NCBI RefSeq assembly: GCF_000403355.2
Contig: NZ_KE159646.1
Coordinates: 700,424-764,423, forward strand
DNA length: 64,000 bases
Reading direction: 5' to 3'
Source of the DNA: Adlercreutzia caecimuris B7
GTDB lineage: Bacteria; Actinomycetota; Coriobacteriia; Coriobacteriales; Eggerthellaceae
Below are positions 1 through 64,000 of the stretch, piece by piece. A model generated the notes under the pieces. The model did no database searches, had not been told where the DNA came from, and saw only the letters and a list, made by a program, of their open reading frames with translations. Within the stretch, counting starts at the first letter, position 1. Each line of letters starts with the position of its first letter. Both the position numbers and the translations under genes were made by a program.

Positions 1-487
1 CGGTATGCTCCTGCCATGCCGCAAGGCTGCTCGGATCGATGCCGAGCTTCTCGATCTCGGACTCGGCATCGCGCAGCCCGCGCCCTGCGGAGAGCTTCGC
101 GCGGATAAGGGCATCCCCGTAGCGACGATCGTCGATAGCCCGCACGCGCACCGCGCGCTTGAGCGCCTCTTCGACGACCTCGGGCGGATACTCGTCTTTT
201 AGCAGGCGCTCGCGCACGTAGGCGCTGGAGCGCTCGCGTGCCGAGGCCCAGCGGAGGATCTTGCGAAAAGCAGCCTCTGCCGTTTTCGTTTCCGTCTCCG
301 CGGAATTTCCCGGCCGATCGCCGCGATCGTCGCACAAGGCCTCCTCGTAGCCTGGATCGAGGTGGCCAGAGGGCGCCGGAGCGCATTGGCTCGTGCGGGG
401 GGCCACGCCCTCCGGCTCGTCCTGGCCCGCCTCGATGGCCTCGACGGCGGCTCGAAGCTGCGAGAGTATGTCAGACCGAGCGGCCAT
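1..487 (-). CDS. recX: Regulatory protein RecX (partial, C-terminus beyond window)
   Basis: RecX binds RecA filaments and modulates their extension. Reading the minus strand from ATG at 487 gives an uninterrupted frame to the window edge. After a poorly conserved acidic N-terminus it shows the RecX three-helix signature: a segment with ILRWASARERSSAYVRERLL, then a block around VVEEALKRAVRVRAIDDRRY and a third around LIRAKLSAGRGLRDAESEIE. The start lies one base after the recA stop codon, so the two genes are translationally linked and share the SOS promoter upstream of recA. Position and sequence both fit the usual recA-recX order. The C-terminus is missing only because the window ends. Confidence 0.9.
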   Translation of the reverse strand, partial: MAARSDILSQLRAAVEAIEAGQDEPEGVAPRTSQCAPAPSGHLDPGYEEALCDDRGDRPGNSAETETKTAEAAFRKILRWASARERSSAYVRERLLKDEYPPEVVEEALKRAVRVRAIDDRRYGDALIRAKLSAGRGLRDAESEIEKLGIDPSSLAAWQEHT

Positions 488-488
488 C

Positions 489-1547
489 CTACTTCTTCTT
501 GCCGGGCGTCTTGGGGGCGGGGCTGAACGAATCGCCCTCGGCCGGAGCCTCGATAATGGGAATCTCGTAGGCCTCGCGCACCTTCGTCTCGAGTTCCTCA
601 CGCAGGTCGGGATTCTCCTTCAGCGTCTGCTTCGCCGCCTCGCGGCCCTGGCCCAGCCGCTCCTCGCCGTAGGTATACCAGGCGCCGGACTTCTTGGCCA
701 CGCCGCATTCCACGGCCATATCCACGATGCAGCCCTCGCGCGAGATGCCCTCGCCGTACATAAGATCGAACTCGGCCTGGCGGAAGGGGGGTGCCACTTT
801 GTTCTTCACGACCTTGGCACGCACGCGGTTGCCCACCACATCGCCGTTCTGCTTAATGGAGTCGATGCGTCGGATGTCGATGCGCACCGAGGAGAAGAAC
901 TTGAGAGCACGGCCGCCGGTGGTGGTCTCCGGATTGCCGAACATCACGCCGATCTTCTCACGCAGCTGGTTGATGAAAATGCACGTGGTATTCGACTTGG
1001 AGAGCGATCCGGCGAGCTTGCGCAGCGCCTGGGACATGAGGCGGGCCTGCAGACCCACCGTGGTGTCGCCCATCTCGCCCTCGATCTCGGCGCGGGGCAC
1101 CAGCGCCGCCACGGAGTCGACGATGACGCAGTCGATGGCTCCGCTGCGCACGAGCATGTCGCAAATTTCCAGGGCCTGCTCGCCAGTGTCGGGCTGGGAG
1201 ATGAGCACCTCGTCGATATCGACGCCGATGCGGGCGGCATAGACCGGATCGAGCGCGTGCTCCGCGTCGATGAAGGCGACGATGCCGCCGAGAGCCTGGG
1301 CCTCGGCGAGAATCTGGAGGGCGAGGGTCGTCTTGCCCGAAGACTCGGGACCGTAGATCTCGATGATGCGCCCGCGCGGCACGCCGCCGATGCCGAGCGC
1401 CGCATCCAGCGGGAGGGCTCCAGTGGGGATGACGCCGATATTCAGATCGCCGCCGCCTTCCCCGAGCGTCATGATGGAGCCCTTGCCGAACTTCGACTCG
1501 ATCTGGTCCGTGGTGAGTTTGAGCATCTTTTCTTTGTCTTCGTTCAT
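489..1547 (-). CDS. recA: Recombinase RecA
   Basis: RecA is the DNA strand-exchange ATPase of homologous recombination and the co-protease that triggers LexA self-cleavage. The 352-residue length is normal. Walker A is GPESSGKTT at residues 66-74. The family blocks [10 protein letters not shown], the Walker B region around [10 protein letters not shown], and the loop-2 segment [18 protein letters not shown] are intact, and the tail is the usual acidic/lysine-rich extension. It is followed after one base by recX. Regulation by LexA is likely because candidate SOS boxes overlap its promoter (1574-1625). No oddities in the coding sequence. Confidence 0.98.
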
Positions 1548-1573
1548 GGATTCTCCTTGTCTGGGCCATCATA

Positions 1574-1625
1574 CGAACAAGTGGCCGTTTTCACTCTATT
1601 ATACGAACAGACGTATGATCGTCAA
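1574..1625 (-). promoter_or_regulatory. recA promoter with two candidate LexA (SOS) boxes
   Basis: On the minus strand a -35 TTGACG (1620-1625) and a -10 TATAAT (1598-1603) are separated by 16 bases. The spacer contains CATACGTCTGTTCG (1604-1617), one perfect GTTCG half of the CGAAC-N4-GTTCG SOS box and a degenerate other half. A second copy, CGGCCACTTGTTCG (1574-1587), lies just downstream of the expected transcription start. The 8-mer ATACGAAC recurs on the plus strand at 1571 and 1601, exactly 30 bases apart. LexA control is inferred. Confidence 0.75.
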
Positions 1626-1744
1626 GACCTATCTTTGCAGATTGGAACACTTCGACGATGCGAGCGCCATGATAGCTCCACACAACCGTGAAACGATGCC
1701 CGGACTGTCCCGAAAGCGACCGTCCCCGAACCGCACATCAGTCG

Positions 1745-1783
1745 CAAAAAAGCGGGGGCGGCCCTACGAGCACCGTCCCCGCT
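1745..1783 (-). terminator. Rho-independent terminator after pgsA-cinA
   Basis: Arms AGCGGGGGCGG (1751-1761) and CCGTCCCCGCT (1773-1783) pair over 11 bases with one G-U, and the minus strand continues into a T run (A run at 1746-1751 on plus). It lies just beyond the pgsA-cinA stop and separates that operon from recA. Confidence 0.85.
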
Positions 1784-1801
1784 CTCCAACGGCGCCTCGC
1801 C

Positions 1802-2962
1802 CTAGCAGGCCGCCTCGATGGCCTGGAGCGCCGCGAGCACCGTCTGCAGGCGCACAACCTCGCGACCGCCTTCGAAATGATGGCACGTCGCGTGGCCGCC
1901 CTTGACGGTGGCGCAGCCGACCCACACGGTTCCCACCGGCTTGCCGGGCTCGGCTCCCCCCGGCCCGGCAATGCCCGTCACCGACACGGCGACATCGCTG
2001 GAAAGCTTCCGCAAGGCACCGCGCGCCATCTGAAGGGCCACCAGCTCGTCGACGGCTCCCTGGCTCGTGAGAACATCGCCCGACACGCCGAGAAGCTCCT
2101 GCTTGACGTCGTTGACGTAGCTCACAATGCCTCCGCGCACGACCTCGGAGCTGCCCGGCACCGAGGTGAGCGTGGCGGCAATAAGGCCGCCGGTGAGGCT
2201 CTCGGCAGTGGCGACGGACAGCCCGCGGGCCCGGGCCTTCTCCACAATGGAGCGCGCCCGCTCGTCGATGGCCTTCTGCAGGGCGACAACCTCGGTGGCC
2301 GCCGGCGGAGCCTCCCGGGAAGCCGCCGACGAGTCGCCTTTCAAGAGGTGGCGCGCCTTCACCAGATAGTCGAGCATGGACATGATGGTAAGAACGAGCG
2401 CGATGCCCATAACCGCCCACGAGAGCACGAACAGCGGATTGGTGAACGCTGCGACGGCTGTGGGAAACACGAGCGCGTCCTTGGCGAGGAACAGCACGAT
2501 GGAGATCATCTGGAAGACGGTCTTGGCCTTGCCGTACCAGCTGGCGGCGATGACCTCCCCCTTGCTGGCCGCCACCATGCGAATGCCTGAGACGATGAAC
2601 TCGCGGGCCAAAATGATGAGCACGGGCCAGCCGGGCAGCACCGCGAGCTCCACAAGCGCGATGAGCGCCGCTGCCACGAGAATCTTGTCGGCAAGCGGAT
2701 CCATGAACTTCCCGAAGTCGGTCACCTCGCCGCGGCTGCGGGCCAGATACCCGTCGATCCAGTCGGTGCACGAGATGAGGATGAAGATGCCCGCCGCAAT
2801 GAGGCGCTTTGCCTCCATGGTAATATCGGGAAGCCCCATCCAGATCGGCCAGGGACTCACGATGGCGAGCACGAACACGGGAACGAGGCAGATGCGGATG
2901 AGCGTGACGATGTTGGCCGGCGTCCAGAGCTTTTCCGGCGCAGTGGGCTGGATGGTGGCCAT
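1802..2962 (-). CDS. Fusion: phosphatidylglycerophosphate synthase PgsA + CinA C-terminal (nicotinamide-nucleotide amidase) domain
   Basis: Residues 1-210 are a CDP-alcohol phosphatidyltransferase that makes phosphatidylglycerophosphate from CDP-diacylglycerol and glycerol-3-phosphate. The metal-binding signature D67-x2-D70-G71-x2-A74-R75-x8-G84-x3-D88-x3-D92 is complete and is surrounded by several membrane segments. Residues about 225-386 are a CinA C-terminal/PncC domain (TAESLTGGLIAATLTSVPG, then SVTGIAGPGGAEPGKPVGTV), which deamidates nicotinamide mononucleotide. Both signatures lie in one frame without a stop, joined by a short Ser/Ala/Pro linker (211-223). The chosen ATG at 2962 starts MATIQPTAPE, five bases after rimO; the open frame further upstream is only antiphase rimO sequence. 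In many bacteria pgsA, cinA and recA are separate neighbouring genes. Confidence 0.92.
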   Translation of the reverse strand: MATIQPTAPEKLWTPANIVTLIRICLVPVFVLAIVSPWPIWMGLPDITMEAKRLIAAGIFILISCTDWIDGYLARSRGEVTDFGKFMDPLADKILVAAALIALVELAVLPGWPVLIILAREFIVSGIRMVAASKGEVIAASWYGKAKTVFQMISIVLFLAKDALVFPTAVAAFTNPLFVLSWAVMGIALVLTIMSMLDYLVKARHLLKGDSSAASREAPPAATEVVALQKAIDERARSIVEKARARGLSVATAESLTGGLIAATLTSVPGSSEVVRGGIVSYVNDVKQELLGVSGDVLTSQGAVDELVALQMARGALRKLSSDVAVSVTGIAGPGGAEPGKPVGTVWVGCATVKGGHATCHHFEGGREVVRLQTVLAALQAIEAAC

Positions 2963-2967
2963 GGGCC

Positions 2968-4317
2968 TCACTCCCCTTCCATCTCGTAGAGCAGCGTATC
3001 GGCGATAACGACCTCGACGACGTCGCCGGGCTCTCCCTCGCTCACGAAGGTGACCCCGTCCACCTCGGGAGCCTGGCACTGGGCGCGCCCGTAACGCTGG
3101 CCGTCCTCCTCGCAGCCTTCCACGAGCACGGGCATGACGCGCCCGATGCGCTCGGCGATACGCGGTACGCAGCAGGCGTCGGCCGCATCGCGCAGCACCT
3201 GGGCCCGCTCGGCCTTCTCGTCCTCGTCCAGCTGGCCGGGAAGATCGAAGGCGGCCGTTCCCTCCTCCCGTGAGTAGGGGAAGACCCCCACATAGTCGAA
3301 GGGTTCCTCGGCGACGAAATCGCACAGCGCCTCGAACTGCTCGTCGGTCTCGCCGGGGAATCCCGCGATGAGGGTGGTGCGCAGCGTGATATCGGGCACG
3401 GCGGCGCGAATGCGCTCGATGAGCTCGTGGAACTTCTCGGCGCTGCCCGCCCGGTTCATGGCCCGAAGCAACGGCGCGCTCACATGCTGGAGCGGGATAT
3501 CCAGGTACGGGCAGACGTTGTCGCGGGCGGCCATGACCGAGAGCAGCGCATCGGTGACGCCCTCCGGCTGCAGGTACATGACGCGGAACCACGTGTCGGG
3601 AAACGCTTCGGACAACTCGTTCACGAGCCAGGCCAAATCGCGATCTCCGGGAAGGTCTTGGCCCCACCGCCCCGTATCCTGGGCGATAAGATCGATCTCG
3701 CGGGCACCATCGGCCCGCGCGCGCTCGACTTCTCGATAGATGTCCTCGAAGGGGAAGCTGTGGTAGCGTCCGCGAATGGCGGGAATCGTGCAGTAGGAGC
3801 AGAAGCGGTCGCAGCCGTCTGATATTTTCACATAGGCGAAGACGGAACCTGCCTGGGCAGGCGCACTCACGGTGCGCGGAAGCGGCTCGGTCCCGCGAAC
3901 GTATCCGAGAATGCCGTCTACGACAGCGACGATATCGTCCTCCTTGCTGCAGGGGACGAAGGCGCGGGCCTCGGTCAGCTCCTCGGCCAGGTCGTCTCCG
4001 TAGCGGGCCGGCATGCAGCCGGCAACGATGAGGGCGGCATCGCCCCGCTCCACTGCGGGAAGCGCCGCGGTCTCGAAGATGGCCTCGAGGCTCTCCTCGG
4101 TCGCCGACTGGATAAAAGAGCATGTGTTCACGATGACGACATCGGCCTCGTCGGGTGAGGCGGACGTATCGTAGCCGGCTTCGGAAAGGGCCCGGGCCAT
4201 GGCTGCGGAGTCTACTTCGTTCTTGGCGCAGCCCATGGTGATGAGGGAGATGCGGCCGCAGGGCTCGGCGGTCGCGACGGCGCTGGCGCCGGAAACCTGG
4301 TCAGTCACAGAGGGCAC
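2968..4317 (-). CDS. rimO: Ribosomal protein S12 methylthiotransferase RimO
   Basis: RimO is a radical-SAM enzyme that methylthiolates an aspartate of ribosomal protein S12. The N-terminal UPF0004 domain supplies the auxiliary cluster cysteines C30 (ITMGCAKNEVDS), C66 (VNTCSFI) and C101 (VAGCMP). The radical-SAM triad is C169-x3-C173-x2-C176 (SDGCDRFCSYC). A TRAM domain follows near the C-terminus. The S12-specific opening MGCAKNEVDS distinguishes it from MiaB and MtaB; the MtaB paralogue is separate at 25.6-26.8 kb. It lies six bases after yajQ and five before pgsA-cinA, so it is mid-operon. Confidence 0.93.
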   Translation of the reverse strand: MPSVTDQVSGASAVATAEPCGRISLITMGCAKNEVDSAAMARALSEAGYDTSASPDEADVVIVNTCSFIQSATEESLEAIFETAALPAVERGDAALIVAGCMPARYGDDLAEELTEARAFVPCSKEDDIVAVVDGILGYVRGTEPLPRTVSAPAQAGSVFAYVKISDGCDRFCSYCTIPAIRGRYHSFPFEDIYREVERARADGAREIDLIAQDTGRWGQDLPGDRDLAWLVNELSEAFPDTWFRVMYLQPEGVTDALLSVMAARDNVCPYLDIPLQHVSAPLLRAMNRAGSAEKFHELIERIRAAVPDITLRTTLIAGFPGETDEQFEALCDFVAEEPFDYVGVFPYSREEGTAAFDLPGQLDEDEKAERAQVLRDAADACCVPRIAERIGRVMPVLVEGCEEDGQRYGRAQCQAPEVDGVTFVSEGEPGDVVEVVIADTLLYEMEGE

Positions 4318-4323
4318 GGCTTT

Positions 4324-4821
4324 CTAGCGGTAGTTCACGTACTGCAGGGGCTGGCCGTAGTCCTGCCCCTTGAGAAAGGCGATGACCTCCTGCAGGGTAT
4401 CGCGGGAAGGCGAGCTCACACGCAGTTTGTCGCCCTCGATGGCGACCTTGCACTTGAGCTTCTGCGCCTTGATGTCCTTGTTGATCTTGCCGGCAGTCTC
4501 CTTGTCGATGCCATCGACGATGGTAGCCGTCCGGCGCACCGAGCCGCCGCTGGCTGCCTGGACATCGCCCCACTTCACGGCCGTAAGATCGATGCCGCGT
4601 TTAATGAGCTTGCTGCCGATGACGTCGATCACCTGGGAGGCGACGAAATCGGCGGGGGCGGCCACGGTGATGGTGCCGCCGCTTTTGTCCAAGCTGATCT
4701 CGGCTCCGGAGTCCTTCAGATCGTAGCGCTGGGAAATCTCCTTCTTCGCCTGCTGGAACGCGTTGTCAACTTCCTGCATGTCGACAGTCGAGACGACATC
4801 GAAGCTTGATTCCTTGGCCAT
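4324..4821 (-). CDS. yajQ: YajQ-family nucleotide-binding protein
   Basis: The 165-residue protein matches the YajQ/UPF0234 family from end to end: it opens AKESSFDVVSTVDMQEVDNA, contains the repeat-type segment ISLDKSGGTITVAAPADF, and ends in the second ferredoxin-like half (VSSPSRDTLQEVIAFLKGQD). Family members bind cyclic di-GMP or other nucleotides and have been linked to transcription factor partnerships; the role here is not shown by the sequence. A Shine-Dalgarno GAAAGGA precedes the ATG. It lies between the rodZ-like gene and rimO in the same orientation. Confidence 0.9.
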   Translation of the reverse strand: MAKESSFDVVSTVDMQEVDNAFQQAKKEISQRYDLKDSGAEISLDKSGGTITVAAPADFVASQVIDVIGSKLIKRGIDLTAVKWGDVQAASGGSVRRTATIVDGIDKETAGKINKDIKAQKLKCKVAIEGDKLRVSSPSRDTLQEVIAFLKGQDYGQPLQYVNYR

Positions 4822-4863
4822 GGGTATCCTTTCGTCGGGTTGCGGGATGGGCAGCGAGCAGCG

Positions 4864-6003
4864 CTAGTTGCCACTGTCCGAGGAGCTGTCCTCGGGGGTA
4901 TCGTCGCTGCCAGCAGCATCGTCGCCGTCGGCGGTGCCGTCGGCTTTGGAGTTTGCCTGCGCCGAATCGTCTTCGGACGAGGACGTGCCGTCGCCCTTAT
5001 CGTCTGCGTTATCGGAGGACTTCGACGGGGAGACGCCGTTTTCCTTTTGCCAGTCGCGCAGGATATCGTCGAAGTCCACGGTGTAGGTGTACACGCCCGC
5101 CGCGCTCGAGCTCTCAGCAGGCTGCACCTCCTCGCCGTTCACCGACAGCGTCACGGCCTGAGGTGCCGTGGTCACGAACTTCAACTCGCCGGTAACGGGG
5201 TACTCCTCGCTCTTCGGGCCGGTGTAGGTATCGGCCTCCTTGGTCTTGCCGTCGACGACCACCTCGATGTAGGCCTTCTGGCCATCGGCTACCGCGTACT
5301 TGAACAGGGCGTTTTTCGGTGCCACCGGTTCGACTGTGGGCGCCTCGGCACTCTGGTTGCCGCCGGAGTCCCCGTTTGCGCCCGCCGGAGCGGGCATACC
5401 GGAGATGGGCACGGTGGGCGTGTCCTCGGCCGAGCCCCCCTTATCGCCGCCGAAGGCGAGCACGAGCACCAGCACGAGCAGGCCGATGATGACGGCGCCT
5501 ACCACCAGGAGCGGCAGCATGGAGCCGAGGTTGGCGGCGATACCGGGCGCCTGGCGCCCTTGGACGAGGTTGGTGTACTGGGGCTGCGCGCTCCCGCGCG
5601 AGGACGAGCGCGACGAGCGCTGCCCGCTCCCGTGCGAGGAGCGCGGCGTGTCCAGGTACTCGGTGCGGCGGCTGCCGGGGCGCGACGAGGAGCGGTCGGA
5701 CCGGTGTCCGTCGCCACTGCGGCCAGGCCGGCTTTCCATGGGGCGCCGCCCCGTCTCGAATTGGTGCGCCTCATCTCGGTAGGCGCGTGTTACCTCGGTG
5801 GGGTTGAGGCCTACGAGCCGCGCGTAGGCGCCCACCATGTTGGAGGTGTAGCCCCGCGGGGGCATGCGGGCGAAATCGCCCTCCTCGATGGCGCGCAGGA
5901 TATCGGGGCGGATGCGCAGCTTGCGCGCGGCAGCGGACAGGTCCAGCCCCTTGCGCTCGCGGCCCATTCGAAGCATGTCCCCGAAGGAATTCTGTCTCGC
6001 CAC
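4864..6003 (-). CDS. RodZ-like membrane protein with cytoplasmic Xre-type HTH
   Basis: Residues 1-75 form a RodZ-type helix-turn-helix (FGDMLRMGRERKGLDLSAAA, then IRPDILRAIEEGDF and a GYTSNMVGAYARLVGL block). A basic Ser/Arg-rich linker follows, then one membrane span at about 160-187 (MLPLLVVGAVIIGLLVLVLV), then an outside domain resembling DUF4115 with a Ser/Asp-rich low-complexity tail. RodZ couples the elongation cytoskeleton and wall synthesis in rods; in this lineage the partner is unclear. It lies between ftsK and yajQ with 42-base spacers on each side. Confidence 0.82.
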   Translation of the reverse strand: MARQNSFGDMLRMGRERKGLDLSAAARKLRIRPDILRAIEEGDFARMPPRGYTSNMVGAYARLVGLNPTEVTRAYRDEAHQFETGRRPMESRPGRSGDGHRSDRSSSRPGSRRTEYLDTPRSSHGSGQRSSRSSSRGSAQPQYTNLVQGRQAPGIAANLGSMLPLLVVGAVIIGLLVLVLVLAFGGDKGGSAEDTPTVPISGMPAPAGANGDSGGNQSAEAPTVEPVAPKNALFKYAVADGQKAYIEVVVDGKTKEADTYTGPKSEEYPVTGELKFVTTAPQAVTLSVNGEEVQPAESSSAAGVYTYTVDFDDILRDWQKENGVSPSKSSDNADDKGDGTSSSEDDSAQANSKADGTADGDDAAGSDDTPEDSSSDSGN

Positions 6004-6045
6004 GATCTCGTCTCCTCTATATCGTCGGGGAACCCGTGCTCGTCG

Positions 6046-8724
6046 CTAGTCCTCGTCGTTGGCCTCGAAGGCCTTCAACGTCTCGAGTTCCATCTGATCT
6101 ACCAGCACTTCGCGGGGACGGCTTCCGTTGGCCGGGCCCACGATGCCCTTTTCTTCCAGTTGATCCATTATACGCCCGGCGCGGGCGTATCCGACCTTCA
6201 AGCGGCGTTGAAGGTTGGATGTTGAGCCCAAATCGCTTGAAACCACCACATCGGCAGCTTCCCACAGAAGCGGATCATCGGCCTCGGAGCCCCCATCGCC
6301 GGCCGGCGAGGAGTCGCCGAGGGTGACCACGTTGGTCTTCAAGATCTCGGAGTGGTACTCCGGCTCGCCCTGGCCCTTCAGGTGCGCCACCACGGCGGCG
6401 ATTTCCTCGTCGGGAATCCAGGGGCCCTGCACGCGCACGGGTTTGGGATACTCCGGCTTGGAGATGAGCAGATCCCCTCGGCCGATGAGGTTCTCGGCGC
6501 CGGTGGAGTCCAGGATGACGCGGGAATCGATGCCAGAGGCCACGGTGAGGCCGATGCGGCAGGTGATGTTCGCCTTGATGAGGCCCGTGACCACGTTGGT
6601 GGAGGGGCGCTGGGTGGCGATGATGAGGTGGATGCCCGCTGCGCGCGCCAGCTGGGCGATGCGGCTGATGGAGAACTCCACCTCCTTGCCGACGTTCATC
6701 ATGAGGTCGGCAAGCTCGTCGATGACGATGACGATATAGGGAATGGGCTCGCCGTAGGGGTTCTCGGGAGCCTCCCCGCCGCTCGCCTCGGCCGCATCGG
6801 CGGCGGTCTGGGCGGCCCTCGCCTTCTCGTTGAAGGAGATGATGTTGCGCACGCCGCACTTCGAGAACATCTTCAGGCGGCGCTCCATCTCGGCTACGGC
6901 CCAGGACAGCGCGCTCGATGCCTCGCGGCACTCGGTGACCACGGGCACGTAGAGGTGCGGAATGCCGTCGTAGGGGGCGAACTCCACCCGCTTGGGGTCG
7001 ATCATGATGAAGCGCACTTCAGCGGGGGTGGCGCGCAGGAGAATGGACATGATCATGGCGTTCACTTCCACCGACTTGCCCGAGCCGGTGGTGCCGGCGA
7101 TGAGCACATGGGGCATCTTCGCCAGATCGTGCACGATGGCGTGGCCCTCCACGTCCTCGCCGATGGCCACCTGCAGGGGCCCCTCCCCCGCGGCGGCCAG
7201 AACCTCGGGCAGGTACACTGTCTGCCGCTCACGGTTGGGTACCTCGATGCCCACGTAGTTGGTGCCGGGGATAGGTGCGAAGATGCGCACGCCGGGGGCG
7301 GCGAGCGCGAGCGCGATGTCATCGGTGAGGTTGGTCACCTTGCTCACGCGCACACCGGAGGGAAGATCGACCTTGAACAGGGTCACCGTAGGACCCTCCA
7401 CCCAGCCGACGACGCTGGCGAACACCCCGAAGTCCTCGAGCGTGCCCTGAAGCTCGGCAGCCACCGAGCGCAACTGCTCTTCGGTGGAGCCGCGACGGCG
7501 CCCGTCGCCGGTAGCGAGCAGGTCGATGGAGGGCAGTTGGAAACCGTCGCGCGAGGGGGCGGGCTCGGCGGCCTTGGGCGACGGCTTCGCCTTCGGTTTC
7601 GCGGCCTTCTTGCGGGGATTTGCCGTCTGGGCCTTGGCAGCCGCCTCGACAGCTTCCGCTTCGGCCGCCTTCTTTCCGAGCTTGCGGGTCATGGGCCGGG
7701 CCGGAGCCGTTGCGGAGATGTCCTCGGGTGCCTCCGCCGCAACGGCGGCGAGGTTCACCGTGCGGCCGGCGGCTACGGCCGCAGGATCGACGCCGAGCTG
7801 GCGGGTCACTGCCGCTGCGGCAGGTGCGGCGGGCTCCGCCGCAGCCGGTCCGGCTGCGGCGTCCGCGCCTCCTATCGCCACGGTGCGCGCACCCGACACG
7901 GGGCGACTGCGGCGGCGGGGCTGCTCCTCCATGGACAGGCGCGCCGTAAGGGCCGCCGGCCGCACGACGGTCGCATCGGGCGGCTGGGGCACCTCGTCGG
8001 AGGTGCGTCCCAGGCCGTGGCGCACGACATGGCCGCCGCGCTTCACGGCGCCGAAGAGCGCCTCGGGCAAGTAAGGCGCCTGGGCGGCCAGGTCGGCCTC
8101 ATGGCGCTCGCGCACCTTCTCGATGAAGGCCGAGACCGAAAAGCCGATGACAATGACGCCACCCAGGGCCACGCCCAGAAGCAGAATGGCCGAGATGATG
8201 CTGCCGAACAGGGTGAGGCCCACCCAGGCGAGCGCCGCGCCCACATAGCCTCCGTGGGTCGTGAGCGCATCGTAGTCGAACAGGTGCTCGGGCCCGGTGT
8301 TGCCGAGGGGCGTGAACAGCGCGATGATGCCGAGCAGCGCCACCAAGATGAGCGCAAGGCCCACGGTGATGCGCAGCGACATGCGCTCGCTCTCCTTGCG
8401 GTAGAGCACGGTCGCGCCTACGGCCACGAGGAAGAACGGCATGATGTAGCAGCCCACCCCGAACACGAGGTGGAGCGATTCGGACAGAAACGAGGTGACG
8501 ATGGCGCCGGTAGGGGCCACCGCTGCGATGAACAGCACGATGCCGACGAGGATGAAGCCCACTCCCACCATGTCGCGACGGGTGCGGTCATCCAGAATGC
8601 GGGGCTCGGGCTCGACAGCGCGGCTACGCGCCGCCGACAGGGGACGGCGCGTACCGCTCTTCGAGACCGCTCCGCTCGCGTTTTTCGATGAAGATGCGTT
8701 TTTTGCTTGCGAGTGTCGGGCCAC
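6046..8724 (-). CDS. ftsK: DNA translocase FtsK/SpoIIIE
   Basis: This septum-located hexameric ATPase pumps chromosomal DNA during division. The order is: short basic N-terminus, four membrane spans between about residues 52 and 200, an Ala/Pro/Lys-rich linker (about 240-395), then the alpha/beta motor with Walker A GTTGSGKS at 544-551 and the conserved IPYIVIVIDELADLMM Walker B strand. The end is a gamma winged-helix domain (LLWEAADVVVSSDLGSTSNL, RIMDQLEEKGIVGPANGSRP) that reads KOPS-type sequences. At 892 residues it is typical for actinobacterial FtsK. It starts seven bases after RNase J. Confidence 0.97.
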   Translation of the reverse strand: MARHSQAKNASSSKNASGAVSKSGTRRPLSAARSRAVEPEPRILDDRTRRDMVGVGFILVGIVLFIAAVAPTGAIVTSFLSESLHLVFGVGCYIMPFFLVAVGATVLYRKESERMSLRITVGLALILVALLGIIALFTPLGNTGPEHLFDYDALTTHGGYVGAALAWVGLTLFGSIISAILLLGVALGGVIVIGFSVSAFIEKVRERHEADLAAQAPYLPEALFGAVKRGGHVVRHGLGRTSDEVPQPPDATVVRPAALTARLSMEEQPRRRSRPVSGARTVAIGGADAAAGPAAAEPAAPAAAAVTRQLGVDPAAVAAGRTVNLAAVAAEAPEDISATAPARPMTRKLGKKAAEAEAVEAAAKAQTANPRKKAAKPKAKPSPKAAEPAPSRDGFQLPSIDLLATGDGRRRGSTEEQLRSVAAELQGTLEDFGVFASVVGWVEGPTVTLFKVDLPSGVRVSKVTNLTDDIALALAAPGVRIFAPIPGTNYVGIEVPNRERQTVYLPEVLAAAGEGPLQVAIGEDVEGHAIVHDLAKMPHVLIAGTTGSGKSVEVNAMIMSILLRATPAEVRFIMIDPKRVEFAPYDGIPHLYVPVVTECREASSALSWAVAEMERRLKMFSKCGVRNIISFNEKARAAQTAADAAEASGGEAPENPYGEPIPYIVIVIDELADLMMNVGKEVEFSISRIAQLARAAGIHLIIATQRPSTNVVTGLIKANITCRIGLTVASGIDSRVILDSTGAENLIGRGDLLISKPEYPKPVRVQGPWIPDEEIAAVVAHLKGQGEPEYHSEILKTNVVTLGDSSPAGDGGSEADDPLLWEAADVVVSSDLGSTSNLQRRLKVGYARAGRIMDQLEEKGIVGPANGSRPREVLVDQMELETLKAFEANDED

Positions 8725-8731
8725 GGCGAAT

Positions 8732-10624
8732 CTAGACCTCCAGAATGTTCACGACCACCATCGGACGCTGCTTGGTGCGCTCCCACAGAAGGGACAGGAG
8801 CGCATCGCGCGCCGCCTTGCGCAGCTCCTTGGCGCCTGCGCCCTTCGAGAGCGCCTTGCGCAGCGCGCCGGTGACGGCGCTGCCAGCCTCCTGGCCCAGG
8901 TAGTAGTCGTCGCCGCCGGTGATGCCGTGCATGGACACCTGCACCTCCCCCACGACCTGCTTGCGCTTCGCGTCCACGGCCGCGGCCACGCTGGCAAAGC
9001 CCTGGTTGCCGAGGGTGTTGCGCTCGTCGAGCACGTCCTGGGAGGTATCGCCCACCGACAGGCCGTCTACGTACACGATGCCCGAGGGCACGCCCTCGCC
9101 GCGGGCGATGCCCATGGCCGACAGCTCCAGCGCATCGCCGTTCTCCAGGATGTAGATGTTGTCGGGATCCACCCCGGTGGCCTCGGCAAGCTTCGCGTGG
9201 GCCCGCAGGTGGGTGGCCTCGCCGTGCACGGGCATGAAGGCCTTGGGCTTCACGAGGGTGAGCATGATCTTCAGCTCCTCGGCGCCCGCGTGGCCCGACA
9301 CGTGCACCTTGCCGCGGCTCTTGTCGTAGACATCGGCGCCGATCTTCGCCAGCGAGTTGATGACGCGGGTCACGGCCTTCTCGTTGCCGGGAACCGGCGT
9401 GGCCGAGATGATGACGGTGTCGCCCTCCTCGATCTCGATGGTCTTGTGCTCGCCGTTGGCAATGCGCCCGAGGGCGCTTAGGGGCTCGCCCTGGCTGCCC
9501 GTGCACATGATGACGATCTGGTCGGCGGGAATGCCCTTCATATCGTAGGCGTCGATGAGGTTGTCGTCCGAGATCTTCAGGTAGCCGAGCCGCCGCGCAA
9601 TGTCGGTGTTCTGGATCATGGAGCGCCCGGTGACGACCACCTTGCGGCCGTTCTTCACCGCTGCATCGCAGATCTGCTGCATGCGGTGGATATGGCTCGC
9701 GAAGCTGGCGATGATGACGCGGCCCTTGGCCTGGGAGATGATCTGCTCCAGGGTCTTGCCCACCTCCGCCTCGCTCGGCGTGAAGTTGGGGTTCATGGCG
9801 CCCGTGGAGTCGCTCATCATAAGGTCGACGCCCTGCTCGGAAAAGCGCGTGATGGCGGCGAAGTCGGTGGTCACGCCGTCGATGGGCGTCTGATCCAGCT
9901 TGAAGTCGCCGGTGTGCAGGACGTTGCCGGCCGGGCTCTGGATAAAGAGACCCACCGCTCCCGGGATGGAGTGGTTCACGGCGAAGAAGTCCACCTTGAA
10001 GCAGCCGAGCTTGATCTCCTCGCCGGATTTGATCTCGATGAGCTTGGCGTTCTTGATCTTATGCTCGGCGAATTTGCCCTCGATGAGGCCCAAGGTGAGC
10101 TTGGTGGCGTAGATGTTCACCGTGCGGTCGAGGTCCTTCAAAAGGTAGGGCAGCGTGCCGGTGTGGTCCTCGTGGCCGTGGGTGATGATGATACCGCGCA
10201 GCTTGTCGGCGTTCTCCAGCACGTAGGTGTAATCGGGCAAGATGAGATCCACACCCGGATGGTCGTCGTCGGGAAACATCAGGCCCGCGTCGTCCAAGAT
10301 CATGTCGCCGCCGCACTCGAAGGCGGTCATGTTCTTGCCGATGGCGTCCAGGCCGCCGAGCGGGATGATGCGCAGCTTGGCGTTGGGGTCCTTCGACGCC
10401 TTCGAGCCGCGGCGCGAGCGGCGGTTCTCGGAGCGCTGGGCACCGTCGGCGCCCTCGCCGCGCGAGAGCTGGGGGCGCTTGCGCTCGAGGTTCACCCGCT
10501 TGAAGGAGGTGTTGTTCTTGCGGCTGCCGTTGCCGTTGCCGCCGTTGCGGCGGCCGCGTCCGTTTTGGGACGCGGCCTGGTTCGCGGCGCCGCGCTCGTT
10601 CTTCTCTTGCTTCTCGTTGGCCAT
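8732..10624 (-). CDS. rnj: Ribonuclease J
   Basis: RNase J is a beta-CASP metallo-beta-lactamase 5'-exo/endoribonuclease that degrades mRNA and matures rRNA. The zinc motif HGHEDH is at 149-154 after IIPLGGLDAIGKNMTAFE, and the beta-CASP blocks (IIASFASHIHRMQQI, MCTGSQGEPLSAL, HVSGHAGAEELK, PVHGEATHLRAHAKLA) follow in order. The start chosen is the ATG of MANEKQEKNE at 10624 because AAGGAA lies six bases upstream; an in-frame opening further upstream has no ribosome site. The Asn/Gly/Arg-rich first 80 residues form a basic, probably disordered RNA-binding extension. An ATG-proximal neighbour is dapA, but a strong terminator separates them. Confidence 0.95.
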   Translation of the reverse strand: MANEKQEKNERGAANQAASQNGRGRRNGGNGNGSRKNNTSFKRVNLERKRPQLSRGEGADGAQRSENRRSRRGSKASKDPNAKLRIIPLGGLDAIGKNMTAFECGGDMILDDAGLMFPDDDHPGVDLILPDYTYVLENADKLRGIIITHGHEDHTGTLPYLLKDLDRTVNIYATKLTLGLIEGKFAEHKIKNAKLIEIKSGEEIKLGCFKVDFFAVNHSIPGAVGLFIQSPAGNVLHTGDFKLDQTPIDGVTTDFAAITRFSEQGVDLMMSDSTGAMNPNFTPSEAEVGKTLEQIISQAKGRVIIASFASHIHRMQQICDAAVKNGRKVVVTGRSMIQNTDIARRLGYLKISDDNLIDAYDMKGIPADQIVIMCTGSQGEPLSALGRIANGEHKTIEIEEGDTVIISATPVPGNEKAVTRVINSLAKIGADVYDKSRGKVHVSGHAGAEELKIMLTLVKPKAFMPVHGEATHLRAHAKLAEATGVDPDNIYILENGDALELSAMGIARGEGVPSGIVYVDGLSVGDTSQDVLDERNTLGNQGFASVAAAVDAKRKQVVGEVQVSMHGITGGDDYYLGQEAGSAVTGALRKALSKGAGAKELRKAARDALLSLLWERTKQRPMVVVNILEV

Positions 10625-10656
10625 AGAGTTCCTTGTCTTTCGTTGACGTATCTTGC

Positions 10657-10689
10657 AAAAACGCCGGTCCGCCTCAGGCGGTCCGGCGT
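10657..10689 (-). terminator. Rho-independent terminator after dapA
   Basis: On the minus strand the arms ACGCCGG and CCGGCGT, extended by inner arms CCGCCT and AGGCGG, form a long hairpin over 10661-10689 followed by a TTTT run (10657-10660 on plus). It lies between dapA and RNase J. Confidence 0.85.
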
Positions 10690-10712
10690 CAACCGTTTCG
10701 GTGAAACGCGCG

Positions 10713-11615
10713 CTAGGCCAAGACGCCGACCTCGCGCATAATGGCGGCCAGAGCGGCCGACTGCTCGGGGGTGGCATCCACCAAAGGCAGGCGCACGCCG
10801 CCCACGGGAAAACCGACGAGCTTCAGGGCCTCCTTCACGAGGATGGGATTCGCCGTGGCGAAGAGCCCCGTCATGAGGGGCAGAAGCGCGGCGTTGGCCT
10901 CTTCGGCCTCCTCCCACCGGCCGGCCGCGGCCAGCTCCACGATCTCCTTCATACGCTCCGGAGCCACGTTGCCGATAGTGGAGATGACGCCAACACCGCC
11001 CAGGCGCATGATATCGAGGGTGGCCGAGTCGTCGCCGGAGTACACGTCGAAGCCGGCAGGGGCGCCCTCGATGATAGCCTTCACCTGGTCCAGGTTGCCC
11101 GAAGCCTCCTTGATGGCGACGATATTGTCGCAGTTGTGGGCCAGGCGCAGCGTGGTCTCGGCCTCCATGTTGATGGAGCAGCGCCCCGGAATGTTGTACA
11201 GGATGATGGGCATGTCGGTGGAATCGGCGATGGTCTTGAAGTGGCGGTAGAGGCCCTCCTGCGGCGGCTTGTTGTAATAGGGCACGACGCACATGAAGCC
11301 GTCGACGCCAAGCTTGGCCGCGTCCTGGGCGAAGTACACGGTGTCGGCCGTGCAGTTGTCGCCCACGTTCGCGATGACGGGCACGCGCCCGCCCACGGCG
11401 CGCAGCACCGCGCGGAACAGCTCCAGCTTCTGGGGATAGAACACCGTGGGGCTCTCGCCGGTGGTGCCGTTCACGATAATGGCGTCCACCCCGCCGGCAA
11501 CGAGGCGGTCGGCCAGTTGCTGAGCCCGATCGAGGTCGAGTTCGAGATTTTGATCGAAGGGCGTGACCATAGCCGGAATGAGGCGGCCGAAGCGAGGATC
11601 GCGCTTGAATTCCAT
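10713..11615 (-). CDS. dapA: 4-hydroxy-tetrahydrodipicolinate synthase DapA
   Basis: DapA condenses pyruvate with aspartate semialdehyde, the first committed step to diaminopimelate and lysine. Family motifs are all present: GTTGESPTVF (substrate threonines), VVPYYNKPPQEGLYRHF (the proton-relay tyrosine) and IVAIKEASGN (the Schiff-base lysine). The start is MEFKRDPRFG at 11615, with AAGGAG five bases upstream; the open frame extends further without a ribosome site. From this start it has 300 residues, the usual length. It follows dapB on the same strand, giving a lysine/peptidoglycan precursor pair. Confidence 0.96.
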   Translation of the reverse strand: MEFKRDPRFGRLIPAMVTPFDQNLELDLDRAQQLADRLVAGGVDAIIVNGTTGESPTVFYPQKLELFRAVLRAVGGRVPVIANVGDNCTADTVYFAQDAAKLGVDGFMCVVPYYNKPPQEGLYRHFKTIADSTDMPIILYNIPGRCSINMEAETTLRLAHNCDNIVAIKEASGNLDQVKAIIEGAPAGFDVYSGDDSATLDIMRLGGVGVISTIGNVAPERMKEIVELAAAGRWEEAEEANAALLPLMTGLFATANPILVKEALKLVGFPVGGVRLPLVDATPEQSAALAAIMREVGVLA

Positions 11616-11679
11616 GGTGCATCTCCTTTGGCACAAGCCGAGGCGCGCAGTCGCGCCGGTGCGTTTCAACTGAGCTCCC

Positions 11680-11708
11680 ATTATGCCACTGATGTTCGTA
11701 TGCGGGAA
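11680..11708 (-). promoter_or_regulatory. Candidate dapA promoter
   Basis: On the minus strand a -10 CATAAT (11680-11685) is preceded at 17 bases by a weak -35 TTCCCG (11703-11708). It lies after the dapB hairpin and about 65 bases before the dapA start, so dapA may also be transcribed separately from dapB. Confidence 0.4.
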
Positions 11709-11740
11709 CGAGAGCGGTGCTAAGTTCGCCAAACGCACAA

Positions 11741-11770
11741 GGAGGACGGCCGTGCGAGCGACCGTCCTCC
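11741..11770 (-). terminator. Hairpin after dapB (terminator-like)
   Basis: GGAGGACGG (11741-11749) pairs with CCGTCCTCC (11762-11770). On the minus strand only a weak TTGTGCGTTT follows, so termination may be partial or Rho-dependent. Confidence 0.5.
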
Positions 11771-11793
11771 CCTTCTACGCCGGTGGCGGGGCC

Positions 11794-12567
11794 CTAGGCC
11801 ATGAAGGTCTCCAGACCCACGATAAGCCCCTCGCGCTCCCCCACGCTGCGAATGCCCAGAAGCACCCCGGGCATGTAGGAAGTGCGGTCCCACGAGTCGT
11901 GGCGGATGGTGAGCGTCTGGCCAAGGGAGCCGAAGATGACTTCCTGGCTGGCCACGTAGCCCATGGAGCGCACCGCATGCACCGGCACGCCCTCCACGAG
12001 CGCCCCGCGGGCGCCCTCGGCGCCGGGCATCTCGGTCTCGCGACCGGGAGCCTCGCTCACGCGGGGGCTGCGGGCCTCGGCGATCAGCTGGGCGGTGCGC
12101 ACCGCCGTGCCCGAGGGGGCGTCCTTCTTGTTGCAGTGGTGAAACTCCATGACCTCGGCCTCGGGGAAGTAGGGCGCGGCAGCCTTCGCGAACTCCATCA
12201 TGAGCACGGCGCCCGTGGTGAAGTTCGGCGCGTAGAACAAGGCTGTGCCCGGGGCCGCGTCGGCCGCCAACTGCCCGAGCGTCTCGTTGGAAAGCCCCGT
12301 GGTGCCCACCACGCAGTCCACCCCGGCCGGCAGCGCCGCGGCCAGGTTGCCCGCCACGACGGAGGGCTGGGTGAAGTCCACGAGCACATCGGCATCCACG
12401 GCTTCCAGGGCATCGGCTACCGTGGCGAACACCGGGAAGGCGCCCGCATCGCCCGCGGCATGAGGGTCGATGCCGCAGACCACCTGCATATCGTCGGCCG
12501 CCGTGACAGCGTCCACCACAGCGCTTCCCATCCGGCCGGCGCATCCGGCCACAGCAACATTGATCAT
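11794..12567 (-). CDS. dapB: 4-hydroxy-tetrahydrodipicolinate reductase DapB
   Basis: DapB reduces the DapA product with NAD(P)H in diaminopimelate synthesis. The nucleotide-binding start INVAVAGCAGRMGSAVVDAV, the central VDFTQPSVVAGNLAAALPAG block, and the catalytic/substrate segment EFHHCNKKDAPSGTA are present. The length of 257 residues is normal. A good AGGAGG lies before the ATG. The 220-base leader between pnp and dapB contains the pnp terminator and a large nested palindrome (12617-12726) that may influence expression. Confidence 0.96.
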   Translation of the reverse strand: MINVAVAGCAGRMGSAVVDAVTAADDMQVVCGIDPHAAGDAGAFPVFATVADALEAVDADVLVDFTQPSVVAGNLAAALPAGVDCVVGTTGLSNETLGQLAADAAPGTALFYAPNFTTGAVLMMEFAKAAAPYFPEAEVMEFHHCNKKDAPSGTAVRTAQLIAEARSPRVSEAPGRETEMPGAEGARGALVEGVPVHAVRSMGYVASQEVIFGSLGQTLTIRHDSWDRTSYMPGVLLGIRSVGEREGLIVGLETFMA

Positions 12568-12616
12568 GAAGACCTCCTCTTGTTCGCAATGAAGTTCGGC
12601 GAGAGTTGAGTTCAGA

Positions 12617-12726
12617 GGAGGGAGGGGGCGCCTTGACCGAGCGAGTTCCGCAGCGACGGGAACAGCCCGGTGGGCTGTTCCCCAAAGCGAGGACTGTCTG
12701 AGCGAATCAAGGTGCCCCCTCCCTCC
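12617..12726. repeat. Nested 110-bp palindrome in the pnp-dapB spacer
   Basis: The outer arms 12617-12636 and 12707-12726 are 20 bases each and complementary at 19 positions, the exception being a possible G-U. In the middle, GGGAACAGCCC (12658-12668) and GGGCTGTTCCC (12672-12682) form a perfect 11-bp hairpin with a three-base loop. On the minus strand it lies in the untranslated leader of dapB. No poly-T follows, so a simple terminator is not the obvious reading. Confidence 0.8.
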
Positions 12727-12741
12727 GACGGGCGGCGAGCC

Positions 12742-12775
12742 TCAAAAGGAAAGAAAGGCCGTAGACTTCACGGCC
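12742..12775 (-). terminator. Terminator after pnp
   Basis: GGCCGT (12757-12762) and ACGGCC (12770-12775) form the stem. The minus strand then runs TTTCTTTCCTTTT (12742-12756 on plus). It lies directly downstream of the pnp stop codon. Confidence 0.75.
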
Positions 12776-12787
12776 CTTCCCTCTCAG

Positions 12788-15001
12788 CTAGTTGCTCTCG
12801 TGACGACGGCGCGGAGTACGGCCGGCGCGACCGGGACGCATGTCCTCGCCGCGGCGCTCGCGACGTTCGCCGTGGCCGCGGTCCTCGCGGCGGGCCGGGG
12901 CGCTCCCCTCGGGGGCGTCCGGCTTGTCCAGACGATCGAGGGAGATCTTGCCGGTCTTCGGATCCACTTCCAGCACCACGACCTTGATGACGTCGCCCAG
13001 GTTCAGCACGTCCTCCACCTTGCCCACGCGGCCGTTGGCCACGCGGGAGATGTGCAGCAGGCCGTCCTTGCCGGGGGTCAGCTTCACGAAGGCGCCGAAG
13101 TCCTTGATGCCGACGACCTCGCCCTCGAACTCCTCGCCCACCTCGGGTTCCTTCACGATGCCCAAGATCATGGCCTTGGCGGCCTCCATGGCGGTGCCGG
13201 AGGTGGCACCCACATGGATGGTGCCGTCCTCCTGGATGTCGATGGAGGCGCCGGTCTCCTCCTGGATGCCGCGGACGACTTTGCCGCCGGACCCGATGAC
13301 GTCGCGGATCTTGTCCACGGGGATCTTGATGGTCTCGATGCGCGGCGCGGTCTCCTTCATCTCGGCGCGGGGGCCGTCGATGGTGGCGAGCATGGCCTTG
13401 AGGATGTGGGCGCGGCCCTCGTGGGCCTGCTTCAGGGCGCGGGCGAGAATCTCCACGGACAGGCCGCGGGCCTTGTTGTCCATCTGAAGCGCGGTGATGC
13501 CGTTGGGCGTTCCGCACACCTTGAAGTCCATGTCGCCGAGGAAGTCCTCGATGCCCTGGATGTCGGAGAGCACGACCACGTCGTCGCCCTCCTTGATAAG
13601 GCCCATGGCCACACCGGAGACCGGAGCCGAGATCGGCACGCCGGCATCCATGAGCGCCAGGCAGCTGCCGCAGGCAGAAGCCATGGACGACGAGCCGTTG
13701 GACTCGAGCACCTCGGAGACCACGCGGATGGCGTAGGGGAAGGTGTCGGTGTCGGGCAGCACCGGCAAGATAGCGCGCTCGGCGAGAGCGCCATGGCCCA
13801 CCTCGCGGCGCTTCGGGGCGCCCATGCGACCGGTCTCGCCGGTGCAGTAGGGCGGGAAGTTGTACTGGTGCATGTAGCGCTTGCCCTCTTCGGGCCAAAT
13901 GGTGTCGAGGCGCTGCCACTCGTTGAGCATGCCGAGGGTGCACACGGACATGACCTGGGTCTGACCGCGCTGGAACAGACCGCTTCCGTGGACACGGGGC
14001 AGGTAGCCCGGCACGATGTAGAGCGGACGAATCTCCTCGGGAGTGCGCCCGTCGACGCGCTCGCCGGTCTCGATGATCATGGCGCGCATGGCACGCTTCT
14101 CAAGGGACTTGAGCGCGGCCTTGATGTCGCTGCCCCAGGTAGCGCGCTCCTCCTCGGTGAAGTCATTCTCGATGATGGAGGCCTTGAGCTGCTCCACCTT
14201 GCCCATGCGAGCGGCCTTGTCGGCGTCCTTCAGGGCCGCGGACATCTCGGCCAGGTGCGCGTCCACCCGCTCGGCCACCGACGGGTCGGCGGCGTGGATG
14301 GTGTAGTCCATGGGAGTGGGGTTCACGCGGGCGAGGAAAGCGGACTGCTTCTCGCAGAAGGCGGCGATGGCCTCCTGGCCGAAGGTCATGGCGGCCAGCA
14401 TGTCCTCCTCGGAGATCTCCTCGGCGCCGGCCTCCACCATGGAGATGTAGTCGGCGGTGCCCGCGATGGTCAGCTCCAGGTCGGAGGTCTCCATCTCGGT
14501 GTTGGTGGGGTTCACGATGAACTCGCCGGTCTCGGCGTTGCGGCCGATGCGCACTGCGGCGGCCGGGCCGTCGAAGGGAGCGCCGCCCACGAGCAGGGCC
14601 GCCGAAGCGCCGGCAACGCAGATGGTGTCGGGCAGGTTCTCATCGTCGATCACGAGCGGGGTGGCAACGATGTGCACCTCGTTCTTGTAGCCGTCGGGGA
14701 AGCCGGGACGGATGGGACGGTCCACCATGCGGGCCACGAGCGTGCCGTGGTCGGAGGGCTTCGCCTCGCGCTTGAGGTAGCCGCCGGGGATGCGGCCCAC
14801 GGCGTACATCTTCTCGATGTAGTCGACGGTCAGGGGGAAGAAGTCGTAGTCGCGCTCCTGGTTGGAGACGACGGCGGTCACGAGCACGCTCGTCTCGCCG
14901 CAGGTGACGAGCACAGCGCCGGTGGCCTGCTTGGCCAGCTCGCCCGTTTCCAGGCGGTACTGCTTGCCGTACAGCTCGAATTCTTCAACGATCTTGGTCA
15001 T
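12788..15001 (-). CDS. pnp: Polyribonucleotide nucleotidyltransferase (PNPase)
   Basis: PNPase is the phosphorolytic 3'-5' exoribonuclease that degrades mRNA and can add tails. Two RNase PH-like cores are joined by an all-alpha linker: the first core includes FFPLTVDYIEKMYAVGRIPG, the second FQRGQTQVMSVCTLG and the catalytic DIQGIEDFLGDMDFKVCGT block. A KH domain (IRDVIGSGGKVVRGIQEETG) and an S1 domain (GIKDFGAFVKLTPGKDGLLH) follow. The last 50 residues are an Arg/Gly/Pro-rich tail, probably disordered. It lies downstream of rpsO, the classical pairing, though a strong hairpin separates them. Confidence 0.97.
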   Translation of the reverse strand: MTKIVEEFELYGKQYRLETGELAKQATGAVLVTCGETSVLVTAVVSNQERDYDFFPLTVDYIEKMYAVGRIPGGYLKREAKPSDHGTLVARMVDRPIRPGFPDGYKNEVHIVATPLVIDDENLPDTICVAGASAALLVGGAPFDGPAAAVRIGRNAETGEFIVNPTNTEMETSDLELTIAGTADYISMVEAGAEEISEEDMLAAMTFGQEAIAAFCEKQSAFLARVNPTPMDYTIHAADPSVAERVDAHLAEMSAALKDADKAARMGKVEQLKASIIENDFTEEERATWGSDIKAALKSLEKRAMRAMIIETGERVDGRTPEEIRPLYIVPGYLPRVHGSGLFQRGQTQVMSVCTLGMLNEWQRLDTIWPEEGKRYMHQYNFPPYCTGETGRMGAPKRREVGHGALAERAILPVLPDTDTFPYAIRVVSEVLESNGSSSMASACGSCLALMDAGVPISAPVSGVAMGLIKEGDDVVVLSDIQGIEDFLGDMDFKVCGTPNGITALQMDNKARGLSVEILARALKQAHEGRAHILKAMLATIDGPRAEMKETAPRIETIKIPVDKIRDVIGSGGKVVRGIQEETGASIDIQEDGTIHVGATSGTAMEAAKAMILGIVKEPEVGEEFEGEVVGIKDFGAFVKLTPGKDGLLHISRVANGRVGKVEDVLNLGDVIKVVVLEVDPKTGKISLDRLDKPDAPEGSAPARREDRGHGERRERRGEDMRPGRAGRTPRRRHESN

Positions 15002-15131
15002 AGCTTTTTCTTTCTCTTCTCCTTTCGCGCCTCATTGCGCGAAGGCTTCCTTCGGCGGCAGGCTACTTATATTCCCCCGCCCCCGCGACCGCGCGCGCCT
15101 CATGCGCGCCGCGACCGCTCTATACAGCAAA

Positions 15132-15150
15132 CGGGGCCCCGCGGGGCCCC
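15132..15150 (-). terminator. GC-rich hairpin after rpsO
   Basis: CGGGGCCCCGCGGGGCCCC is a near-perfect palindrome just after the rpsO stop, followed on the minus strand by GTTTGCT. It lies between rpsO and pnp and may reduce read-through into pnp or act as an RNase processing site. Confidence 0.6.
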
Positions 15151-15163
15151 GAACCTGCTCGAA

Positions 15164-15451
15164 CTAGATGTTATCGCGGATACCGAGCTTCTTGATGAGC
15201 GCACGGTACTCGTCGATGTCGCGGTTCTTGATGTACTTCAGCATACCGCGGCGCTTACCGATGAGCATCATGAGGCCGCGGCGGGTGTGGTTGTCCTTCT
15301 TGTGAACCTTCAGGTGCTCGGTGAGGTTGCGGATGCGCTCCGAGAGAATCGCCACCTGGACCTCGGCGGAGCCGGAATCCTGGTCGTTCTTGCCGAACTC
15401 CTTGATGAGCTCGGCGGTGCGCTCGCGGGAGATGCTGTCGCGATTGGCCAT
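15164..15451 (-). CDS. rpsO: 30S ribosomal protein S15
   Basis: S15 binds the three-way junction of 16S rRNA early in 30S assembly. The family core is clear ([51 protein letters not shown]). The start is [10 protein letters not shown] at 15451, with AAAGGTGG upstream; the larger open frame upstream is non-coding leader. The 95 residues are slightly longer than the usual 89. A promoter is visible about 140 bases upstream, leaving a long leader that could carry S15 autoregulation. Confidence 0.97.
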
Positions 15452-15588
15452 GTCTGCCACCTTTCTTCTGCGGGCGTACGACCCGCCTCTTCGCCGCTTG
15501 GCGCGGCCTTCCGTTGCGTCGCATCCGAGCGGGAAAGCGGGTGGCGCATTCGAGCTAGGACGCGATGGGCTGTTTGCACAGCTTGCCC

Positions 15589-15617
15589 AGTATAGGCGAG
15601 GTGCGGCGCACCCACAA
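15589..15617 (-). promoter_or_regulatory. rpsO promoter and long leader
   Basis: On the minus strand TTGTGG (15612-15617) and TATACT (15589-15594) are spaced by 17 bases, a good sigma-A promoter. The transcript would have about 130 untranslated bases (15452-15582) before rpsO, a setting in which S15 often represses its own translation. The leader structure was not resolved here. Confidence 0.65.
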
Positions 15618-15711
15618 GCGGCAATTCCGCGAGCGTCACGTTTTCTGCATAGACGCCTGCCGCCGCTTTGCATGGGGGCGCGGGCCGTGCCGGGGAGCCG
15701 AGGGCGGCGCG

Positions 15712-16479
15712 CTAGAACAGGCCGCTCGTGAAGAGAAACTCCAGCGACTTGAGAGGCGCGCCCACATGGGCCCGCACGAGGGACTGAACAAGATGGAGCA
15801 CGGCGAAGCTGGCCGAGATGTCGGCTGGGCCGGCGGCAATGGCATCGAACGTGCTCGCAAGGAAGTACTGCGCCCAGCACAGCGTGGCCGCATCGACCGA
15901 TTCAGTTTCTAGCGACGGGCGGCAGGCGGGGCAGGCCACTCCCCCCTCGATAGCCGAGAAGGGCAGTCGCGCGCCGTCCTCGAGCGCCACAGGCTCGCCG
16001 CAGCTGACGCATACCTCCAAGCTCGGCCTGAGGCCCGAGAATGCGAGGGTCTTCAGCAGCGAGGCAGCCGCCACGGCCAGGACGTGCGCCTCATCGGCGG
16101 CATCCATAGCGCGAAGCGCCCGGTCGGTCGCCTGAAACAGACGCGGGTTCTCCAGAGCGGGCTGGGCAACGCGCCCGAGCAGCTCCAACACGGGCATGGC
16201 CGCCGTCGAGGACTCCACGGTGCGGCGCAGCCTATCGTGGGCGGCCGCAAGCCGTGCCTCCTTCACGATATCGAGGCTGCGCCCCCGGGCGCACAGAAGA
16301 TCGACTGCGCAGAGAGGCTCGGTACGGGCCGCAAACGAGCTCTTCGGCTTGCGGGCGCCCTTGGCCACGGCCTTCGCAAGCGAGCCGTCCTCGGCGAGCA
16401 TCGTGAGAATGAGGTCGCTCTCCCCCAGTTTCGTGCGTCGCAGGATAAGGGCGCGCAGCCTATAGGTGGGCTGGGACAC
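15712..16479 (-). CDS. recO: DNA repair protein RecO
   Basis: RecO anneals single strands and loads RecA with RecR. The N-terminal OB fold is evident ([20 protein letters not shown], then a basic [12 protein letters not shown] segment), followed by a helical domain and a zinc-binding loop with CVSCGE and CPACR (four cysteines). The length of 255 residues is typical. It starts nine bases after the PASTA protein gene, in the same operon as era and ybeY further upstream. Confidence 0.93.
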
Positions 16480-16488
16480 GTCCGCTAC

Positions 16489-18768
16489 CTAGTACTTGAT
16501 GGCGGGATCGGCCGTGGTCACCTCGTTGTCGCCGTTGAAGGTGAGGCTGCCCTCGATGGTCACGCGCTTGTCGTCCTCCACGCGGGTCGTGCCCTTGCCG
16601 AAGGGCAGCTCCACATCCTCGTACTGATGCGCCTCGCAGGTGTAGCGCACTACGTCGTCGCCGGCGTAGGTCACGCTCGAGACGCTGTCGATGATGAAGC
16701 GGCCGTCGTTGCTCTTCAGACGCGCGCCGGGCAGGAAGGATTCCGCCAGGGCCACGAGCTCGTTGCCGCGCGATTTGGCGATGTAGAGCGTAACCTCCGA
16801 TCCGCTGTCGAGCTGCGCGCCGGCCTCGGGCTCGGTGGAAAGCGCGGTGCCCTCGGGGGTGTCCTCGGTATAGGACCACAAGGTGGTCACCTCGTAGCCC
16901 TCGTCGGAGAGCGTCTCCTTGGCGGCGTCGGTGTCCATGCCGGCCACATCGGGCACGGTGAAGGGCACGGCCACGGTAACGGTGACAGGCTCGGTGGAGA
17001 GCGCCTCGGTGCCGGCCTTCGGCGACACCTTGAGCACAGTGCCCTCGGCCTTGTTCGACTTCTTCTCCTTGTACTCCACCGCGGTGAAGCCCTCGGCGCC
17101 CAGCGCGTCGGCGGCCTCCTGCCGGGTGAATCCCTTGATATCGGGAATGGCGCGCGGGACGGCCACCTCCAGCACCACCGTGGAGCCCTCGGCGATGCGG
17201 GCGCCCCCGTTCGGCGCCTCGGAGAGCACCGTTCCGGCGGCCTCGTCGGACTTCACCTCGGTCGTCTCGACGGAGAAGCCCTCGCCCTCAAGGGCGGCTA
17301 CGGCCTTATCGCGGGTCATGCCCACCACGGCGGGCACGGTCTTTCCGCCCCAGATCTCGGCCATGTAGGTGCCTCCGGCGAGAAGCGCGAGAGCTGCGCC
17401 GAGGGCAACGGTGACGGCGATGACAAGCGGGGCCTTGCGTCGCTTCGGCCGAGAAGCGGCCCGCTCGGCCGCGCGCGCGGCCTTTGCAGAGCGCTTCTCG
17501 GCCGTCTGGGCGGCTTTTTCCGCCGCGCGCTTGGCCCGCGCCGCCCCCTTCGCCGCCTTTGAATCGGCAGTTTGCCGCGAAGCGCCCGGAGCCTCCTTCG
17601 ACTCGGCGGCCCGCGCCGCCTCGGCGGCATCGGACGAGGCGCCTGGGTCGCCGGCGGCATCGGCCGAAACGGATGCCGCCGGTTTGACCGGAGCGCTGCT
17701 GTCGGAAGCGGCCAGAGCGCCGCCGTCCGCCTCAGCGGGATCGGCCAGCGCGAGGCCCCCCGCGGCATCGGGGTCCGCAGGTTCGCCCGAAGCGCTCTCG
17801 ATGGCCCGTTCGCCGGCAACGGCAAGGCCCGTCTCGGCCCCCGGCAGCTCCAGGGCCGCCTTCGACGCGGGGGTGCCCGCGGGAATGCCGGCAGAGCGGC
17901 GGCGCTTGCTCGTGCGCTCGAAGAGGCTGACCACGCCATCGCCGGTCATGAGCACGGTGTCCAAATCGGCTGCGGGCAGCGCCATGGTGGCGTCGCCGTC
18001 GTCGGCGGCCGCAGCGCCCCTCGCGGCGGCACGGGGCTCCTCGGAGGCGGCGAGAGCAGGGCGATCGGCAACATCGCATGCGGCAGGCGGCTCCTCGCAG
18101 ACGGCGCTCTGCTCGTCGAGCGCCGCCTCGGCGGCGCGGGCTGCCTCGAGAGCCTCGGCGGCTCGAGCCTCCTGCTCGGCCAAAGCCGCGGCGCGCTCGG
18201 CCTCGCGTTCGGTCCGAGCGGCCTCCTTGGCCGAGCGCTCGTCTTCCTTGCGCTGGGCCTTGGCGAACTTCTTCTCGAGACGGCGCTGCTCGCGATCGCG
18301 CTTGCGCTGCTCCCGCGGCGAGAGGCCCAGCGTGTAGTTGCGGGGCCGGGGCACATACTCATCGTGGATGACGGGGATCTCGGCAGTGTCGCCGGCAGCT
18401 GTGGCCGCAGGAGGCACGTAGCTGGAGTCGACGAGGCGCTCGAATCCGGAGAAATCGGGCTCCCGCGGCGGCTCTGGCAGCGGGTCGACCAGATGCGCCA
18501 CCGAGGAACGATCCAGAGGACCGGTGGCCGAAGGCACCACCTCGGGTATCGAGGAGACCCTGCCGATAACGCCCGTGGCATCGGAAGGCGTAATGTCGGG
18601 AACCTGCACGATGGGCGGCACGTCGGTCAGCGCGGCTTCGCGGCGCCGTTCCCGTTCGGCCGGGTCGGGCACCTGGGGCACCCGATCGCTGGACAGGAAC
18701 ACGTGGCCGCACTTCTCGCAGAAGGCGGCATCGTCGCTATTATCGAAGGAGCAGTGGGGGCATCTCAT
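16489..18768 (-). CDS. Zinc-ribbon membrane protein with three extracellular PASTA domains
   Basis: The 759-residue protein starts with a zinc ribbon (MRCPHCSFDN, then FCEKCGH: two CxxC pairs), followed by a long Ala/Glu-rich cytoplasmic region with a charged coiled-coil-like stretch at about residues 155-220 and low-complexity Ala/Ser to about 440. One membrane span lies at about 447-470. Three PASTA repeats follow (about 476-537, 538-603, 604-666), each beginning with a VP/IP-x-V/I-x-G motif. A C-terminal beta-type domain of about 90 residues closes it. PASTA repeats usually sense peptidoglycan fragments in PknB-type kinases or PBPs, but no kinase or transpeptidase domain is present. No close functional assignment is possible. 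Confidence 0.8.
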   Translation of the reverse strand: MRCPHCSFDNSDDAAFCEKCGHVFLSSDRVPQVPDPAERERRREAALTDVPPIVQVPDITPSDATGVIGRVSSIPEVVPSATGPLDRSSVAHLVDPLPEPPREPDFSGFERLVDSSYVPPAATAAGDTAEIPVIHDEYVPRPRNYTLGLSPREQRKRDREQRRLEKKFAKAQRKEDERSAKEAARTEREAERAAALAEQEARAAEALEAARAAEAALDEQSAVCEEPPAACDVADRPALAASEEPRAAARGAAAADDGDATMALPAADLDTVLMTGDGVVSLFERTSKRRRSAGIPAGTPASKAALELPGAETGLAVAGERAIESASGEPADPDAAGGLALADPAEADGGALAASDSSAPVKPAASVSADAAGDPGASSDAAEAARAAESKEAPGASRQTADSKAAKGAARAKRAAEKAAQTAEKRSAKAARAAERAASRPKRRKAPLVIAVTVALGAALALLAGGTYMAEIWGGKTVPAVVGMTRDKAVAALEGEGFSVETTEVKSDEAAGTVLSEAPNGGARIAEGSTVVLEVAVPRAIPDIKGFTRQEAADALGAEGFTAVEYKEKKSNKAEGTVLKVSPKAGTEALSTEPVTVTVAVPFTVPDVAGMDTDAAKETLSDEGYEVTTLWSYTEDTPEGTALSTEPEAGAQLDSGSEVTLYIAKSRGNELVALAESFLPGARLKSNDGRFIIDSVSSVTYAGDDVVRYTCEAHQYEDVELPFGKGTTRVEDDKRVTIEGSLTFNGDNEVTTADPAIKY

Positions 18769-18824
18769 CTACGGTTCTCCTCTTGGGTACGCAAATCAAG
18801 CGTATTGTAGCGCAGATACCGTTT

Positions 18825-19778
18825 CTACGCGCCCTCTCCGTAACCGAATCGGCGAATTTGATTCGCGTCGCGCCGCCAGTTCTTCCGCACCTTCACCGAC
18901 AGATCCAAAAACACCTTCGATCCCAGCAGAAGCTCGAGATCGCGGCGGGCCTCGGTGCCGACGCGCTTGATGGCCGCGCCGCGCTTGCCGATGATGATGC
19001 CCTTCTGGCTGTCGCGCTCCACGTAGATAACCGCGTAGATGCGGTAGAGGTTCGGCTTCTCGAACTCCATCTCCTCCACCCCGACTCCGATGGCATGGGG
19101 CACCTCGTCGAAGAAGTTGCGCAGCACCTTCTCGCGGATGAACTCGGCCACCATCACTTCCAAGGGCTGATCGGTCTCCATGTCTGCGGGGAACCACGCC
19201 GGCCCCTCGGGCAAGAGGAACTGCACCTCTTCCACGAAGGCGTCCACGTTGCGGCCCGTGGTGGACGAGAGCCCTACCATGGCGTCCCAGTCGCACAGTG
19301 CCTCGGCCGCCTCGCGCTGGGCGCTGATCTGGGCATCGCTGGCCATATCGGTCTTTGAGAGCACGCAGATCTTCGCCGAGCCCTTCGCGGCCCGCACCTG
19401 CTCGGCCACCCACTCGTCCCCTCGGCCGATGGGTTGGGAGGCGTCGATGAGCATGGCCACCACGTCCACGTCCTCCAGGGCCTTGATGGCCGAGGTGTTC
19501 AGCTCCTCGCCGAGAGCGTCCTTGGGCTTGTGCAAACCCGGCGTGTCCACGATGATCATCTGCATCTCGTCGGTGGTGTACACGGCGCGGAAGCGGTGGC
19601 GCGTGGTCTGGGCCGTATTGGAGGTGATGGCGATCTTCTTGCCCATGATGGCGTTCAGGAGCGTGGACTTGCCCGCGTTGGGGCGTCCCACCAGGGTGAC
19701 AAATCCGCTCTTGAAGTCGGGGTTGGTGGGGAACGAGCCCCCCATGGGGTTTTCAGCGAAGTAGGCGTCGAGGTCCAT
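18825..19778 (-). CDS. era: GTPase Era
   Basis: Era is the essential GTPase that binds the 3' end of 16S rRNA in 30S maturation. G1 is GRPNAGKST (31-39), G3 DTPG (78-81), G4 SKTD (141-144). A KH domain lies at the end (GIIIGKRGAAIKRVGTEARR, then LGSKVFLDLSVKVRKNWRRD). The 317 residues fit the family, with a short extra N-terminus. It sits ten bases after the diacylglycerol kinase gene and belongs to the phoH-ybeY-dgkA-era run. Confidence 0.97.
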   Translation of the reverse strand: MDLDAYFAENPMGGSFPTNPDFKSGFVTLVGRPNAGKSTLLNAIMGKKIAITSNTAQTTRHRFRAVYTTDEMQMIIVDTPGLHKPKDALGEELNTSAIKALEDVDVVAMLIDASQPIGRGDEWVAEQVRAAKGSAKICVLSKTDMASDAQISAQREAAEALCDWDAMVGLSSTTGRNVDAFVEEVQFLLPEGPAWFPADMETDQPLEVMVAEFIREKVLRNFFDEVPHAIGVGVEEMEFEKPNLYRIYAVIYVERDSQKGIIIGKRGAAIKRVGTEARRDLELLLGSKVFLDLSVKVRKNWRRDANQIRRFGYGEGA

Positions 19779-19788
19779 GCATATCCTT

Positions 19789-20286
19789 TCAGAGCAGGTG
19801 GAGAAGCGGGGGCAGGAACACGATAAGCCCGATGACGGCCGCCCCCGCGCTCGCCAGGAGCACCGCGCCGGCCCCGGCGTCCTTGGCTGCTCGGGCCAGG
19901 GGGTGCCAGGCGGGGCTGGCCAAGTCGGTTACCGATTCCACAGCGGTATTCACCACTTCGGCCGTTGCCACGAGAGTGATGGCGGCCACAATGGCGAGCC
20001 ATTCGGCTCGGGAGATCTGCAGGACGAGGCCGGCGGCCACCGCTGCCAGGGCGCAGGCCAGCTGGATCTTGAGATTGCGCTGGGAGACGAAGGAGTATCC
20101 GATGCCGCGTGCCGCGCAGCGAAACGCGCACAGCAACGGAAAGCGCCCTGTGCCGTCAGTGCGGCTGTCGGCGGCAGTGCGCACCACATGGTCGCACCGG
20201 CAGCTCCTTCCCGACTCGCCGGACGCCGCCGCAGGATTCTCGGCACCGGCAGATGGGGCCGGGTGCCGACCCTCACCGCCGGCCAC
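19789..20286 (-). CDS. dgkA: Diacylglycerol/undecaprenol kinase family protein (DgkA-type)
   Basis: Small membrane kinases of this family phosphorylate diacylglycerol or undecaprenol for lipid recycling. The catalytic helix motif EVVNTAVESVTDL and the second block AKDAGAGAVLLAS are intact, and there are three membrane spans between about residues 72 and 163. The frame starts at ATG 20286, two bases after ybeY, giving an extra N-terminus of about 50 residues rich in Ala, Gly and Cys. No later Met is available; a GTG about 33 codons in could be the real start. It sits in the conserved ybeY-dgkA-era order. Confidence 0.88.
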   Translation of the reverse strand: MAGGEGRHPAPSAGAENPAAASGESGRSCRCDHVVRTAADSRTDGTGRFPLLCAFRCAARGIGYSFVSQRNLKIQLACALAAVAAGLVLQISRAEWLAIVAAITLVATAEVVNTAVESVTDLASPAWHPLARAAKDAGAGAVLLASAGAAVIGLIVFLPPLLHLL

Positions 20287-20288
20287 CG

Positions 20289-20777
20289 CTAGCGACTCTC
20301 GTCCAAGGAGGGCAGATCGCGCTCGGACCAGGCGGTCAGCAGCTCCTTCTCACGGCCCTCCATCACCTCGGCCTCGTCGTCTTGGATGTGGTCGTAGCCG
20401 CACAGGTGCAAAAGCCCGTGCACCAGCAAGAGGCTGATCTCCTGCTCGAAGGAGTTACCGTACTCCTCGGCCTGGCGGGCGGCCACATCCGGCGCGATGA
20501 TGATGTCGCCGAGCTCGTAGATGGGGCAGGCGGGTCCGTCGGCGGCGGTCATGTCGTCAGCGATGTTGTCGCATTCGAAGGAGAGCACATCGGTGGGGCC
20601 CTCGATGCCGCGGAACCGCTCGTTCAGCTCGGCGATAGTGGCATTGTCGACGAAGCTGATGGACACTTCCGTGTTCGCCGGCTTCCCCTCGCTTTTCAGC
20701 ACGAACTGCGCAAGCGATGCCAAGGGCAGCTCGGCCAGCTCCTCTTCGCCATAGGTGAACGTGATCAGGATATCCAT
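20289..20777 (-). CDS. ybeY: Endoribonuclease YbeY
   Basis: YbeY is a zinc endoribonuclease involved in 16S rRNA 3'-end maturation and ribosome quality control. The zinc motif HGLLHLCGYDH supplies H120, H124 and H130. The preceding family block NERFRGIEGPTDVLSFE is present. At 162 residues it has normal length. It begins three bases after phoH and lies two bases before dgkA, so the block is translationally tight. Confidence 0.95.
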   Translation of the reverse strand: MDILITFTYGEEELAELPLASLAQFVLKSEGKPANTEVSISFVDNATIAELNERFRGIEGPTDVLSFECDNIADDMTAADGPACPIYELGDIIIAPDVAARQAEEYGNSFEQEISLLLVHGLLHLCGYDHIQDDEAEVMEGREKELLTAWSERDLPSLDESR

Positions 20778-20780
20778 GGA

Positions 20781-21740
20781 CTATCTCGCCTTTCTGTCCG
20801 CACGCTCGTAGGCGGCCACGATAGTGGCGACCAGGCTGTGGCGCACGACGTCCTTGCCGGTCAGATCGCAGAACGCGATATCTTCGATGCCCTCGAGAAT
20901 GGAGCGCACCTGCACAAGGCCGCTCGTCCCTCGGGGCAGGTCGATCTGGGAAACATCGCCGGTGACGACGATTTTCGCTCCGTTGCCGAGGCGCGTGAGC
21001 GCCATCTTCATCTGCTCGGGCGTAGTGTTCTGGGCCTCGTCCAAGATGATGAAGGCGTCGTTCAAGGTGCGCCCGCGCATGAAGGCCAGAGGCGCGATCT
21101 CGATGACCCCAGCCTCGATGAGGGAGGATGCCTTCTCCATGTCGAACATGGAGTACAGCGCATCGTAGAGCGGGCGGATGTAGGGGTCCACCTTCTCGAA
21201 GAGGGTGCCGGGCAGAAAGCCCAGGTTCTCGCCGGCCTCCACGATGGGACGGGACAGCACGATGCGACCCACTTCCTTACGCTTCAGGGCCGCCACCGCC
21301 ATGGCCATGGCTAGGTAGGTCTTTCCCGTGCCGGCAGGTCCCACGGCGAAGGTGACGGTGTTGTTGCGGATGGCGTCCACGTAGTGCTTCTGGCCGGCGG
21401 TCTTCGGCCGAATGGCGCGCCCCCGAAAGGAGAGCAGCACGTCGTCGCGCAGGGCCGCCGGGGCGAACTCGGCGCGCCGCAGAAGCTCGATGGCACGGCG
21501 CACCGAGTCGGCATCGGGCACCTCGCCCTGGGACGCCATGCGAAACAGGTCGGTGAGAAGCGCCGTGAGCTGCTGCACCTCGATGGGGTCGCCGGCAAGC
21601 GCGACGGTGTCGCCGCGTACGGTAATGCGGGCATCAAAGGCCCCCTCCATCAGGTGGAGCATCTCGTCGGCCTCGCCCACCACAAGCGCCATGTCTACCC
21701 CCGACGGCGCCGTGAGCGTTGTCTGCGTCAAATCAGTCAT
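20781..21740 (-). CDS. phoH: PhoH-like ATPase
   Basis: PhoH-family proteins are cytoplasmic ATPases, probably RNA helicases/ribonucleases linked with YbeY and Era in RNA quality control. The nucleotide-binding core begins VTFAVGPAGTGKTYLAMAMA with Walker A at 134-141. Walker B (NDAFIILDEAQNTTPEQMKM) and the sensor segment KIVVTGDVSQIDLPRG follow. The N-terminal 100 residues are the usual KH-like part. It leads the operon; a TACAAT box lies only seven bases before the ATG. Confidence 0.93.
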   Translation of the reverse strand: MTDLTQTTLTAPSGVDMALVVGEADEMLHLMEGAFDARITVRGDTVALAGDPIEVQQLTALLTDLFRMASQGEVPDADSVRRAIELLRRAEFAPAALRDDVLLSFRGRAIRPKTAGQKHYVDAIRNNTVTFAVGPAGTGKTYLAMAMAVAALKRKEVGRIVLSRPIVEAGENLGFLPGTLFEKVDPYIRPLYDALYSMFDMEKASSLIEAGVIEIAPLAFMRGRTLNDAFIILDEAQNTTPEQMKMALTRLGNGAKIVVTGDVSQIDLPRGTSGLVQVRSILEGIEDIAFCDLTGKDVVRHSLVATIVAAYERADRKAR

Positions 21741-21747
21741 ACTCGCT

Positions 21748-21753
21748 ATTGTA
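21748..21753 (-). promoter_or_regulatory. TACAAT -10 box of phoH, possibly leaderless
   Basis: TACAAT is followed by seven bases and then the phoH ATG, so transcription would start at or next to the start codon. A TGTTGC or TTGCAA lies 15-17 bases upstream as a weak -35. No Shine-Dalgarno precedes the ATG, which fits a leaderless message. This is inference from spacing. Confidence 0.45.
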
Positions 21754-21903
21754 CCTCATCTTGTGCGCTTGCAACAGAAGCCCTTTGAGCCGCCCGCATC
21801 GCACCGCGAAGGCAGGCAGCTGAAGTTCGCGCAAGCGGGCGCGCCGCAGGCGCCCCTTTCCCGCGCAATGCGCCCAATTCGGCTCTTTTCGGCGGGGCTC
21901 GCG

Positions 21904-23358
21904 CTAGCCTTCGGCGCGCTCCTCTTCCACGAGGTTGATGAGCTCCTGTTGGGAATGGACGTTCAGCTTGCGGTAGATGGCCTTCACGTGGCTTTTCACC
22001 GTTTCGTCGCCGATGACGAGCTCCTTGCAGATGAAGGCGCGGTTGCGCCCGCGGGCGAGCAGGCAGAACACATCGGTCTCCCGAACCGTCAAGCGGCTCC
22101 GGCGCGACAGGGCGTCGCAGGCATCCTCCAGAGTGCGCCCCTCCGCGGCGCGCGCCTCTTCTTCCATGGGTCGCACCGAGCCCCAGCCCGTCGAGGCGGA
22201 TCGGCCGCTGAACACGAACAGGCTCACGATCAGCGTAGCGAAAATGACCGCCGCGGACAACATGGCCAATGCGCCGTCGCCCACGAGAAATCCCAAGCCG
22301 AGATCGGCTGCGAGCGATCCGGCGAGCTGGCCTATCTGGATGGCCAGCAGCCCCCAGGCGCACACCCAGGCCGCCGGCAGCTTCTCCCGCGCGGCCAGCA
22401 CGGCCCAGATGGCCCAGAGCACCAAGTAGAAGTATTGGTAGCCGAACTGGTACACGGCGGTGCCCACAACGGACAGCGGCTCGCGCAGAGGCAGGAACAG
22501 GAAGCCCGCGGCCACGAGCGGCAGGGCCACTTGATAGGTCAGGTGATCGAAGTCCATGCGATAGACCACGCTCGTCACGTAGAACGCGCCCGCGGCGGCC
22601 ACGATGGCGACGATGTTCAGCGCGTCGCGCACAGCGATCCACGAGGGGCCGACGGGAGCCATGAGTCCTTTCATGAGTCCGAAGGAGAACCCGAAGAACA
22701 GGGCTACGAGCACTAGCGGCACCGGTATGCGCGCCCGCACGCGCACGTTGAGGTACTGCTGGGGCAGGCGGGGGCGGCGGCGCGTCTGATCGAGGTAGAT
22801 GCCCATGCTGACCACAGGCAGGGCCGCCACGGCTACCTGGGAGGCCATCGGCGGCAGCACGGCGAGAAGCCCGTAGGCCGCAGCTCCCAGGAAGATGGCC
22901 GCCACGAAGCAGCGCGCCAAATAGCGCGGCCCGCATTCCGCCAGCCGCTCGCCCCACAGCACCACGACCGTGGCGCTGCCCACCCCGGTGAGAACCGCCC
23001 CCATGAGGTAGACCGTCGACGCGGCCTCGGGACGCACCAGATCAGGCACAAGCGATGCGCACAGGGTGCCGAGAGCCGTCAGCGCGGCACCCTCAACGGG
23101 CAGCGAGCGCAACTCCGAGAGCGGATTGCGCACCCGGGCAACGAGGAGGAGCGCCGCGATGGCCACCACGTTCGAGAACAGGGACAGCACCCAGAGCGGC
23201 TCCAGCATGCTAACGGGCGACAGCACCAGCGATTCGAGGGCTGCTCCCTCGTCGTAGAAGCGGTTGCTCCAGAATACGCACCAGATCCAGGCCCAGTGGG
23301 CTGCAAAGCCAAGGGCGTCGGGCGTGAGCCACCGGCGCCGTCGTTCATGTATTTCCAT
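21904..23358 (-). CDS. Membrane-bound LuxR-family transcriptional regulator
   Basis: The first 385 or so residues are a polytopic membrane domain with about 10-12 spans and no catalytic motif. The last 65 residues are a LuxR/GerE helix-turn-helix: LTVRETDVFCLLARGRNRAF, then VIGDETVKSHVKAIYRKLNV. This architecture is abundant in Eggerthellaceae, usually beside flavin-dependent reductases, and is thought to sense a small molecule in or through the membrane and activate the neighbouring gene. Here the reductase gene is divergent, starting 271 bases away. The start ATG has GGGAGG upstream. Confidence 0.88.
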   Translation of the reverse strand: MEIHERRRRWLTPDALGFAAHWAWIWCVFWSNRFYDEGAALESLVLSPVSMLEPLWVLSLFSNVVAIAALLLVARVRNPLSELRSLPVEGAALTALGTLCASLVPDLVRPEAASTVYLMGAVLTGVGSATVVVLWGERLAECGPRYLARCFVAAIFLGAAAYGLLAVLPPMASQVAVAALPVVSMGIYLDQTRRRPRLPQQYLNVRVRARIPVPLVLVALFFGFSFGLMKGLMAPVGPSWIAVRDALNIVAIVAAAGAFYVTSVVYRMDFDHLTYQVALPLVAAGFLFLPLREPLSVVGTAVYQFGYQYFYLVLWAIWAVLAAREKLPAAWVCAWGLLAIQIGQLAGSLAADLGLGFLVGDGALAMLSAAVIFATLIVSLFVFSGRSASTGWGSVRPMEEEARAAEGRTLEDACDALSRRSRLTVRETDVFCLLARGRNRAFICKELVIGDETVKSHVKAIYRKLNVHSQQELINLVEEERAEG

Positions 23359-23380
23359 AGCTGCTTATCCTCCCGCGCCC

Positions 23381-23386
23381 ATTATA
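23381..23386 (-). promoter_or_regulatory. -10 box of the luxR-type regulator gene
   Basis: A perfect TATAAT on the minus strand lies 22 bases before the regulator start codon. At -35 no recognisable hexamer is seen, which suggests dependence on an activator. The G/C-run palindromes at 23414-23445 lie just upstream of it. Confidence 0.6.
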
Positions 23387-23413
23387 CGCGACCCCCTCTC
23401 CCTCACTGCTTTT

Positions 23414-23445
23414 GGGGAGGAAAAACCCCTCCCCCCAGTCGGGGG
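23414..23445. promoter_or_regulatory. Candidate operator between LuxR regulator and flavin reductase
   Basis: GGGGAGG (23414-23420) and CCTCCCC (23428-23434) form an inverted repeat with an AAAAACC spacer, and immediately overlapping it a C run and a G run around AGTC form a second dyad ending near 23445. The position, upstream of a -10 box lacking a -35, suits an activator site. Which protein binds is unknown. Confidence 0.4.
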
Positions 23446-23520
23446 AAATCGGGGTCGAGGGAGGCGTTCCCCCGGCCAGCGGGGAGACACCGTCCTGTTC
23501 GTGGCGTTGAATCAGAGCCA

Positions 23521-23580
23521 GGCGCCCATGGTGGGCGCCGACATCGGACGGGACGCGCTCAGGGGAGCACGGCCGATGTC
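23521..23580 (+). promoter_or_regulatory. Leader inverted repeats before the flavin reductase
   Basis: GGCGCCC (23521-23527) and GGGCGCC (23533-23539) form one perfect 7-bp dyad. GACATCGG (23540-23547) and CCGATGTC (23573-23580) form a second 8-bp dyad directly after it. Both lie 50-110 bases before the start codon and could be RNA hairpins in the leader or protein sites. Confidence 0.45.
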
Positions 23581-23629
23581 GTGCCCGGCAGCCAGCCGGG
23601 TTGGGAGGAATCCATTAAGGAGGATCGTC

Positions 23630-25435
23630 ATGACCAACGAACAGAACAGCGGCATCTCCCGTCGCGCCTTTTTGGGCCTCGGCGCCACTGCCGCCGCCGT
23701 GGCCGGTCTTGCGGGCTGCGCGCCCCAGACACCGGTCGAAAGCGCCGCAGGCGGCGAGACGCTGTCCCAGACCGGCGGCATGCCCATGGCCGACAACGGC
23801 GCTTCGGCAGGCCCCGACACCCAGGGCCTGCACAGCTGGGAGATCGCGCCGGAGCCCATTCCCGCCGACGAGATCACCGCGACTGAGGACACCGACGTGC
23901 TCGTGATCGGCGCGGGCCTGGGCGGCTGCTGCGCCACCCTGGCCGCTCTGGAGGAGGGCGCGAAGGTCATCACCATCGACAAGAACAGCGAGCAGGCCAT
24001 CGCCCGCGGCGTGCATATCGCCGGCTTCCACACCAAAGTCCAGGCCGACCTGGTGAAGCAGGGCCTGCTGGAGGAGCCCGACTACGTGCACGTGGTGCGT
24101 CGCTGGATCAACTGGGCCCAGGGCCGCGTGAAGGAGCCGCTGCTGTGGGAATACGCCCGCAAGTCCGGCGCCTGCTTCGACTGGCTCTACGACATCGCCA
24201 AGGCCCAGGGCCTGGAGGCGCTTTTGTGGGACGGCTACTACAAGGGCCCCGATTACACCGAGTACCCCGTCACCCACATCTTCTACAAGGAGGGCATGCT
24301 GGAGGAGACGGTGAACTTCACCTTCTACCAGGGCTCCGGCGTGGGCGACGTGTACGGCAACGCCGTGCTCGTGCCCGCCCTGTACGACGCCATCGCCGCC
24401 AACGGCGGCGAAATCCGCTGGGAGACCAAGTCCGAGCGCCTCGTGCGCGACGGCGAGGGCCCGGTGACCGGCGCCATCGTGAGCACGCCCGAGGGCATGG
24501 TGCAGATCAACGCCAAGTCGGTCGTCATCGCATCGGGCGACTACGCCGCCGATGACGAGATGTTCCAGTACTACGCCCCCATGACCGCCTACGCCATGGA
24601 CGCCCGCTACTACAATCCGCCGGACTGCGACACCGGCGACATGCACAAGCAGGCCATCTGGATCGGCGGCGCCATGCAGCGAAGCGAGCCCCACGCGGCC
24701 GTCATGCACCTCGACTTCGGTGCGGCCTCCTACGGCTTCCTCCACGTGAACTGGGAGGGCAAGCGCTTCAAGAACGAGGACGTGAACACCCAGTCCAAGT
24801 CGGTCACCAAGGCCCTGCAGACCCAGAAGGAGGCCTGGACCATCTACGACGCCAACGGCCTTAAGGCCGTGAAGCAGCAGATGGACGCCGGTCTTGGCGG
24901 CGGCCTGCAGTGGGGCCAGCTGACCCAGCCCGTGGGCGGCGAGTACAACCTGGAGGCCCAGGAGATCGTGCTTCAGGGCGAGATCGAGAGCGGGCTTACC
25001 CAGACAGCCGACACCCTGGAGGAGCTGGCCGGCCTCATGGGCGTGCCCGCCGAGAACTTCGTGGCCACCGTGGAGCGCTACAACGAGCTGTGCGATCTCG
25101 GCAAGGACCTCGATTTCGGCAAGCGCCCCGAGGTGATGGCCAAGGTCGTGGAGCCCCCGTTCTACGCCGGTAAGCTGGAGGCCGACCTGCTCACCATGTG
25201 CGGTGGCCTGCGCACCGACCTGGAGACCCACGTGCTCGATGCCAACGACCAGCCCATCGAGGGCCTCTACGTCTGCGGCTCGGCGGCCGGCGACTTCTTC
25301 GGCGCGGGCGACTACCCCACCTACGTGCCCGGTATCGGCCACGGCCGCTGCGTGACCTTCGGCCGTATGGCCGGCATCAACGCCGCCGGCGGCAACGCCG
25401 ACGAGAAGATTCCGGACTTGGATCTGTTCGCCTAG
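23630..25435 (+). CDS. Tat-exported FAD-dependent reductase lipoprotein (fumarate reductase/flavocytochrome c superfamily)
   Basis: The 601-residue protein carries a Tat signal with the twin arginines R11-R12 (ISRRAFLGLGA) and a lipobox ending at C30 (GLAGC), so it is exported folded and probably lipid-anchored outside. FAD binds at GAGLGG (94-99) after DTDVLVI. The end has the family GLYVCGSAAGDFFGAG and GRCVTFGRMAG flavin segments. There is no haem domain. Compared with fumarate reductases, the HTMGG-like and HGxNRLGG motifs that provide catalytic His and Arg are replaced (LLTMCGG and a GAGDYPTYVPG stretch), so fumarate is unlikely to be the substrate. Related gut enzymes reduce diverse dietary or host compounds. 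AAGGAGG lies six bases before this ATG, and the Tat motif also fixes this start. Confidence 0.87.
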   Translation: MTNEQNSGISRRAFLGLGATAAAVAGLAGCAPQTPVESAAGGETLSQTGGMPMADNGASAGPDTQGLHSWEIAPEPIPADEITATEDTDVLVIGAGLGGCCATLAALEEGAKVITIDKNSEQAIARGVHIAGFHTKVQADLVKQGLLEEPDYVHVVRRWINWAQGRVKEPLLWEYARKSGACFDWLYDIAKAQGLEALLWDGYYKGPDYTEYPVTHIFYKEGMLEETVNFTFYQGSGVGDVYGNAVLVPALYDAIAANGGEIRWETKSERLVRDGEGPVTGAIVSTPEGMVQINAKSVVIASGDYAADDEMFQYYAPMTAYAMDARYYNPPDCDTGDMHKQAIWIGGAMQRSEPHAAVMHLDFGAASYGFLHVNWEGKRFKNEDVNTQSKSVTKALQTQKEAWTIYDANGLKAVKQQMDAGLGGGLQWGQLTQPVGGEYNLEAQEIVLQGEIESGLTQTADTLEELAGLMGVPAENFVATVERYNELCDLGKDLDFGKRPEVMAKVVEPPFYAGKLEADLLTMCGGLRTDLETHVLDANDQPIEGLYVCGSAAGDFFGAGDYPTYVPGIGHGRCVTFGRMAGINAAGGNADEKIPDLDLFA

Positions 25436-25446
25436 GGCATTCCCCA

Positions 25447-25489
25447 CGAGTGCGTCGAGCGCCCCTCCCCTCCGCTTTCGACGCACTCG
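25447..25489 (+). repeat. Perfect 12-bp inverted repeat after the flavin reductase
   Basis: CGAGTGCGTCGA (25447-25458) and TCGACGCACTCG (25478-25489) flank a 19-base loop. It precedes the strong terminator and may be a second stem of the transcript end. Confidence 0.7.
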
Positions 25490-25500
25490 ATCCCACCTCA

Positions 25501-25538
25501 AAGAGGCCGCTGCGCGGAAATCCGCAGCGGCCTCTTTT
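25501..25538. terminator. Strong bidirectional terminator
   Basis: AAGAGGCCGCTGCG (25501-25514) and CGCAGCGGCCTCTT (25523-25536) are perfectly complementary over 14 bases and end in TTTT on plus; A residues flank it on the other side. It lies between the convergent flavin reductase and mtaB genes and can serve both. Confidence 0.92.
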
Positions 25539-25614
25539 CCATCGCCGAGGGCCTATGAGCGCGATCCGGCGGGCGTTCTGGCGCGATACGAACCGCTGCC
25601 GGAGCGAAAGGGGC

Positions 25615-26841
25615 CTACAGCGTAACGGCCACGAGCGCGCCCACGGGTGCGGCGGGATCGACCGCCACCTCATGGTAGCTCTCGGTGGTGGCGTGGCCGG
25701 GGCGCTCTACCAAGGCAAGCTCGGCGGTACCTGCCCGCGCGGCGCGGTCGGCCGCCGCGAGCTTGTCGGAGAGGGCGCGCAGCACGGCGGCACGGGCGGC
25801 CTTCACATCGGGCGCCACCTGGTCGGGGCGCTCGGCTGCGGGCGTCCCCTCGCGCCGCGAGTACGGGAACACGTGGATCTTGCTGAAGGCGGCGTAGCGG
25901 GCGAGGTCGCAGGTATCGGCGAAGTCCTCGTCGGTCTCGCCGGGAAAGCCCACGATGATGTCGGTGGTGAGCGCTATTTCGGGCACCATGGCGCGCAGGT
26001 AGTCCACAAGCTGGCGGTACTCCTCGGCGTCGTAGGGGCGGCCCATCTCCCGCAGCACCTTCGACGAGCCCGATTGCAGGGGCAGGTGCAAATGGCGGCA
26101 GAGACGTCCCCCGGCCTCGGCGAGAAGGCCGATGAAGTCCATCGACACGTCCATGGGCTCGACCGAGCCGATGCGGAAGCGGCAGGGCTCCTCGTCGGGG
26201 CCGTGCAGGTCGGCGGTCTCATCCAAGAGGCGCCGGCAAAGGTCGGCCAGATCCAGGCCGTCGGCGTCGTAAGACCCCAGGTTGATACCCGTGAGCACGA
26301 TTTCCCGCACCCCGGCCCGCGCCAGGGCCACGGCCTCGGCCACCACCTCGTCGCCGTTCCGACTCGTCGCGCGGCCGCGGGCCACGTGCACGATGCAGTA
26401 GGTGCAGGCGTTGTCGCAGCCGTCCTGCACTTTGATGCCGATACGCGTGCGCCCGTCGGCGGGCAGCACCGAGACGGCGCCCGCGGGAGGTCGTGACGGG
26501 AATGCGCCCTCTTCCAAATAGAGCGCCATGCCGGCTTTCGGGACTACGGTCACGCGGCTTCCCAGGGCCTCGTATGCCGCCGCGTCGATTTCCGTTGCGC
26601 AGCCGGTAACGATGACGGACGCCTCCTCGTTGGAGGCCAGGGCGTGGCGCACGGCCTTGCGGGTCTTCTTCTCGGCCTCGCCGGTGACCGTGCAGGTGTT
26701 CACCACGATGAGGTCGGCCTCGGCCTGGGACGACGGCGCTCCCCCGCATCCGGCGAGCAACCGCTCGAAGCCATCGGCCTCCACGCGGTTCACCTTGCAG
26801 CCCAGATTCACCACGGCGAAGCGGAAGGCGCCCCTACGCAT
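25615..26841 (-). CDS. mtaB: tRNA t6A37 methylthiotransferase MtaB
   Basis: MtaB converts t6A to ms2t6A at position 37 of ANN-decoding tRNAs. Auxiliary cluster cysteines are C15 (LGCKVNRVE), C50 (VVNTCTVTGEAEKK) and C81 (VTGCATE). The radical-SAM triad is C142-x3-C146-x2-C149. The opening LGCKVN is diagnostic of MtaB/YqeV. The chosen ATG at 26841 overlaps the rsmE stop by eight bases; the open frame further upstream is rsmE sequence in another phase. The C-terminal TRAM-like part is short. It is the last gene of the hrcA-dnaJ-rsmE-mtaB operon, as in many Firmicutes. Confidence 0.94.
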   Translation of the reverse strand: MRRGAFRFAVVNLGCKVNRVEADGFERLLAGCGGAPSSQAEADLIVVNTCTVTGEAEKKTRKAVRHALASNEEASVIVTGCATEIDAAAYEALGSRVTVVPKAGMALYLEEGAFPSRPPAGAVSVLPADGRTRIGIKVQDGCDNACTYCIVHVARGRATSRNGDEVVAEAVALARAGVREIVLTGINLGSYDADGLDLADLCRRLLDETADLHGPDEEPCRFRIGSVEPMDVSMDFIGLLAEAGGRLCRHLHLPLQSGSSKVLREMGRPYDAEEYRQLVDYLRAMVPEIALTTDIIVGFPGETDEDFADTCDLARYAAFSKIHVFPYSRREGTPAAERPDQVAPDVKAARAAVLRALSDKLAAADRAARAGTAELALVERPGHATTESYHEVAVDPAAPVGALVAVTL

Positions 26842-27742
26842 CGGCGATCTCCGCCGACGAGAACATCGCCGCGAAGCCCTCGGCCGCTGGCGAGGGGGCC
26901 GGGAGGACCGCCCCCGCATCTTCTTCGACCCGCTCGATCTCAGCTCCCGCAGGGCCGTTCCCCATACCGCCCAGCTCGTAGAGCGCCAGGGCCGGGGCCA
27001 CGATGCCCGCCGTCTCGGTGCGCAAGATAGAGGGCCCCAGCGTGACGAGGCGGGCACGGGGGTTGCTCGCCAGAAACGCACGCACCTCCTCCTCGGCCAG
27101 GCCGCCCTCGGGACCCACCACCACGGCGATGCGGGCATCGGCCGCAGGGGTGCGAGTGGCGGCGAGAGCGCCCTGGATCGCTTCGCGCAGGCTCGCGCTG
27201 CCGGGCGCCTCCTCCCAGCACACGAGCACGGCCGTGGCCTCGGCGAGCATCGAGGCCGCCTCCCCCACGGTCATCGGCTCGCTCACCTCGGGAATGCGCG
27301 CCTGGCCCGACTGCATGGCGGCGCTCTTGGCGATAGCCCGCCATCGCTCGGTCTTGGCCGCGGCCTTCTTGCCGTCCAGTTTCACGACCGAGCGCCTGCA
27401 AGCCAAGGGCACGAAGGCGGCCACCCCCACCTCGGTGGCGTGGCGGATGACCGTCTCCATCTTATCGCCCTTGGCCAGCCCCTGGAGCAACATCACGCGG
27501 GGGCCCTCCTCGACCGCCTCCTCATGGCGCGCGATGGACACGAGCGGCAGCCCGTCGGAGAAGTCGACGATCTCGCACTCGAAGTAGTCGCTGGCGGCAT
27601 CGATGACCGCCACGTGCTCGCCCGCAGCCAGTCGCAGCACCTTCGCGTGCTTCGCGTCGTCGGTCGCCAGCCGCAACGGAAACACCGCTTCCGTCTCGGC
27701 AGCAAGCACCTGGTTTTCCAAAAAGAAGCGGGGTAGAGACAC
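26834..27742 (-). CDS. rsmE: 16S rRNA m3U1498 methyltransferase RsmE
   Basis: RsmE is a SPOUT methyltransferase acting on U1498 of 16S rRNA. The SAM-knot motifs VVGPEGGLAEEEVRAFL and LGPSILRTETAGIVAPALAL are present, as is the PUA-like N-terminus (DAKHAKVLRLAAGEHVAVID). At 302 residues it is about 50 longer than usual because of an Ala/Glu/Pro-rich C-terminal tail, which overlaps the start of mtaB. It follows dnaJ, a frequent gene order. Confidence 0.94.
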   Translation of the reverse strand: MSLPRFFLENQVLAAETEAVFPLRLATDDAKHAKVLRLAAGEHVAVIDAASDYFECEIVDFSDGLPLVSIARHEEAVEEGPRVMLLQGLAKGDKMETVIRHATEVGVAAFVPLACRRSVVKLDGKKAAAKTERWRAIAKSAAMQSGQARIPEVSEPMTVGEAASMLAEATAVLVCWEEAPGSASLREAIQGALAATRTPAADARIAVVVGPEGGLAEEEVRAFLASNPRARLVTLGPSILRTETAGIVAPALALYELGGMGNGPAGAEIERVEEDAGAVLPAPSPAAEGFAAMFSSAEIADA

Positions 27743-27754
27743 GGATTCGCTCCC

Positions 27755-28906
27755 CTACTCGAAAATGTCCCGCAGCTTCTGCAGCGGCGAGCGCCTCTCG
27801 TCCACGGTCTCGCCCATCTCGGCGGCCAGCTCCTCCAAAAGCTCGCGCTCGCGCTTGGAGAGCTTCGTGGGAATCTCCACATCGATGTGGGCGAACAGGT
27901 CGCCCCGCACGTCGCTCTTCAGGCGCGGCATGCCGAAGCCCTTCACGCGCACCACCTGATCGTTCTGGCACCCCTCGGGGATCTTCACCGTCACCTTCTC
28001 GTCCTCGTAGATGCCGTCGATCTCGATGTCAGCGCCGAGGGCCGCCTGCACCATGGGCACGACGAGCTTGCAATGGAGGTTGTCGCCGTCGCGCTCGAAG
28101 AACTCGTCCGGCGCGATGCGCACGGTGACGATGAGGTCGCCGGCCGCCGCCCCCTGCATGCCCGCCTCGCCGAAGCCGTGGATGCGCAGCTGCTGGCCGT
28201 CGCGGATGCCCCGGGGCACCTCCACCGACACGCGCTGGCGGTCGGGCACGCGGCCCTGGCCCTCGCACTCGGGGCAGGGGTTCTCGATAATGGTGCCGGT
28301 GCCGTGGCATTCGGGGCAGGTGGTGGCCGACTGCATGTCGCCGAGGAAGGTGTGCTGCACGGTGACCACGCGGCCGGTGCCGTGGCACTCCTCGCAGGGC
28401 ACCTCCTTGCCGCCCTCCCCAAGGCCCGTGCCGTCGCAGTCGGCACACGGCGCCAAACGATCGTAGACGATCTCCTTTTGCTCGCCGGTGGCCGCCTCCT
28501 TCAGGCTGATGCGGATGCCCACGCCCATATCGCGGCCGTCCTTGCGCACGGCACGGCCGCCCCCGGCGGCGGCGCCCCCGAAGAACGTGGAGAAGATATC
28601 GCCCATGCCGCCGAAGCCGCCGCCGAACAAGTCCTCGAAGTCGATGTTCACGCCGCCATAGGGGCCGGCCCCGCCGCCCGCAGCGCCAGGGATGGTGCCG
28701 AAGCGGTCGTAGGCGGCCTTCTTCTGGGGATCGGAGAGCACGTCGTAGGCCTCGTTCAATTCCTTGAACTGGTCTTCGGCGTCGGGTGCCTTGTTCACGT
28801 CCGGATGCAGCTCCCGGGCGCGGTGGCGGAATGCCTTCTTGATCTCGGCTTCGGAGGCGTCGCGGGAGACGCCGAGGATTTCGTAGAGGTCCTTCGTTGC
28901 GGCCAT
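27755..28906 (-). CDS. dnaJ: Chaperone DnaJ
   Basis: DnaJ stimulates DnaK ATP hydrolysis and delivers clients. The J domain has HPD at 34-36, followed by a Gly/Phe region (about 72-112). The zinc domain has four CxxCxGxG repeats starting at C154, C171, C197 and C211, then the two substrate-binding beta domains. At 383 residues it is full length. It is the second gene of the HrcA operon; dnaK and grpE are not in the window. Confidence 0.97.
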
Positions 28907-28971
28907 AGGGGAACGTCTTGCCTTTCCTTCGAATCAGGGGTGCGGTCGGTGGTGCGGAAGCAAAAGCGCCC

Positions 28972-29982
28972 TCACTCGTCGTGCAGCACGCACTGGGCGG
29001 CGCGCACGGCGCGGATGGCGTTTTGGTAGTTCATGCGAGTGGGGCCGATGACGGCGACGACGCCCTCGCTCCTGCCGCGCCCGTAGGGGCACGCCACGAT
29101 GGACACGCCGGCAAGCTCGCTTGTGGGGTTCTCATGCCCGATGCGCACCATGATCGGACCGTCCTCGCCTACCGCATCATCGAAGGCGTGGAAGAGAACG
29201 CGATCGTCCTCGAGCACCTCCATGACGGGCAAAAGCGCCTTGGCGTCACTGAACTCCGGCTGGCGCAGAAGCGACGAGATGCCCAGGCTATGGGCGCGGC
29301 TGGCGTCGGCGTCGCCGAGGCAGTCGACCACCTCGTCGATGATGAGCTGCACGAGCGGGTCGCGCAAGGCCTCGATGGCGTTCTCGTCCAGCTGGCGACG
29401 GGCATCGCGAGCGGTGCGCCCCACGAGCACCCGGTTCAGCAGGTTCTGGGCACCGGCCAGCTCGTCGGCGGACACCTCCTCGGTGAAGGAGACCGTCCTG
29501 TTCACCACCTGGCCGTCCTCGGCCACCACGATGATGATGGCCTGCCACGGGGAGAGCGACACGAGCGTGATCTGATGGATGCGACCGGCGAGCACCGAGG
29601 GCGCCATGACGATGGAGAGGCAGTCGGTGAGCCGCGAGAGGGCTGCGCCCGTGCGCTCCATGAGGTCGTCGAGCTCGGTGGCGCTCGCGCGCAGCTCGTC
29701 GATCATGGCCTGGTGCGGCCGCTCCTCCTGGGCGAGCCCCGATTGCAGAAGCTCATCGACAAAGGTGCGGTAGCCCGCATCGGTGGGCACGCGGCCGGCG
29801 GAAGTGTGCGGCTGTTGGATGAAGCCGGCATCTTCCAGGGCCGACAGGTCGTTGCGCACCGTGGCCGGGCTCACACCCAGGCGGTGCCGCTCGGTCAGCG
29901 TGCGCGAGCCGACGGGCAGGGCGAACTCGATGTAGTCCTCGATGAGCGCGCGCAGCACCCTCTGGCGTCTCTCCGACAGCAT
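28972..29982 (-). CDS. hrcA: Heat-inducible transcription repressor HrcA
   Basis: HrcA represses chaperone operons by binding CIRCE and is itself kept active by GroE. The start MLSERRQRVLRALIEDYIEF at 29982 has GAGGAGAG upstream and begins the winged helix (LTERHRLGVSPATVRNDLSA, DAGFIQQPHTSAGRVPTDAG). The GAF-like effector region and the C-terminal VVAVIGPTRMNYQNAIRAV signature are intact. An upstream in-frame extension would cross the CIRCE element and is rejected. Autoregulation is expected, as the operator lies about 80 bases before this start. Confidence 0.96.
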   Translation of the reverse strand: MLSERRQRVLRALIEDYIEFALPVGSRTLTERHRLGVSPATVRNDLSALEDAGFIQQPHTSAGRVPTDAGYRTFVDELLQSGLAQEERPHQAMIDELRASATELDDLMERTGAALSRLTDCLSIVMAPSVLAGRIHQITLVSLSPWQAIIIVVAEDGQVVNRTVSFTEEVSADELAGAQNLLNRVLVGRTARDARRQLDENAIEALRDPLVQLIIDEVVDCLGDADASRAHSLGISSLLRQPEFSDAKALLPVMEVLEDDRVLFHAFDDAVGEDGPIMVRIGHENPTSELAGVSIVACPYGRGRSEGVVAVIGPTRMNYQNAIRAVRAAQCVLHDE

Positions 29983-30059
29983 CGCCTCTCCTCTCGTGGC
30001 GGCTCGAACGACGCGGAAAGCCGAGAGCTGCCCGCGCATGATTACCCGATGACGCCATT

Positions 30060-30086
30060 TTAGCAACCTCGTACCGAGAGTGCTAA
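30060..30086 (-). promoter_or_regulatory. CIRCE operator of the hrcA-dnaJ operon
   Basis: TTAGCAACC, nine bases, then GAGTGCTAA. The second half matches the CIRCE consensus TTAGCACTC-N9-GAGTGCTAA exactly; the first half has two mismatches. It is placed between the likely promoter and hrcA. Confidence 0.93.
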
Positions 30087-30225
30087 TGCAAGCGCCCATC
30101 TTGACGCAAGCGACACACACAGGCAGGTGGAAGGCGCCCCTCCAGGTTGCAGCATATACAGTCGCCAGCGAAAACCCGCTTCGCTCAGGTGCACACTGGT
30201 CGCAGGGGCGGGCGGTAGCACGCGA

Positions 30226-31389
30226 TCAGGGCGCCAGGTCGAGCAGGCGGCCGTAGAGCTCGTTGCCGCAGAGCCAGCCGCGCTCGGTGGGCCGTATGCG
30301 GCCGCCGCGGTGCTCGGCGAGACCGAGGACTTCCAGCTCGGCGAAAGCGGCGGCCACCGAACCCGCAGCCGTCGCGCCGTCGGCAACGCCTGGCGCGCCC
30401 GCATCCGCCCCGTCGATGACGGCCGCGGCGGGCGCCACCTGGGAAAGCGGCACGCCCACAGCCCGCCGCATGCCCAGCATGAGATCCTCGGCCGCCATCT
30501 GTCGCGCGTCCAGGTCGTCCACCACCCGGCCGTCCTGCACCCGTATGCGCCGCTCGGCGTTCTGGGTCATGGTGACAGCCGAGCGGCCCATCCCCAGGTA
30601 GGGCACCCCGGTCCAGTAGGCGGTGTTGTGGCGGCTCGCGAGGCCGGGGCGGGCGTAGCTGGCCACCTCGTAGCGGATGAAGCCGGCCTCCCCCAGGATG
30701 CGCGCCGCCGCCTCCATGCACGCAGCCTCCACATCGTCGTCGGGCTCGGCCATCTCGCCGCACATGACGGCGCGATCGAAGGGGGTATGCGGTTCAATGG
30801 TGAGCGGGTACACCGACACATGGGTCACGCCGAGGGCCACGGCCTCGCGTACCGAGGCCTCGAAGGAGGCAAGGCTCTGACCGGGAATGCCGCCCATCAG
30901 GTCCACCGACACATTGTGAAACCGCGTCTGAGCCGCCCGCACCGCCGCGCGGGCCGCCTCGGCGTCGTGGGCGCGCCCGAGGATGCGCAGCACCTCGTCG
31001 TCGAAGGACTGCACGCCGATGGAGAGACGGTTCACCCCGAGCGCCCAGATGTCGCGCACCATGGCCTCGGTCAGACTCTCCGGGTTCGCCTCCATGGTGC
31101 ACTCCACCTCGGGCGTAAGGTGCATAGCCGTGGAGAGCGCATACAGCAGCATGGACAGCCGCCCCATGCCGATATGACTCGGCGTGCCCCCGCCGATATA
31201 CACCGTCTCGATCTGGCCGAGCTCTCCCTCCTTCGAGGCGCGGCGCAGCTGGAGCACGAGCGATTCCACGTACTCGTCGATGGCCGGGGAGTCGCGCTCG
31301 GTGGCAGCGGTGGCGAAATCGCAGTACCCGCACCGCCTCACGCAGAACGGGATATGCAAGTAGAGGGCTTTGTAAGGATCGTAGGGCAT
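30226..31389 (-). CDS. hemW: Radical SAM haem chaperone HemW
   Basis: HemW is related to oxygen-independent coproporphyrinogen oxidase but mainly binds haem and delivers it to cytochromes and haem enzymes. The radical-SAM triad is C16-x3-C20-x2-C23 (IPFCVRRCGYCDF). The IGGGTPSHIGMGRL and MEANPESLTEAMVRDIWALG blocks and the GVNRLSIGVQSFDDEVLRIL strand are typical of the HemW/HemN group. A HemW-type C-terminal winged-helix region ends the 387 residues. It lies just upstream of hrcA, a common location in Gram-positives. Confidence 0.9.
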   Translation of the reverse strand: MPYDPYKALYLHIPFCVRRCGYCDFATAATERDSPAIDEYVESLVLQLRRASKEGELGQIETVYIGGGTPSHIGMGRLSMLLYALSTAMHLTPEVECTMEANPESLTEAMVRDIWALGVNRLSIGVQSFDDEVLRILGRAHDAEAARAAVRAAQTRFHNVSVDLMGGIPGQSLASFEASVREAVALGVTHVSVYPLTIEPHTPFDRAVMCGEMAEPDDDVEAACMEAAARILGEAGFIRYEVASYARPGLASRHNTAYWTGVPYLGMGRSAVTMTQNAERRIRVQDGRVVDDLDARQMAAEDLMLGMRRAVGVPLSQVAPAAAVIDGADAGAPGVADGATAAGSVAAAFAELEVLGLAEHRGGRIRPTERGWLCGNELYGRLLDLAP

Positions 31390-31468
31390 GTTGCCACCTC
31401 ACAGTATGATGCTATAATGAAGCCATCGTCGGGGTCGTTGCGGACGTAAGCCCAAGGGAGCCGTAAGG

Positions 31469-31930
31469 CTAGCATGAGGCACCCGACCGATTTTCCTTCC
31501 ACATCGTTTTTATTTCCAATTTTCTCTTTCCGCGCTGAACAGTGACCAGATACACTGTGCCGCCGATATTCTTTTTCAACAGGAATTTCTTGTTTCCAAG
31601 CTTATCGGTGTCGGTATGTTCGCACGAGTCGAACTCGTTCAGAACTCGGGGGATACAGCTAAAATCATCGGGCACAATCGTGATTTGTCCGCGTTCCTCT
31701 TCATCAGATCCGTGCTTGCGCTTAATGTGACGGATATCGCTATCTGTTATGAATACGGATAGCAACGCCTCTGGAAGATAGTCGCTCATGTGATTGACGA
31801 GTTTTGAGCTTACGTCGATGCTGATGTTAATCCTTGCGTCGCTACCGTTCCAAACGCTTTCCGCCGCGCCGACGAGAACATCGGATTCAGGGTAGCGCTC
31901 CGCCATGTCACACGCATAAGACCTGTTCAT
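31469..31930 (-). CDS. Orphan PBECR-like nuclease-fold protein
   Basis: This 153-residue gene begins six bases after dus and is noticeably A/T-richer than all neighbours, with frequent Asn/Ile/Lys codons ending in A or T. The second half (about residues 60-148) resembles the phage Barnase-EndoU-ColicinE5/D-RelE-like nuclease group: DSDIRHIKRKHGSDEEERGQ, then a pre-terminal KKNIGGTVYLVTVQRGKRKL and IKTMWKE. Those domains are usually fused to phage head-morphogenesis or toxin proteins, yet here the gene stands alone. The assignment rests on pattern memory only. It could also be a diverged interferase or an inert remnant. Confidence 0.6.
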   Translation of the reverse strand: MNRSYACDMAERYPESDVLVGAAESVWNGSDARINISIDVSSKLVNHMSDYLPEALLSVFITDSDIRHIKRKHGSDEEERGQITIVPDDFSCIPRVLNEFDSCEHTDTDKLGNKKFLLKKNIGGTVYLVTVQRGKRKLEIKTMWKENRSGASC

Positions 31931-31936
31931 AGCCTG

Positions 31937-32929
31937 CTATTCCTTCCCGCTTGCAACTATCGCATGCTCATGGGCGATCTCCAGCAAGTCGTCGAACACT
32001 TGGTTGAAATCGTCGAGCGTCGTGCAGTAGTTGATGCGCCCGCGGGCAGCGGCAGCGCCGGGAAGCCCCGCCATGTACCACATGGCGTGCTTGCGCATGC
32101 GCACGATGTTGCGCCCCTCGCGGTGGGTGAGCAGCTCGGCGTGGCGCCGGGCCATGGCGATTCTCTCGTCCACCGTGGGCGGCGCAGGCTCGGGCAGGCC
32201 TGCGAGCGCCGCCTGCACCTGGGAGAACAGCCACGGGTTGCCCTCGGCACCGCGAGCGATCATCACCGCGTCACAGCCGGTTTCCGCCGCCATGCGCACC
32301 GCGTCGGTACCCGAGCGGACATCGCCGTTGCCCACCACGGGCACGCTCACCGCCTCGCGCACGCGCGCGATCACGCCCCAGTCGGCACTCCCCCGGTACA
32401 GCTGCTCGGTATAGCGCCCGTGCACCGCCACGGCATCGGCACCGGCCGCCTCCATGTGGCGGGCAAAAGCCGGAGCCGTCTCGTCTCCCTCGGACCAACC
32501 GCGGCGGAACTTCGCCGTCACCGGACAGGAGACGGCCTCCTTCACAGCCGACACGATGGAGGCGGCCAGATGGGGGTCGCGCATGAGTGCCGAGCCGTCC
32601 CCCTTCGACACGATCTTGCGCGCGGGGCAGCCCATGTTGATGTCCAGATAGGCCAGGCTCTCCCCCATCTCCTGCTCGATCCAGGCAGCCTGGGAGGCCA
32701 TCACCTCCGGCTCGTGACCGAACAGCTGCACGGCCACCTGCTTCTCGCCGCCGGCCAGGGCCAGCAAATGGCGCGTCTTCTCGTTGGCAAACGAGAGCCC
32801 TTTGGCCGACACCATCTCGGTGAAGGCCATATCGGCTCCGGCCTCGCGGCAGAGCGTGCGGAAGGCGATGTCGCTCACCCCGGCCATGGGCGCCAAAAGT
32901 ACCCGGTACTTCCCGAACAATCCGTCCAC
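31937..32929 (-). CDS. dus: tRNA-dihydrouridine synthase
   Basis: Dus enzymes reduce uridines in the tRNA D-loop with FMN and NADPH. The TIM-barrel opening LLAPMAGVSDIAFRTLCREA and the catalytic loop NMGCPARKIVSKGDGSALM (catalytic C101) are present, as are VTAKFRRGW and VHGRYTEQLYRG (substrate/FMN binding). The 330 residues suit the DusB-like group. It is followed by the orphan nuclease-like gene and preceded by a 61-residue membrane protein, all on the minus strand. Confidence 0.95.
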   Translation of the reverse strand: MDGLFGKYRVLLAPMAGVSDIAFRTLCREAGADMAFTEMVSAKGLSFANEKTRHLLALAGGEKQVAVQLFGHEPEVMASQAAWIEQEMGESLAYLDINMGCPARKIVSKGDGSALMRDPHLAASIVSAVKEAVSCPVTAKFRRGWSEGDETAPAFARHMEAAGADAVAVHGRYTEQLYRGSADWGVIARVREAVSVPVVGNGDVRSGTDAVRMAAETGCDAVMIARGAEGNPWLFSQVQAALAGLPEPAPPTVDERIAMARRHAELLTHREGRNIVRMRKHAMWYMAGLPGAAAARGRINYCTTLDDFNQVFDDLLEIAHEHAIVASGKE

Positions 32930-32944
32930 TGTGTGCGGCCTTCC

Positions 32945-33130
32945 CTACAGGGTTCCGAACAGCAGCAGGCCGATGAGTACGATAACCCCCACTACGAACA
33001 GCAGCAGCCCCACAGTCACGAGCGTTTTCGAGGTGCCGCTCATGCCCAGGCGCTCCTGCTCCTCGGCGATCTTCTTCTCGTTGAAGGGGTCGTCTATCCA
33101 GTCGTAGGTGTCTTTGTCGTGCTTCGCCAT
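32945..33130 (-). CDS. Small single-span membrane protein (61 aa)
   Basis: Starting at MAKHDKDTYD (ATG 33130, AAGGAG five bases upstream), the protein has a charged cytoplasmic half with a possible amphipathic stretch (NEKKIAEEQERLGMS) and then one membrane span at about 37-59 (TVGLLLFVVGVIVLIGLLLF). No function is recognised. It lies 15 bases before dus and may be its translational partner. The longer in-frame opening upstream crosses the divergent promoter and is not credible. Confidence 0.75.
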   Translation of the reverse strand: MAKHDKDTYDWIDDPFNEKKIAEEQERLGMSGTSKTLVTVGLLLFVVGVIVLIGLLLFGTL

Positions 33131-33232
33131 GGAGCTCCTTGTGCCAACCGCGCGCCATTGATTGTCGTTCGGCTCACAGTGTAGCGGATGTACAATCGGG
33201 CCGAGCAAAATCCAAGAGAAGAGGAGAGATTC

Positions 33233-33880
33233 GTGAAGGTACTGCTTATCAACGGAAGCCCGCGCATGGCGGGAAACACGGCCCGGGCCCTGCAGGAGGC
33301 CGCGGCGGCCCTTGAGGCCGAGGGCGTGGAGGCGGAGGTCGCCTGGATCGGCAACAAGGAGATCCGCGGCTGCATCGCCTGTGGCATCTGCGGGAAGAAG
33401 GGCGATCACCGTTGCGTGTTCGACGCCGACCCCTGTAACGAGCTCATTCAGAAAGCCGCTGAGGCCGACGGCCTCATCGTGGGCTCGCCGGTGTACTACG
33501 CCGGGGCGGCCGGCTCGCTCATCGCGCTGCTCGACCGGATGTTCTATGCCGGCGGCTCCCTGCTGCGCTTCAAGCCGGCGGCCGGCGTGGCCGTGGCCCG
33601 GCGTGCCGGGGCTATAGAGGCGGCCGACCAGATCAACAAGTACTTCCAGATCAATTCCATGCCTGTGGTGGGTTCCAGCTACTGGAACATCATCTTCGGC
33701 CGCACACCGGGCGATGTGGAGGGCGACGGCGAGGGGCTGCACACCATGCGCACCCTCGGCCGCAACATGGCCTGGCTGATGCGGTGCATCGAAGCGGGTC
33801 GCGCGGCCGGCATCGAGGCCCCGGAGATCGAGCCCAAGCCCTTCACCAATTTCGTGCGCGAGGATCTGCTGGAAGCGTAG
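33233..33880 (+). CDS. Flavodoxin-family NAD(P)H-dependent FMN/iron-sulfur oxidoreductase
   Basis: The start is a GTG at 33233, giving VKVLLINGSPRMAGNTARAL, with GAGGAG six bases upstream; the frame is open 15 codons further but without a ribosome site. The first strand and the SP-R-x-G-NT loop bind FMN phosphate; GSPVYYAGAAG is the second flavin loop. CIACGICGKKGDHRC supplies four cysteines, the compact motif typical of iron-sulfur flavoproteins of strict anaerobes. With 215 residues it fits that family. Substrate unknown. It is divergent from the small membrane protein and dus. Confidence 0.87.
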   Translation: MKVLLINGSPRMAGNTARALQEAAAALEAEGVEAEVAWIGNKEIRGCIACGICGKKGDHRCVFDADPCNELIQKAAEADGLIVGSPVYYAGAAGSLIALLDRMFYAGGSLLRFKPAAGVAVARRAGAIEAADQINKYFQINSMPVVGSSYWNIIFGRTPGDVEGDGEGLHTMRTLGRNMAWLMRCIEAGRAAGIEAPEIEPKPFTNFVREDLLEA

Positions 33881-34479
33881 ACGTCCGTCGGTCGTCTATG
33901 TCACAAGGGGCCTGACGTCGAACGCCAGGGCACTCGCCGTTCCCCACAATTGCCGCGATAGCGATGCGCTCGCATCTCGTCCGTTGGCGTCAAGCCGCAC
34001 CCTCAACGTTGGCTGGCGCTAACGGGCATTCGCCACAACGTCGGCCATCGGCGTTCATCTACCGCAGCGGCTATGGCCGCCGCTCATCGCCGTCTCCGCC
34101 CATCGCCGAGCCGCTGGCGGCGATGGGCGATTGCGGACTGCCCCCACTGCGCACAAGCCGACCCGTGCCCTGCGTGGGAGTTAGACAAATCGGCCTTTTA
34201 TGCATCGCTGCGCATTATGGGCCGATATGTGCAGTTTGGGCGCTCCAAACCTATACAAATCGGCTGCTTTCGCGCACTTATGCGCCGAGAGCTATGCATA
34301 TCGGGCTTTTCGGTGCATCGATGCAGGAAGAGGGTCGATATGCATAGATGTGATACGGCCCGAGGCGCCCTCAGGCATCGACATGCAAGTTATGCCACAA
34401 TTTGGACATTCTCTCCGGCAGCAATTAGCGCCCCTTTTCGCGGCAAAAGACGTTCATCCTGTCAACGTATCGACAGCTG
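33881..34479. other. Non-coding region with structured palindromes
   Basis: No plausible gene is seen on either strand in these 599 bases. They hold a perfect 11-bp hairpin, GCCCATCGCCG (34098-34108) with CGGCGATGGGC (34118-34128), then the paired palindromes at 34185-34346 (separate entry), then plain A/T-richer sequence up to the stop codon of the BspA-like gene. There is no recognisable terminator directly after that stop. Confidence 0.7.
34185..34346. repeat. Paired palindromic repeats, left island edge
   Basis: Unit A: ACAAATCGGCC (34185-34195) with GGCCGATATGT (34220-34230), one mismatch, around an ATGC...GCAT core. Unit B: TATGCATATCG (34293-34303) with CGATATGCATA (34336-34346), perfect, around the perfect palindrome TGCATCGATGCA (34314-34325). 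Between them GTTTGG and CCAAAC (about 34233-34249) form a small linker hairpin. The layout matches the pair at 46296-46467. Confidence 0.8.
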
Positions 34480-36267
34480 CTATTTCTTTGTCTTCACCGC
34501 CTTGGCCTTCGACCAGCTGGAGTAGTAGGTTTTGCCGCCCACCTTCTTGTAAGTGCGCACTTGGACGTAGTAGGTCTTCTTGGCCTTCAGCTTGGAGACC
34601 TTGAGCGAGCACTTCCTGCCGGCGGCTGAGGTTGCCTTGGCGATCTTCACCTTGGTGGTCTTCTTCGTGAACTTCTTGCTGGTGGACCAACGCACCTGGT
34701 AGCCGGTCGTCTGCTTCAAATTCGCCTTGCTCGGCTTCTTCCATTTCACGGTGAAGGCCCTCTTGGCCTTCGTGAGCTTGGAGACGCTTGTCCCCGTCGG
34801 CACGATCCTGAACGTGGCGGTCTTGGCGCCCGCGTACTTCCCCGCGCCCTTAACGGTCACCTTGTAGGAGCCGATCTTCTTACCGGCCTTGCAGCTGTAG
34901 GTGAAGTCCACCTTGTGGCGCAGCGTCTTGCCGCCCACCTTCACCGTGGGCACCGCGCACTTCTGCGTCTTGCCGTTGTAGACTTTGGACTTCACGCTGA
35001 TGGAGGCCTTGGCGATGGAAATCTTAGACGGCTTGGGGGTTGGCGATACCGTGGGCGGTGCCGGCTTCGGCTTCACCAATGCGCTTGCGGCCGCTGATCC
35101 TTCGGCGGCGTAGGTTGCCGCCCTGTTCGCGGGAACTTGAGCGGGGGCAAACACATCGCCGGCCTCATTCACCCACTTACCCGTGGCATTTGGAATGTAC
35201 CTTGCATTTGGCGTGGGCATTTCCGAACCTAAGTTTGTACGAGAGCCCAAGGTGATCAGGGAGAGCTGGGGGCACTGTGCCAAAATCCCACTAAGACCGT
35301 CATGTTGCATTGCCTTTGAGGTGTCCCATCCCGACAGGTTGAGCGTCTCCAAAGCAGAACAACCGTGGAACAGCGAGCTCAGATCTGTCGCACGGGCCAT
35401 AGAAAGCGTCGAGAGATCCAGCACCTTCAGCTTTGAACACTCCATAAACAATGCCGAAGCATTTTCAAGATTTGCCGCACGCCACCCCTTGCCGGTGAAT
35501 ATCGTCAGGGAAGAACACTGGCCGAACATCTCCCACGCTTTGGTTAGCTTTGGCGTATCCCACTTTGAAAGGTTCAATGCTTTCAGGGAGCGACATTCCT
35601 TGAACATCAATAGGCTTTTCTCAAGATTGCTCATATTCCATGAGGAGACATCGAGAGCCGCAAGGGACGTGCAACCGTTGAACATCGATTGGGTTGTCTT
35701 TACGCGCACCGTATTCCAACGCGACACATCAAGGGCCTCAAGCGACGAGCAGTTCCGGAACATCGTTGCCATGCTCTCAACCTTCGACGTGTCCCACCCC
35801 GACACATCGACGCTCTTAAGCGATTTGCATTGGGCGAACATGGAGGTCATATCCGTCACATTGCTCACGTCGAGTTTAGCCAGATTTATTTCAGTGCAGC
35901 TCGTCATATCTTCGAACCAAGAGAAAGTGTCCGATGGCTTGATGGCGTCACGCACTATTACTTTTGTCACCCGAGAATCGACGTCAGACGGCCATCCGCG
36001 TCGTTTTGCGCCGCTCGCTCCCTCAATCGCTGCGGTCACTTTGCCGCCTTGTTTGGCGTCATGCTCTCCATACCTAGTGTCAGTGCCAGGGGTTTCCTCT
36101 GACTGCAAAACGAGGGTATAGCTCTCTCCATTTTTGTAATAAAGGGCATAGATATCGCGCGCATCCCCGCCGTCTGCCCAAGCGGTGTGCGCGGAAAAAC
36201 TGCTCAGAGCCAACAGTACACCACAGCAAATTGCCAGCAGTGCGGATTTAACCATTCGCGTAACCAC
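34480..36267 (-). CDS. BspA-like leucine-rich surface protein with Fn3-type C-terminal cassette
   Basis: The GTG at 36267 has AAGGAGG seven bases upstream. A signal peptide (hydrophobic about 6-26, cleavage near HTAWA-DG) is followed by BspA/DUF285-type repeats from about residue 100 to 340, each with the MF-x2-C-x-SL...LDVS-x-WDTS pattern, e.g. MFAQCKSLKSVDVSGWDTSK. A Pro linker (about 400-415) leads to the shared C-terminal cassette: an MBG/Ig-like domain (VYNGKTQKCAVPTVKVGGKT) and a lysine-rich Fn3-like domain ending WSKAKAVKTKK. There is no sortase motif. BspA proteins mediate adhesion. It is the last gene of the PBP-WG-polymerase-BspA run. Confidence 0.85.
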   Translation of the reverse strand: MVTRMVKSALLAICCGVLLALSSFSAHTAWADGGDARDIYALYYKNGESYTLVLQSEETPGTDTRYGEHDAKQGGKVTAAIEGASGAKRRGWPSDVDSRVTKVIVRDAIKPSDTFSWFEDMTSCTEINLAKLDVSNVTDMTSMFAQCKSLKSVDVSGWDTSKVESMATMFRNCSSLEALDVSRWNTVRVKTTQSMFNGCTSLAALDVSSWNMSNLEKSLLMFKECRSLKALNLSKWDTPKLTKAWEMFGQCSSLTIFTGKGWRAANLENASALFMECSKLKVLDLSTLSMARATDLSSLFHGCSALETLNLSGWDTSKAMQHDGLSGILAQCPQLSLITLGSRTNLGSEMPTPNARYIPNATGKWVNEAGDVFAPAQVPANRAATYAAEGSAAASALVKPKPAPPTVSPTPKPSKISIAKASISVKSKVYNGKTQKCAVPTVKVGGKTLRHKVDFTYSCKAGKKIGSYKVTVKGAGKYAGAKTATFRIVPTGTSVSKLTKAKRAFTVKWKKPSKANLKQTTGYQVRWSTSKKFTKKTTKVKIAKATSAAGRKCSLKVSKLKAKKTYYVQVRTYKKVGGKTYYSSWSKAKAVKTKK

Positions 36268-36317
36268 AGGCGCTCCTCCTTCCAGGATGACGTTCTATTT
36301 GATCCTCATCCAATCCA

Positions 36318-38186
36318 CTATGTCACCCTTCTTCCTCTCATGAGCTCGCGTTTTGCAGCGCGCAGATCATCATGGAAAGGCTCTCGCATTATTTCCATAT
36401 CAAGAACACGTTCAGCCTCTTCCTCCTTATCGAGCATTATCATTGCCGTTGCCGCGAGTAGAGCCTGCTCGGCGTTATCCACTCTGTCGCAATCTGCATA
36501 CCAGGCAACTTGGTCAAAGGCGCCTGCATGCAAAAGCGCTTCCATGGAGAGCGTCTCAAGGTCTTCATCATGTGCTGTCCCAGGTAGTTGAAGGGCCGAT
36601 TCAACCTTCGACACGTCACCTTCTGCGGCCGCCTCTCGCACCGACGCCATCACATACTCGGCTCCTAGGCCGCATGCCGATGTCATCAGAGCAAGAACGG
36701 TAATCCCCATAGGCAGCAATGCCCCTTGACGGCTCCTCGGCCTTGCAGCCGCCTCGCCGCCCCTCGACTCATGCATAGTTCGCATCTCAAGAGCAGTTCT
36801 TCGCGATGATCCAGGGGGCAGCCCAAGACTTAGAAACACTATAAGCAAAGTGAACAGCGCAGAAAAATGCAGGTCGAAATCGAAAGCAGCGTGCAAGACC
36901 ATCACTGCTGCCGCCACCGCTACCCCTCGGGATCGCTGTTGCACCAACTTCAACCAACTCCACAGCACAAAACCGAGAAGGACGATCAACGCAGGCAAGC
37001 CCGCATCCAGGGCAATCTGCAGATAGCTGCAATGAACGGTAGCCGCAGTGTAGGATTCCGATTGAATGAAACGGTAGGCATCTTCCCATCCGTCAGGTCC
37101 GACGCCCCACACAGGGGTGCCAACCAACAATACCGCCGCATCGTTCATTTGGATAAGTCGCTCGGTGAAAGTTCCCAGAGCCTCCTCAAAACGCGGGCTC
37201 ACGACGATAGCCGCAATCAACACCAAGGCGATGATAACAACCCCCACTCCGACAACGCGTAAAGCACGAAAGCGTCGCGTCGGCACTTCAACAGAGGTCA
37301 AAAAAGACTCACATCTCCAGCGAATAGTTAGCGCGAGCAAGGCCCACAGCGGGGCGAAGGGTGGGAATGTCCGACAAAGCAAGAACGCACAGACCCCGAG
37401 CAGGACATCGATCAGCATAATGCGTATGCGAGGCACCCTGCTGCACTTATCGCACCACAGGCAACATGCTGCGCACCCACCTATCCAGCAGCAAATTGCT
37501 CCGACGGACATTGTCAGCAGTAAACCTATGATCAAGAGGCACGCTGTCGGATGCAGTGGCCGCCCAGCCCCCGAGGTGGAAAGCACATAAACGTACCAGC
37601 TTGCAAACCAAATGCCGCTTGCGTTCGCGTACTCAAAGGGAAAGTGAAGCCGCCCAGCGGTTACAGCCCCTTCAACGAGCAGCGCTCCCGAGAAGACGAG
37701 AACGCCAATCGCAGCACTTGCCACTGCCACCCAAGTAAGAAGGCGGAGGACCCAACGACGCGCCGCAGCGCTCATCATGGCCGGAAACAGCGCAAACGCC
37801 GCCAAAGAGAACCAGGAAAACCCATAAGCCAAGGAGGAGATACCGCGCTCGTTCACAAAAAAACTTGTGAACGTCAGGACCCCAATCCCCGCAAGCACGG
37901 CCGCGCTCGCACAAGAGCCGGGGCGACGTTTTACTAGCAACGGCACAAGTGCCGCGCAACCAAGAGCACCAATGATCAGAGTTGTTGACGCGTAATAACC
38001 TCCTTGCATAAACACAAGCGCGCCTAAAAGTATACAGAGCATCACTGCGCTGTACTTATCCCAAGGCTCGAGAGAAAAGACTGCTGTTTTTGGAGCATTT
38101 GAGACAGACGACCGCCGAGACACTTCGGCTGTCCCGGCAATCGCCCGTTGCTTGCTCTTTTTCACTTGTGAGGATCGAGAGCCCAC
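36318..38186 (-). CDS. O-antigen ligase/Wzy-like polytopic membrane protein with TPR-like tail
   Basis: About 11-12 membrane spans between residues 45 and 450 enclose the typical O-antigen-ligase/polymerase loop: GTPVWGVGPDGWEDAYRFIQ, then TVHCSYLQIALDAGLPALIV. Such enzymes join or polymerise lipid-linked sugars outside the membrane; family members also glycosylate proteins. After one more span (about 495-515) a cytosolic or external helical stretch of about 100 residues resembles TPR repeats (EAAAEGDVSKVESALQL...). No glycosyltransferase genes are nearby, so the glycan would be assembled elsewhere. It starts 16 bases after the WG-repeat gene and precedes the BspA-like gene by 50. Confidence 0.75.
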   Translation of the reverse strand: MGSRSSQVKKSKQRAIAGTAEVSRRSSVSNAPKTAVFSLEPWDKYSAVMLCILLGALVFMQGGYYASTTLIIGALGCAALVPLLVKRRPGSCASAAVLAGIGVLTFTSFFVNERGISSLAYGFSWFSLAAFALFPAMMSAAARRWVLRLLTWVAVASAAIGVLVFSGALLVEGAVTAGRLHFPFEYANASGIWFASWYVYVLSTSGAGRPLHPTACLLIIGLLLTMSVGAICCWIGGCAACCLWCDKCSRVPRIRIMLIDVLLGVCAFLLCRTFPPFAPLWALLALTIRWRCESFLTSVEVPTRRFRALRVVGVGVVIIALVLIAAIVVSPRFEEALGTFTERLIQMNDAAVLLVGTPVWGVGPDGWEDAYRFIQSESYTAATVHCSYLQIALDAGLPALIVLLGFVLWSWLKLVQQRSRGVAVAAAVMVLHAAFDFDLHFSALFTLLIVFLSLGLPPGSSRRTALEMRTMHESRGGEAAARPRSRQGALLPMGITVLALMTSACGLGAEYVMASVREAAAEGDVSKVESALQLPGTAHDEDLETLSMEALLHAGAFDQVAWYADCDRVDNAEQALLAATAMIMLDKEEEAERVLDMEIMREPFHDDLRAAKRELMRGRRVT

Positions 38187-38202
38187 GATGTTTCTCGCTG
38201 CG

Positions 38203-40125
38203 CTATTTCTTCGTCTTCACCTTCTGCACTTTTGACCAACTTGAGCAAATTTGCTTGCCGCCTACCTTCTTATAGGTGCATACGCGCACGTAGTAGGTCT
38301 TCTTTGCCTTCAGTTTCGACACTTTTAGGCTGGTCTTTTTCACATTCCTCACTGTCTTGGTCTTTACAGCTTTCTTGAATTTCTTGTCAGTAGAGTACTG
38401 CACCTTAAAGCCGGTTATCTGCCTGGCTGCGCTCTTAGAAGGCTTCTTCCACTTCGCCGTAAACGATTTCTTGCCGGCGGCTGGTTTCTTCGCCGTCACA
38501 CCTTTGGGAACAATCTGGAACTTTCCTTTGACCGTACCCGCATACGCGCCCTTGCCTACAACCGTCACAGTATACGTGCCGATTTTCTTGCCGCCCTTGC
38601 AGTTGAAGGCATAGTCGACTCCCGCTTTGAGCGTCTTGCCCCCCATCTTTACTGTGATAGATTTCGGCTTTTGGGTCTTACCCGAATATACTTTGCTTTT
38701 CACGATTACCTTCGCAGAAGCAAGGGAAGTTTGCCTCGGTTTAGTCGGAGCCGGAGCTGGAGTCGCCGTCGATGTCGCTGGTGTTACTTCCCGGCGATTT
38801 ACCACATCATAGAACCACCAGCCTCCGTTGCGCTTCACGAGAGCATAGTTGGTATCAGCGACTTTTGCGCCACCCAGTGAAATACCATTATGATCGTAGT
38901 AGCTATCGTATCGGAAGGGAACGACAACATTGCCCTTGGAATCAATGGCGCCGTATTTGCCTTTTCCATCAGCTGCAAACCAAACATCGAGGTTGCGATG
39001 ACGCACGCTATTTCCATAAGCTGAAAGACCTCGATGCGGTGGTATGGCCAGCGTGTATCCATTACGAGTAATTCTCTTTCCAGCAGGATCGGTAACAGAT
39101 CCGTATGTCAAACCTGACGCTTCGTCATAATTGAATTCAACGACGACTTCGATTCCGTTGAAAAAAATTTCTTTGCCTGAAGATTCGGCGCCTTCTACAT
39201 TGCCACTTCCATAACCTTCGAGAGATTTTTGGGCTGACAGCCCTTTCTTGGTTGTGTAATGCACCATGCCATCTTCATAATCAATATACACATATTGGCT
39301 AGGATCAACATCCGAAGCGATTTGCCTTGGCGAAATACTTGCCGTCACGCACCACAGGGAACCATCGCCCTTTGCAAAAACCGATACTGCCCTTTCGTGA
39401 TTGCAAGCAGCCCTTTCTACGCCTTCTAATTTCTTTACCGAACCAGAACTTAAATCGAAGTAATAGCAGATGACATCTTCGTCGCTCGATACCTGTACTC
39501 CCACTTCCAGGAGTCCAGGCATAACGCTCACGCTCCGGGCTTGGCCACGTGCTACAGTAATAGTCTGGTGTTTTTTCGCGGTTTTTCCGTCGTATACATC
39601 AATCTGCGTTGCGCCATTCACCATTCTCGTCGCGTAATATCGATGCGTGCTTTCATCGAGAGCGATGTCTTTATATCGACACGGCACGATTGTGTTGCCG
39701 TCCATCGAGAGCGCCCCGGCCAACCCTGAATCCTTATCGCTAATATAAATCCCATAAGAGCCGTTACCAAACATGTAGCCATACTGAAGTTGCGTATCCT
39801 TCGTATGCACTCCATCATCGCCCTCTGTGTAGGCAGATTGGAACGTTTTCTTGCCATCAGCACGAACAATATCGCGACTTACCAGCACATACTCCTTCAC
39901 CTTGCCTTGATATTGGGCACTGTAGACGGTCTCCTTCGACATAAGGGCATACTTGCCCCCAAAGACACCATACACCTCGTCGTACACCAAAGGGCCGCCT
40001 GCTGGCTCAGCGACGGCACCAAATGCCTCGGCCCCAGCCACGCCAAAGAGGGAGCAAGCCAACACGCCGGCCAAAAGCGCGCTTATGCCACGCTTCCACC
40101 TTCTCCTCTTTTCTTGCTTGTCCAT
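38203..40125 (-). CDS. Secreted WG-repeat protein with Fn3-type C-terminal cassette
   Basis: The start MDKQEKRRRWKRGISALLAG at 40125 has AAAGGAGAG upstream; earlier in-frame codons overlap the PBP gene and look non-coding. A signal peptide ends near AEAFGA. The middle holds WG-type repeats, recognisable in GKYALMSKETVY, GLAGALSMDGNTIVPCRYKD and GKYGAIDSKGNVVVPFRYDS. The last 170 residues are the same MBG-like plus Fn3-like cassette as in the proteins at 34.5 and 44.8 kb, but its DNA is A/T-richer and more diverged. No wall-sorting motif. Function unknown; presumably surface-associated. Confidence 0.8.
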   Translation of the reverse strand: MDKQEKRRRWKRGISALLAGVLACSLFGVAGAEAFGAVAEPAGGPLVYDEVYGVFGGKYALMSKETVYSAQYQGKVKEYVLVSRDIVRADGKKTFQSAYTEGDDGVHTKDTQLQYGYMFGNGSYGIYISDKDSGLAGALSMDGNTIVPCRYKDIALDESTHRYYATRMVNGATQIDVYDGKTAKKHQTITVARGQARSVSVMPGLLEVGVQVSSDEDVICYYFDLSSGSVKKLEGVERAACNHERAVSVFAKGDGSLWCVTASISPRQIASDVDPSQYVYIDYEDGMVHYTTKKGLSAQKSLEGYGSGNVEGAESSGKEIFFNGIEVVVEFNYDEASGLTYGSVTDPAGKRITRNGYTLAIPPHRGLSAYGNSVRHRNLDVWFAADGKGKYGAIDSKGNVVVPFRYDSYYDHNGISLGGAKVADTNYALVKRNGGWWFYDVVNRREVTPATSTATPAPAPTKPRQTSLASAKVIVKSKVYSGKTQKPKSITVKMGGKTLKAGVDYAFNCKGGKKIGTYTVTVVGKGAYAGTVKGKFQIVPKGVTAKKPAAGKKSFTAKWKKPSKSAARQITGFKVQYSTDKKFKKAVKTKTVRNVKKTSLKVSKLKAKKTYYVRVCTYKKVGGKQICSSWSKVQKVKTKK

Positions 40126-40163
40126 GTATTCTCTCCTTTCTGGCCCTTGGCCGTTCTTTACCG

Positions 40164-41477
40164 TCATCCCAATCGCTCTTCCTTGAGCGTTGCTCTCACG
40201 AACGCACTGGCGCGTTCTGAAGCCACATCCGAAGCGCTTCCGTAAATAAACACTGCGAATGCAAGCGACTTCCCATCTGCTTCCGCCCAGCCAGCGAACC
40301 ATCCATTTTCCGTCGCATTCGTAACTGCCGCAGTGCCTGTCTTTCCGTAGACTTTTACGCCAATAACCTGGGTATTTTGTCCTGTGCCAGACAGCACGAC
40401 CTCGGCCATTGCTTCGCGAAGGGAGTCGATGGTTGTCTGACTTAAAAATCTCTCATTTATGATGAGTGGCTTCGTTTGAATCGCGTCTCGTTCACAGCCC
40501 TCAATTTTCTCGACAATATAAGGCGCGTACAGCGTTCCACCATTCGCAATGCATGCTGGCACCAGCGCTTCCTGGACAACGGTGGCCATGGGGCCCGTCC
40601 ATGAACCGTCCTCTTTAACAAACGACTGGCCCACGCCAAACCATGCTTTTTCAAATTCCGAGCGGGCGTTGTCGGCACCCACTGTCGAGACTTCGCATGT
40701 GAAATCTTGAGGAAGACTTTTATCGAACCCAAAATTCCGCGCCATATCGGCCACGCGATCGGGGCCGAGCTCAAGAGAAAGCTCGGCAAATGCAGTGTTG
40801 ATTGACTGGGCATAGGCATCCAGAAGTGATATCGAGCCATACGATTGACCGCCCGCATTTGAGATACGGCCTCCGTCAAGAAGCAGGGCACCCGGACCGT
40901 TGACCGTATCTTCAAGCGATGCGCCGTCTTCAAGAGCGGCAGCGAGTGTAATTGTCTTAAACGTTGATCCCGGTATATGGAGTGTCGCCGCCGCATTGCC
41001 CAGCTCGTCATCCCCATTACCCCGCTCTCTTTGAGAATATGTAGGATTGGCGGGATCGAAGCTTGGGTTTACCGCTAGGGCACGAATTGCGCCCGTCTGG
41101 GGGTCTATTGCCACAAGAGCTCCGTTGATTCCCGATAATGTTTCTTCTGCAGCCCGCTGCATCGCAGAATCAATTGTTAGACAGATGGAATCGCCTTCCG
41201 CAAGCTGTCTATCGAAACGCTGCTCTATCCCGATGTCTTTCTCGGTGTCGTACACACTGCCGATAACCCAGGCAGCCAATGGTCCTTCAGGATAGAGACG
41301 CGGTTGAGACGTGAAGCCGCCATCACTCATTGCTAAGACAACACCATCTGCTGTCGTTATGGGCCCGCGCTCTTTTGTTGTTGCGGAACAACCTGAAACC
41401 AGAATTACAACAACCGCGGTAGCAATAAAGGCTATACAGGCAGCTGACCACTTTCGCTGATTAATCATACATTTCAT
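40164..41477 (-). CDS. Penicillin-binding protein transpeptidase, lipoprotein-type
   Basis: This is a class B-like DD-transpeptidase that cross-links peptidoglycan outside the membrane. An N-terminal hydrophobic segment ends in a lipobox (VILVSGC, C30). A short dimerisation/linker part (RGPITTADGVVLA, RLYPEGPLAAWVIGSV) precedes the catalytic domain with S171-TFK174, S225-I-N227 and K379-T-G381. At 437 residues it is shorter than FtsI or PBP2 and resembles actinobacterial PbpA. It begins the probable operon of surface genes, 38 bases before the WG-repeat gene, which links wall remodelling with surface display. Confidence 0.88.
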   Translation of the reverse strand: MKCMINQRKWSAACIAFIATAVVVILVSGCSATTKERGPITTADGVVLAMSDGGFTSQPRLYPEGPLAAWVIGSVYDTEKDIGIEQRFDRQLAEGDSICLTIDSAMQRAAEETLSGINGALVAIDPQTGAIRALAVNPSFDPANPTYSQRERGNGDDELGNAAATLHIPGSTFKTITLAAALEDGASLEDTVNGPGALLLDGGRISNAGGQSYGSISLLDAYAQSINTAFAELSLELGPDRVADMARNFGFDKSLPQDFTCEVSTVGADNARSEFEKAWFGVGQSFVKEDGSWTGPMATVVQEALVPACIANGGTLYAPYIVEKIEGCERDAIQTKPLIINERFLSQTTIDSLREAMAEVVLSGTGQNTQVIGVKVYGKTGTAAVTNATENGWFAGWAEADGKSLAFAVFIYGSASDVASERASAFVRATLKEERLG

Positions 41478-41933
41478 AAAAGAATTTCTTACATCGTGAG
41501 AGATCGAAACTATCGCTGTTTTAACTCCAATATCGATAGTTGTCTCATTTCGACGCGCATGACAGTCAGCCAGGAAAACGCGTCGAACCAGACATGAGTC
41601 TTCTTGGAGTTTGAAGCTCCGAACGGCACCTCCATAGCGTTCCTCCGATCTCCAAAACGAACCATCCTACATAGGAATCGTCAACAAGCTTGCATGTTCT
41701 CTCCCGAGAGATTGTCTCTTGCGAGAGATGCTACGAATGCGATGATGGCACCGCAACACATTTGTTAAAAGTGGGACAGTTCATGTAACAATCGATTGGG
41801 TGCTCCAAAGTGAACGGTCGTTGAAGACTGGTCGTTGGACAGGTGGTTATCGATGTAGCGGCCTCGATATCATTTCTCATATTGGAACTGTTCGATTCGT
41901 AAAGCAGCCCTTGCGTCAATATTTGACAGATGA
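41478..41933. other. Non-coding, A/T-richer region upstream of the PBP gene
   Basis: No credible gene on either strand. The stretch should contain the promoter of the PBP operon, but no confident -35/-10 pair could be named. Notable are tandem short palindromes at 41698-41731 (separate entry) and the pair ACTATCG/CGATAGT at about 41509-41540. No continuation of the truncated kinase domain is found in any frame. Confidence 0.6.
41698..41731. promoter_or_regulatory. Two tandem 17-bp palindromic repeats
   Basis: TCTCTCCCGAGAGATTG (41698-41714) and TCTCTTGCGAGAGATGC (41715-41731) are direct repeats, each itself a TCTC/GAGA dyad. A similar half, GAGAGATCG, recurs near 41492-41500 close to the PBP start. 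The arrangement looks like an operator for a dimeric regulator. Confidence 0.5.
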
Positions 41934-42860
41934 TCAGGAAAAAGAATCTTCACGCATAATGGACGCTTCGGCCAAGTAGGCCCGCGCTGCCTCATATTGC
42001 CCCTGAACGGCCAGCAATTGGGCTACCTGAACGTGGTTGCGCAGATCATGGCGCAGGCGACTTGTCTCCATCAGTTCGGCCTCCATGACCTTCACCTGCT
42101 TCAGGCAAGCCGCCACCGACTTCTCCAATGCGGCCGCCTCGAAATCCGCCTGTTCCTTTTTCGCCGATTGCGCCATAGATGCTGCCAAAAGTCCGTCGGC
42201 TGCAAAGCACAGGACGAACAACGCCAGAATGGCCAACGTGTAGGCCAGGTCACCATGACAGTGGTCGGCAACGATATTCTCAATCATTATGAGCAGAAAC
42301 AGCTGTGTCAAAGGGAAAAGCGAGTACCACACAAGCCACGAAGGAGTCGCCTCGCCTGCACCGCCGTCCCCCTTCCGCAAGGGGAACCAGCGCTGATACA
42401 CCTTCATCATTCCCGCAAGCATCAGCGGCAGGCACACCAAATGCCCCACGGTACCCGTCAGCAGAAAAGGCAGCGGGTACTCCCAAGCCAGGCTGTTGTC
42501 CATAGTGCCCAAACCCGTCATGAGCACCCACAGGCCAGCCCCTATCATTTCGGCGCACGACTGCAGGAGAAGGCAAACGGTCATGACGATAAGTCGCCGC
42601 GGAAACGATCCGCCCAAGAGCATCATGGGAACGACAACGGTCGTAAGAAACATGAGGGCTATTCTCAAAAGGGGCGTGTACAGAGGCCGGAACAGAGAAA
42701 GACCTGCCATCATCCCTATGCAGACCGCCCAGTAGGTACGGGGCGATTTAGGCGGCAGCATCCAGGCCATAAAGAGGTACGGCACGAGCGAGACCAAACC
42801 CGCGAATCCGTTGACGAACAGGTTCTCGGGAGCAAATATTGTTGCCAACACCAGGTTCAC
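41934..42860 (-). CDS. AgrC-like membrane protein with H-box but no ATPase domain
   Basis: Starting from GTG 42860 (GGAGGA upstream, 4-base overlap with the preceding kinase), the 308-residue protein has about six or seven membrane spans to residue 225, a coiled-coil stretch, and then the HPK10-type H-box RLRHDLRNHVQ with H271, D272 and N275. It ends one helix later at residue 308, exactly where the GHKL ATPase domain should begin. The following DNA encodes none in any frame. It may be phosphorylated in trans by the neighbouring kinase, compete with it, or be a truncated relic. The intact frame and ribosome site argue against decay. Confidence 0.7.
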   Translation of the reverse strand: MNLVLATIFAPENLFVNGFAGLVSLVPYLFMAWMLPPKSPRTYWAVCIGMMAGLSLFRPLYTPLLRIALMFLTTVVVPMMLLGGSFPRRLIVMTVCLLLQSCAEMIGAGLWVLMTGLGTMDNSLAWEYPLPFLLTGTVGHLVCLPLMLAGMMKVYQRWFPLRKGDGGAGEATPSWLVWYSLFPLTQLFLLIMIENIVADHCHGDLAYTLAILALFVLCFAADGLLAASMAQSAKKEQADFEAAALEKSVAACLKQVKVMEAELMETSRLRHDLRNHVQVAQLLAVQGQYEAARAYLAEASIMREDSFS

Positions 42861-43762
42861 GACAGATCCTCCCCCATCCCGCCGCATCCCTCGCGCTCCG
42901 GTACATGGAGCATCACGGTGGTCCTTGCCATACCGTCCTCCACGTGGGCCGTCAGGGCGCCGCCATAGCGCTTGGCGATACCCTCCACAATGGCGAGACC
43001 CCACCCGTGGCTTTCCGGGCCGCTCGGACGGGCGCCCCTCTTGCGCCGACCGTCCAACATCATGCGAAACTTCGGTTCATCGGTCGAGGCAATGCTGTTG
43101 CGGGCCTCCACCACCAGGTACTCCCCCCGCTGAAAGGCCCGCAGGGACACGTGCGGCTCCCTCACTCCCGCCGCCTTTGCCCGCCGAGCACCCGCCACAG
43201 CGTTGTCTGCCAGGTTCACGATCACCGTGCAAAGCTCGCTGGCCCGCACCGCCAAGCAGGCCGGCAGGTGAAGAGAGCAGTCCATATCCACCCCCGCCGC
43301 CCGACCGTCTCTCAGCTTCATGGCCGCTGCAGCATTGACCGAGGGGTGATCGCACAAGCGGCCGCCGATGGAATCGAGCAACGCTATCGCCTCGTTCGCA
43401 TGCTCCCACGAATCATCAGACCCATTCGCCAGAAGTTCCTGGGCCCGACCGAGCTCTTCAGCCGCCGCACGACGGACATGCAGCACGTCTTCCCGATGGC
43501 GCTCCATGCTCTCGCGGTAGGACTGCAGCGCCTTTTCCTGATCTTCCAGAGCCTGCACGCCCATGCGGGCCGCCTGAGCATGCTGCGCCCGCTTCATTTC
43601 GCGCAACACGAGGAAATCCACAGGAACGCAGGCGAGGATGATCGCCCCTGCCACCACGAAATAACCCCAGGAGAAATCCAGCCGCCAAAGCCAGTTGAGG
43701 GCTACGATTCCGCAGCACAACTGGCTGAAGGGAAGCAGTATAGAGGAAATTCGCCGAAGCAC
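42857..43762 (-). CDS. GHKL sensor histidine kinase with degenerate H-box
   Basis: I chose GTG 43762 (AAGGGGG just upstream, 14 bases after the response-regulator stop); a longer frame from 43825 would overlap that gene. The protein has two membrane spans (about 7-27 and 33-55), a coiled coil (60-95), a histidine H95 in LHVRRAAAEEL that lacks the D and N of the HPK10 box, and a complete ATPase domain: N-box NLADNA (183-188) and G-box HGWGLAIVEG (252-261). With 301 residues it is short. It should serve the LytTR regulator upstream; partner of the next gene. Confidence 0.78.
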   Translation of the reverse strand: MLRRISSILLPFSQLCCGIVALNWLWRLDFSWGYFVVAGAIILACVPVDFLVLREMKRAQHAQAARMGVQALEDQEKALQSYRESMERHREDVLHVRRAAAEELGRAQELLANGSDDSWEHANEAIALLDSIGGRLCDHPSVNAAAAMKLRDGRAAGVDMDCSLHLPACLAVRASELCTVIVNLADNAVAGARRAKAAGVREPHVSLRAFQRGEYLVVEARNSIASTDEPKFRMMLDGRRKRGARPSGPESHGWGLAIVEGIAKRYGGALTAHVEDGMARTTVMLHVPEREGCGGMGEDLS

Positions 43763-43776
43763 GCCGCCCCCTTCTG

Positions 43777-44484
43777 CTACCGACTCAAATGTTGAAAGAA
43801 GCGCTCGCGCGCCTTCTGGCGGCAACGCTGGCTGATCGGCACGACTTCACCTGTCTTGAGCACGAACTCAGATCCGTTCAAGCGGGCTACTTGGTTCAAA
43901 TTCACAATGAAGCTCTTGTGGCATCGCACGAACTCCCCAGGCAACCGATCGAGCATGGCGGCGACGGTTCCATAGGTCTCATACACCCCGCACAGAGCGT
44001 GAATCTCCAACTTGCGGCGGCGGCTTTCGATGAAGACTATGTCCCGAGTCGGCAATGCGGCCGACTCACGTCCGAATTTGACCATGAGGGTCTCGAGGCT
44101 TCTCGCTTCCAAATTGCGCACAGCACGAGCCAAGGCGCGATCTATCTCCTTCTGCTTAACGGGCTTCGTGAGAAAATACATATGGGCTGTCTCGTATACA
44201 TCGGTGCAATACTCCACGTAGCCGGTCACATAAATGACCTGCGTTGCGCAGCCTTCGGGAAACAGCCGCTGGACGATATCGATGCCCGTGGGACCATGGT
44301 CGTCCAAACGAATGTCAGTCAACAGGACATCGGGGCCCCGTCCAGCATCAACGAGATCGCACAACGCTTTTTCGGAAGCCACCGATGTCACATCGAAAAG
44401 CGGGCCGAAAGGGCTTTCGGCCACGACTCCTTCCATAGCCGCTCGGGCTTCGGGAACGTTGTCAAGAACAACCAAATGGTACAT
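43777..44484 (-). CDS. LytTR-family response regulator
   Basis: The receiver domain has phospho-acceptor D57 (VLLTDIRL), the T/K residues in YVTGYVEYC and FLTKPVKQ. Its first acidic pair is D8-N9 instead of the usual DD. The LytTR DNA-binding domain spans about 130-233 (IVFIESRRRKLEIHA, FVRCHKSFIVNLNQVARL). LytTR proteins typically bind pairs of 9-bp direct repeats and control surface or competence genes. It leads the operon with the GHKL kinase. The AAGGAG lies 12 bases before the ATG, unusually far. A 12-base C run lies upstream (44546-44557). Confidence 0.9.
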   Translation of the reverse strand: MYHLVVLDNVPEARAAMEGVVAESPFGPLFDVTSVASEKALCDLVDAGRGPDVLLTDIRLDDHGPTGIDIVQRLFPEGCATQVIYVTGYVEYCTDVYETAHMYFLTKPVKQKEIDRALARAVRNLEARSLETLMVKFGRESAALPTRDIVFIESRRRKLEIHALCGVYETYGTVAAMLDRLPGEFVRCHKSFIVNLNQVARLNGSEFVLKTGEVVPISQRCRQKARERFFQHLSR

Positions 44485-44762
44485 ACAGCCTAGCTACTCC
44501 TTCTTCCCAGGTCGCTCACGAAGTAACACGATAGGCCAATGAGCGCCCCCCCCCCCCGAGTTTTATCGGAAAGGCAGGTTAAAGGGATGCAAACTGCCCG
44601 AGACAGCAAATTGGCATTGCGTTTCAATTCTCACTTAAAACCAGACATTAACAAGATGCATGTAACAATTGAAGAGTTTCGTGTAATAAAAGACAACCAC
44701 ATTCATTTTTGCAGCAATGAGCCTCTTGCCCTTGATAGGGCTCCGCGCCTGTATGCTTTCTG
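44485..44762. other. Regulator upstream region, A/T-rich
   Basis: No gene is seen. The region contains the homopolymer at 44546-44557, a long A/T-rich segment of low complexity (44640-44710), and close to 44763 a weak stem GAGCC/GGCTC that could end the secreted-protein transcript. A clear promoter for the regulator was not identified. Confidence 0.5.
44546..44557. repeat. 12-base homopolymeric C tract
   Basis: Twelve consecutive C residues (G on the minus strand) lie 62-73 bases upstream of the LytTR regulator start, in its presumed promoter. Such tracts slip during replication and can vary promoter spacing. The exact length could be a sequencing artefact. Confidence 0.75.
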
Positions 44763-45884
44763 CTATTTCCTCGTCTTCACCGCCTTGGCCCTCGACCAGC
44801 TGGAGTAGTAGGTTTTGCCGCCCACCTTCTTGTAGGTACGCACCTGCACGTAGTAGGTCTTCTTGGCCTTCAGCTTGGAGACCTTGAGCGTGCACTTCTT
44901 GCCGGCGGCCGAGGTCGCCTTGACGGTCTTCACCTTGGTGGCCTTCTTCGTGAACTTCTTGCTGGTGGACCAGCGCACCTGGTAGCCGGTCGTCTGCTTC
45001 AGGTGCGCCTTGCTCGGCTTCTTCCACTTCACGGTGAAGGCCCTCTTGGCCTTGGAGAGCTTCTTCACGCTCGTCCCCTTCGGCACGATCTTGAACGTCG
45101 CGGTCTTCGTGCCGGCGTAGGCGCCCTTGCCGGTGACCGTCACCTTGTAGGAGCCCACGGCCCTCCCGCCCTTGCAGGACCAGGCGTAGTCCACGCCGCT
45201 GCGCAGCGTCTTGCCGCCAAGCTTCACGGTGGGCGCCGCGGGCTTCAGCGTCTTGCCCGTCCACGCCTTCGCCTTCACGGAGACGGAAGCCTTGGCGAGG
45301 GAGGTTTTTGGCACTTCAGGCCGAGCAACAACGCCTATGGGCCCTCGATAACTTGAATTGACAACAATTGTAAGTCGCTTCGGCAGTTTATGCCCCCACA
45401 AGCTACTAATGCCCGCCTGCGTATCTCCAACTATCGAATCGAATATTTCAGCCGAACCATCTTGATATTCAACTAAATACACTAAGCGCCCCTCCGCATC
45501 CCCACTCAGGGCATCAACGAAAACATTTACGCGCCATCCACTTTTATATTGAGGAGCGCTCAATTCGAATGTGCAGTAAAAAAGATCAGTGGCAGTCCGA
45601 GGAAGCAGCGAGACTGCCGGACTCACTGAAGTAAGAGTAATTGGATGCCACAGGGTACCGTAATCGTACATGCCCGTTCCGCCATCAGTAAAGTAACCGA
45701 CAGCAATTTCCCACGGAGCGCCTTTGGAATCAATGATCTTCGTTGCTGTGCCATCCCAAATAGCACCACCTCCGCCTCCGTCCCCATTTGCCCCGCCATC
45801 GGCCAGTGCAATGGACGGCATCATCGAGCAGCAAAGAAGCAACGCTAGAAAACAAACCGGAACTTTCCTAAGCTGATTCTTCAC
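44763..45884 (-). CDS. Secreted protein with Fn3-type C-terminal cassette
   Basis: GTG 45884 has AGGAGG five bases upstream. A signal peptide (about 8-28) ends near SIALA-DG. A Gly-rich stretch is followed by a unique domain of about 155 residues (TKIIDSKGAPWEIAVGYFTD...) without recognisable family, then the shared cassette: MBG-like (VKAKAWTGKTLKPAAPTVKL) and lysine-rich Fn3-like domain ending WSRAKAVKTRK. The unique part is A/T-rich while the cassette (44763 to about 45300) is G/C-rich and nearly identical in DNA to that of the BspA-like gene, a sharp composition break. It has no wall-sorting motif. It is upstream of the regulator operon in the same orientation. Confidence 0.8.
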   Translation of the reverse strand: MKNQLRKVPVCFLALLLCCSMMPSIALADGGANGDGGGGGAIWDGTATKIIDSKGAPWEIAVGYFTDGGTGMYDYGTLWHPITLTSVSPAVSLLPRTATDLFYCTFELSAPQYKSGWRVNVFVDALSGDAEGRLVYLVEYQDGSAEIFDSIVGDTQAGISSLWGHKLPKRLTIVVNSSYRGPIGVVARPEVPKTSLAKASVSVKAKAWTGKTLKPAAPTVKLGGKTLRSGVDYAWSCKGGRAVGSYKVTVTGKGAYAGTKTATFKIVPKGTSVKKLSKAKRAFTVKWKKPSKAHLKQTTGYQVRWSTSKKFTKKATKVKTVKATSAAGKKCTLKVSKLKAKKTYYVQVRTYKKVGGKTYYSSWSRAKAVKTRK

Positions 45885-45988
45885 TCCAACCTCCTGTCAT
45901 AATCAATTCTGTTCAAAACCTGATAAGACCAGAGGAAGAAATGCTTGATTGTTTGAGACCTTCTTGGAGAAAGGCATCCGCCCTCTGT

Positions 45989-46088
45989 CGCCAAACAACC
46001 ATGACCGCGAAACAACGCAGCTGGTGGGCAGATGCCCTTCAGCAATCGTTGTTTCGTCTCAAGACGCGATATTCATGGTTGTTTGGCG
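45989..46088. repeat. 100-base nested palindrome
   Basis: Four nested pairs: CGCCAAACAACCATG (45989-46003) with CATGGTTGTTTGGCG (46074-46088); CGAAACAACG (46008-46017) with CGTTGTTTCG (46047-46056); GCTG with CAGC; and GGGCA with TGCCC at 46026-46037. All are perfect. It lies about 105 bases upstream of the secreted-protein start codon. Confidence 0.88.
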
Positions 46089-46295
46089 ATTGAGAGTGTA
46101 TCACATGTTGATGCTTTCGCGGAGCATTTAGCGAGCTTGGCCAGTGTTGCCAGTCAGGCCGGCTCCTGACAGCCGTCAGCCGGGTTGGGCCCGGCCCGCA
46201 TTTGTCGCGCGAAGCGATACCCGCTTCGCATCCCTGCCCCAGACCAAAAACCAACTTGCATCCCTATGCAAACCGCCCCCCATCTTGCATCGGGG

Positions 46296-46467
46296 CCGCA
46301 CAAATCGGCCCTCAACTTGCAGCGGTGCATGTTGTGGGGCGATTTGTGCGGGTTGGTTGCTTCAAACCCGGTCAGATGACCTGTTTTTGCGCATCGGAGG
46401 GGTGAAAACCCGCGCAGATCGGCCTTCTGGATGCATTGATGCAAATTGGAGGCCGATCTGCGCGGGT
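46296..46467. repeat. Paired palindromic repeats, right island edge
   Basis: Unit C: CCGCACAAATCG (46296-46307) with CGATTTGTGCGG (46340-46351), perfect 12 bp, with a TTGCA...TGCA core. Unit D: ACCCGCGCAGATCGGCC (46408-46424) with GGCCGATCTGCGCGGGT (46451-46467), perfect 17 bp, with a TGCAT-TG-ATGCA core. A GGGTT/AAACCC hairpin links them. The core and the ATCGG/CCGAT arm ends match units A and B at 34.2-34.3 kb. Confidence 0.88.
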
Positions 46468-46659
46468 CCCCTGCAAGTTGAGGGGCGATCTGGACTTTTC
46501 GGCGCAAGCTGGGCCGCAATCTGGGCTCTGCTCCGCAAATCCGATCCCGCTCGCGCCTCCGATATGCCCTCGGTCGCTATCCGCGTCCAGCCGAGATACG
46601 GGCAGACGCTCGATGCGGGGCCCCATACGGGCGCACGACTCGGGTCGCAGCGCGCCCTT

Positions 46660-48465
<1,806 letters not shown>

Positions 48466-48819
48466 AATGGCTTTCTTATCGCGGTCGGTTCCTGCGTATG
48501 TGTACGTCTCACGAAGAATTGCCCCTCCCGGGCAGATTTCTTCGTGGTGCTGATGCGAATCTTTGGTATTCTACCGCATTGTGTATCCAGCGATACGGGC
48601 GCGGGACAATTCTCCCGCCAAATCTGCAGACGTGGCTGCGATGTAAAGATTGCTATTGCTGGCGGCCTTCCGAGCCCGAGGGCGCGGGGCTGAGAAAGCG
48701 GAGAAATCCCGCCGCTTTCCGTTTCGCACGATGGCCTGCGGCCTGTGTTGCCGCGCGTTCGTGTCGTTGGATACCGCAAGGGATGAAAGCAACGACCGAA
48801 CCAGAAAGGGCTATCAATC
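48466..48819. other. Divergent lepA-rpsT regulatory region
   Basis: This 354-base space holds no gene. GAAAGCGG and CCGCTTTC at about 48697-48722 form a hairpin in the rpsT leader, which could be part of S20 self-regulation or an attenuator. A GGGA...TCCC dyad lies near 48601-48616. Promoter hexamers for either gene are ambiguous by eye. Confidence 0.5.
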
Positions 48820-49347
48820 ATGGCTAACATCAAGTCCCAGAAGAAGCGCATCATCACCAACGAGAAGGCTCGTATGCGCAATCGCGCCGTCAAGAGCGAG
48901 CTGAAGACCGCCACCCGTCGCGTGAAGGACGCCGTGGCCGCCGGCGACGGCGCCGCCGCCTACGCCGCTGCCTGCGCCGCCTGCCGTCTGATGGACAAGG
49001 CCGCCTCCAAGGGCGTCATCCACAAGAACCAGGCCGCCAACCGCAAGAGCGGCATCATGGCCCTGGCCAATTCCGTGGCCACTGCCGAGGACAAGGCCGC
49101 TTATGTGAAGCCGGCGCCCAAGGTCCAGAAGACCGGCTCCAAGAAGGCCGCTGCCAAGGAGGCTCGCAAGGCCGCTATGGCCGAGGCTTCCGCCGAGAAG
49201 GCCAAGCGTCGCGAGAAGCAGCTGAAGGAGGAGAAGAAAGCCGCCGAGCGCAAGGCCAAGGAGGCCGAGGCGGCTGCCAAGGCTGAGGCTGAGGCGGCTG
49301 CCGCCGAGGCTGCTGAGGGCGAGGAGGCTGCGGCTGACGCCGAGTAG
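48820..49347 (+). CDS. rpsT: 30S ribosomal protein S20 with long C-terminal extension
   Basis: Residues 1-90 are a normal S20 ([20 protein letters not shown], then [33 protein letters not shown]), which binds the 5' domain and helix 44 of 16S rRNA. The protein continues for about 85 further residues, rich in Ala, Lys and Glu ([20 protein letters not shown]...), predicted as a long charged helix, to 175 residues; S20 is normally 85-90. The extension is in frame, has the same codon use as the core, and a terminator follows, so it is real coding sequence. GAAAGGGC precedes the ATG. Confidence 0.95.
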
Positions 49348-49375
49348 CTCTTACGAGACAGAGCATCGCCTGCAC

Positions 49376-49404
49376 GCGCCGCCCTGGATGGGGCGGCGCT
49401 TTTT
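49376..49404 (+). terminator. rpsT terminator
   Basis: GCGCCGCCC (49376-49384) and GGGCGGCGC (49391-49399) form a perfect 9-bp stem with a six-base loop followed by TTTTT. It ends just before the convergent MBL-fold gene. Confidence 0.93.
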
Positions 49405-49422
49405 CATGCTCTGCAAGATGCG

Positions 49423-50499
49423 CTAGGAGCACAGGGCAAGCGCAGTGTTCCTACGGTCATAGGGCATGCGGAAGTAGTACTCGTAGCCGCAGACTCCCTG
49501 AAGAATGCAGCCCTGGCGCACGAGGTAGATGAGGTGGGCCAACGTCTCGCCCATGGAGAAGTACTTCTGGTCGAGCGGCCAGCTCTTCCAATCGGGGTAG
49601 CGCCAGGTGGCGTGCTGCGAGATGGAGACGATGTCGTCATGACCTGCGCGCACGAGCTCGTAGATCTCCTCGAGGCGCTCGCGATGGTGCTCGAGGAGGA
49701 AATCGACGCGCTCGACCAGGCCGGCAAAGGGCCGTCCATGGGCCGGCAGAATGAGATCGACTGGAAGATCGCGCACCTTCCGCAAGCTCGCGAGGAAGGC
49801 ATCGAGGGCGTTGAAGGCCGGAAACCACGAGGACACCGACGGCGTGATGCGCTCGAGGATGTGATCACCCGAGATGAGAAGGCGGCGAGAGCGCTCGTAC
49901 AGGCAGATGTGCCACGCATCATGGCCGGGAGTCTCGATCACCTCGAACGTGTAGGGACCGCACTCGAGCCCATCGCCGTCGGAAACGTAGGTGAACACGG
50001 GGTAGCTCTCCAGAGGCAGGAGCTCCGCCGACACGTGCAGGCGCGGGCCGTCATCGGTGAACGTCATGTCCGCCTGCTGCTCCAGGGTGGCCGCCTGCAG
50101 AAGCAGCGGTCCGTAAACGGCCTCTTCCATGGCCATGAGGTTTTTCACCTCTTGGAAGGAATGAAGGTTCGCGAACACCGGCATGCCCGGACGCCAGATG
50201 CGGTCGAGGTTGCCCGTATGGTCGGGATGCGAGTGGGTCAGCACGATCTGCACCTTGTCCCATGAGCGTCCGAGGGACGCCAACGCCCGGTTCAGCGCGG
50301 CCTCGCTGTCGGGGTGGTTGAAGCCTACATCCACAATGGTAGTCGTGCCGTCGTCGCCGAGAATGAAATAGGAGTTGATCACCTTGAGAGGATTATCGGG
50401 CAGAGGGATCCGCACCAGATAAAGATTGTCGAGCACGGGCACCGGCTCCCCGAAACCGGCCGCGGCCACCCGTTCGTCGAGCTCTTCAATATCGACCAC
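49423..50499 (-). CDS. MBL-fold metallo-hydrolase
   Basis: The GTG at 50499 has a perfect AGGAGG five bases upstream and lies two bases after the holA stop; longer in-frame readings run through holA. The metallo-beta-lactamase motif THSHPDHTGN gives H89, H91, D93 and H94. The further metal ligands sit in VIETPGHDAWHICL and LISGDHILERI, and ILPAHGRPF gives the last histidine. The C-terminal 60 residues form a helical/winged part. At 358 residues it resembles hydroxyacylglutathione-hydrolase-like or lactamase-B2 proteins; the substrate is unknown. Confidence 0.85.
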   Translation of the reverse strand: MVDIEELDERVAAAGFGEPVPVLDNLYLVRIPLPDNPLKVINSYFILGDDGTTTIVDVGFNHPDSEAALNRALASLGRSWDKVQIVLTHSHPDHTGNLDRIWRPGMPVFANLHSFQEVKNLMAMEEAVYGPLLLQAATLEQQADMTFTDDGPRLHVSAELLPLESYPVFTYVSDGDGLECGPYTFEVIETPGHDAWHICLYERSRRLLISGDHILERITPSVSSWFPAFNALDAFLASLRKVRDLPVDLILPAHGRPFAGLVERVDFLLEHHRERLEEIYELVRAGHDDIVSISQHATWRYPDWKSWPLDQKYFSMGETLAHLIYLVRQGCILQGVCGYEYYFRMPYDRRNTALALCS

Positions 50500-50501
50500 G
50501 A

Positions 50502-51473
50502 CTACCTCCTGAGCGTATCGACAAGCCAACGATAGAAGATCTCGTCCGCATCGGCGCCGCTCTTCATGGCGCGCTCGGCATCGCGGGAAGAGACGAGCGC
50601 GCGCCTCAGCTCGCCCGACGAGAAGTTGCGCGCCCACGCGCCGTGGCTCTTCAGCTTCCAGTCCGGTTGACCCAAGACCTGGGCGAGCGCCTTGGGGTTG
50701 CCGCGGCGGGCCATGGCCTGAGCGGCTATGAGCTCGCGAATGCGCGTGGTGCACATGGCGATAAGGGCGTGAGGCGAAGAGGACTCCATCTTCGCGAGCA
50801 ACGAGAGGCACTTCGCGAGGTTGCGCTCGGCGAAGGCGGCCGTGAAATCCCACGGCTTCACCTCCGATGTGCGCGCCACGAGCCCGCGCACATCCCGCTC
50901 GGTCACGGTATCGGAGCCGCCCCGGGCAAGCGCGATCTTCTTGAGCTCGTTGTCGAGATGCACGGTGTTCTCGCCGACAAGCTCCACAAGAGCGCCTGCC
51001 GCCCCCTCGGTGAGCACGATACCGTGGCCGGTGGCCATGGCGCGCACCCGCTTAGGCAGCTCCCAGCTCTTCGGCGGGGCGCAGTCGATGACGGCCTTGG
51101 CGCCGAGGGCCGCGACGGCCTTGTACAGACGAGTGTTCTTTGCGAGCTTCTCGGCCTCCAGGGCGAGCACTGTGGAATCGCTCGGCGAGCCGAGATAAGC
51201 CACGATCTCCTCGGAGTCGGCCTTCTTCAGCTTCTCGGCGTTGCGTACGTACACGAGACGCACCGGGCTGGCGAAGGGCATGGTATTGCAGGCGGCGGCG
51301 ATGTCGGCACCGGCGGCCGTCTCGCCGTCGAAGTCGTCGGCGTTGAAGGAGAGGTCGCCGAGTTTGGCCAGGCGCGCCCGCAGCCGTATGATGACGGCCT
51401 CGCGCTTGAGGGCATCCTCGCCGACGGCAAGATATGCCGCCAGCAGCTGGTTTTGTTGCTGATCGTTTGTCAT
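50502..51473 (-). CDS. holA: DNA polymerase III subunit delta
   Basis: HolA is the clamp-loader subunit that opens the beta clamp. The 323-residue frame from MTNDQQQNQLLAAYLAVGED carries the delta features: an N-terminal AAA-like fold without Walker A, the RLVYVRNAEKLKKADSEEIV block, and a C-terminal collar domain (FAERNLAKCLSLLAKMESSS, NFSSGELRRALVSSRDAERA). It follows comEC, the usual order comEA-comEC-holA. A TACAAT box is six bases before the ATG and there is no good Shine-Dalgarno, so a leaderless start is possible. Confidence 0.9.
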   Translation of the reverse strand: MTNDQQQNQLLAAYLAVGEDALKREAVIIRLRARLAKLGDLSFNADDFDGETAAGADIAAACNTMPFASPVRLVYVRNAEKLKKADSEEIVAYLGSPSDSTVLALEAEKLAKNTRLYKAVAALGAKAVIDCAPPKSWELPKRVRAMATGHGIVLTEGAAGALVELVGENTVHLDNELKKIALARGGSDTVTERDVRGLVARTSEVKPWDFTAAFAERNLAKCLSLLAKMESSSPHALIAMCTTRIRELIAAQAMARRGNPKALAQVLGQPDWKLKSHGAWARNFSSGELRRALVSSRDAERAMKSGADADEIFYRWLVDTLRR

Positions 51474-51490
51474 AGACCCATTGTACCCGA

Positions 51491-53839
51491 TCAGGACGCA
51501 GGCGCATCGTTTTGGCTTCGCACGGTCAGCTTCTCCATGGAGAACGCAACGCTCACATCCCCCCGCTCGTCGCTGCAGAGCACTTCCGCGCCCGCAGCCG
51601 CAAGGGTCTCGCACACCGCCGGCGCCGGATGGCCGTAGCGGTTGCGCTCCCCCACGCCGATGAGCGCCACCGATGGGCGAAGCTCAGCGGCAAGCTCCCC
51701 GTCGATGCTCTTCTTCGACCCGTGATGGCCCACTTTCAGCACATCAATGCCGTCGGAGGGCAAATCGGACGCCATGGCCCGCAGCTCGTCGGCTTCGGCA
51801 TCTCCGCAGAACAGAGTCGTCCACTCTGCCGCACCATCGCCATCTCCGTCCCACGAGCAGAGGAAACTGAGGCTGTCCGCGTTGCCGCCCTCGTCGCTGA
51901 AAGAGCGCGGCCACACCACCCGCAAGGTGAAGCGCCCGCAGGACACCTCATCGCCGACGGAGAGGCCGGCGATGCCGCTGCGGTACTCCTCGCGAGCGGC
52001 CGTATCCCGCAGATCGGCACAGGCATCGCATGGACACGTCAGCAAGTCCTCAGCTACGAGAAGGCCGCCGACCAGCGCCACGTCGCCCAGGGCCGCAAGC
52101 GAGCCGCAGTGATCGTCATCGGGATGGGTGATAGCCACCGCGTCGAGACGGCGCACCCCTTGGCGCGCGACAGCTTCCTTGAGCATGCCATCCTGATTTC
52201 CCGTATCGATGAGAAGCGACGCCCCTCGGCTGCGAACGAGGAAGGCATCTCCCTGCCCGACGTTCAGCATGACGATCTCGTCCTCGGGATGAGACGCCCC
52301 GGAAGCGAACGGCGCCAGGACGAGTACGGCTGCCAGCGGGACGACCAGCCCGAGGGCCAGCATCCGGGGGCGCAGCGTCGGCCACCATGCCCACAGGCCG
52401 CCCAGCATGACGGCGGAGAGGCAGACCATCGGCACGACCTCGGCGTCAACGGGCAGGCAGCTGCCGGGCACGCGCGCAAGCAGGTCGACAATCCACCCGA
52501 GCGCCCGGGCGGTCAGGTCGGCGACTCCGATGGCCGCCGGCGCCGCGGGCGGCGCGACGAGCCCGACGAGCACGGCGACGAACCCGACGGTGCAGGCGAG
52601 GGCGAACAGGGGCGCAGCCGCGATGTTGGCAATCGGCGAGAGAAGGGGCACCTGCGCGAACAGGGCCGCGGCATAGGGCTGGGTGGCCAGAGCCGAGGCG
52701 GCCGTGAGCGACAGCGGTTCCCCTATCAACGAGCGCGCCCGCCGCGGCCAGCTGCCGAAAGCCGATAAGATCAAGGGCGCTACAAGCACGATGCCCAGCG
52801 TAGATCCTGCCGACAGGACGAACGATGCCGACAGCGCACAGGTGGGGTCGAGCCCCACGAACAGCACGATGCAGGCGCCGAGGGCCGTCAGCGCGGAGTT
52901 GCGCCGATCGGTCACCAGCGCAAGGAGCCCCGTGCCCGCCATGACCGCCGCGCGCAGAGCCGAGACCGGCATTCCCGTGAAGCAGACGTAGCCGCCGAGG
53001 AAGAGCGCCGTCGCACAGGCCCGGGAACGACGCCCCAGGCGCAGCACACCCAAGATCTGGGCGACGAAGAGCGTGACGATGGAGAGGTGGGCGCCCGACA
53101 CTGCGACGAGATGGGCCAGACCCACCGTCTTGAACTGCTCGTAAGCGCCTGTCTCCTCGATAGCCGGACGCCACCCGCAAAGCAGGGCCTGCAGCAGCGG
53201 GGCGCCCTGGCCGCCATAGCGCCCGATAAGGTGGATGGCCTGCTCGCGCAGGGAGGCAAACGGGGCCGACTGGTGCGACGCATCGGGCGGCACCGCCGAA
53301 ACGACGAGCGTGCCGACGAGCCCCGCATTCCAGAAATACTCCTCCGACGAGTCCCCGGGGGCCTTGAGGGGAGCCGATACCGAGAAGCGCGTCCCCCGGA
53401 GCATTCCCTCGCCCTCTTCGGGCAGCAGCAAACGAGCCGATACGACCCGCCCCTCGCCGTCGACGATGCGCGCCTCGGCCCTGAACCCGAAGTCAGTTCC
53501 CTTCGCATCAGTTGTCAAGGTGCATTCCCAGGGCCCTTCGCGGCCCACCAAGGCCTCGGTGGACGACGTAAGCGCCGCGGCACCCACCGATGAGGCGGCC
53601 AGGGCGACAGCGGCCCCGAGCAGCGCGATCGCGGCAACGGAGACATGCTTGCGCCTCAGCCCCCGGGCGAAAACGAGCACGGCCACGGCGCTTCCCGCTG
53701 CCGCGGCGCCGACAAGGATCCCCTCATCCAGAGTACGTGCCCAGGGCCACCAGAGCGCCGTTACCGCCCAGAGCGCGAGGCCGGCGAGAAGCACCGGCGG
53801 CAGATGGGGCCGCGGCGGCTTGGCGCTATCCGCGCTCAT
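51491..53839 (-). CDS. comEC: DNA-uptake channel protein ComEC/Rec2
   Basis: ComEC forms the membrane channel that imports single-stranded DNA in natural transformation. An N-terminal OB-like external domain (about 65-190) is followed by the competence domain with multiple membrane spans (LAHLVAVSGAHLSIVTLFVA, then FTGMPVSALRAAVMAGTGLL) and a C-terminal metallo-beta-lactamase domain with ITHPDDDHCGSL and VGHHGSKKSIDGEL, probably degrading one strand. All three modules are intact in 782 residues. It overlaps comEA by four bases (ATGA). Confidence 0.94.
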   Translation of the reverse strand: MSADSAKPPRPHLPPVLLAGLALWAVTALWWPWARTLDEGILVGAAAAGSAVAVLVFARGLRRKHVSVAAIALLGAAVALAASSVGAAALTSSTEALVGREGPWECTLTTDAKGTDFGFRAEARIVDGEGRVVSARLLLPEEGEGMLRGTRFSVSAPLKAPGDSSEEYFWNAGLVGTLVVSAVPPDASHQSAPFASLREQAIHLIGRYGGQGAPLLQALLCGWRPAIEETGAYEQFKTVGLAHLVAVSGAHLSIVTLFVAQILGVLRLGRRSRACATALFLGGYVCFTGMPVSALRAAVMAGTGLLALVTDRRNSALTALGACIVLFVGLDPTCALSASFVLSAGSTLGIVLVAPLILSAFGSWPRRARSLIGEPLSLTAASALATQPYAAALFAQVPLLSPIANIAAAPLFALACTVGFVAVLVGLVAPPAAPAAIGVADLTARALGWIVDLLARVPGSCLPVDAEVVPMVCLSAVMLGGLWAWWPTLRPRMLALGLVVPLAAVLVLAPFASGASHPEDEIVMLNVGQGDAFLVRSRGASLLIDTGNQDGMLKEAVARQGVRRLDAVAITHPDDDHCGSLAALGDVALVGGLLVAEDLLTCPCDACADLRDTAAREEYRSGIAGLSVGDEVSCGRFTLRVVWPRSFSDEGGNADSLSFLCSWDGDGDGAAEWTTLFCGDAEADELRAMASDLPSDGIDVLKVGHHGSKKSIDGELAAELRPSVALIGVGERNRYGHPAPAVCETLAAAGAEVLCSDERGDVSVAFSMEKLTVRSQNDAPAS

Positions 53840-54588
53840 AGGCAGATGGCGTCGCGAAGCGCCTCGAATTTCTTATCGCCGATGCCCGAAACGCGCTTCA
53901 AGTCCTCAAGGGTTTTGAAGGGGCCGTTCGCCTCCCGATCGGCGATGATCTTCTCGGCCGTCGCCTCCCCTATTCCGTTCAGCGTCTCCAAGGCCGCGGC
54001 ATCGGCCGTGTTGATGTTGACGAGCCCCGCAGCGCCGGAGCCCTTTTCCGCAGTCGCCGGAGCGGCGCCGGCCGAGGCGGCACCAGACGAGACGTCCTCG
54101 ATGTCGGGAATGACCACCTGCTCGCCGTCTTGGAGCACCTGGGCCAGATTGACCGCCGCCGTGCACGCCCCCTCGGCCAGACCTCCCGCCGCCTCGACCG
54201 CATCGACGATGCGACTGCCCGCATCCAGGTAGTACACACCAGGAGCGGCAACCTTGCCATCAACATGAACGCACAGCCTCGCCTGCGCAGCCGTACCCGG
54301 AAGCGCCGTATCATCTGGTGCGGCCGGAGCATCCGGAGCTGCCGCGGCATCAGCTCCAACCGCGTCGTCGTCCCCGTCATCCGCGCTCGCAGCAGGCGCC
54401 TCCAAACCGTCTTGCGCCCGCTCTGCCGTATGAATTTCCAACCCCGACGCGCGGGGAAAGGCAACGAGCAGCCCCGCGGCGATCAGGATAAGACCGAGCA
54501 GCACGCCCACCCCGATGAACACGGGGCGTCGCACCGCTGTGAGATGAAGCTGGGAGCAGAGGCCCTGCGCCCGATCTTGAAAGGCCAT
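53836..54588 (-). CDS. comEA: Competence DNA receptor ComEA
   Basis: ComEA binds double-stranded DNA outside the membrane for uptake. A membrane anchor lies at about 23-43 (VFIGVGVLLGLILIAAGLLV), followed by an acidic Asp/Ala linker, an SLBB domain (HVDGKVAAPGVYYLDAGSRI) and a C-terminal double helix-hairpin-helix (VNINTADAAALETLNGIGEA, RVSGIGDKKFEALRDAI). The length of 250 residues is normal. Its Shine-Dalgarno is buried in a perfect hairpin directly before the ATG, and the upstream region has phased CGGTT repeats. Confidence 0.94.
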   Translation of the reverse strand: MAFQDRAQGLCSQLHLTAVRRPVFIGVGVLLGLILIAAGLLVAFPRASGLEIHTAERAQDGLEAPAASADDGDDDAVGADAAAAPDAPAAPDDTALPGTAAQARLCVHVDGKVAAPGVYYLDAGSRIVDAVEAAGGLAEGACTAAVNLAQVLQDGEQVVIPDIEDVSSGAASAGAAPATAEKGSGAAGLVNINTADAAALETLNGIGEATAEKIIADREANGPFKTLEDLKRVSGIGDKKFEALRDAICL

Positions 54589-54616
54589 GGTGTCTCCTTA
54601 GAACGATGGAGACACC
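54589..54616 (-). promoter_or_regulatory. Start-site hairpin of comEA
   Basis: On the minus strand GGTGTCTCC (54608-54616) pairs perfectly with GGAGACACC (54589-54597), whose first bases are the AAGGAG Shine-Dalgarno and whose last base touches the comEA ATG. A ten-base loop lies between. In the mRNA this would hide the ribosome site. Confidence 0.85.
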
Positions 54617-54649
54617 CTACCTCCGCATAACCGTGAAACGGTCGCGTAA

Positions 54650-54716
54650 ACGACCCGGAAACCGCCGTCTGCAAACCGTCGGGAAACCGCCCCCGAACCG
54701 TCCGAAAACCGCCCCC
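54650..54716 (-). promoter_or_regulatory. Phased CGGTT direct repeats upstream of comEA
   Basis: On the minus strand four consecutive 11-base units begin CGGTT (CGGTTTTCGGA, CGGTTCGGGGG, CGGTTTCCCGA, CGGTTTGCAGA). Within them ACGGTTCGG (54693-54701) and ACGGTTTGC (54671-54679) are 22 bases apart, the usual spacing of LytTR target repeats. Binding is inference. Confidence 0.5.
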
Positions 54717-54723
54717 GAAGCGT

Positions 54724-55935
54724 CTAGCGCTGCCGCGCAGGCCGGTAGGCCGGGCACGCGTAGTCATGCGGCTCGGCGGCATCGGCCAGCTCGCACACCC
54801 ATTCCCGCCATGGGAAGGCAGCCTCGGCGGCTTCCACGTCGGCCAGCTTCGCATGGGTCTCGGGGTTGCGCGGCATGAACAGCGTGCAGCAGTCCGGCGC
54901 GTCCTGGGAAGATATCTCGAAGGTGCCGAGCTGCTGCGCGGCATCGATGATCTCGAGCTTGTCAGAGCCGATGAGCGGGCGCAGCACCGGCATCTCCACC
55001 GACGCGTCGGTGGCGCGTATGTTGTCCAGGGTCTGCGAGGCCACCTGTCCCAGGCTCTCCCCGGTCACAAGCGCCCCGGCCCGCTCGCGGCGGGCAATCT
55101 CCTCGGCCACGCGGAACATGAGGCGCCGATACAGGATGACGCGCAGCCCCGGCGGGCATGCAATGGAGATCTCACGCTGGTAGTCGCCGAAGGGCACCAC
55201 GTACACGCGTGCAATGCAGCCCGTGCGCTCCAGCACCCGGGCAATATCGTCCACGAGGAACTCCGAGGCGTCGGAGGTCTGCGGCCGCCCCGAGAAGTGC
55301 ACACCCACGCACACCGCGCCGCGCCGGGCCATGCGCCACAGCGCCACGGGCGAGTCGATGCCCGAGGACAGAAGCCCCACCACGGTACCGGAACTGCCCA
55401 CAGGCAGCCCGCCGATGCCGCGCTCGCTGCGGGCGTACACGTAGGTGGAACCCTCCACCACTTCGACGCCGACAGTAACGTCTTGCCCCTTCATCTGCAC
55501 CCGCTTGGCGGGAAAGGCCTCGCACAGCACCGCGCCGATGTCGCGGTTCAACTGCATGGAATCGATGGGGAACGTGGTGTGGTTGCGCCGCGCCGACACC
55601 TTGAAGCTCTCGAAGGGCTCCGCCTCGGCCAGGGCGATGCAGGCCGCCTGACCCATAGGCTCCATGTCCTGCTCGCACTTGAAACCGCAGGACACGCGGG
55701 CCACGCCGGGCACACCGAGGATGGCATCGGTGCACGCGTTCGCCACCTCAAGGGCGGTCCCCTCTCGCAGGAACACCAGCAGACGCCCGGAGATACGGTG
55801 GATGGTCACAATGGGAAACGCGCAAAGAAGCGCCTCCAAATTCTTCTGGAGACGCTTCTCGAATACCGAGCGGTTGCGCCCCTTGAGCCCGATCTCGTGG
55901 TAATGGACGAGGATGATTCGCTGAAATTCCATCAT
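54724..55935 (-). CDS. thiI: tRNA 4-thiouridine synthase ThiI
   Basis: ThiI adenylates U8 of tRNA and inserts sulfur. The ferredoxin-like/THUMP part (about 1-165) includes ILVHYHEIGLKGRNRSVFEK. The PP-loop is LLSSGIDSPVALW, with SSGIDS at 190-195, and the conserved VTGESLGQVASQTLDNI lies further on. It ends after 403 residues without the rhodanese domain of the E. coli enzyme, so sulfur is presumably delivered by a dedicated desulfurase as in Bacillus. It sits between rpoZ and comEA, separated from rpoZ by a large palindrome. Confidence 0.95.
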   Translation of the reverse strand: MMEFQRIILVHYHEIGLKGRNRSVFEKRLQKNLEALLCAFPIVTIHRISGRLLVFLREGTALEVANACTDAILGVPGVARVSCGFKCEQDMEPMGQAACIALAEAEPFESFKVSARRNHTTFPIDSMQLNRDIGAVLCEAFPAKRVQMKGQDVTVGVEVVEGSTYVYARSERGIGGLPVGSSGTVVGLLSSGIDSPVALWRMARRGAVCVGVHFSGRPQTSDASEFLVDDIARVLERTGCIARVYVVPFGDYQREISIACPPGLRVILYRRLMFRVAEEIARRERAGALVTGESLGQVASQTLDNIRATDASVEMPVLRPLIGSDKLEIIDAAQQLGTFEISSQDAPDCCTLFMPRNPETHAKLADVEAAEAAFPWREWVCELADAAEPHDYACPAYRPARQR

Positions 55936-55994
55936 GACCTTCTAAGTTGCTCTTTGAAAAGTTTACCGCGCAGGACGGCACCGCAAATCAGAGA

Positions 55995-56097
55995 GAAGCC
56001 CCGTAGTGCCCAAGACTGACGCGCGAAACCTCGAGGTGGCGCACCTGAGGTGCACGATGAGGGCACGAAACGTCAAGATTGGGTGCTACGGGGCTTC
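55995..56097. repeat. Nested palindrome between rpoZ and thiI
   Basis: GAAGCCCCGTAG (55995-56006) pairs perfectly with CTACGGGGCTTC (56086-56097); imperfect pairing continues inwards (CCCAA/TTGGG, TGACG/CGTCA). The middle holds the palindrome ACCTCGAGGT (56028-56037) and the hairpin GCACCTGAGGTGC (56041-56053). The minus strand carries no T run afterwards, so it may not be a simple terminator for rpoZ. Confidence 0.8.
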
Positions 56098-56121
56098 GCA
56101 GCGCCGAACTGAAACCGTTGG

Positions 56122-56382
56122 CTAGTGGTAAGTAACGTCGATAGACTCGGGATCGTAGGACACCTCGCCGCGGGCGATCTCGCTGAAGGCCATGGACAGC
56201 GGCTTGGTATCGGCAGCGCGGGCAATCTCTACAGCCGTCTGCAGCTGAATGGCGCGATCGCGCTGGCCGCGCATCATGTCGTTGATGTCATGGGCGCGCT
56301 TGGAGGCCAGGGCGCACAGCAGGAAACGGTCGTTATCGGTGCGGTCCAGCAGGACGTCGATCTTCGGTTCGATGATGCTCAT
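56122..56382 (-). CDS. rpoZ: RNA polymerase omega subunit
   Basis: Omega helps assemble and stabilise RNA polymerase. The 86 residues contain the family core LLCALASKRAHDINDMMRGQ and KPLSMAFSEIARGEVSY. It lies 15 bases after gmk, the widespread gmk-rpoZ order. Confidence 0.94.
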   Translation of the reverse strand: MSIIEPKIDVLLDRTDNDRFLLCALASKRAHDINDMMRGQRDRAIQLQTAVEIARAADTKPLSMAFSEIARGEVSYDPESIDVTYH

Positions 56383-56397
56383 AGAATGAATGTCCTC

Positions 56398-56964
56398 TTA
56401 CTTCTGCTCGGCAGTTTCGTTCACGTAAGCGACCAGTTGGGCAACAGCCTCGCCCAGGTTGTCGTTTACCAGCCGTATATCATACTCCATTTTGTGGGAA
56501 AGCTCCACTAGAGCTGTGTCCATGCGCTTTCTCACCACATCATCGGTCTCGGTGCCGCGGCCGCGCAGGCGCCGTTCGAGCTCTTCCAACGACGGGGGCT
56601 CGATGAACACAAGGTGTGCTTCGGGCATCTTCTCCTTCACCTGAAGGGCCCCCTGCACCTCGATCTCCAGGATGACCTGTTTGCCGGCGGCCATCTCGCG
56701 CTGCACCGAGGCGAGCGGCGTGCCGTAGCAGTTGCCCGCGTACTCGGCCCATTCAAGGAAGCCGTCCTCGCGAGCCAGGTCAAGAAACTCCTGCTTATCG
56801 AGGAAGAAATAGCTGACACCCTCCTTCTCTCCCGGACGGGGCAGCCGCGTAGTGGCCGAAACGGAAACCCACGCGTCGGGCACTTCCTCGAGCAACCGCG
56901 CGACGAGGGTTCCCTTGCCGGCCCCCGAGGGGCCGCTGATGACGAATAGGTTTCCGGTTCGCAT
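56398..56964 (-). CDS. gmk: Guanylate kinase
   Basis: Gmk phosphorylates GMP to GDP with ATP. The P-loop GPSGAGKGT is at 11-19, the GMP-binding segment is SVSATTRLPRPGEKEGVSYF, and the lid and C-terminal IEPPSLEELERRLRGRGTET block are present. With 188 residues it has normal length. It sits between mihF and rpoZ; mihF-gmk-rpoZ is the conserved actinobacterial order. Confidence 0.97.
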   Translation of the reverse strand: MRTGNLFVISGPSGAGKGTLVARLLEEVPDAWVSVSATTRLPRPGEKEGVSYFFLDKQEFLDLAREDGFLEWAEYAGNCYGTPLASVQREMAAGKQVILEIEVQGALQVKEKMPEAHLVFIEPPSLEELERRLRGRGTETDDVVRKRMDTALVELSHKMEYDIRLVNDNLGEAVAQLVAYVNETAEQK

Positions 56965-56986
56965 GTGTTCCCTTGCTCGCGGGCTC

Positions 56987-57298
56987 TTACTTCGTCAAGC
57001 GGGCGAGCAAAGCCTCACGCTGACGCTCGCCGATGCCGCGGATGCGGCGGCTCTCGGCGATCTGGAGCTCCCTCATGATGCGCTCGGCCTTGGCCTTGCC
57101 GTAGCCGGGCAGCGTCTCGATGAGCGTCGAGATCTTCATGCGGCCCACAATGGGGTCCTCGCGCATGTCGAGCACCTGGGCAACGGTGAGCTTACCGGCC
57201 TTCAGCTCTTCACGAACCTGGGCGCGCTTGATGCGGGCGGCCTTTGCCTTCTCAAGAGCCTCGGCACGAGCCTCGGGGCTGAGTTCGGGGATAGCCAT
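56987..57298 (-). CDS. mihF: Integration host factor, actinobacterial type (mIHF)
   Basis: mIHF is a small nucleoid protein that bends DNA via a helix-two-turn-helix; it is unrelated to HU/IHF of proteobacteria. The 103-residue protein from MAIPELSPEARAEALEKAKA (ATG 57298, AAGGAG nine bases upstream) contains the H2TH core: STLIETLPGYGKAKAERIMR, then RRIRGIGERQREALLARL. A longer frame upstream crosses the promoter. Its presence supports an actinobacterial host. Confidence 0.94.
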   Translation of the reverse strand: MAIPELSPEARAEALEKAKAARIKRAQVREELKAGKLTVAQVLDMREDPIVGRMKISTLIETLPGYGKAKAERIMRELQIAESRRIRGIGERQREALLARLTK

Positions 57299-57331
57299 GA
57301 TATTGTTCTCCTTCCGGTTAGGGCTGGCGAA

Positions 57332-57361
57332 ATAGTACCACGGGTATTGTTGACAAAACAA
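57332..57361 (-). promoter_or_regulatory. Candidate mihF-gmk-rpoZ promoter
   Basis: On the minus strand TTGTTT (57356-57361) and TACTAT (57332-57337) are separated by 18 bases, about 35 bases before the mihF start. The surrounding sequence is A/T-rich. Both hexamers are imperfect. Confidence 0.5.
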
Positions 57362-57520
57362 CACGCAATTTGTGCAGAAACGCTAAACGTGATAATTCCT
57401 TCAATTTTTCTGGCCTCATCGGGGCTTTTCCTTGAAGATGACTCTAGAAAAAGTTGGAGTTGGCTCAAATATGCAACCCCTAGCAAGACGGAAGAGCGCG
57501 CAGCGGCCGCAACCTGACGC

Positions 57521-57559
57521 GCGGGCTGCGGCGGAATATCGCCGTCCGTCGCAGCCCGC
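57521..57559 (-). terminator. Hairpin after pyrF
   Basis: GCGGGCTGCG (57521-57530) and CGCAGCCCGC (57550-57559) are perfectly complementary with a 19-base loop, just past the pyrF stop. No T run is obvious on the minus strand, so it may act as a 3'-end stabiliser or a weak terminator. Confidence 0.6.
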
Positions 57560-57571
57560 ACCGGAAATTCC

Positions 57572-58300
57572 CTAGGCCAGCTCGGCCGCAATGGCCTCGA
57601 AAGCGGCCACCGGGTCGGCGGCCTCGGTGATGGGCCGGCCCACCACGATGTGCGAGGCCCCGTTGGCGAAGGCCTGGGCGGGCGTGGCCACGCGGCTCTG
57701 ATCGCCCAGGGCGGCGCCGGCCGGACGCACGCCGGGGGTGACGATGAACCCGTCGGGGCCCAAGATCTCCCGCAGGACGCTTGCCTCCTGGGGCGAGGCC
57801 ACCACGCCGGAGATGCCCGCCTGCTTGGCCTGGGCCGCCAGGGCCGCCACCTGCTCGGGCAAAGGCCGCGTGACGCCCGTGGCCGCCAGGGTGGCGGCGT
57901 CCATGGAGGTGAGCACGGTGATGCCCAGGGTAGCGGGCACCTCCCCGCCCCACTCGGCCGCGCCGGCCGCCGCTCCGCGCTGGGCCGCCTCCATCATGGG
58001 GATACCGCCCACGGTGTGCATGGTGATCATGTCGGCTCCGCTGGCCGCCGCCGAGCGGGCGGCCCCTTCCACCTGGTGCGGGATGTCGTGGAACTTCAGA
58101 TCCAGAAAAACGTTGAAGCCGCGGCGCTTGAACATCTTCACGATGGCGGGCCCCTCGGCGTAGTACAGCGTCATGCCGATCTTGAGCCACTGCGCGTGGC
58201 CCTGAAGCTTGTCGGCCAGCGCGATGGCCTCCCAGGCGTCGCAGTCGAGGGCCACGATGACGCGGTCGCGGGCGGGAATGGAATCGAAGGAGGTTAGCAC
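57572..58300 (-). CDS. pyrF: Orotidine 5'-phosphate decarboxylase
   Basis: PyrF makes UMP from OMP. Starting at GTG 58300 (overlapping the pyrD stop by seven bases) the protein reads VLTSFDSIPARDRVIVALDC. The catalytic charge network is in FNVFLDLKFHDIPHQVEGAA (the D-x-K-x-x-D motif), and the phosphate-binding region is GASHIVVGRPIT. With 242 residues it is a standard class I enzyme. It is the last gene of pyrK-pyrD-pyrF. Confidence 0.95.
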   Translation of the reverse strand: MLTSFDSIPARDRVIVALDCDAWEAIALADKLQGHAQWLKIGMTLYYAEGPAIVKMFKRRGFNVFLDLKFHDIPHQVEGAARSAAASGADMITMHTVGGIPMMEAAQRGAAAGAAEWGGEVPATLGITVLTSMDAATLAATGVTRPLPEQVAALAAQAKQAGISGVVASPQEASVLREILGPDGFIVTPGVRPAGAALGDQSRVATPAQAFANGASHIVVGRPITEAADPVAAFEAIAAELA

Positions 58301-59226
58301 GTGAGGGCTCCAATCAGCTCGTTGACGTCGGCGACGCCCTGTTCCTCGCAGTAGTCGATGACACCGTCGATGACATCCACGGTGGCGGCGGGATTCACGA
58401 AGTTCGCGGTGCCCACGGCCACGGCGGTGGCGCCGGCGAGCATGAACTCCACGGCGTCCTCGCCGGTGGAGATGCCGCCCATGCCGAGCACCGGCACTTT
58501 CACGGCCTGGGCCACCTGCCACACCATGCGCAGGGCCACGGGCTTCACCGCCGGGCCCGAGAAGCCGCCCACCACCCGGGCCAGCTTCGGCGTGCGCGTG
58601 CGCGCATCGATGGCCATGCCCAAAAGCGTGTTGATGAGCGAGATGCCGTCGGCCCCGGCCGCCTCGGCGGCGCGGGCGATCTCGGCCACGTCGGTGACGT
58701 TGGGGGTGAGCTTCACGATGAGCGGGCGCTTCGTGGCGGCCCGGCACATGCCCACCACCTTCTCCACGCTGGGCACGTGGCAGCCCATGGTCATGCCGCC
58801 GGCGTCCACATTCGGGCACGAGATGTTCACCTCGTAGGCGGCCACGGGAGCCTCTTCCAGGGCCTCGATGACGGCCACGTACTCGTCGAAGGAATGCCCC
58901 GACACGTTCACCATGGCCGTGGCGCCGATGGAAGCGAGCCAGGGCAGCTCCACCTCCTTCAGGTGCGCGACCCCGGGGTTCTGCAGCCCGATGGAGTTCA
59001 GCATACCCGAAGCCGTCTCGGCGATGCGGGGGCTCGCATTGCCCTCCCAGCCGTTGAGCGACACGCCCTTGGTGGTGACGGCGCCCAAGGCCGCCACATC
59101 CACGAAGTCGTGGTACTCGCGTCCGGCGCCGAAGGTGCCCGAGGCGGTGGTGACCGGGTTTTTCATGGCCAGGCCGCCGAGGTTCACGGCCAGCTTGACC
59201 GATGTCTCTTTGGGGGAACGCTGCAT
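58294..59226 (-). CDS. pyrD: Dihydroorotate dehydrogenase, catalytic subunit (type 1B)
   Basis: PyrD oxidises dihydroorotate to orotate with FMN. ATG 59226 shares a base with the pyrK stop (TAATG). Motifs are NPVTTASGTFGAGREY, the substrate loop YEVNISCPNVDAGG with the class 1B catalytic cysteine, KLTPNVTD, and the FMN-phosphate segment VLGMGGISTGEDAVEFMLAG. Together with PyrK it forms the NAD-dependent heterotetramer. Length is 310 residues. Confidence 0.96.
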   Translation of the reverse strand: MQRSPKETSVKLAVNLGGLAMKNPVTTASGTFGAGREYHDFVDVAALGAVTTKGVSLNGWEGNASPRIAETASGMLNSIGLQNPGVAHLKEVELPWLASIGATAMVNVSGHSFDEYVAVIEALEEAPVAAYEVNISCPNVDAGGMTMGCHVPSVEKVVGMCRAATKRPLIVKLTPNVTDVAEIARAAEAAGADGISLINTLLGMAIDARTRTPKLARVVGGFSGPAVKPVALRMVWQVAQAVKVPVLGMGGISTGEDAVEFMLAGATAVAVGTANFVNPAATVDVIDGVIDYCEEQGVADVNELIGALTC

Positions 59227-60020
59227 TACCACACCACCTCCGTCGCGGGGAACACCGGGCCGTCCACGCAGGCGCGGCGCTTGCCGTCCACCGTGTCGAC
59301 CACGCAGGACAAACACGCCCCCACACCGCAGGCCATGCGGCGCTCGAGGGACACCTCGCAGAACACGCTCGCATCGGCGGCCATGGCGGCCACGATGCGC
59401 ATGAGCGGCTCCGGCCCGCAGCAGGCCACGTAATCGTAGGGGGCGCCCTCCGCGGCGGCCGCGGCAAGGGCCTCTTCCACGAGCGGCGTGCAGAAGCCGG
59501 CGCGCCCGAAAGTGCCGTCGTCGGTGGAGCAGGCCGGCTCGCAGCCGAGAGCGACCCCGTAGCGCTCGCGGGCCACGAGGGCATCGATGGTGGAGGCGCC
59601 GAGCACGGCCGTCACCTCCGCGCCGGACGCCTTGAGCTCTTCCACGAGCGGGTACAGAGGCGCGCTTCCCACGCCGCCGGCCACGACGAGCGCCCGCTTG
59701 CAGCCCGCGGGGGGCTGCCAGCCGCGGCCGATGGCGCCGATGAGCTCCACCGCATCGCCGGGGACGAGCGCGGTCATGCGGTCGGTGCCGAAGCCGAGCA
59801 CCTGGTACATCATGTCCACGGTGCCCGCCTGCGCATCGGCCGCGTAGATGCCCAAAGGCCGGCGCAGGATATGGTCGTCCATGCCGGGCACGCGCACGTG
59901 CACGAACTGCCCCGGCCGCGCCGCCGCCGCGATCTCGGGCGCGGCCACGGTCATGAGCCAGATGTTGCACCCCGCTTCCTCGTTCACCAGAATGGGGGCG
60001 TTCTCGTTGCAAAGCGCCAT
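59226..60020 (-). CDS. pyrK: Dihydroorotate dehydrogenase electron-transfer subunit
   Basis: PyrK carries FAD and a 2Fe-2S cluster and passes electrons from PyrD to NAD+. The start MALCNENAPILVNEEAGCNI at 60020 follows AGGAGAG. FAD binding is in the HILRRPLGIYAAD block, NAD binding in ALVVAGGVGSAPLYPLVEEL, and the cluster cysteines are in MACGVGACLSCVVDTVDGKR followed by ACVDGPVF. It is the first gene of the pyrK-pyrD-pyrF operon. Confidence 0.96.
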   Translation of the reverse strand: MALCNENAPILVNEEAGCNIWLMTVAAPEIAAAARPGQFVHVRVPGMDDHILRRPLGIYAADAQAGTVDMMYQVLGFGTDRMTALVPGDAVELIGAIGRGWQPPAGCKRALVVAGGVGSAPLYPLVEELKASGAEVTAVLGASTIDALVARERYGVALGCEPACSTDDGTFGRAGFCTPLVEEALAAAAAEGAPYDYVACCGPEPLMRIVAAMAADASVFCEVSLERRMACGVGACLSCVVDTVDGKRRACVDGPVFPATEVVW

Positions 60021-60110
60021 AGGCTCTCCTGTCACATCGCGTCCGTCAAAACGTTGGATGACATTCTAGCGCATAATGGCCGCTCCCTACCCCGCCGTCG
60101 TCTGGAGGCT

Positions 60111-60229
60111 GGCCCCGAATCGGCTCTCGTGTCGGCACAGGCGGCGATTTGGGGCCGGAAGCAACCCCCGCAACACGCAGAATGGCCCCGAAGCGAAGGA
60201 CGTGTCGCCACATCCGCCGATTCGGGGCC
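60111..60229. repeat. Two palindromic units next to a surface-gene remnant
   Basis: Unit E: GGCCCCGAATCG (60111-60122) with CGATTTGGGGCC (60145-60156), one G-U. Unit F: GGCCCCGAAGCG (60184-60195) with CGATTCGGGGCC (60218-60229), one mismatch. Both have a similar CGTGTCG-x-CACA centre, so they are copies of each other, 73 bases apart. Confidence 0.8.
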
Positions 60230-60257
60230 GGAAAGTCGGGAAGCGGGGCCGACGGCG

Positions 60258-60323
60258 CTACTTCTTGGTCTTCACTGCCTTGGCCTTCGACCAGGCGGAG
60301 TAGTAGTACGTGCCGCCCGCCTT
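60258..60323 (-). pseudogene. Orphan 3' end of an Fn3-cassette surface protein gene
   Basis: On the minus strand the last 21 codons read KAGGTYYYSAWSKAKAVKTKK plus a stop, matching the C-terminus GGKTYYSSWSKAKAVKTKK of the secreted proteins at 34.5 and 44.8 kb. In-frame upstream there is a stop codon and no similarity, so only the extreme 3' end of such a gene remains. The DNA is clearly similar to the 3' ends of those genes. Confidence 0.85.
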
Positions 60324-60415
60324 CTATGCATTTGCGCAAAAGCAACCGGCCTTGGAGCCAGGTTCAACGGCACCAGAGCGGCCAAGCAACATCGACCATC
60401 GGCCACCCGGGGAAA

Positions 60416-60433
60416 GCCGCCGGGAAAGGCGGC
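60416..60433 (-). terminator. Hairpin after the ABC transporter operon
   Basis: On the minus strand GCCGCC, six-base loop, GGCGGC, followed by TTTCCCC. It is about 65 bases beyond the ATPase stop codon. Confidence 0.55.
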
Positions 60434-60498
60434 TCGTCGCTGCGGTTTTCCGCGAAAGCCCCGACCGCCCGCTGCGGCGAACATCGCGGCTGAGGCCC

Positions 60499-61380
60499 CT
60501 AGCGGGCCAACCGGTAGCTCACGAGGCTGGGGCGGCCGGTCCAGGGGTCGGGCTCGATGAGGGCATCCAGGCCGAACACCTCGCGCAGCATGGCCGGGGT
60601 CATGACCTCCTCGGGCGTGCCGGCCCCGCGGATGGAGCCGTCCTTCAGCGCGATCATCCAATCGGCGACGCGGGCGGCCAGGTTCAGCTCGTGGATCACC
60701 AACGCGATGGTCTTGCCCTGCTCCTTGTTCAGCGAGCACAGCAGTTCCAGCACTTCCAGCTGGTGGGCCATGTCCAGGTAGGTCGTGGGCTCGTCCAGCA
60801 GGATGAGGTCGGTGTCCTGGGCAAGGGCCATGGCGATCCAGGCCCGCTGACGCTGGCCGCCGGACAGGGCGTCCAGGGCCCGGCCGCCGAAATCGTCCAG
60901 GTGCGTGATGGCCAGGGCCCAGGCGATGATCTCGCGGTCGCGGGCCGAAAGGCGCCCGAAGCCCCTCTGGTGCGGATAGCGGCCGAGCGCCACCAGCTCT
61001 CCCACGGTCAGGCCGCCCGGGGCCTCGGGAGCCTGGGGCAGCAGCGCCATCTTGCGGGCCACCTCGGCCGTGGGCATCTCGGCGATGGCCCGGCCGTCCA
61101 GATACACCGCGCCGGCCGCCAGGGGCATGGTGCGGGAAAGGGCCTTCAGAAGCGTCGATTTCCCGCAGCCGTTGGGGCCGATGATGGCGGTGACCTCGCC
61201 GGCGGGCACGGCCACGTCCATGGGCTCGATGATGAGACGGTCCCCGTAGCCCACGGCCACCCCCTCGCCCCGCAGGGCTGCATCGGTAAACCGCTCGCAG
61301 GTGCGGTCGCAGGTCTCGCAGAAGGCAGTTTTCTCGTTGTCCGGTGCCATCGACGGCGATGGCGTCGCAGTCGGCTCCAC
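60499..61380 (-). CDS. Iron/siderophore-type ABC transporter ATPase
   Basis: FecE/FhuC-like ATPase powering uptake of ferric siderophore, haem or cobalamin. Walker A is IIGPNGCGKST (68-76 for the core), the signature LSGGQRQRAWIAMALAQDTD contains Walker B's LILLDEPTTYLD right after, and the H-loop is LVIHELN. The N-terminus carries an extra 40 residues with CETCDRTC, three cysteines that are not part of the ABC fold. It starts 13 bases after the permease stop. Confidence 0.92.
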   Translation of the reverse strand: MEPTATPSPSMAPDNEKTAFCETCDRTCERFTDAALRGEGVAVGYGDRLIIEPMDVAVPAGEVTAIIGPNGCGKSTLLKALSRTMPLAAGAVYLDGRAIAEMPTAEVARKMALLPQAPEAPGGLTVGELVALGRYPHQRGFGRLSARDREIIAWALAITHLDDFGGRALDALSGGQRQRAWIAMALAQDTDLILLDEPTTYLDMAHQLEVLELLCSLNKEQGKTIALVIHELNLAARVADWMIALKDGSIRGAGTPEEVMTPAMLREVFGLDALIEPDPWTGRPSLVSYRLAR

Positions 61381-61393
61381 AGCACTCCCCTCT

Positions 61394-62398
61394 CTAGGAT
61401 CTGGCTAGCAAGTACAGAAAATACGGGGCGCCGATGACCGCCGCCACGATGCCCACCGGAATCTCGTTGGGCGCGAGCAGCGTGCGCGAGACGATGTCGG
61501 CGATAAGCATGAGAGTGGCCCCCACGAGCACGCTGGCCGGCACGAGCACGCGGAAGGAGGGCCCCACCAGGCGCCGGGCCACATGGGGGCAGACAAGCCC
61601 CACGAAGGTGAGGCCGCCTCCCACCGCGCAGCAGAGCCCCGAGGCCCCCACGGCCACAGCCGTGAGCGCCGCCGTGGCCCGGGGCACGTTCGCCCCCAGC
61701 CCCGTAGCGGCCGCCGCGCCGAGCCCCAGCACGTCCAGGGTGCGGGCCTGATAGAGGGCCAGTGCCGTCAGCACCCCGAGCCCCGCAGCCAGAATGGGGA
61801 TGTTCTCCCAGGTGGCTCCCCAGATGTTGCCGGCGATCCAACTCTGCACGAAGGCGTAGTCCCCATCGGGCAGCGACAGCATGAGCAGCGAGGTGGCACT
61901 GGAGAGCCCCGTGGCCAGGGCCACGCCGATCAGCAGCACCCGCCGCGGGCTGGAGGCGCCGCGCACCACCGACAGCCGCCAGCCGGCGAAGGCCACGGCC
62001 GCCGAGCCGGCGAAGGCGAGCAGGGGCAGGGCCACCGTGCTCGAAACGAGGCCCGCAGGCACGAACACGATGAAGGCGGCCACGAACAGCCCGGCCCCGG
62101 CGTTGATGCCGAGCACGCCCGGGTCGGCCATGTCGTTGCGCGACACCCCCTGCAGAAGGCAGCCGGCCAAAGAGAGTCCCGCGCCCACGAGCAGGGCCGT
62201 GAGCACCCGGGGCAGGCGCAGCTCCACCAGGGTGTAGGTCAGGCTCGCCGGGGCCGTGCCCCGGGCGATCTGCCCCAATTCGTCCAGGGAGATGCTGCGA
62301 TAGCCGGCGTTGATGTCGGCCCAGAGCGCGAGTGCGGCCGCCAGGGCCAGAAGGGCGATCATCGCCGCGCCGCGATGGCGCCTCAGCGTCTCAGTCAA
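61394..62398 (-). CDS. FecCD-family iron-siderophore permease (second)
   Basis: About nine to ten membrane spans; family blocks ELRLPRVLTALLVGAGLSLA, GCLLQGVSRNDMADPGVLGI, GLVCPHVARRLVG and ASVLVGATLMLIADIVSRTL. The start is a TTG at 62398 overlapping the upstream permease stop, with GGGAGG about ten bases before; ATG 62362 is the alternative and would remove the first twelve residues. With TTG it has 334 residues, standard for the family. Confidence 0.87.
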   Translation of the reverse strand: MTETLRRHRGAAMIALLALAAALALWADINAGYRSISLDELGQIARGTAPASLTYTLVELRLPRVLTALLVGAGLSLAGCLLQGVSRNDMADPGVLGINAGAGLFVAAFIVFVPAGLVSSTVALPLLAFAGSAAVAFAGWRLSVVRGASSPRRVLLIGVALATGLSSATSLLMLSLPDGDYAFVQSWIAGNIWGATWENIPILAAGLGVLTALALYQARTLDVLGLGAAAATGLGANVPRATAALTAVAVGASGLCCAVGGGLTFVGLVCPHVARRLVGPSFRVLVPASVLVGATLMLIADIVSRTLLAPNEIPVGIVAAVIGAPYFLYLLARS

Positions 62399-63389
62399 GG
62401 CCCGTCGCCTCCCTTCGGGCGCACCAGATGAAGAAGGGCACGCCCACGATGGCGAAGATGATGCCGATGGGCACCTCGCTCGGGGCGATGAGGGTGCGGG
62501 CCGCCGCGTCGGCCAGGAGCATGAAGGCCGACCCCGCCACAAGGGAGGCGGGGATGACGGCCCGGTAGTCGGCCCCCACGAAGCGCCGCACGATGTGGGG
62601 CACCATAAGACCCACGAAGGCCACGGGACCCGCTAGGGCCACGGCGGCCCCGGCCAGCACGAGAACGACCGCCAGGCACAGCGCCCGGGACTTCCCCACG
62701 GCCACGCCGAGACCGGCCGCCGCCTCGTCGCCGAGGGACAGCACGCTCACCCGCCGGGCCAGCGCACAGGCGGCAACCAGGGCGACCACCATGAACGGGG
62801 CCGCCAGCGCCAGGGTGTCGGCGCGGATGCCGGCTACCCCGCCGGCCGTCCAGAAGGTGAGCGCGTAGCCGATGTTGAAGAAGATGGCCACGCCCTGGGC
62901 CAGCGCCGTGAGGAAGAGCCCCACAGCGCAGCCGGCCAGCACCAAGAGCACCGGGTCCATATTGCGCCGCCGGAAGCTCACGGCCCCGAACACTGCGGCC
63001 AGGGCGAGGGCGGCGCCGGCAAAGGAGCAGGCCACCACCCCCGCGAAGCTCATGCCCGGAAGCAGCGCCAGGCACAGTGCCAAAGCGAAGGCGGCGCCGG
63101 CGTTGATGCCGAGCAGACCCGAATCGGCCAGCGGGTTGCGCGTGACCCCCTGCATGATGGCACCGGCCACGGCGAAGGCGGCGCCCACGAGGATGCACCC
63201 CAGGGTGCGGGGCCCGCGCAGCTCGAGCACGGCCACGCGCTCCTGGTTCGCCATGTCCGGCGCCACGAGCGCGCCGATCACCTGGTCGGGCGCGATGGGG
63301 GTGCTGCCGACGAACAGCGACAGCCCGGCCGCCAGGGCCACGGCCGCGATGCCGGCGAGCAGGAACACCGATGTTCTCAGGCGCGACAA
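62391..63389 (-). CDS. FecCD-family iron-siderophore permease (first)
   Basis: A typical 332-residue permease: LRGPRTLGCILVGAAFAVAG, IMQGVTRNPLADSGLLGINA, PVAFVGLMVPHIVRRFVGAD and SLVAGSAFMLLADAAARTLI. It pairs with the next permease, probably as a heterodimer. It starts 12 bases after the binding-protein gene and overlaps the next permease start by eight bases. Confidence 0.92.
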   Translation of the reverse strand: MSRLRTSVFLLAGIAAVALAAGLSLFVGSTPIAPDQVIGALVAPDMANQERVAVLELRGPRTLGCILVGAAFAVAGAIMQGVTRNPLADSGLLGINAGAAFALALCLALLPGMSFAGVVACSFAGAALALAAVFGAVSFRRRNMDPVLLVLAGCAVGLFLTALAQGVAIFFNIGYALTFWTAGGVAGIRADTLALAAPFMVVALVAACALARRVSVLSLGDEAAAGLGVAVGKSRALCLAVVLVLAGAAVALAGPVAFVGLMVPHIVRRFVGADYRAVIPASLVAGSAFMLLADAAARTLIAPSEVPIGIIFAIVGVPFFIWCARREATGLD

Positions 63390-63401
63390 GGGACCGCTCC
63401 C

Positions 63402-64000
63402 CTAGGCGGCCGCATCCGCATGGGCGCGGAAGAAGTCCGTGAACGCCTGCAGCTGGTTGGTCAGCGTGATGGGGTCGCGGTGCATGAAAGCCACCTGCTC
63501 GTAGGGCATCACGAGGCCGTTCTTGACAGCCGGCAGGTTCTTCCACAGCTGGGAATCGTCCACATAGGCCGCGTCGGCCCCGTCCAGCACGCCGTAGCAG
63601 ATGAAGTCGCCGGCGTAGTCGGGCAGCGCCTCCACCGCGATCACCTTATAGGCCTCGTCCCCCTCCACCATGGGGCCCTGGATGGCCTCAGGCGCCTTTA
63701 GCCCCCACATATCGTAGAGGATGGAACCGCCGCGGGCGAAGTGGCTGCCCATGGTGTAGATCTCCTGGGGCCACACCTCCAGGATGGACACGGTGCGGTC
63801 TCCCACGATGCCCACGATCTCGTCCTTCACCGTGGCCACCTTGTCGTTGAACTCGCTGATGTAGGCCTCGGCCTCCTCGGTCTTGTTCACGAGCCCCGCG
63901 ATGTAGCGGAACAGCTCCTCGTCGGAGCGGGTGCCGTCGGCGATGTAGACCGTCGGCGCGATCTTGGCGTACTTGTCGTAGTCGGCCTCGGTGATGGTGA
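63402..64000 (-). CDS. Iron-siderophore-type periplasmic binding protein (partial, N-terminus beyond window)
   Basis: The C-terminal 199 residues of a class III binding protein remain, reading in from the window edge (IAPTVYIADGTRSDEELFRY at its start). The connecting long helix and second lobe follow (VSILEVWPQEIYTMGSHFAR, GGSILYDMWGLKAPEAI, FICYGVLDGADAAYVDDSQL). It delivers substrate to the two permeases. The exact ligand (ferric siderophore, haem, cobalamin) cannot be decided. The signal peptide and lipobox would be outside the window. Confidence 0.85.
   Translation of the reverse strand, partial: TITEADYDKYAKIAPTVYIADGTRSDEELFRYIAGLVNKTEEAEAYISEFNDKVATVKDEIVGIVGDRTVSILEVWPQEIYTMGSHFARGGSILYDMWGLKAPEAIQGPMVEGDEAYKVIAVEALPDYAGDFICYGVLDGADAAYVDDSQLWKNLPAVKNGLVMPYEQVAFMHRDPITLTNQLQAFTDFFRAHADAAA

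Follow-up and report, generated by a model that had tools for sequence, protein, structure and literature searches.

REP-type repeats usually go together with RAYT transposases, and their copy number usually exceeds 100 per genome. The REP/BIME elements of enterobacteria are intergenic palindromes that lie downstream of genes, occur in pairs and in some tandem arrays, and serve as targets of IS3-family insertion sequences. REPINs, or REP doublets (Bertels and Rainey 2011, PMC3116915), are units of ~100–170 bp with two inverted palindromic ends, a constant spacer, compensatory changes and a species-specific sequence. The CGTC-tagged REPs (Di Nocera 2013, PMC3733652; Actinobacteria are not named in the main text) are REP-like repeats without a dedicated transposase. 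Finally, IS1397, ISKpn1 and ISPsy8 are IS3-family elements that target REPs (PMC1525189).

The paired palindromes described here come from a 2.96-Mb genome of the Eggerthellaceae (Enterorhabdus/Adlercreutzia group; G000), and, apart from the RAYT link, the CGTC tag and the copy number, the traits just listed recur in them. Their layout, their placement and their targeting by an insertion sequence (IS) are REP/REPIN-like, so that the likeness to BIME-type paired REPs proposed in a first-pass annotation of this DNA holds, and the distance between the two inverted palindromic ends, by which REPINs are recognized, is constant. Unlike REP/BIME, they are built of 56-bp dyads whose half-sites are bipartite, plus one additional phased half-site, and they number ~16 rather than hundreds; unlike REPINs, each end is a complete dyad and a third half-site lies in the spacer. 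The GTAG and CGTC tags of REP families were not found in the dyad alignment, which also sets the repeat apart from the CGTC-tagged REPs, and a RAYT gene was not found in the genome. Copy numbers of 16 in G000 and at least 29 in G003, a relative with a sister family, are far below those of typical REP families. Because tag, RAYT and copy number all differ, the repeat is classed as a REP/REPIN variant rather than placed in any of the named REP families. In a literature search, such repeats were not described for Eggerthella, Adlercreutzia or Coriobacteria.

Layout and copies of the repeat

The window, the whole stretch of 64,000 nucleotides that was analysed (G000:C1:700424-764423 of the source genome G000; loci below are G000:C1 positions), holds two copies, W1 and W2 (Table 1). 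The two adjacent dyads reported in the first-pass annotation at 46296-46467 of the window are present in W1, with perfect arms of 12 bp and ~17–18 bp and a TGCA..TGCA centre, and the second pair of the same layout was recovered as W2. One copy consists of dyad A, then a lone half-site (M) and then dyad B, which together form a unit of ~170 bp. A dyad is made of two inverted 28-bp half-sites, CTGTGCAAATCG-N10-TGCATC, and the core letters CA-N-ATC ... TGC ... GAT-N-TG are almost invariant across the dyad alignment. In W1 the core of half-site M is itself a short palindrome, GGTCAGATGACC. Linker hairpins (GGGTT/AAACCC and GTTTGG/CCAAAC), formerly regarded as a separate part, are no such part, since they result from M being inverted with respect to dyad A's right half.

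Table 1. Repeat features and neighbouring genes, in window positions (CM, covariance model)
Feature	Position	Strand	Evidence or remark
FMN reductase gene, convergent towards W2	33188..33880	+	FMN_red 9e-31
Dyad A of W2, 2 bp shorter than usual	34181..34234	+	CM 57.4 bits
Half-site M of W2	34251..34278	+	17 bp from dyad A and 41 bp from dyad B
Dyad B of W2	34292..34347	+	CM 67.1 bits
DUF285/fn3 surface protein gene, convergent towards W2	34480..36267	-	domain match
fn3 surface protein gene, flanks W1	44763..45884	-	domain match
Possible decayed half-sites left of W1 (CAACTTGCATCCCTATGCAAACCG...CATCTTGCATCGG)	46251..46295	.	by eye, low confidence
Dyad A of W1, two inverted 28-bp half-sites	46296..46351	+	CM 69.7 bits; 12-bp perfect arms
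Half-site M of W1	46368..46395	+	17 bp from dyad A and 42 bp from dyad B
Dyad B of W1	46410..46465	+	CM 73.3 bits; palindrome reaches 46408-46467
Possible decayed right half-sites, right of W1 (TGCAAGTTGAGGGGCGATCTGG...CGCAAGCTGGGCCGCAATCTGG)	46468..46520	.	inverted-repeat pair, low confidence
LepA gene; W1 downstream of its 3' end	46660..48465	-	LepA_C 4e-51

The starts of dyads A and B are mostly 113–114 bp apart (range 111–124). When copies are oriented by M, the distance from dyad to M takes only two values, 17 or 27 bp, in the 12 copies measured, and that from M to the other dyad is 41–42 or 31–32 bp, with 52 bp in e608 (locus 608397). The two distances add up to 58–59 bp in 11 of the 12 copies and to 69 bp in e608. 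The two positions of M are one helical turn apart while overall length stays constant, and the distances of 32, 42 and 52 bp from M to dyad B correspond to 3.05, 4.0 and 4.95 helical turns. If 43 offsets are equally possible, the chance of finding M no more than one base away from 17 or 27 in all 12 copies is ~5e-11, a rough figure that assumes a uniform null and positions picked after seeing the data. Reading the three IS-split copies by eye after leaving out the IS gives M distances of 27/32, 27/32 and 17/42 bp.

A covariance model built from 15 units out of eight loci was run on the G000 genome and brought out further copies. The family has 16 detectable loci: 568771, 608397, 734600 (W2), 746715 (W1), 859850, 898643, 902458, 1028030, 1733651, 1768728, 2131859, 2173690, 2612228, 2728044, 2780227 and 2820385. 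Seven of them lie outside the training set and match with E values from 3e-13 to 1e-6. Three loci are split by an IS, namely 902458, 1733651 and 859850, the last counted through its IS and an adjoining array, without a strong match to the model. This tandem array (861207-861390) comprises five left half-sites (CCTGTGCATATCGGCGCTTTTCGCGCAGCC..., period 38–39 bp) and is BIME-2-like. Near 898595-898650, a short tandem repeat of ATGCAGCAACACC in about four copies abuts element e898 (898643). The copies are only moderately alike (~62–71% mean column identity), which gives no indication that they moved very recently. Against dinucleotide shuffles, the folds of W1 and W2 stand out strongly (z -8.55 and -4.44).

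Position relative to genes is consistent, and the genes themselves are diverse. In G000, 12 of 13 copies are placed between genes that run in tandem or converge, and most copies lie downstream of genes; the one exceptional copy rests on a low-scoring open reading frame, gene calls being those of a simple composition-based caller. The neighbours are unrelated and include LepA, surface proteins, FMN reductase, a branched-chain amino-acid transporter, SecA, cytochrome bd subunit II (cydB), a LuxR regulator and AckA/Pta (ackA/pta), among others. A regulon was rejected on this ground. The apparent flanking of a surface-protein island by the two pairs is coincidental, copies being found also beside secA, cydB, ackA/pta and others.

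Insertion sequences, a sister family and relatives

A 1287-bp IS3-family element (NF033516, 310 bits) is present in five near-full copies in G000. Three of them (901120, 1733700 and 859873) are located inside the repeats, in the linker near a dyad, with readable 3-bp duplications GTT at 1733700 and CTA at 859873. The repeats make up ~0.1% of the genome, so that three of five insertions inside them is far above chance. A fourth copy, at 137854, lies within a different though related palindrome (GGCTTGAAAAGCACGGTTT / AACCGTGCTTTCTTGAAG). In the copy at 1694449, one end is displaced by ~1 kb (fragment at 1696781). The likeness to IS1397, ISKpn1 and ISPsy8 is that of an IS3-family IS sitting inside palindromic repeats; unlike in those cases, the IS is a different one, the genus is actinobacterial, two related palindrome families are involved and the insertions occupy the linker beside a dyad.

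In G001 a related IS interrupts a third, likewise related palindrome, with the duplication AAC, and an uninterrupted relative of this palindrome occurs in G008. Following it led to a second family with species-specific ends, an element of fixed 95-bp length (AATCCGTGCAAATGCACGG...GAAACGTACAAAGC...GCGTRCATTTGCACGGATT) with at least 29 copies in G003 (a lower bound, with 30 candidates scored), three variants in G002 and one each in G008 and G006; it was not found in the other 129 searched genomes of the Eggerthellaceae. All 23 classifiable G003 copies lie between tandem or convergent genes. The half-site cores of the 95-bp element are 31 and 42 bp apart, against 32 and 42 bp in the 170-bp family. 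When the 170-bp model (R1) was run on 88 kb of congener DNA around the 95-bp elements, 22 of 22 matches fell on these elements, and with the 95-bp model (R2) on 113 kb of G000, six of six fell on 170-bp elements or their array. The stretches were picked for holding elements, which account for only a few per cent of their bases; the mutual recognition supports common descent or a common reader.

Inverted ends, a fixed length in G003 and the presence of more than one half-site at each end, a trait of some transposons, are also what would be expected of MITEs of a DDE transposon, with dyads A and B as terminal inverted repeats and a parent that is lost or confined to unsampled strains. This origin is unlikely, as target-site duplications are absent at any boundary setting in 25–30 copies of the 95-bp family, and the model run on G000 found no long element bounded by such dyads: all its dyads there belong to element pairs or to decayed or IS-split pairs.

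Among 60 relatives, the covariance model matched only a single locus in G002 and, weakly, one in G005. When joined flanks were searched for in eight congeners, orthologous gaps without the element came to light for e1768 (in G004 and G005), e568 (G005 and G002), e2131 (G001 and G004) and e2173 (G003 and G004). These gaps are otherwise diverged, and no clean insertion boundary or exact junction was readable in the eight congeners because their intergenic gaps have diverged too far; absence of the element could result partly from loss. Contig G002:C45 is 98.5% identical to G000 over 8 kb, whereas other loci are 77–91% identical, and judged by sequence it may be mis-binned or recently transferred; the G002 copy of e2728 (2728044) is for this reason treated as weak evidence. 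In the one comparable element pair, 5 of 170 sites differ, none of the changes being compensatory; the flanking genes differ at ~1%. Further afield, the dyad pattern matched in a named genome collection only an Enterorhabdus contig and, in a single Chloroflexi MAG, two contigs; a plasmid collection gave no match, and the pattern was not found in viral contigs. The two contigs of this MAG, VGOB01, share a repeat that contains the match (6391-6441 and 7184-7234) and looks like a separate, apparently unrelated palindromic repeat.

These comparisons bear on the idea that the repeats are maintained binding arrays of a chromosomal DNA-binding protein (nucleoid, gyrase-type or segregation), in which five phased half-sites would form one complex and be kept because they are functional. 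The near-integral helical spacing between M and dyad B and the nearly invariant core letters (CA-ATC..TGC..GAT-TG) favour this idea, which is nevertheless rather doubtful: congeners carry the same gaps without the element, the families are species-limited, and the elements of the comparable pair differ more than the flanking genes with no change that compensates.

Covariation of a fold or likeness of a half-site

Covariation between copies, taken in the first-pass annotation as an argument that the fold is kept, is indeed above chance. Across 23 units, 86.5% of cells pair and both sides have changed in 40 cells, against 17.9 ± 3.7 in shuffles; the covariation score is 0.293, against 0.171, and 0 of 500 shuffles reach it. 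The step from covariation to a kept fold is weaker. Variable arm letters are also common to M, itself without a partner (0.656 versus 0.530, p 0.0002), and to dyads A and B (0.574 versus 0.474, p 0.005), and the complementarity of the inner spacers is marginal (0.442 versus 0.384, p 0.03), all p-values being indicative only because the units are phylogenetically non-independent. Since arm letters recur in the unpaired M and between the dyads, the covariation reflects half-site likeness within one element and does not prove a kept RNA fold. The one-turn jump of M at constant total length likewise points to DNA. Collectively, the sequence pattern would seem a better fit to repeated copies of one DNA half-site than to an RNA structure. 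Such likeness can be explained by selection on binding sites, by duplication or conversion within the element, or by hairpin-templated repair.

A role as RNA, through hairpins at transcript 3' ends that terminate transcription or protect mRNA, is to be weighed against these data. It would agree with the very stable hairpins on both strands, the location of copies downstream of genes, the covariation itself, a slight excess of G-U over A-C (74 versus 51) and the CTTTTT that follows the first dyad of the 95-bp family. In the 170-bp family, however, only 5 of 50 tails have at least five T in 10, the copies in G000 seem to have no uniform orientation with respect to tandem genes, the arm letters are found in the unpaired M too, and Rfam gave 0 matches at gathering score (weak mir-1253 and CC3664 matches are far below cutoff), in line with the earlier statement that no known family was recognized. 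The RNA role is thus held to be very unlikely. Intrinsic terminators were rejected, given the T-run in 5 of 50 tails and a pattern scan not above shuffles. Three outcomes had been named at the outset as counting against the proposed repeat (no further copies, covariation at chance level, a match to a known terminator family); instead, further copies exist, covariation exceeds chance and no terminator family matched.

Mobility and a candidate mechanism

The absence of a REP transposase, noted before for the window, extends to the whole genome. With positive controls, a search for PF01797, the family of Y1 transposases, RAYTs included, gave no match in G000 or in G003 (85% complete). Such Y1 genes are found in G001 (six) and G002 (one), neither genome being rich in elements.

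With moderate confidence, the pairs can be regarded as REP/REPIN-like non-autonomous intergenic elements that are read as DNA by a protein and have species-specific half-sites. This reading is supported by the 16 copies, the two offsets of M, the congener gaps without the element, the sister family and its cross-recognition, and also by the tandem or convergent placement, the unrelated neighbours, the IS insertions and the BIME-like array. It is weakened by the lack of a mobiliser in the searches, the lack of a clean boundary or of a strain-level empty site, the moderate likeness of copies, the low copy number and possible loss. In the proposed mechanism, a protein would recognize the bipartite 28-bp half-site YTRTGCANATCG-N10-TGCATC; a pair of these placed head to head would make one dyad, and two dyads with one extra phased half-site the ~170-bp unit. 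This unit presumably moves, spreading into gaps downstream of genes and then decaying in place. The IS3-family insertion sequence lands in the elements. The protein may read the unit as DNA, perhaps in the form of single-stranded hairpins while replication proceeds, and the mobiliser may be an enzyme since lost or one of another kind. A more specific version, put forward tentatively, is that the Eggerthellaceae harbour a RAYT-independent class of mobile palindromic repeats. A recombinase or DNA-binding protein would here read five helically phased bipartite half-sites, half-site and reader co-evolving in each species.

The IS3-family element, which lands in both families, would act as an independent reader of the same signal, and the one-turn phasing of M predicts that protein would assemble as a complex along a single face of the helix. 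Two related species-specific families, with no RAYT found, make a case for a second route by which short palindromes may multiply.
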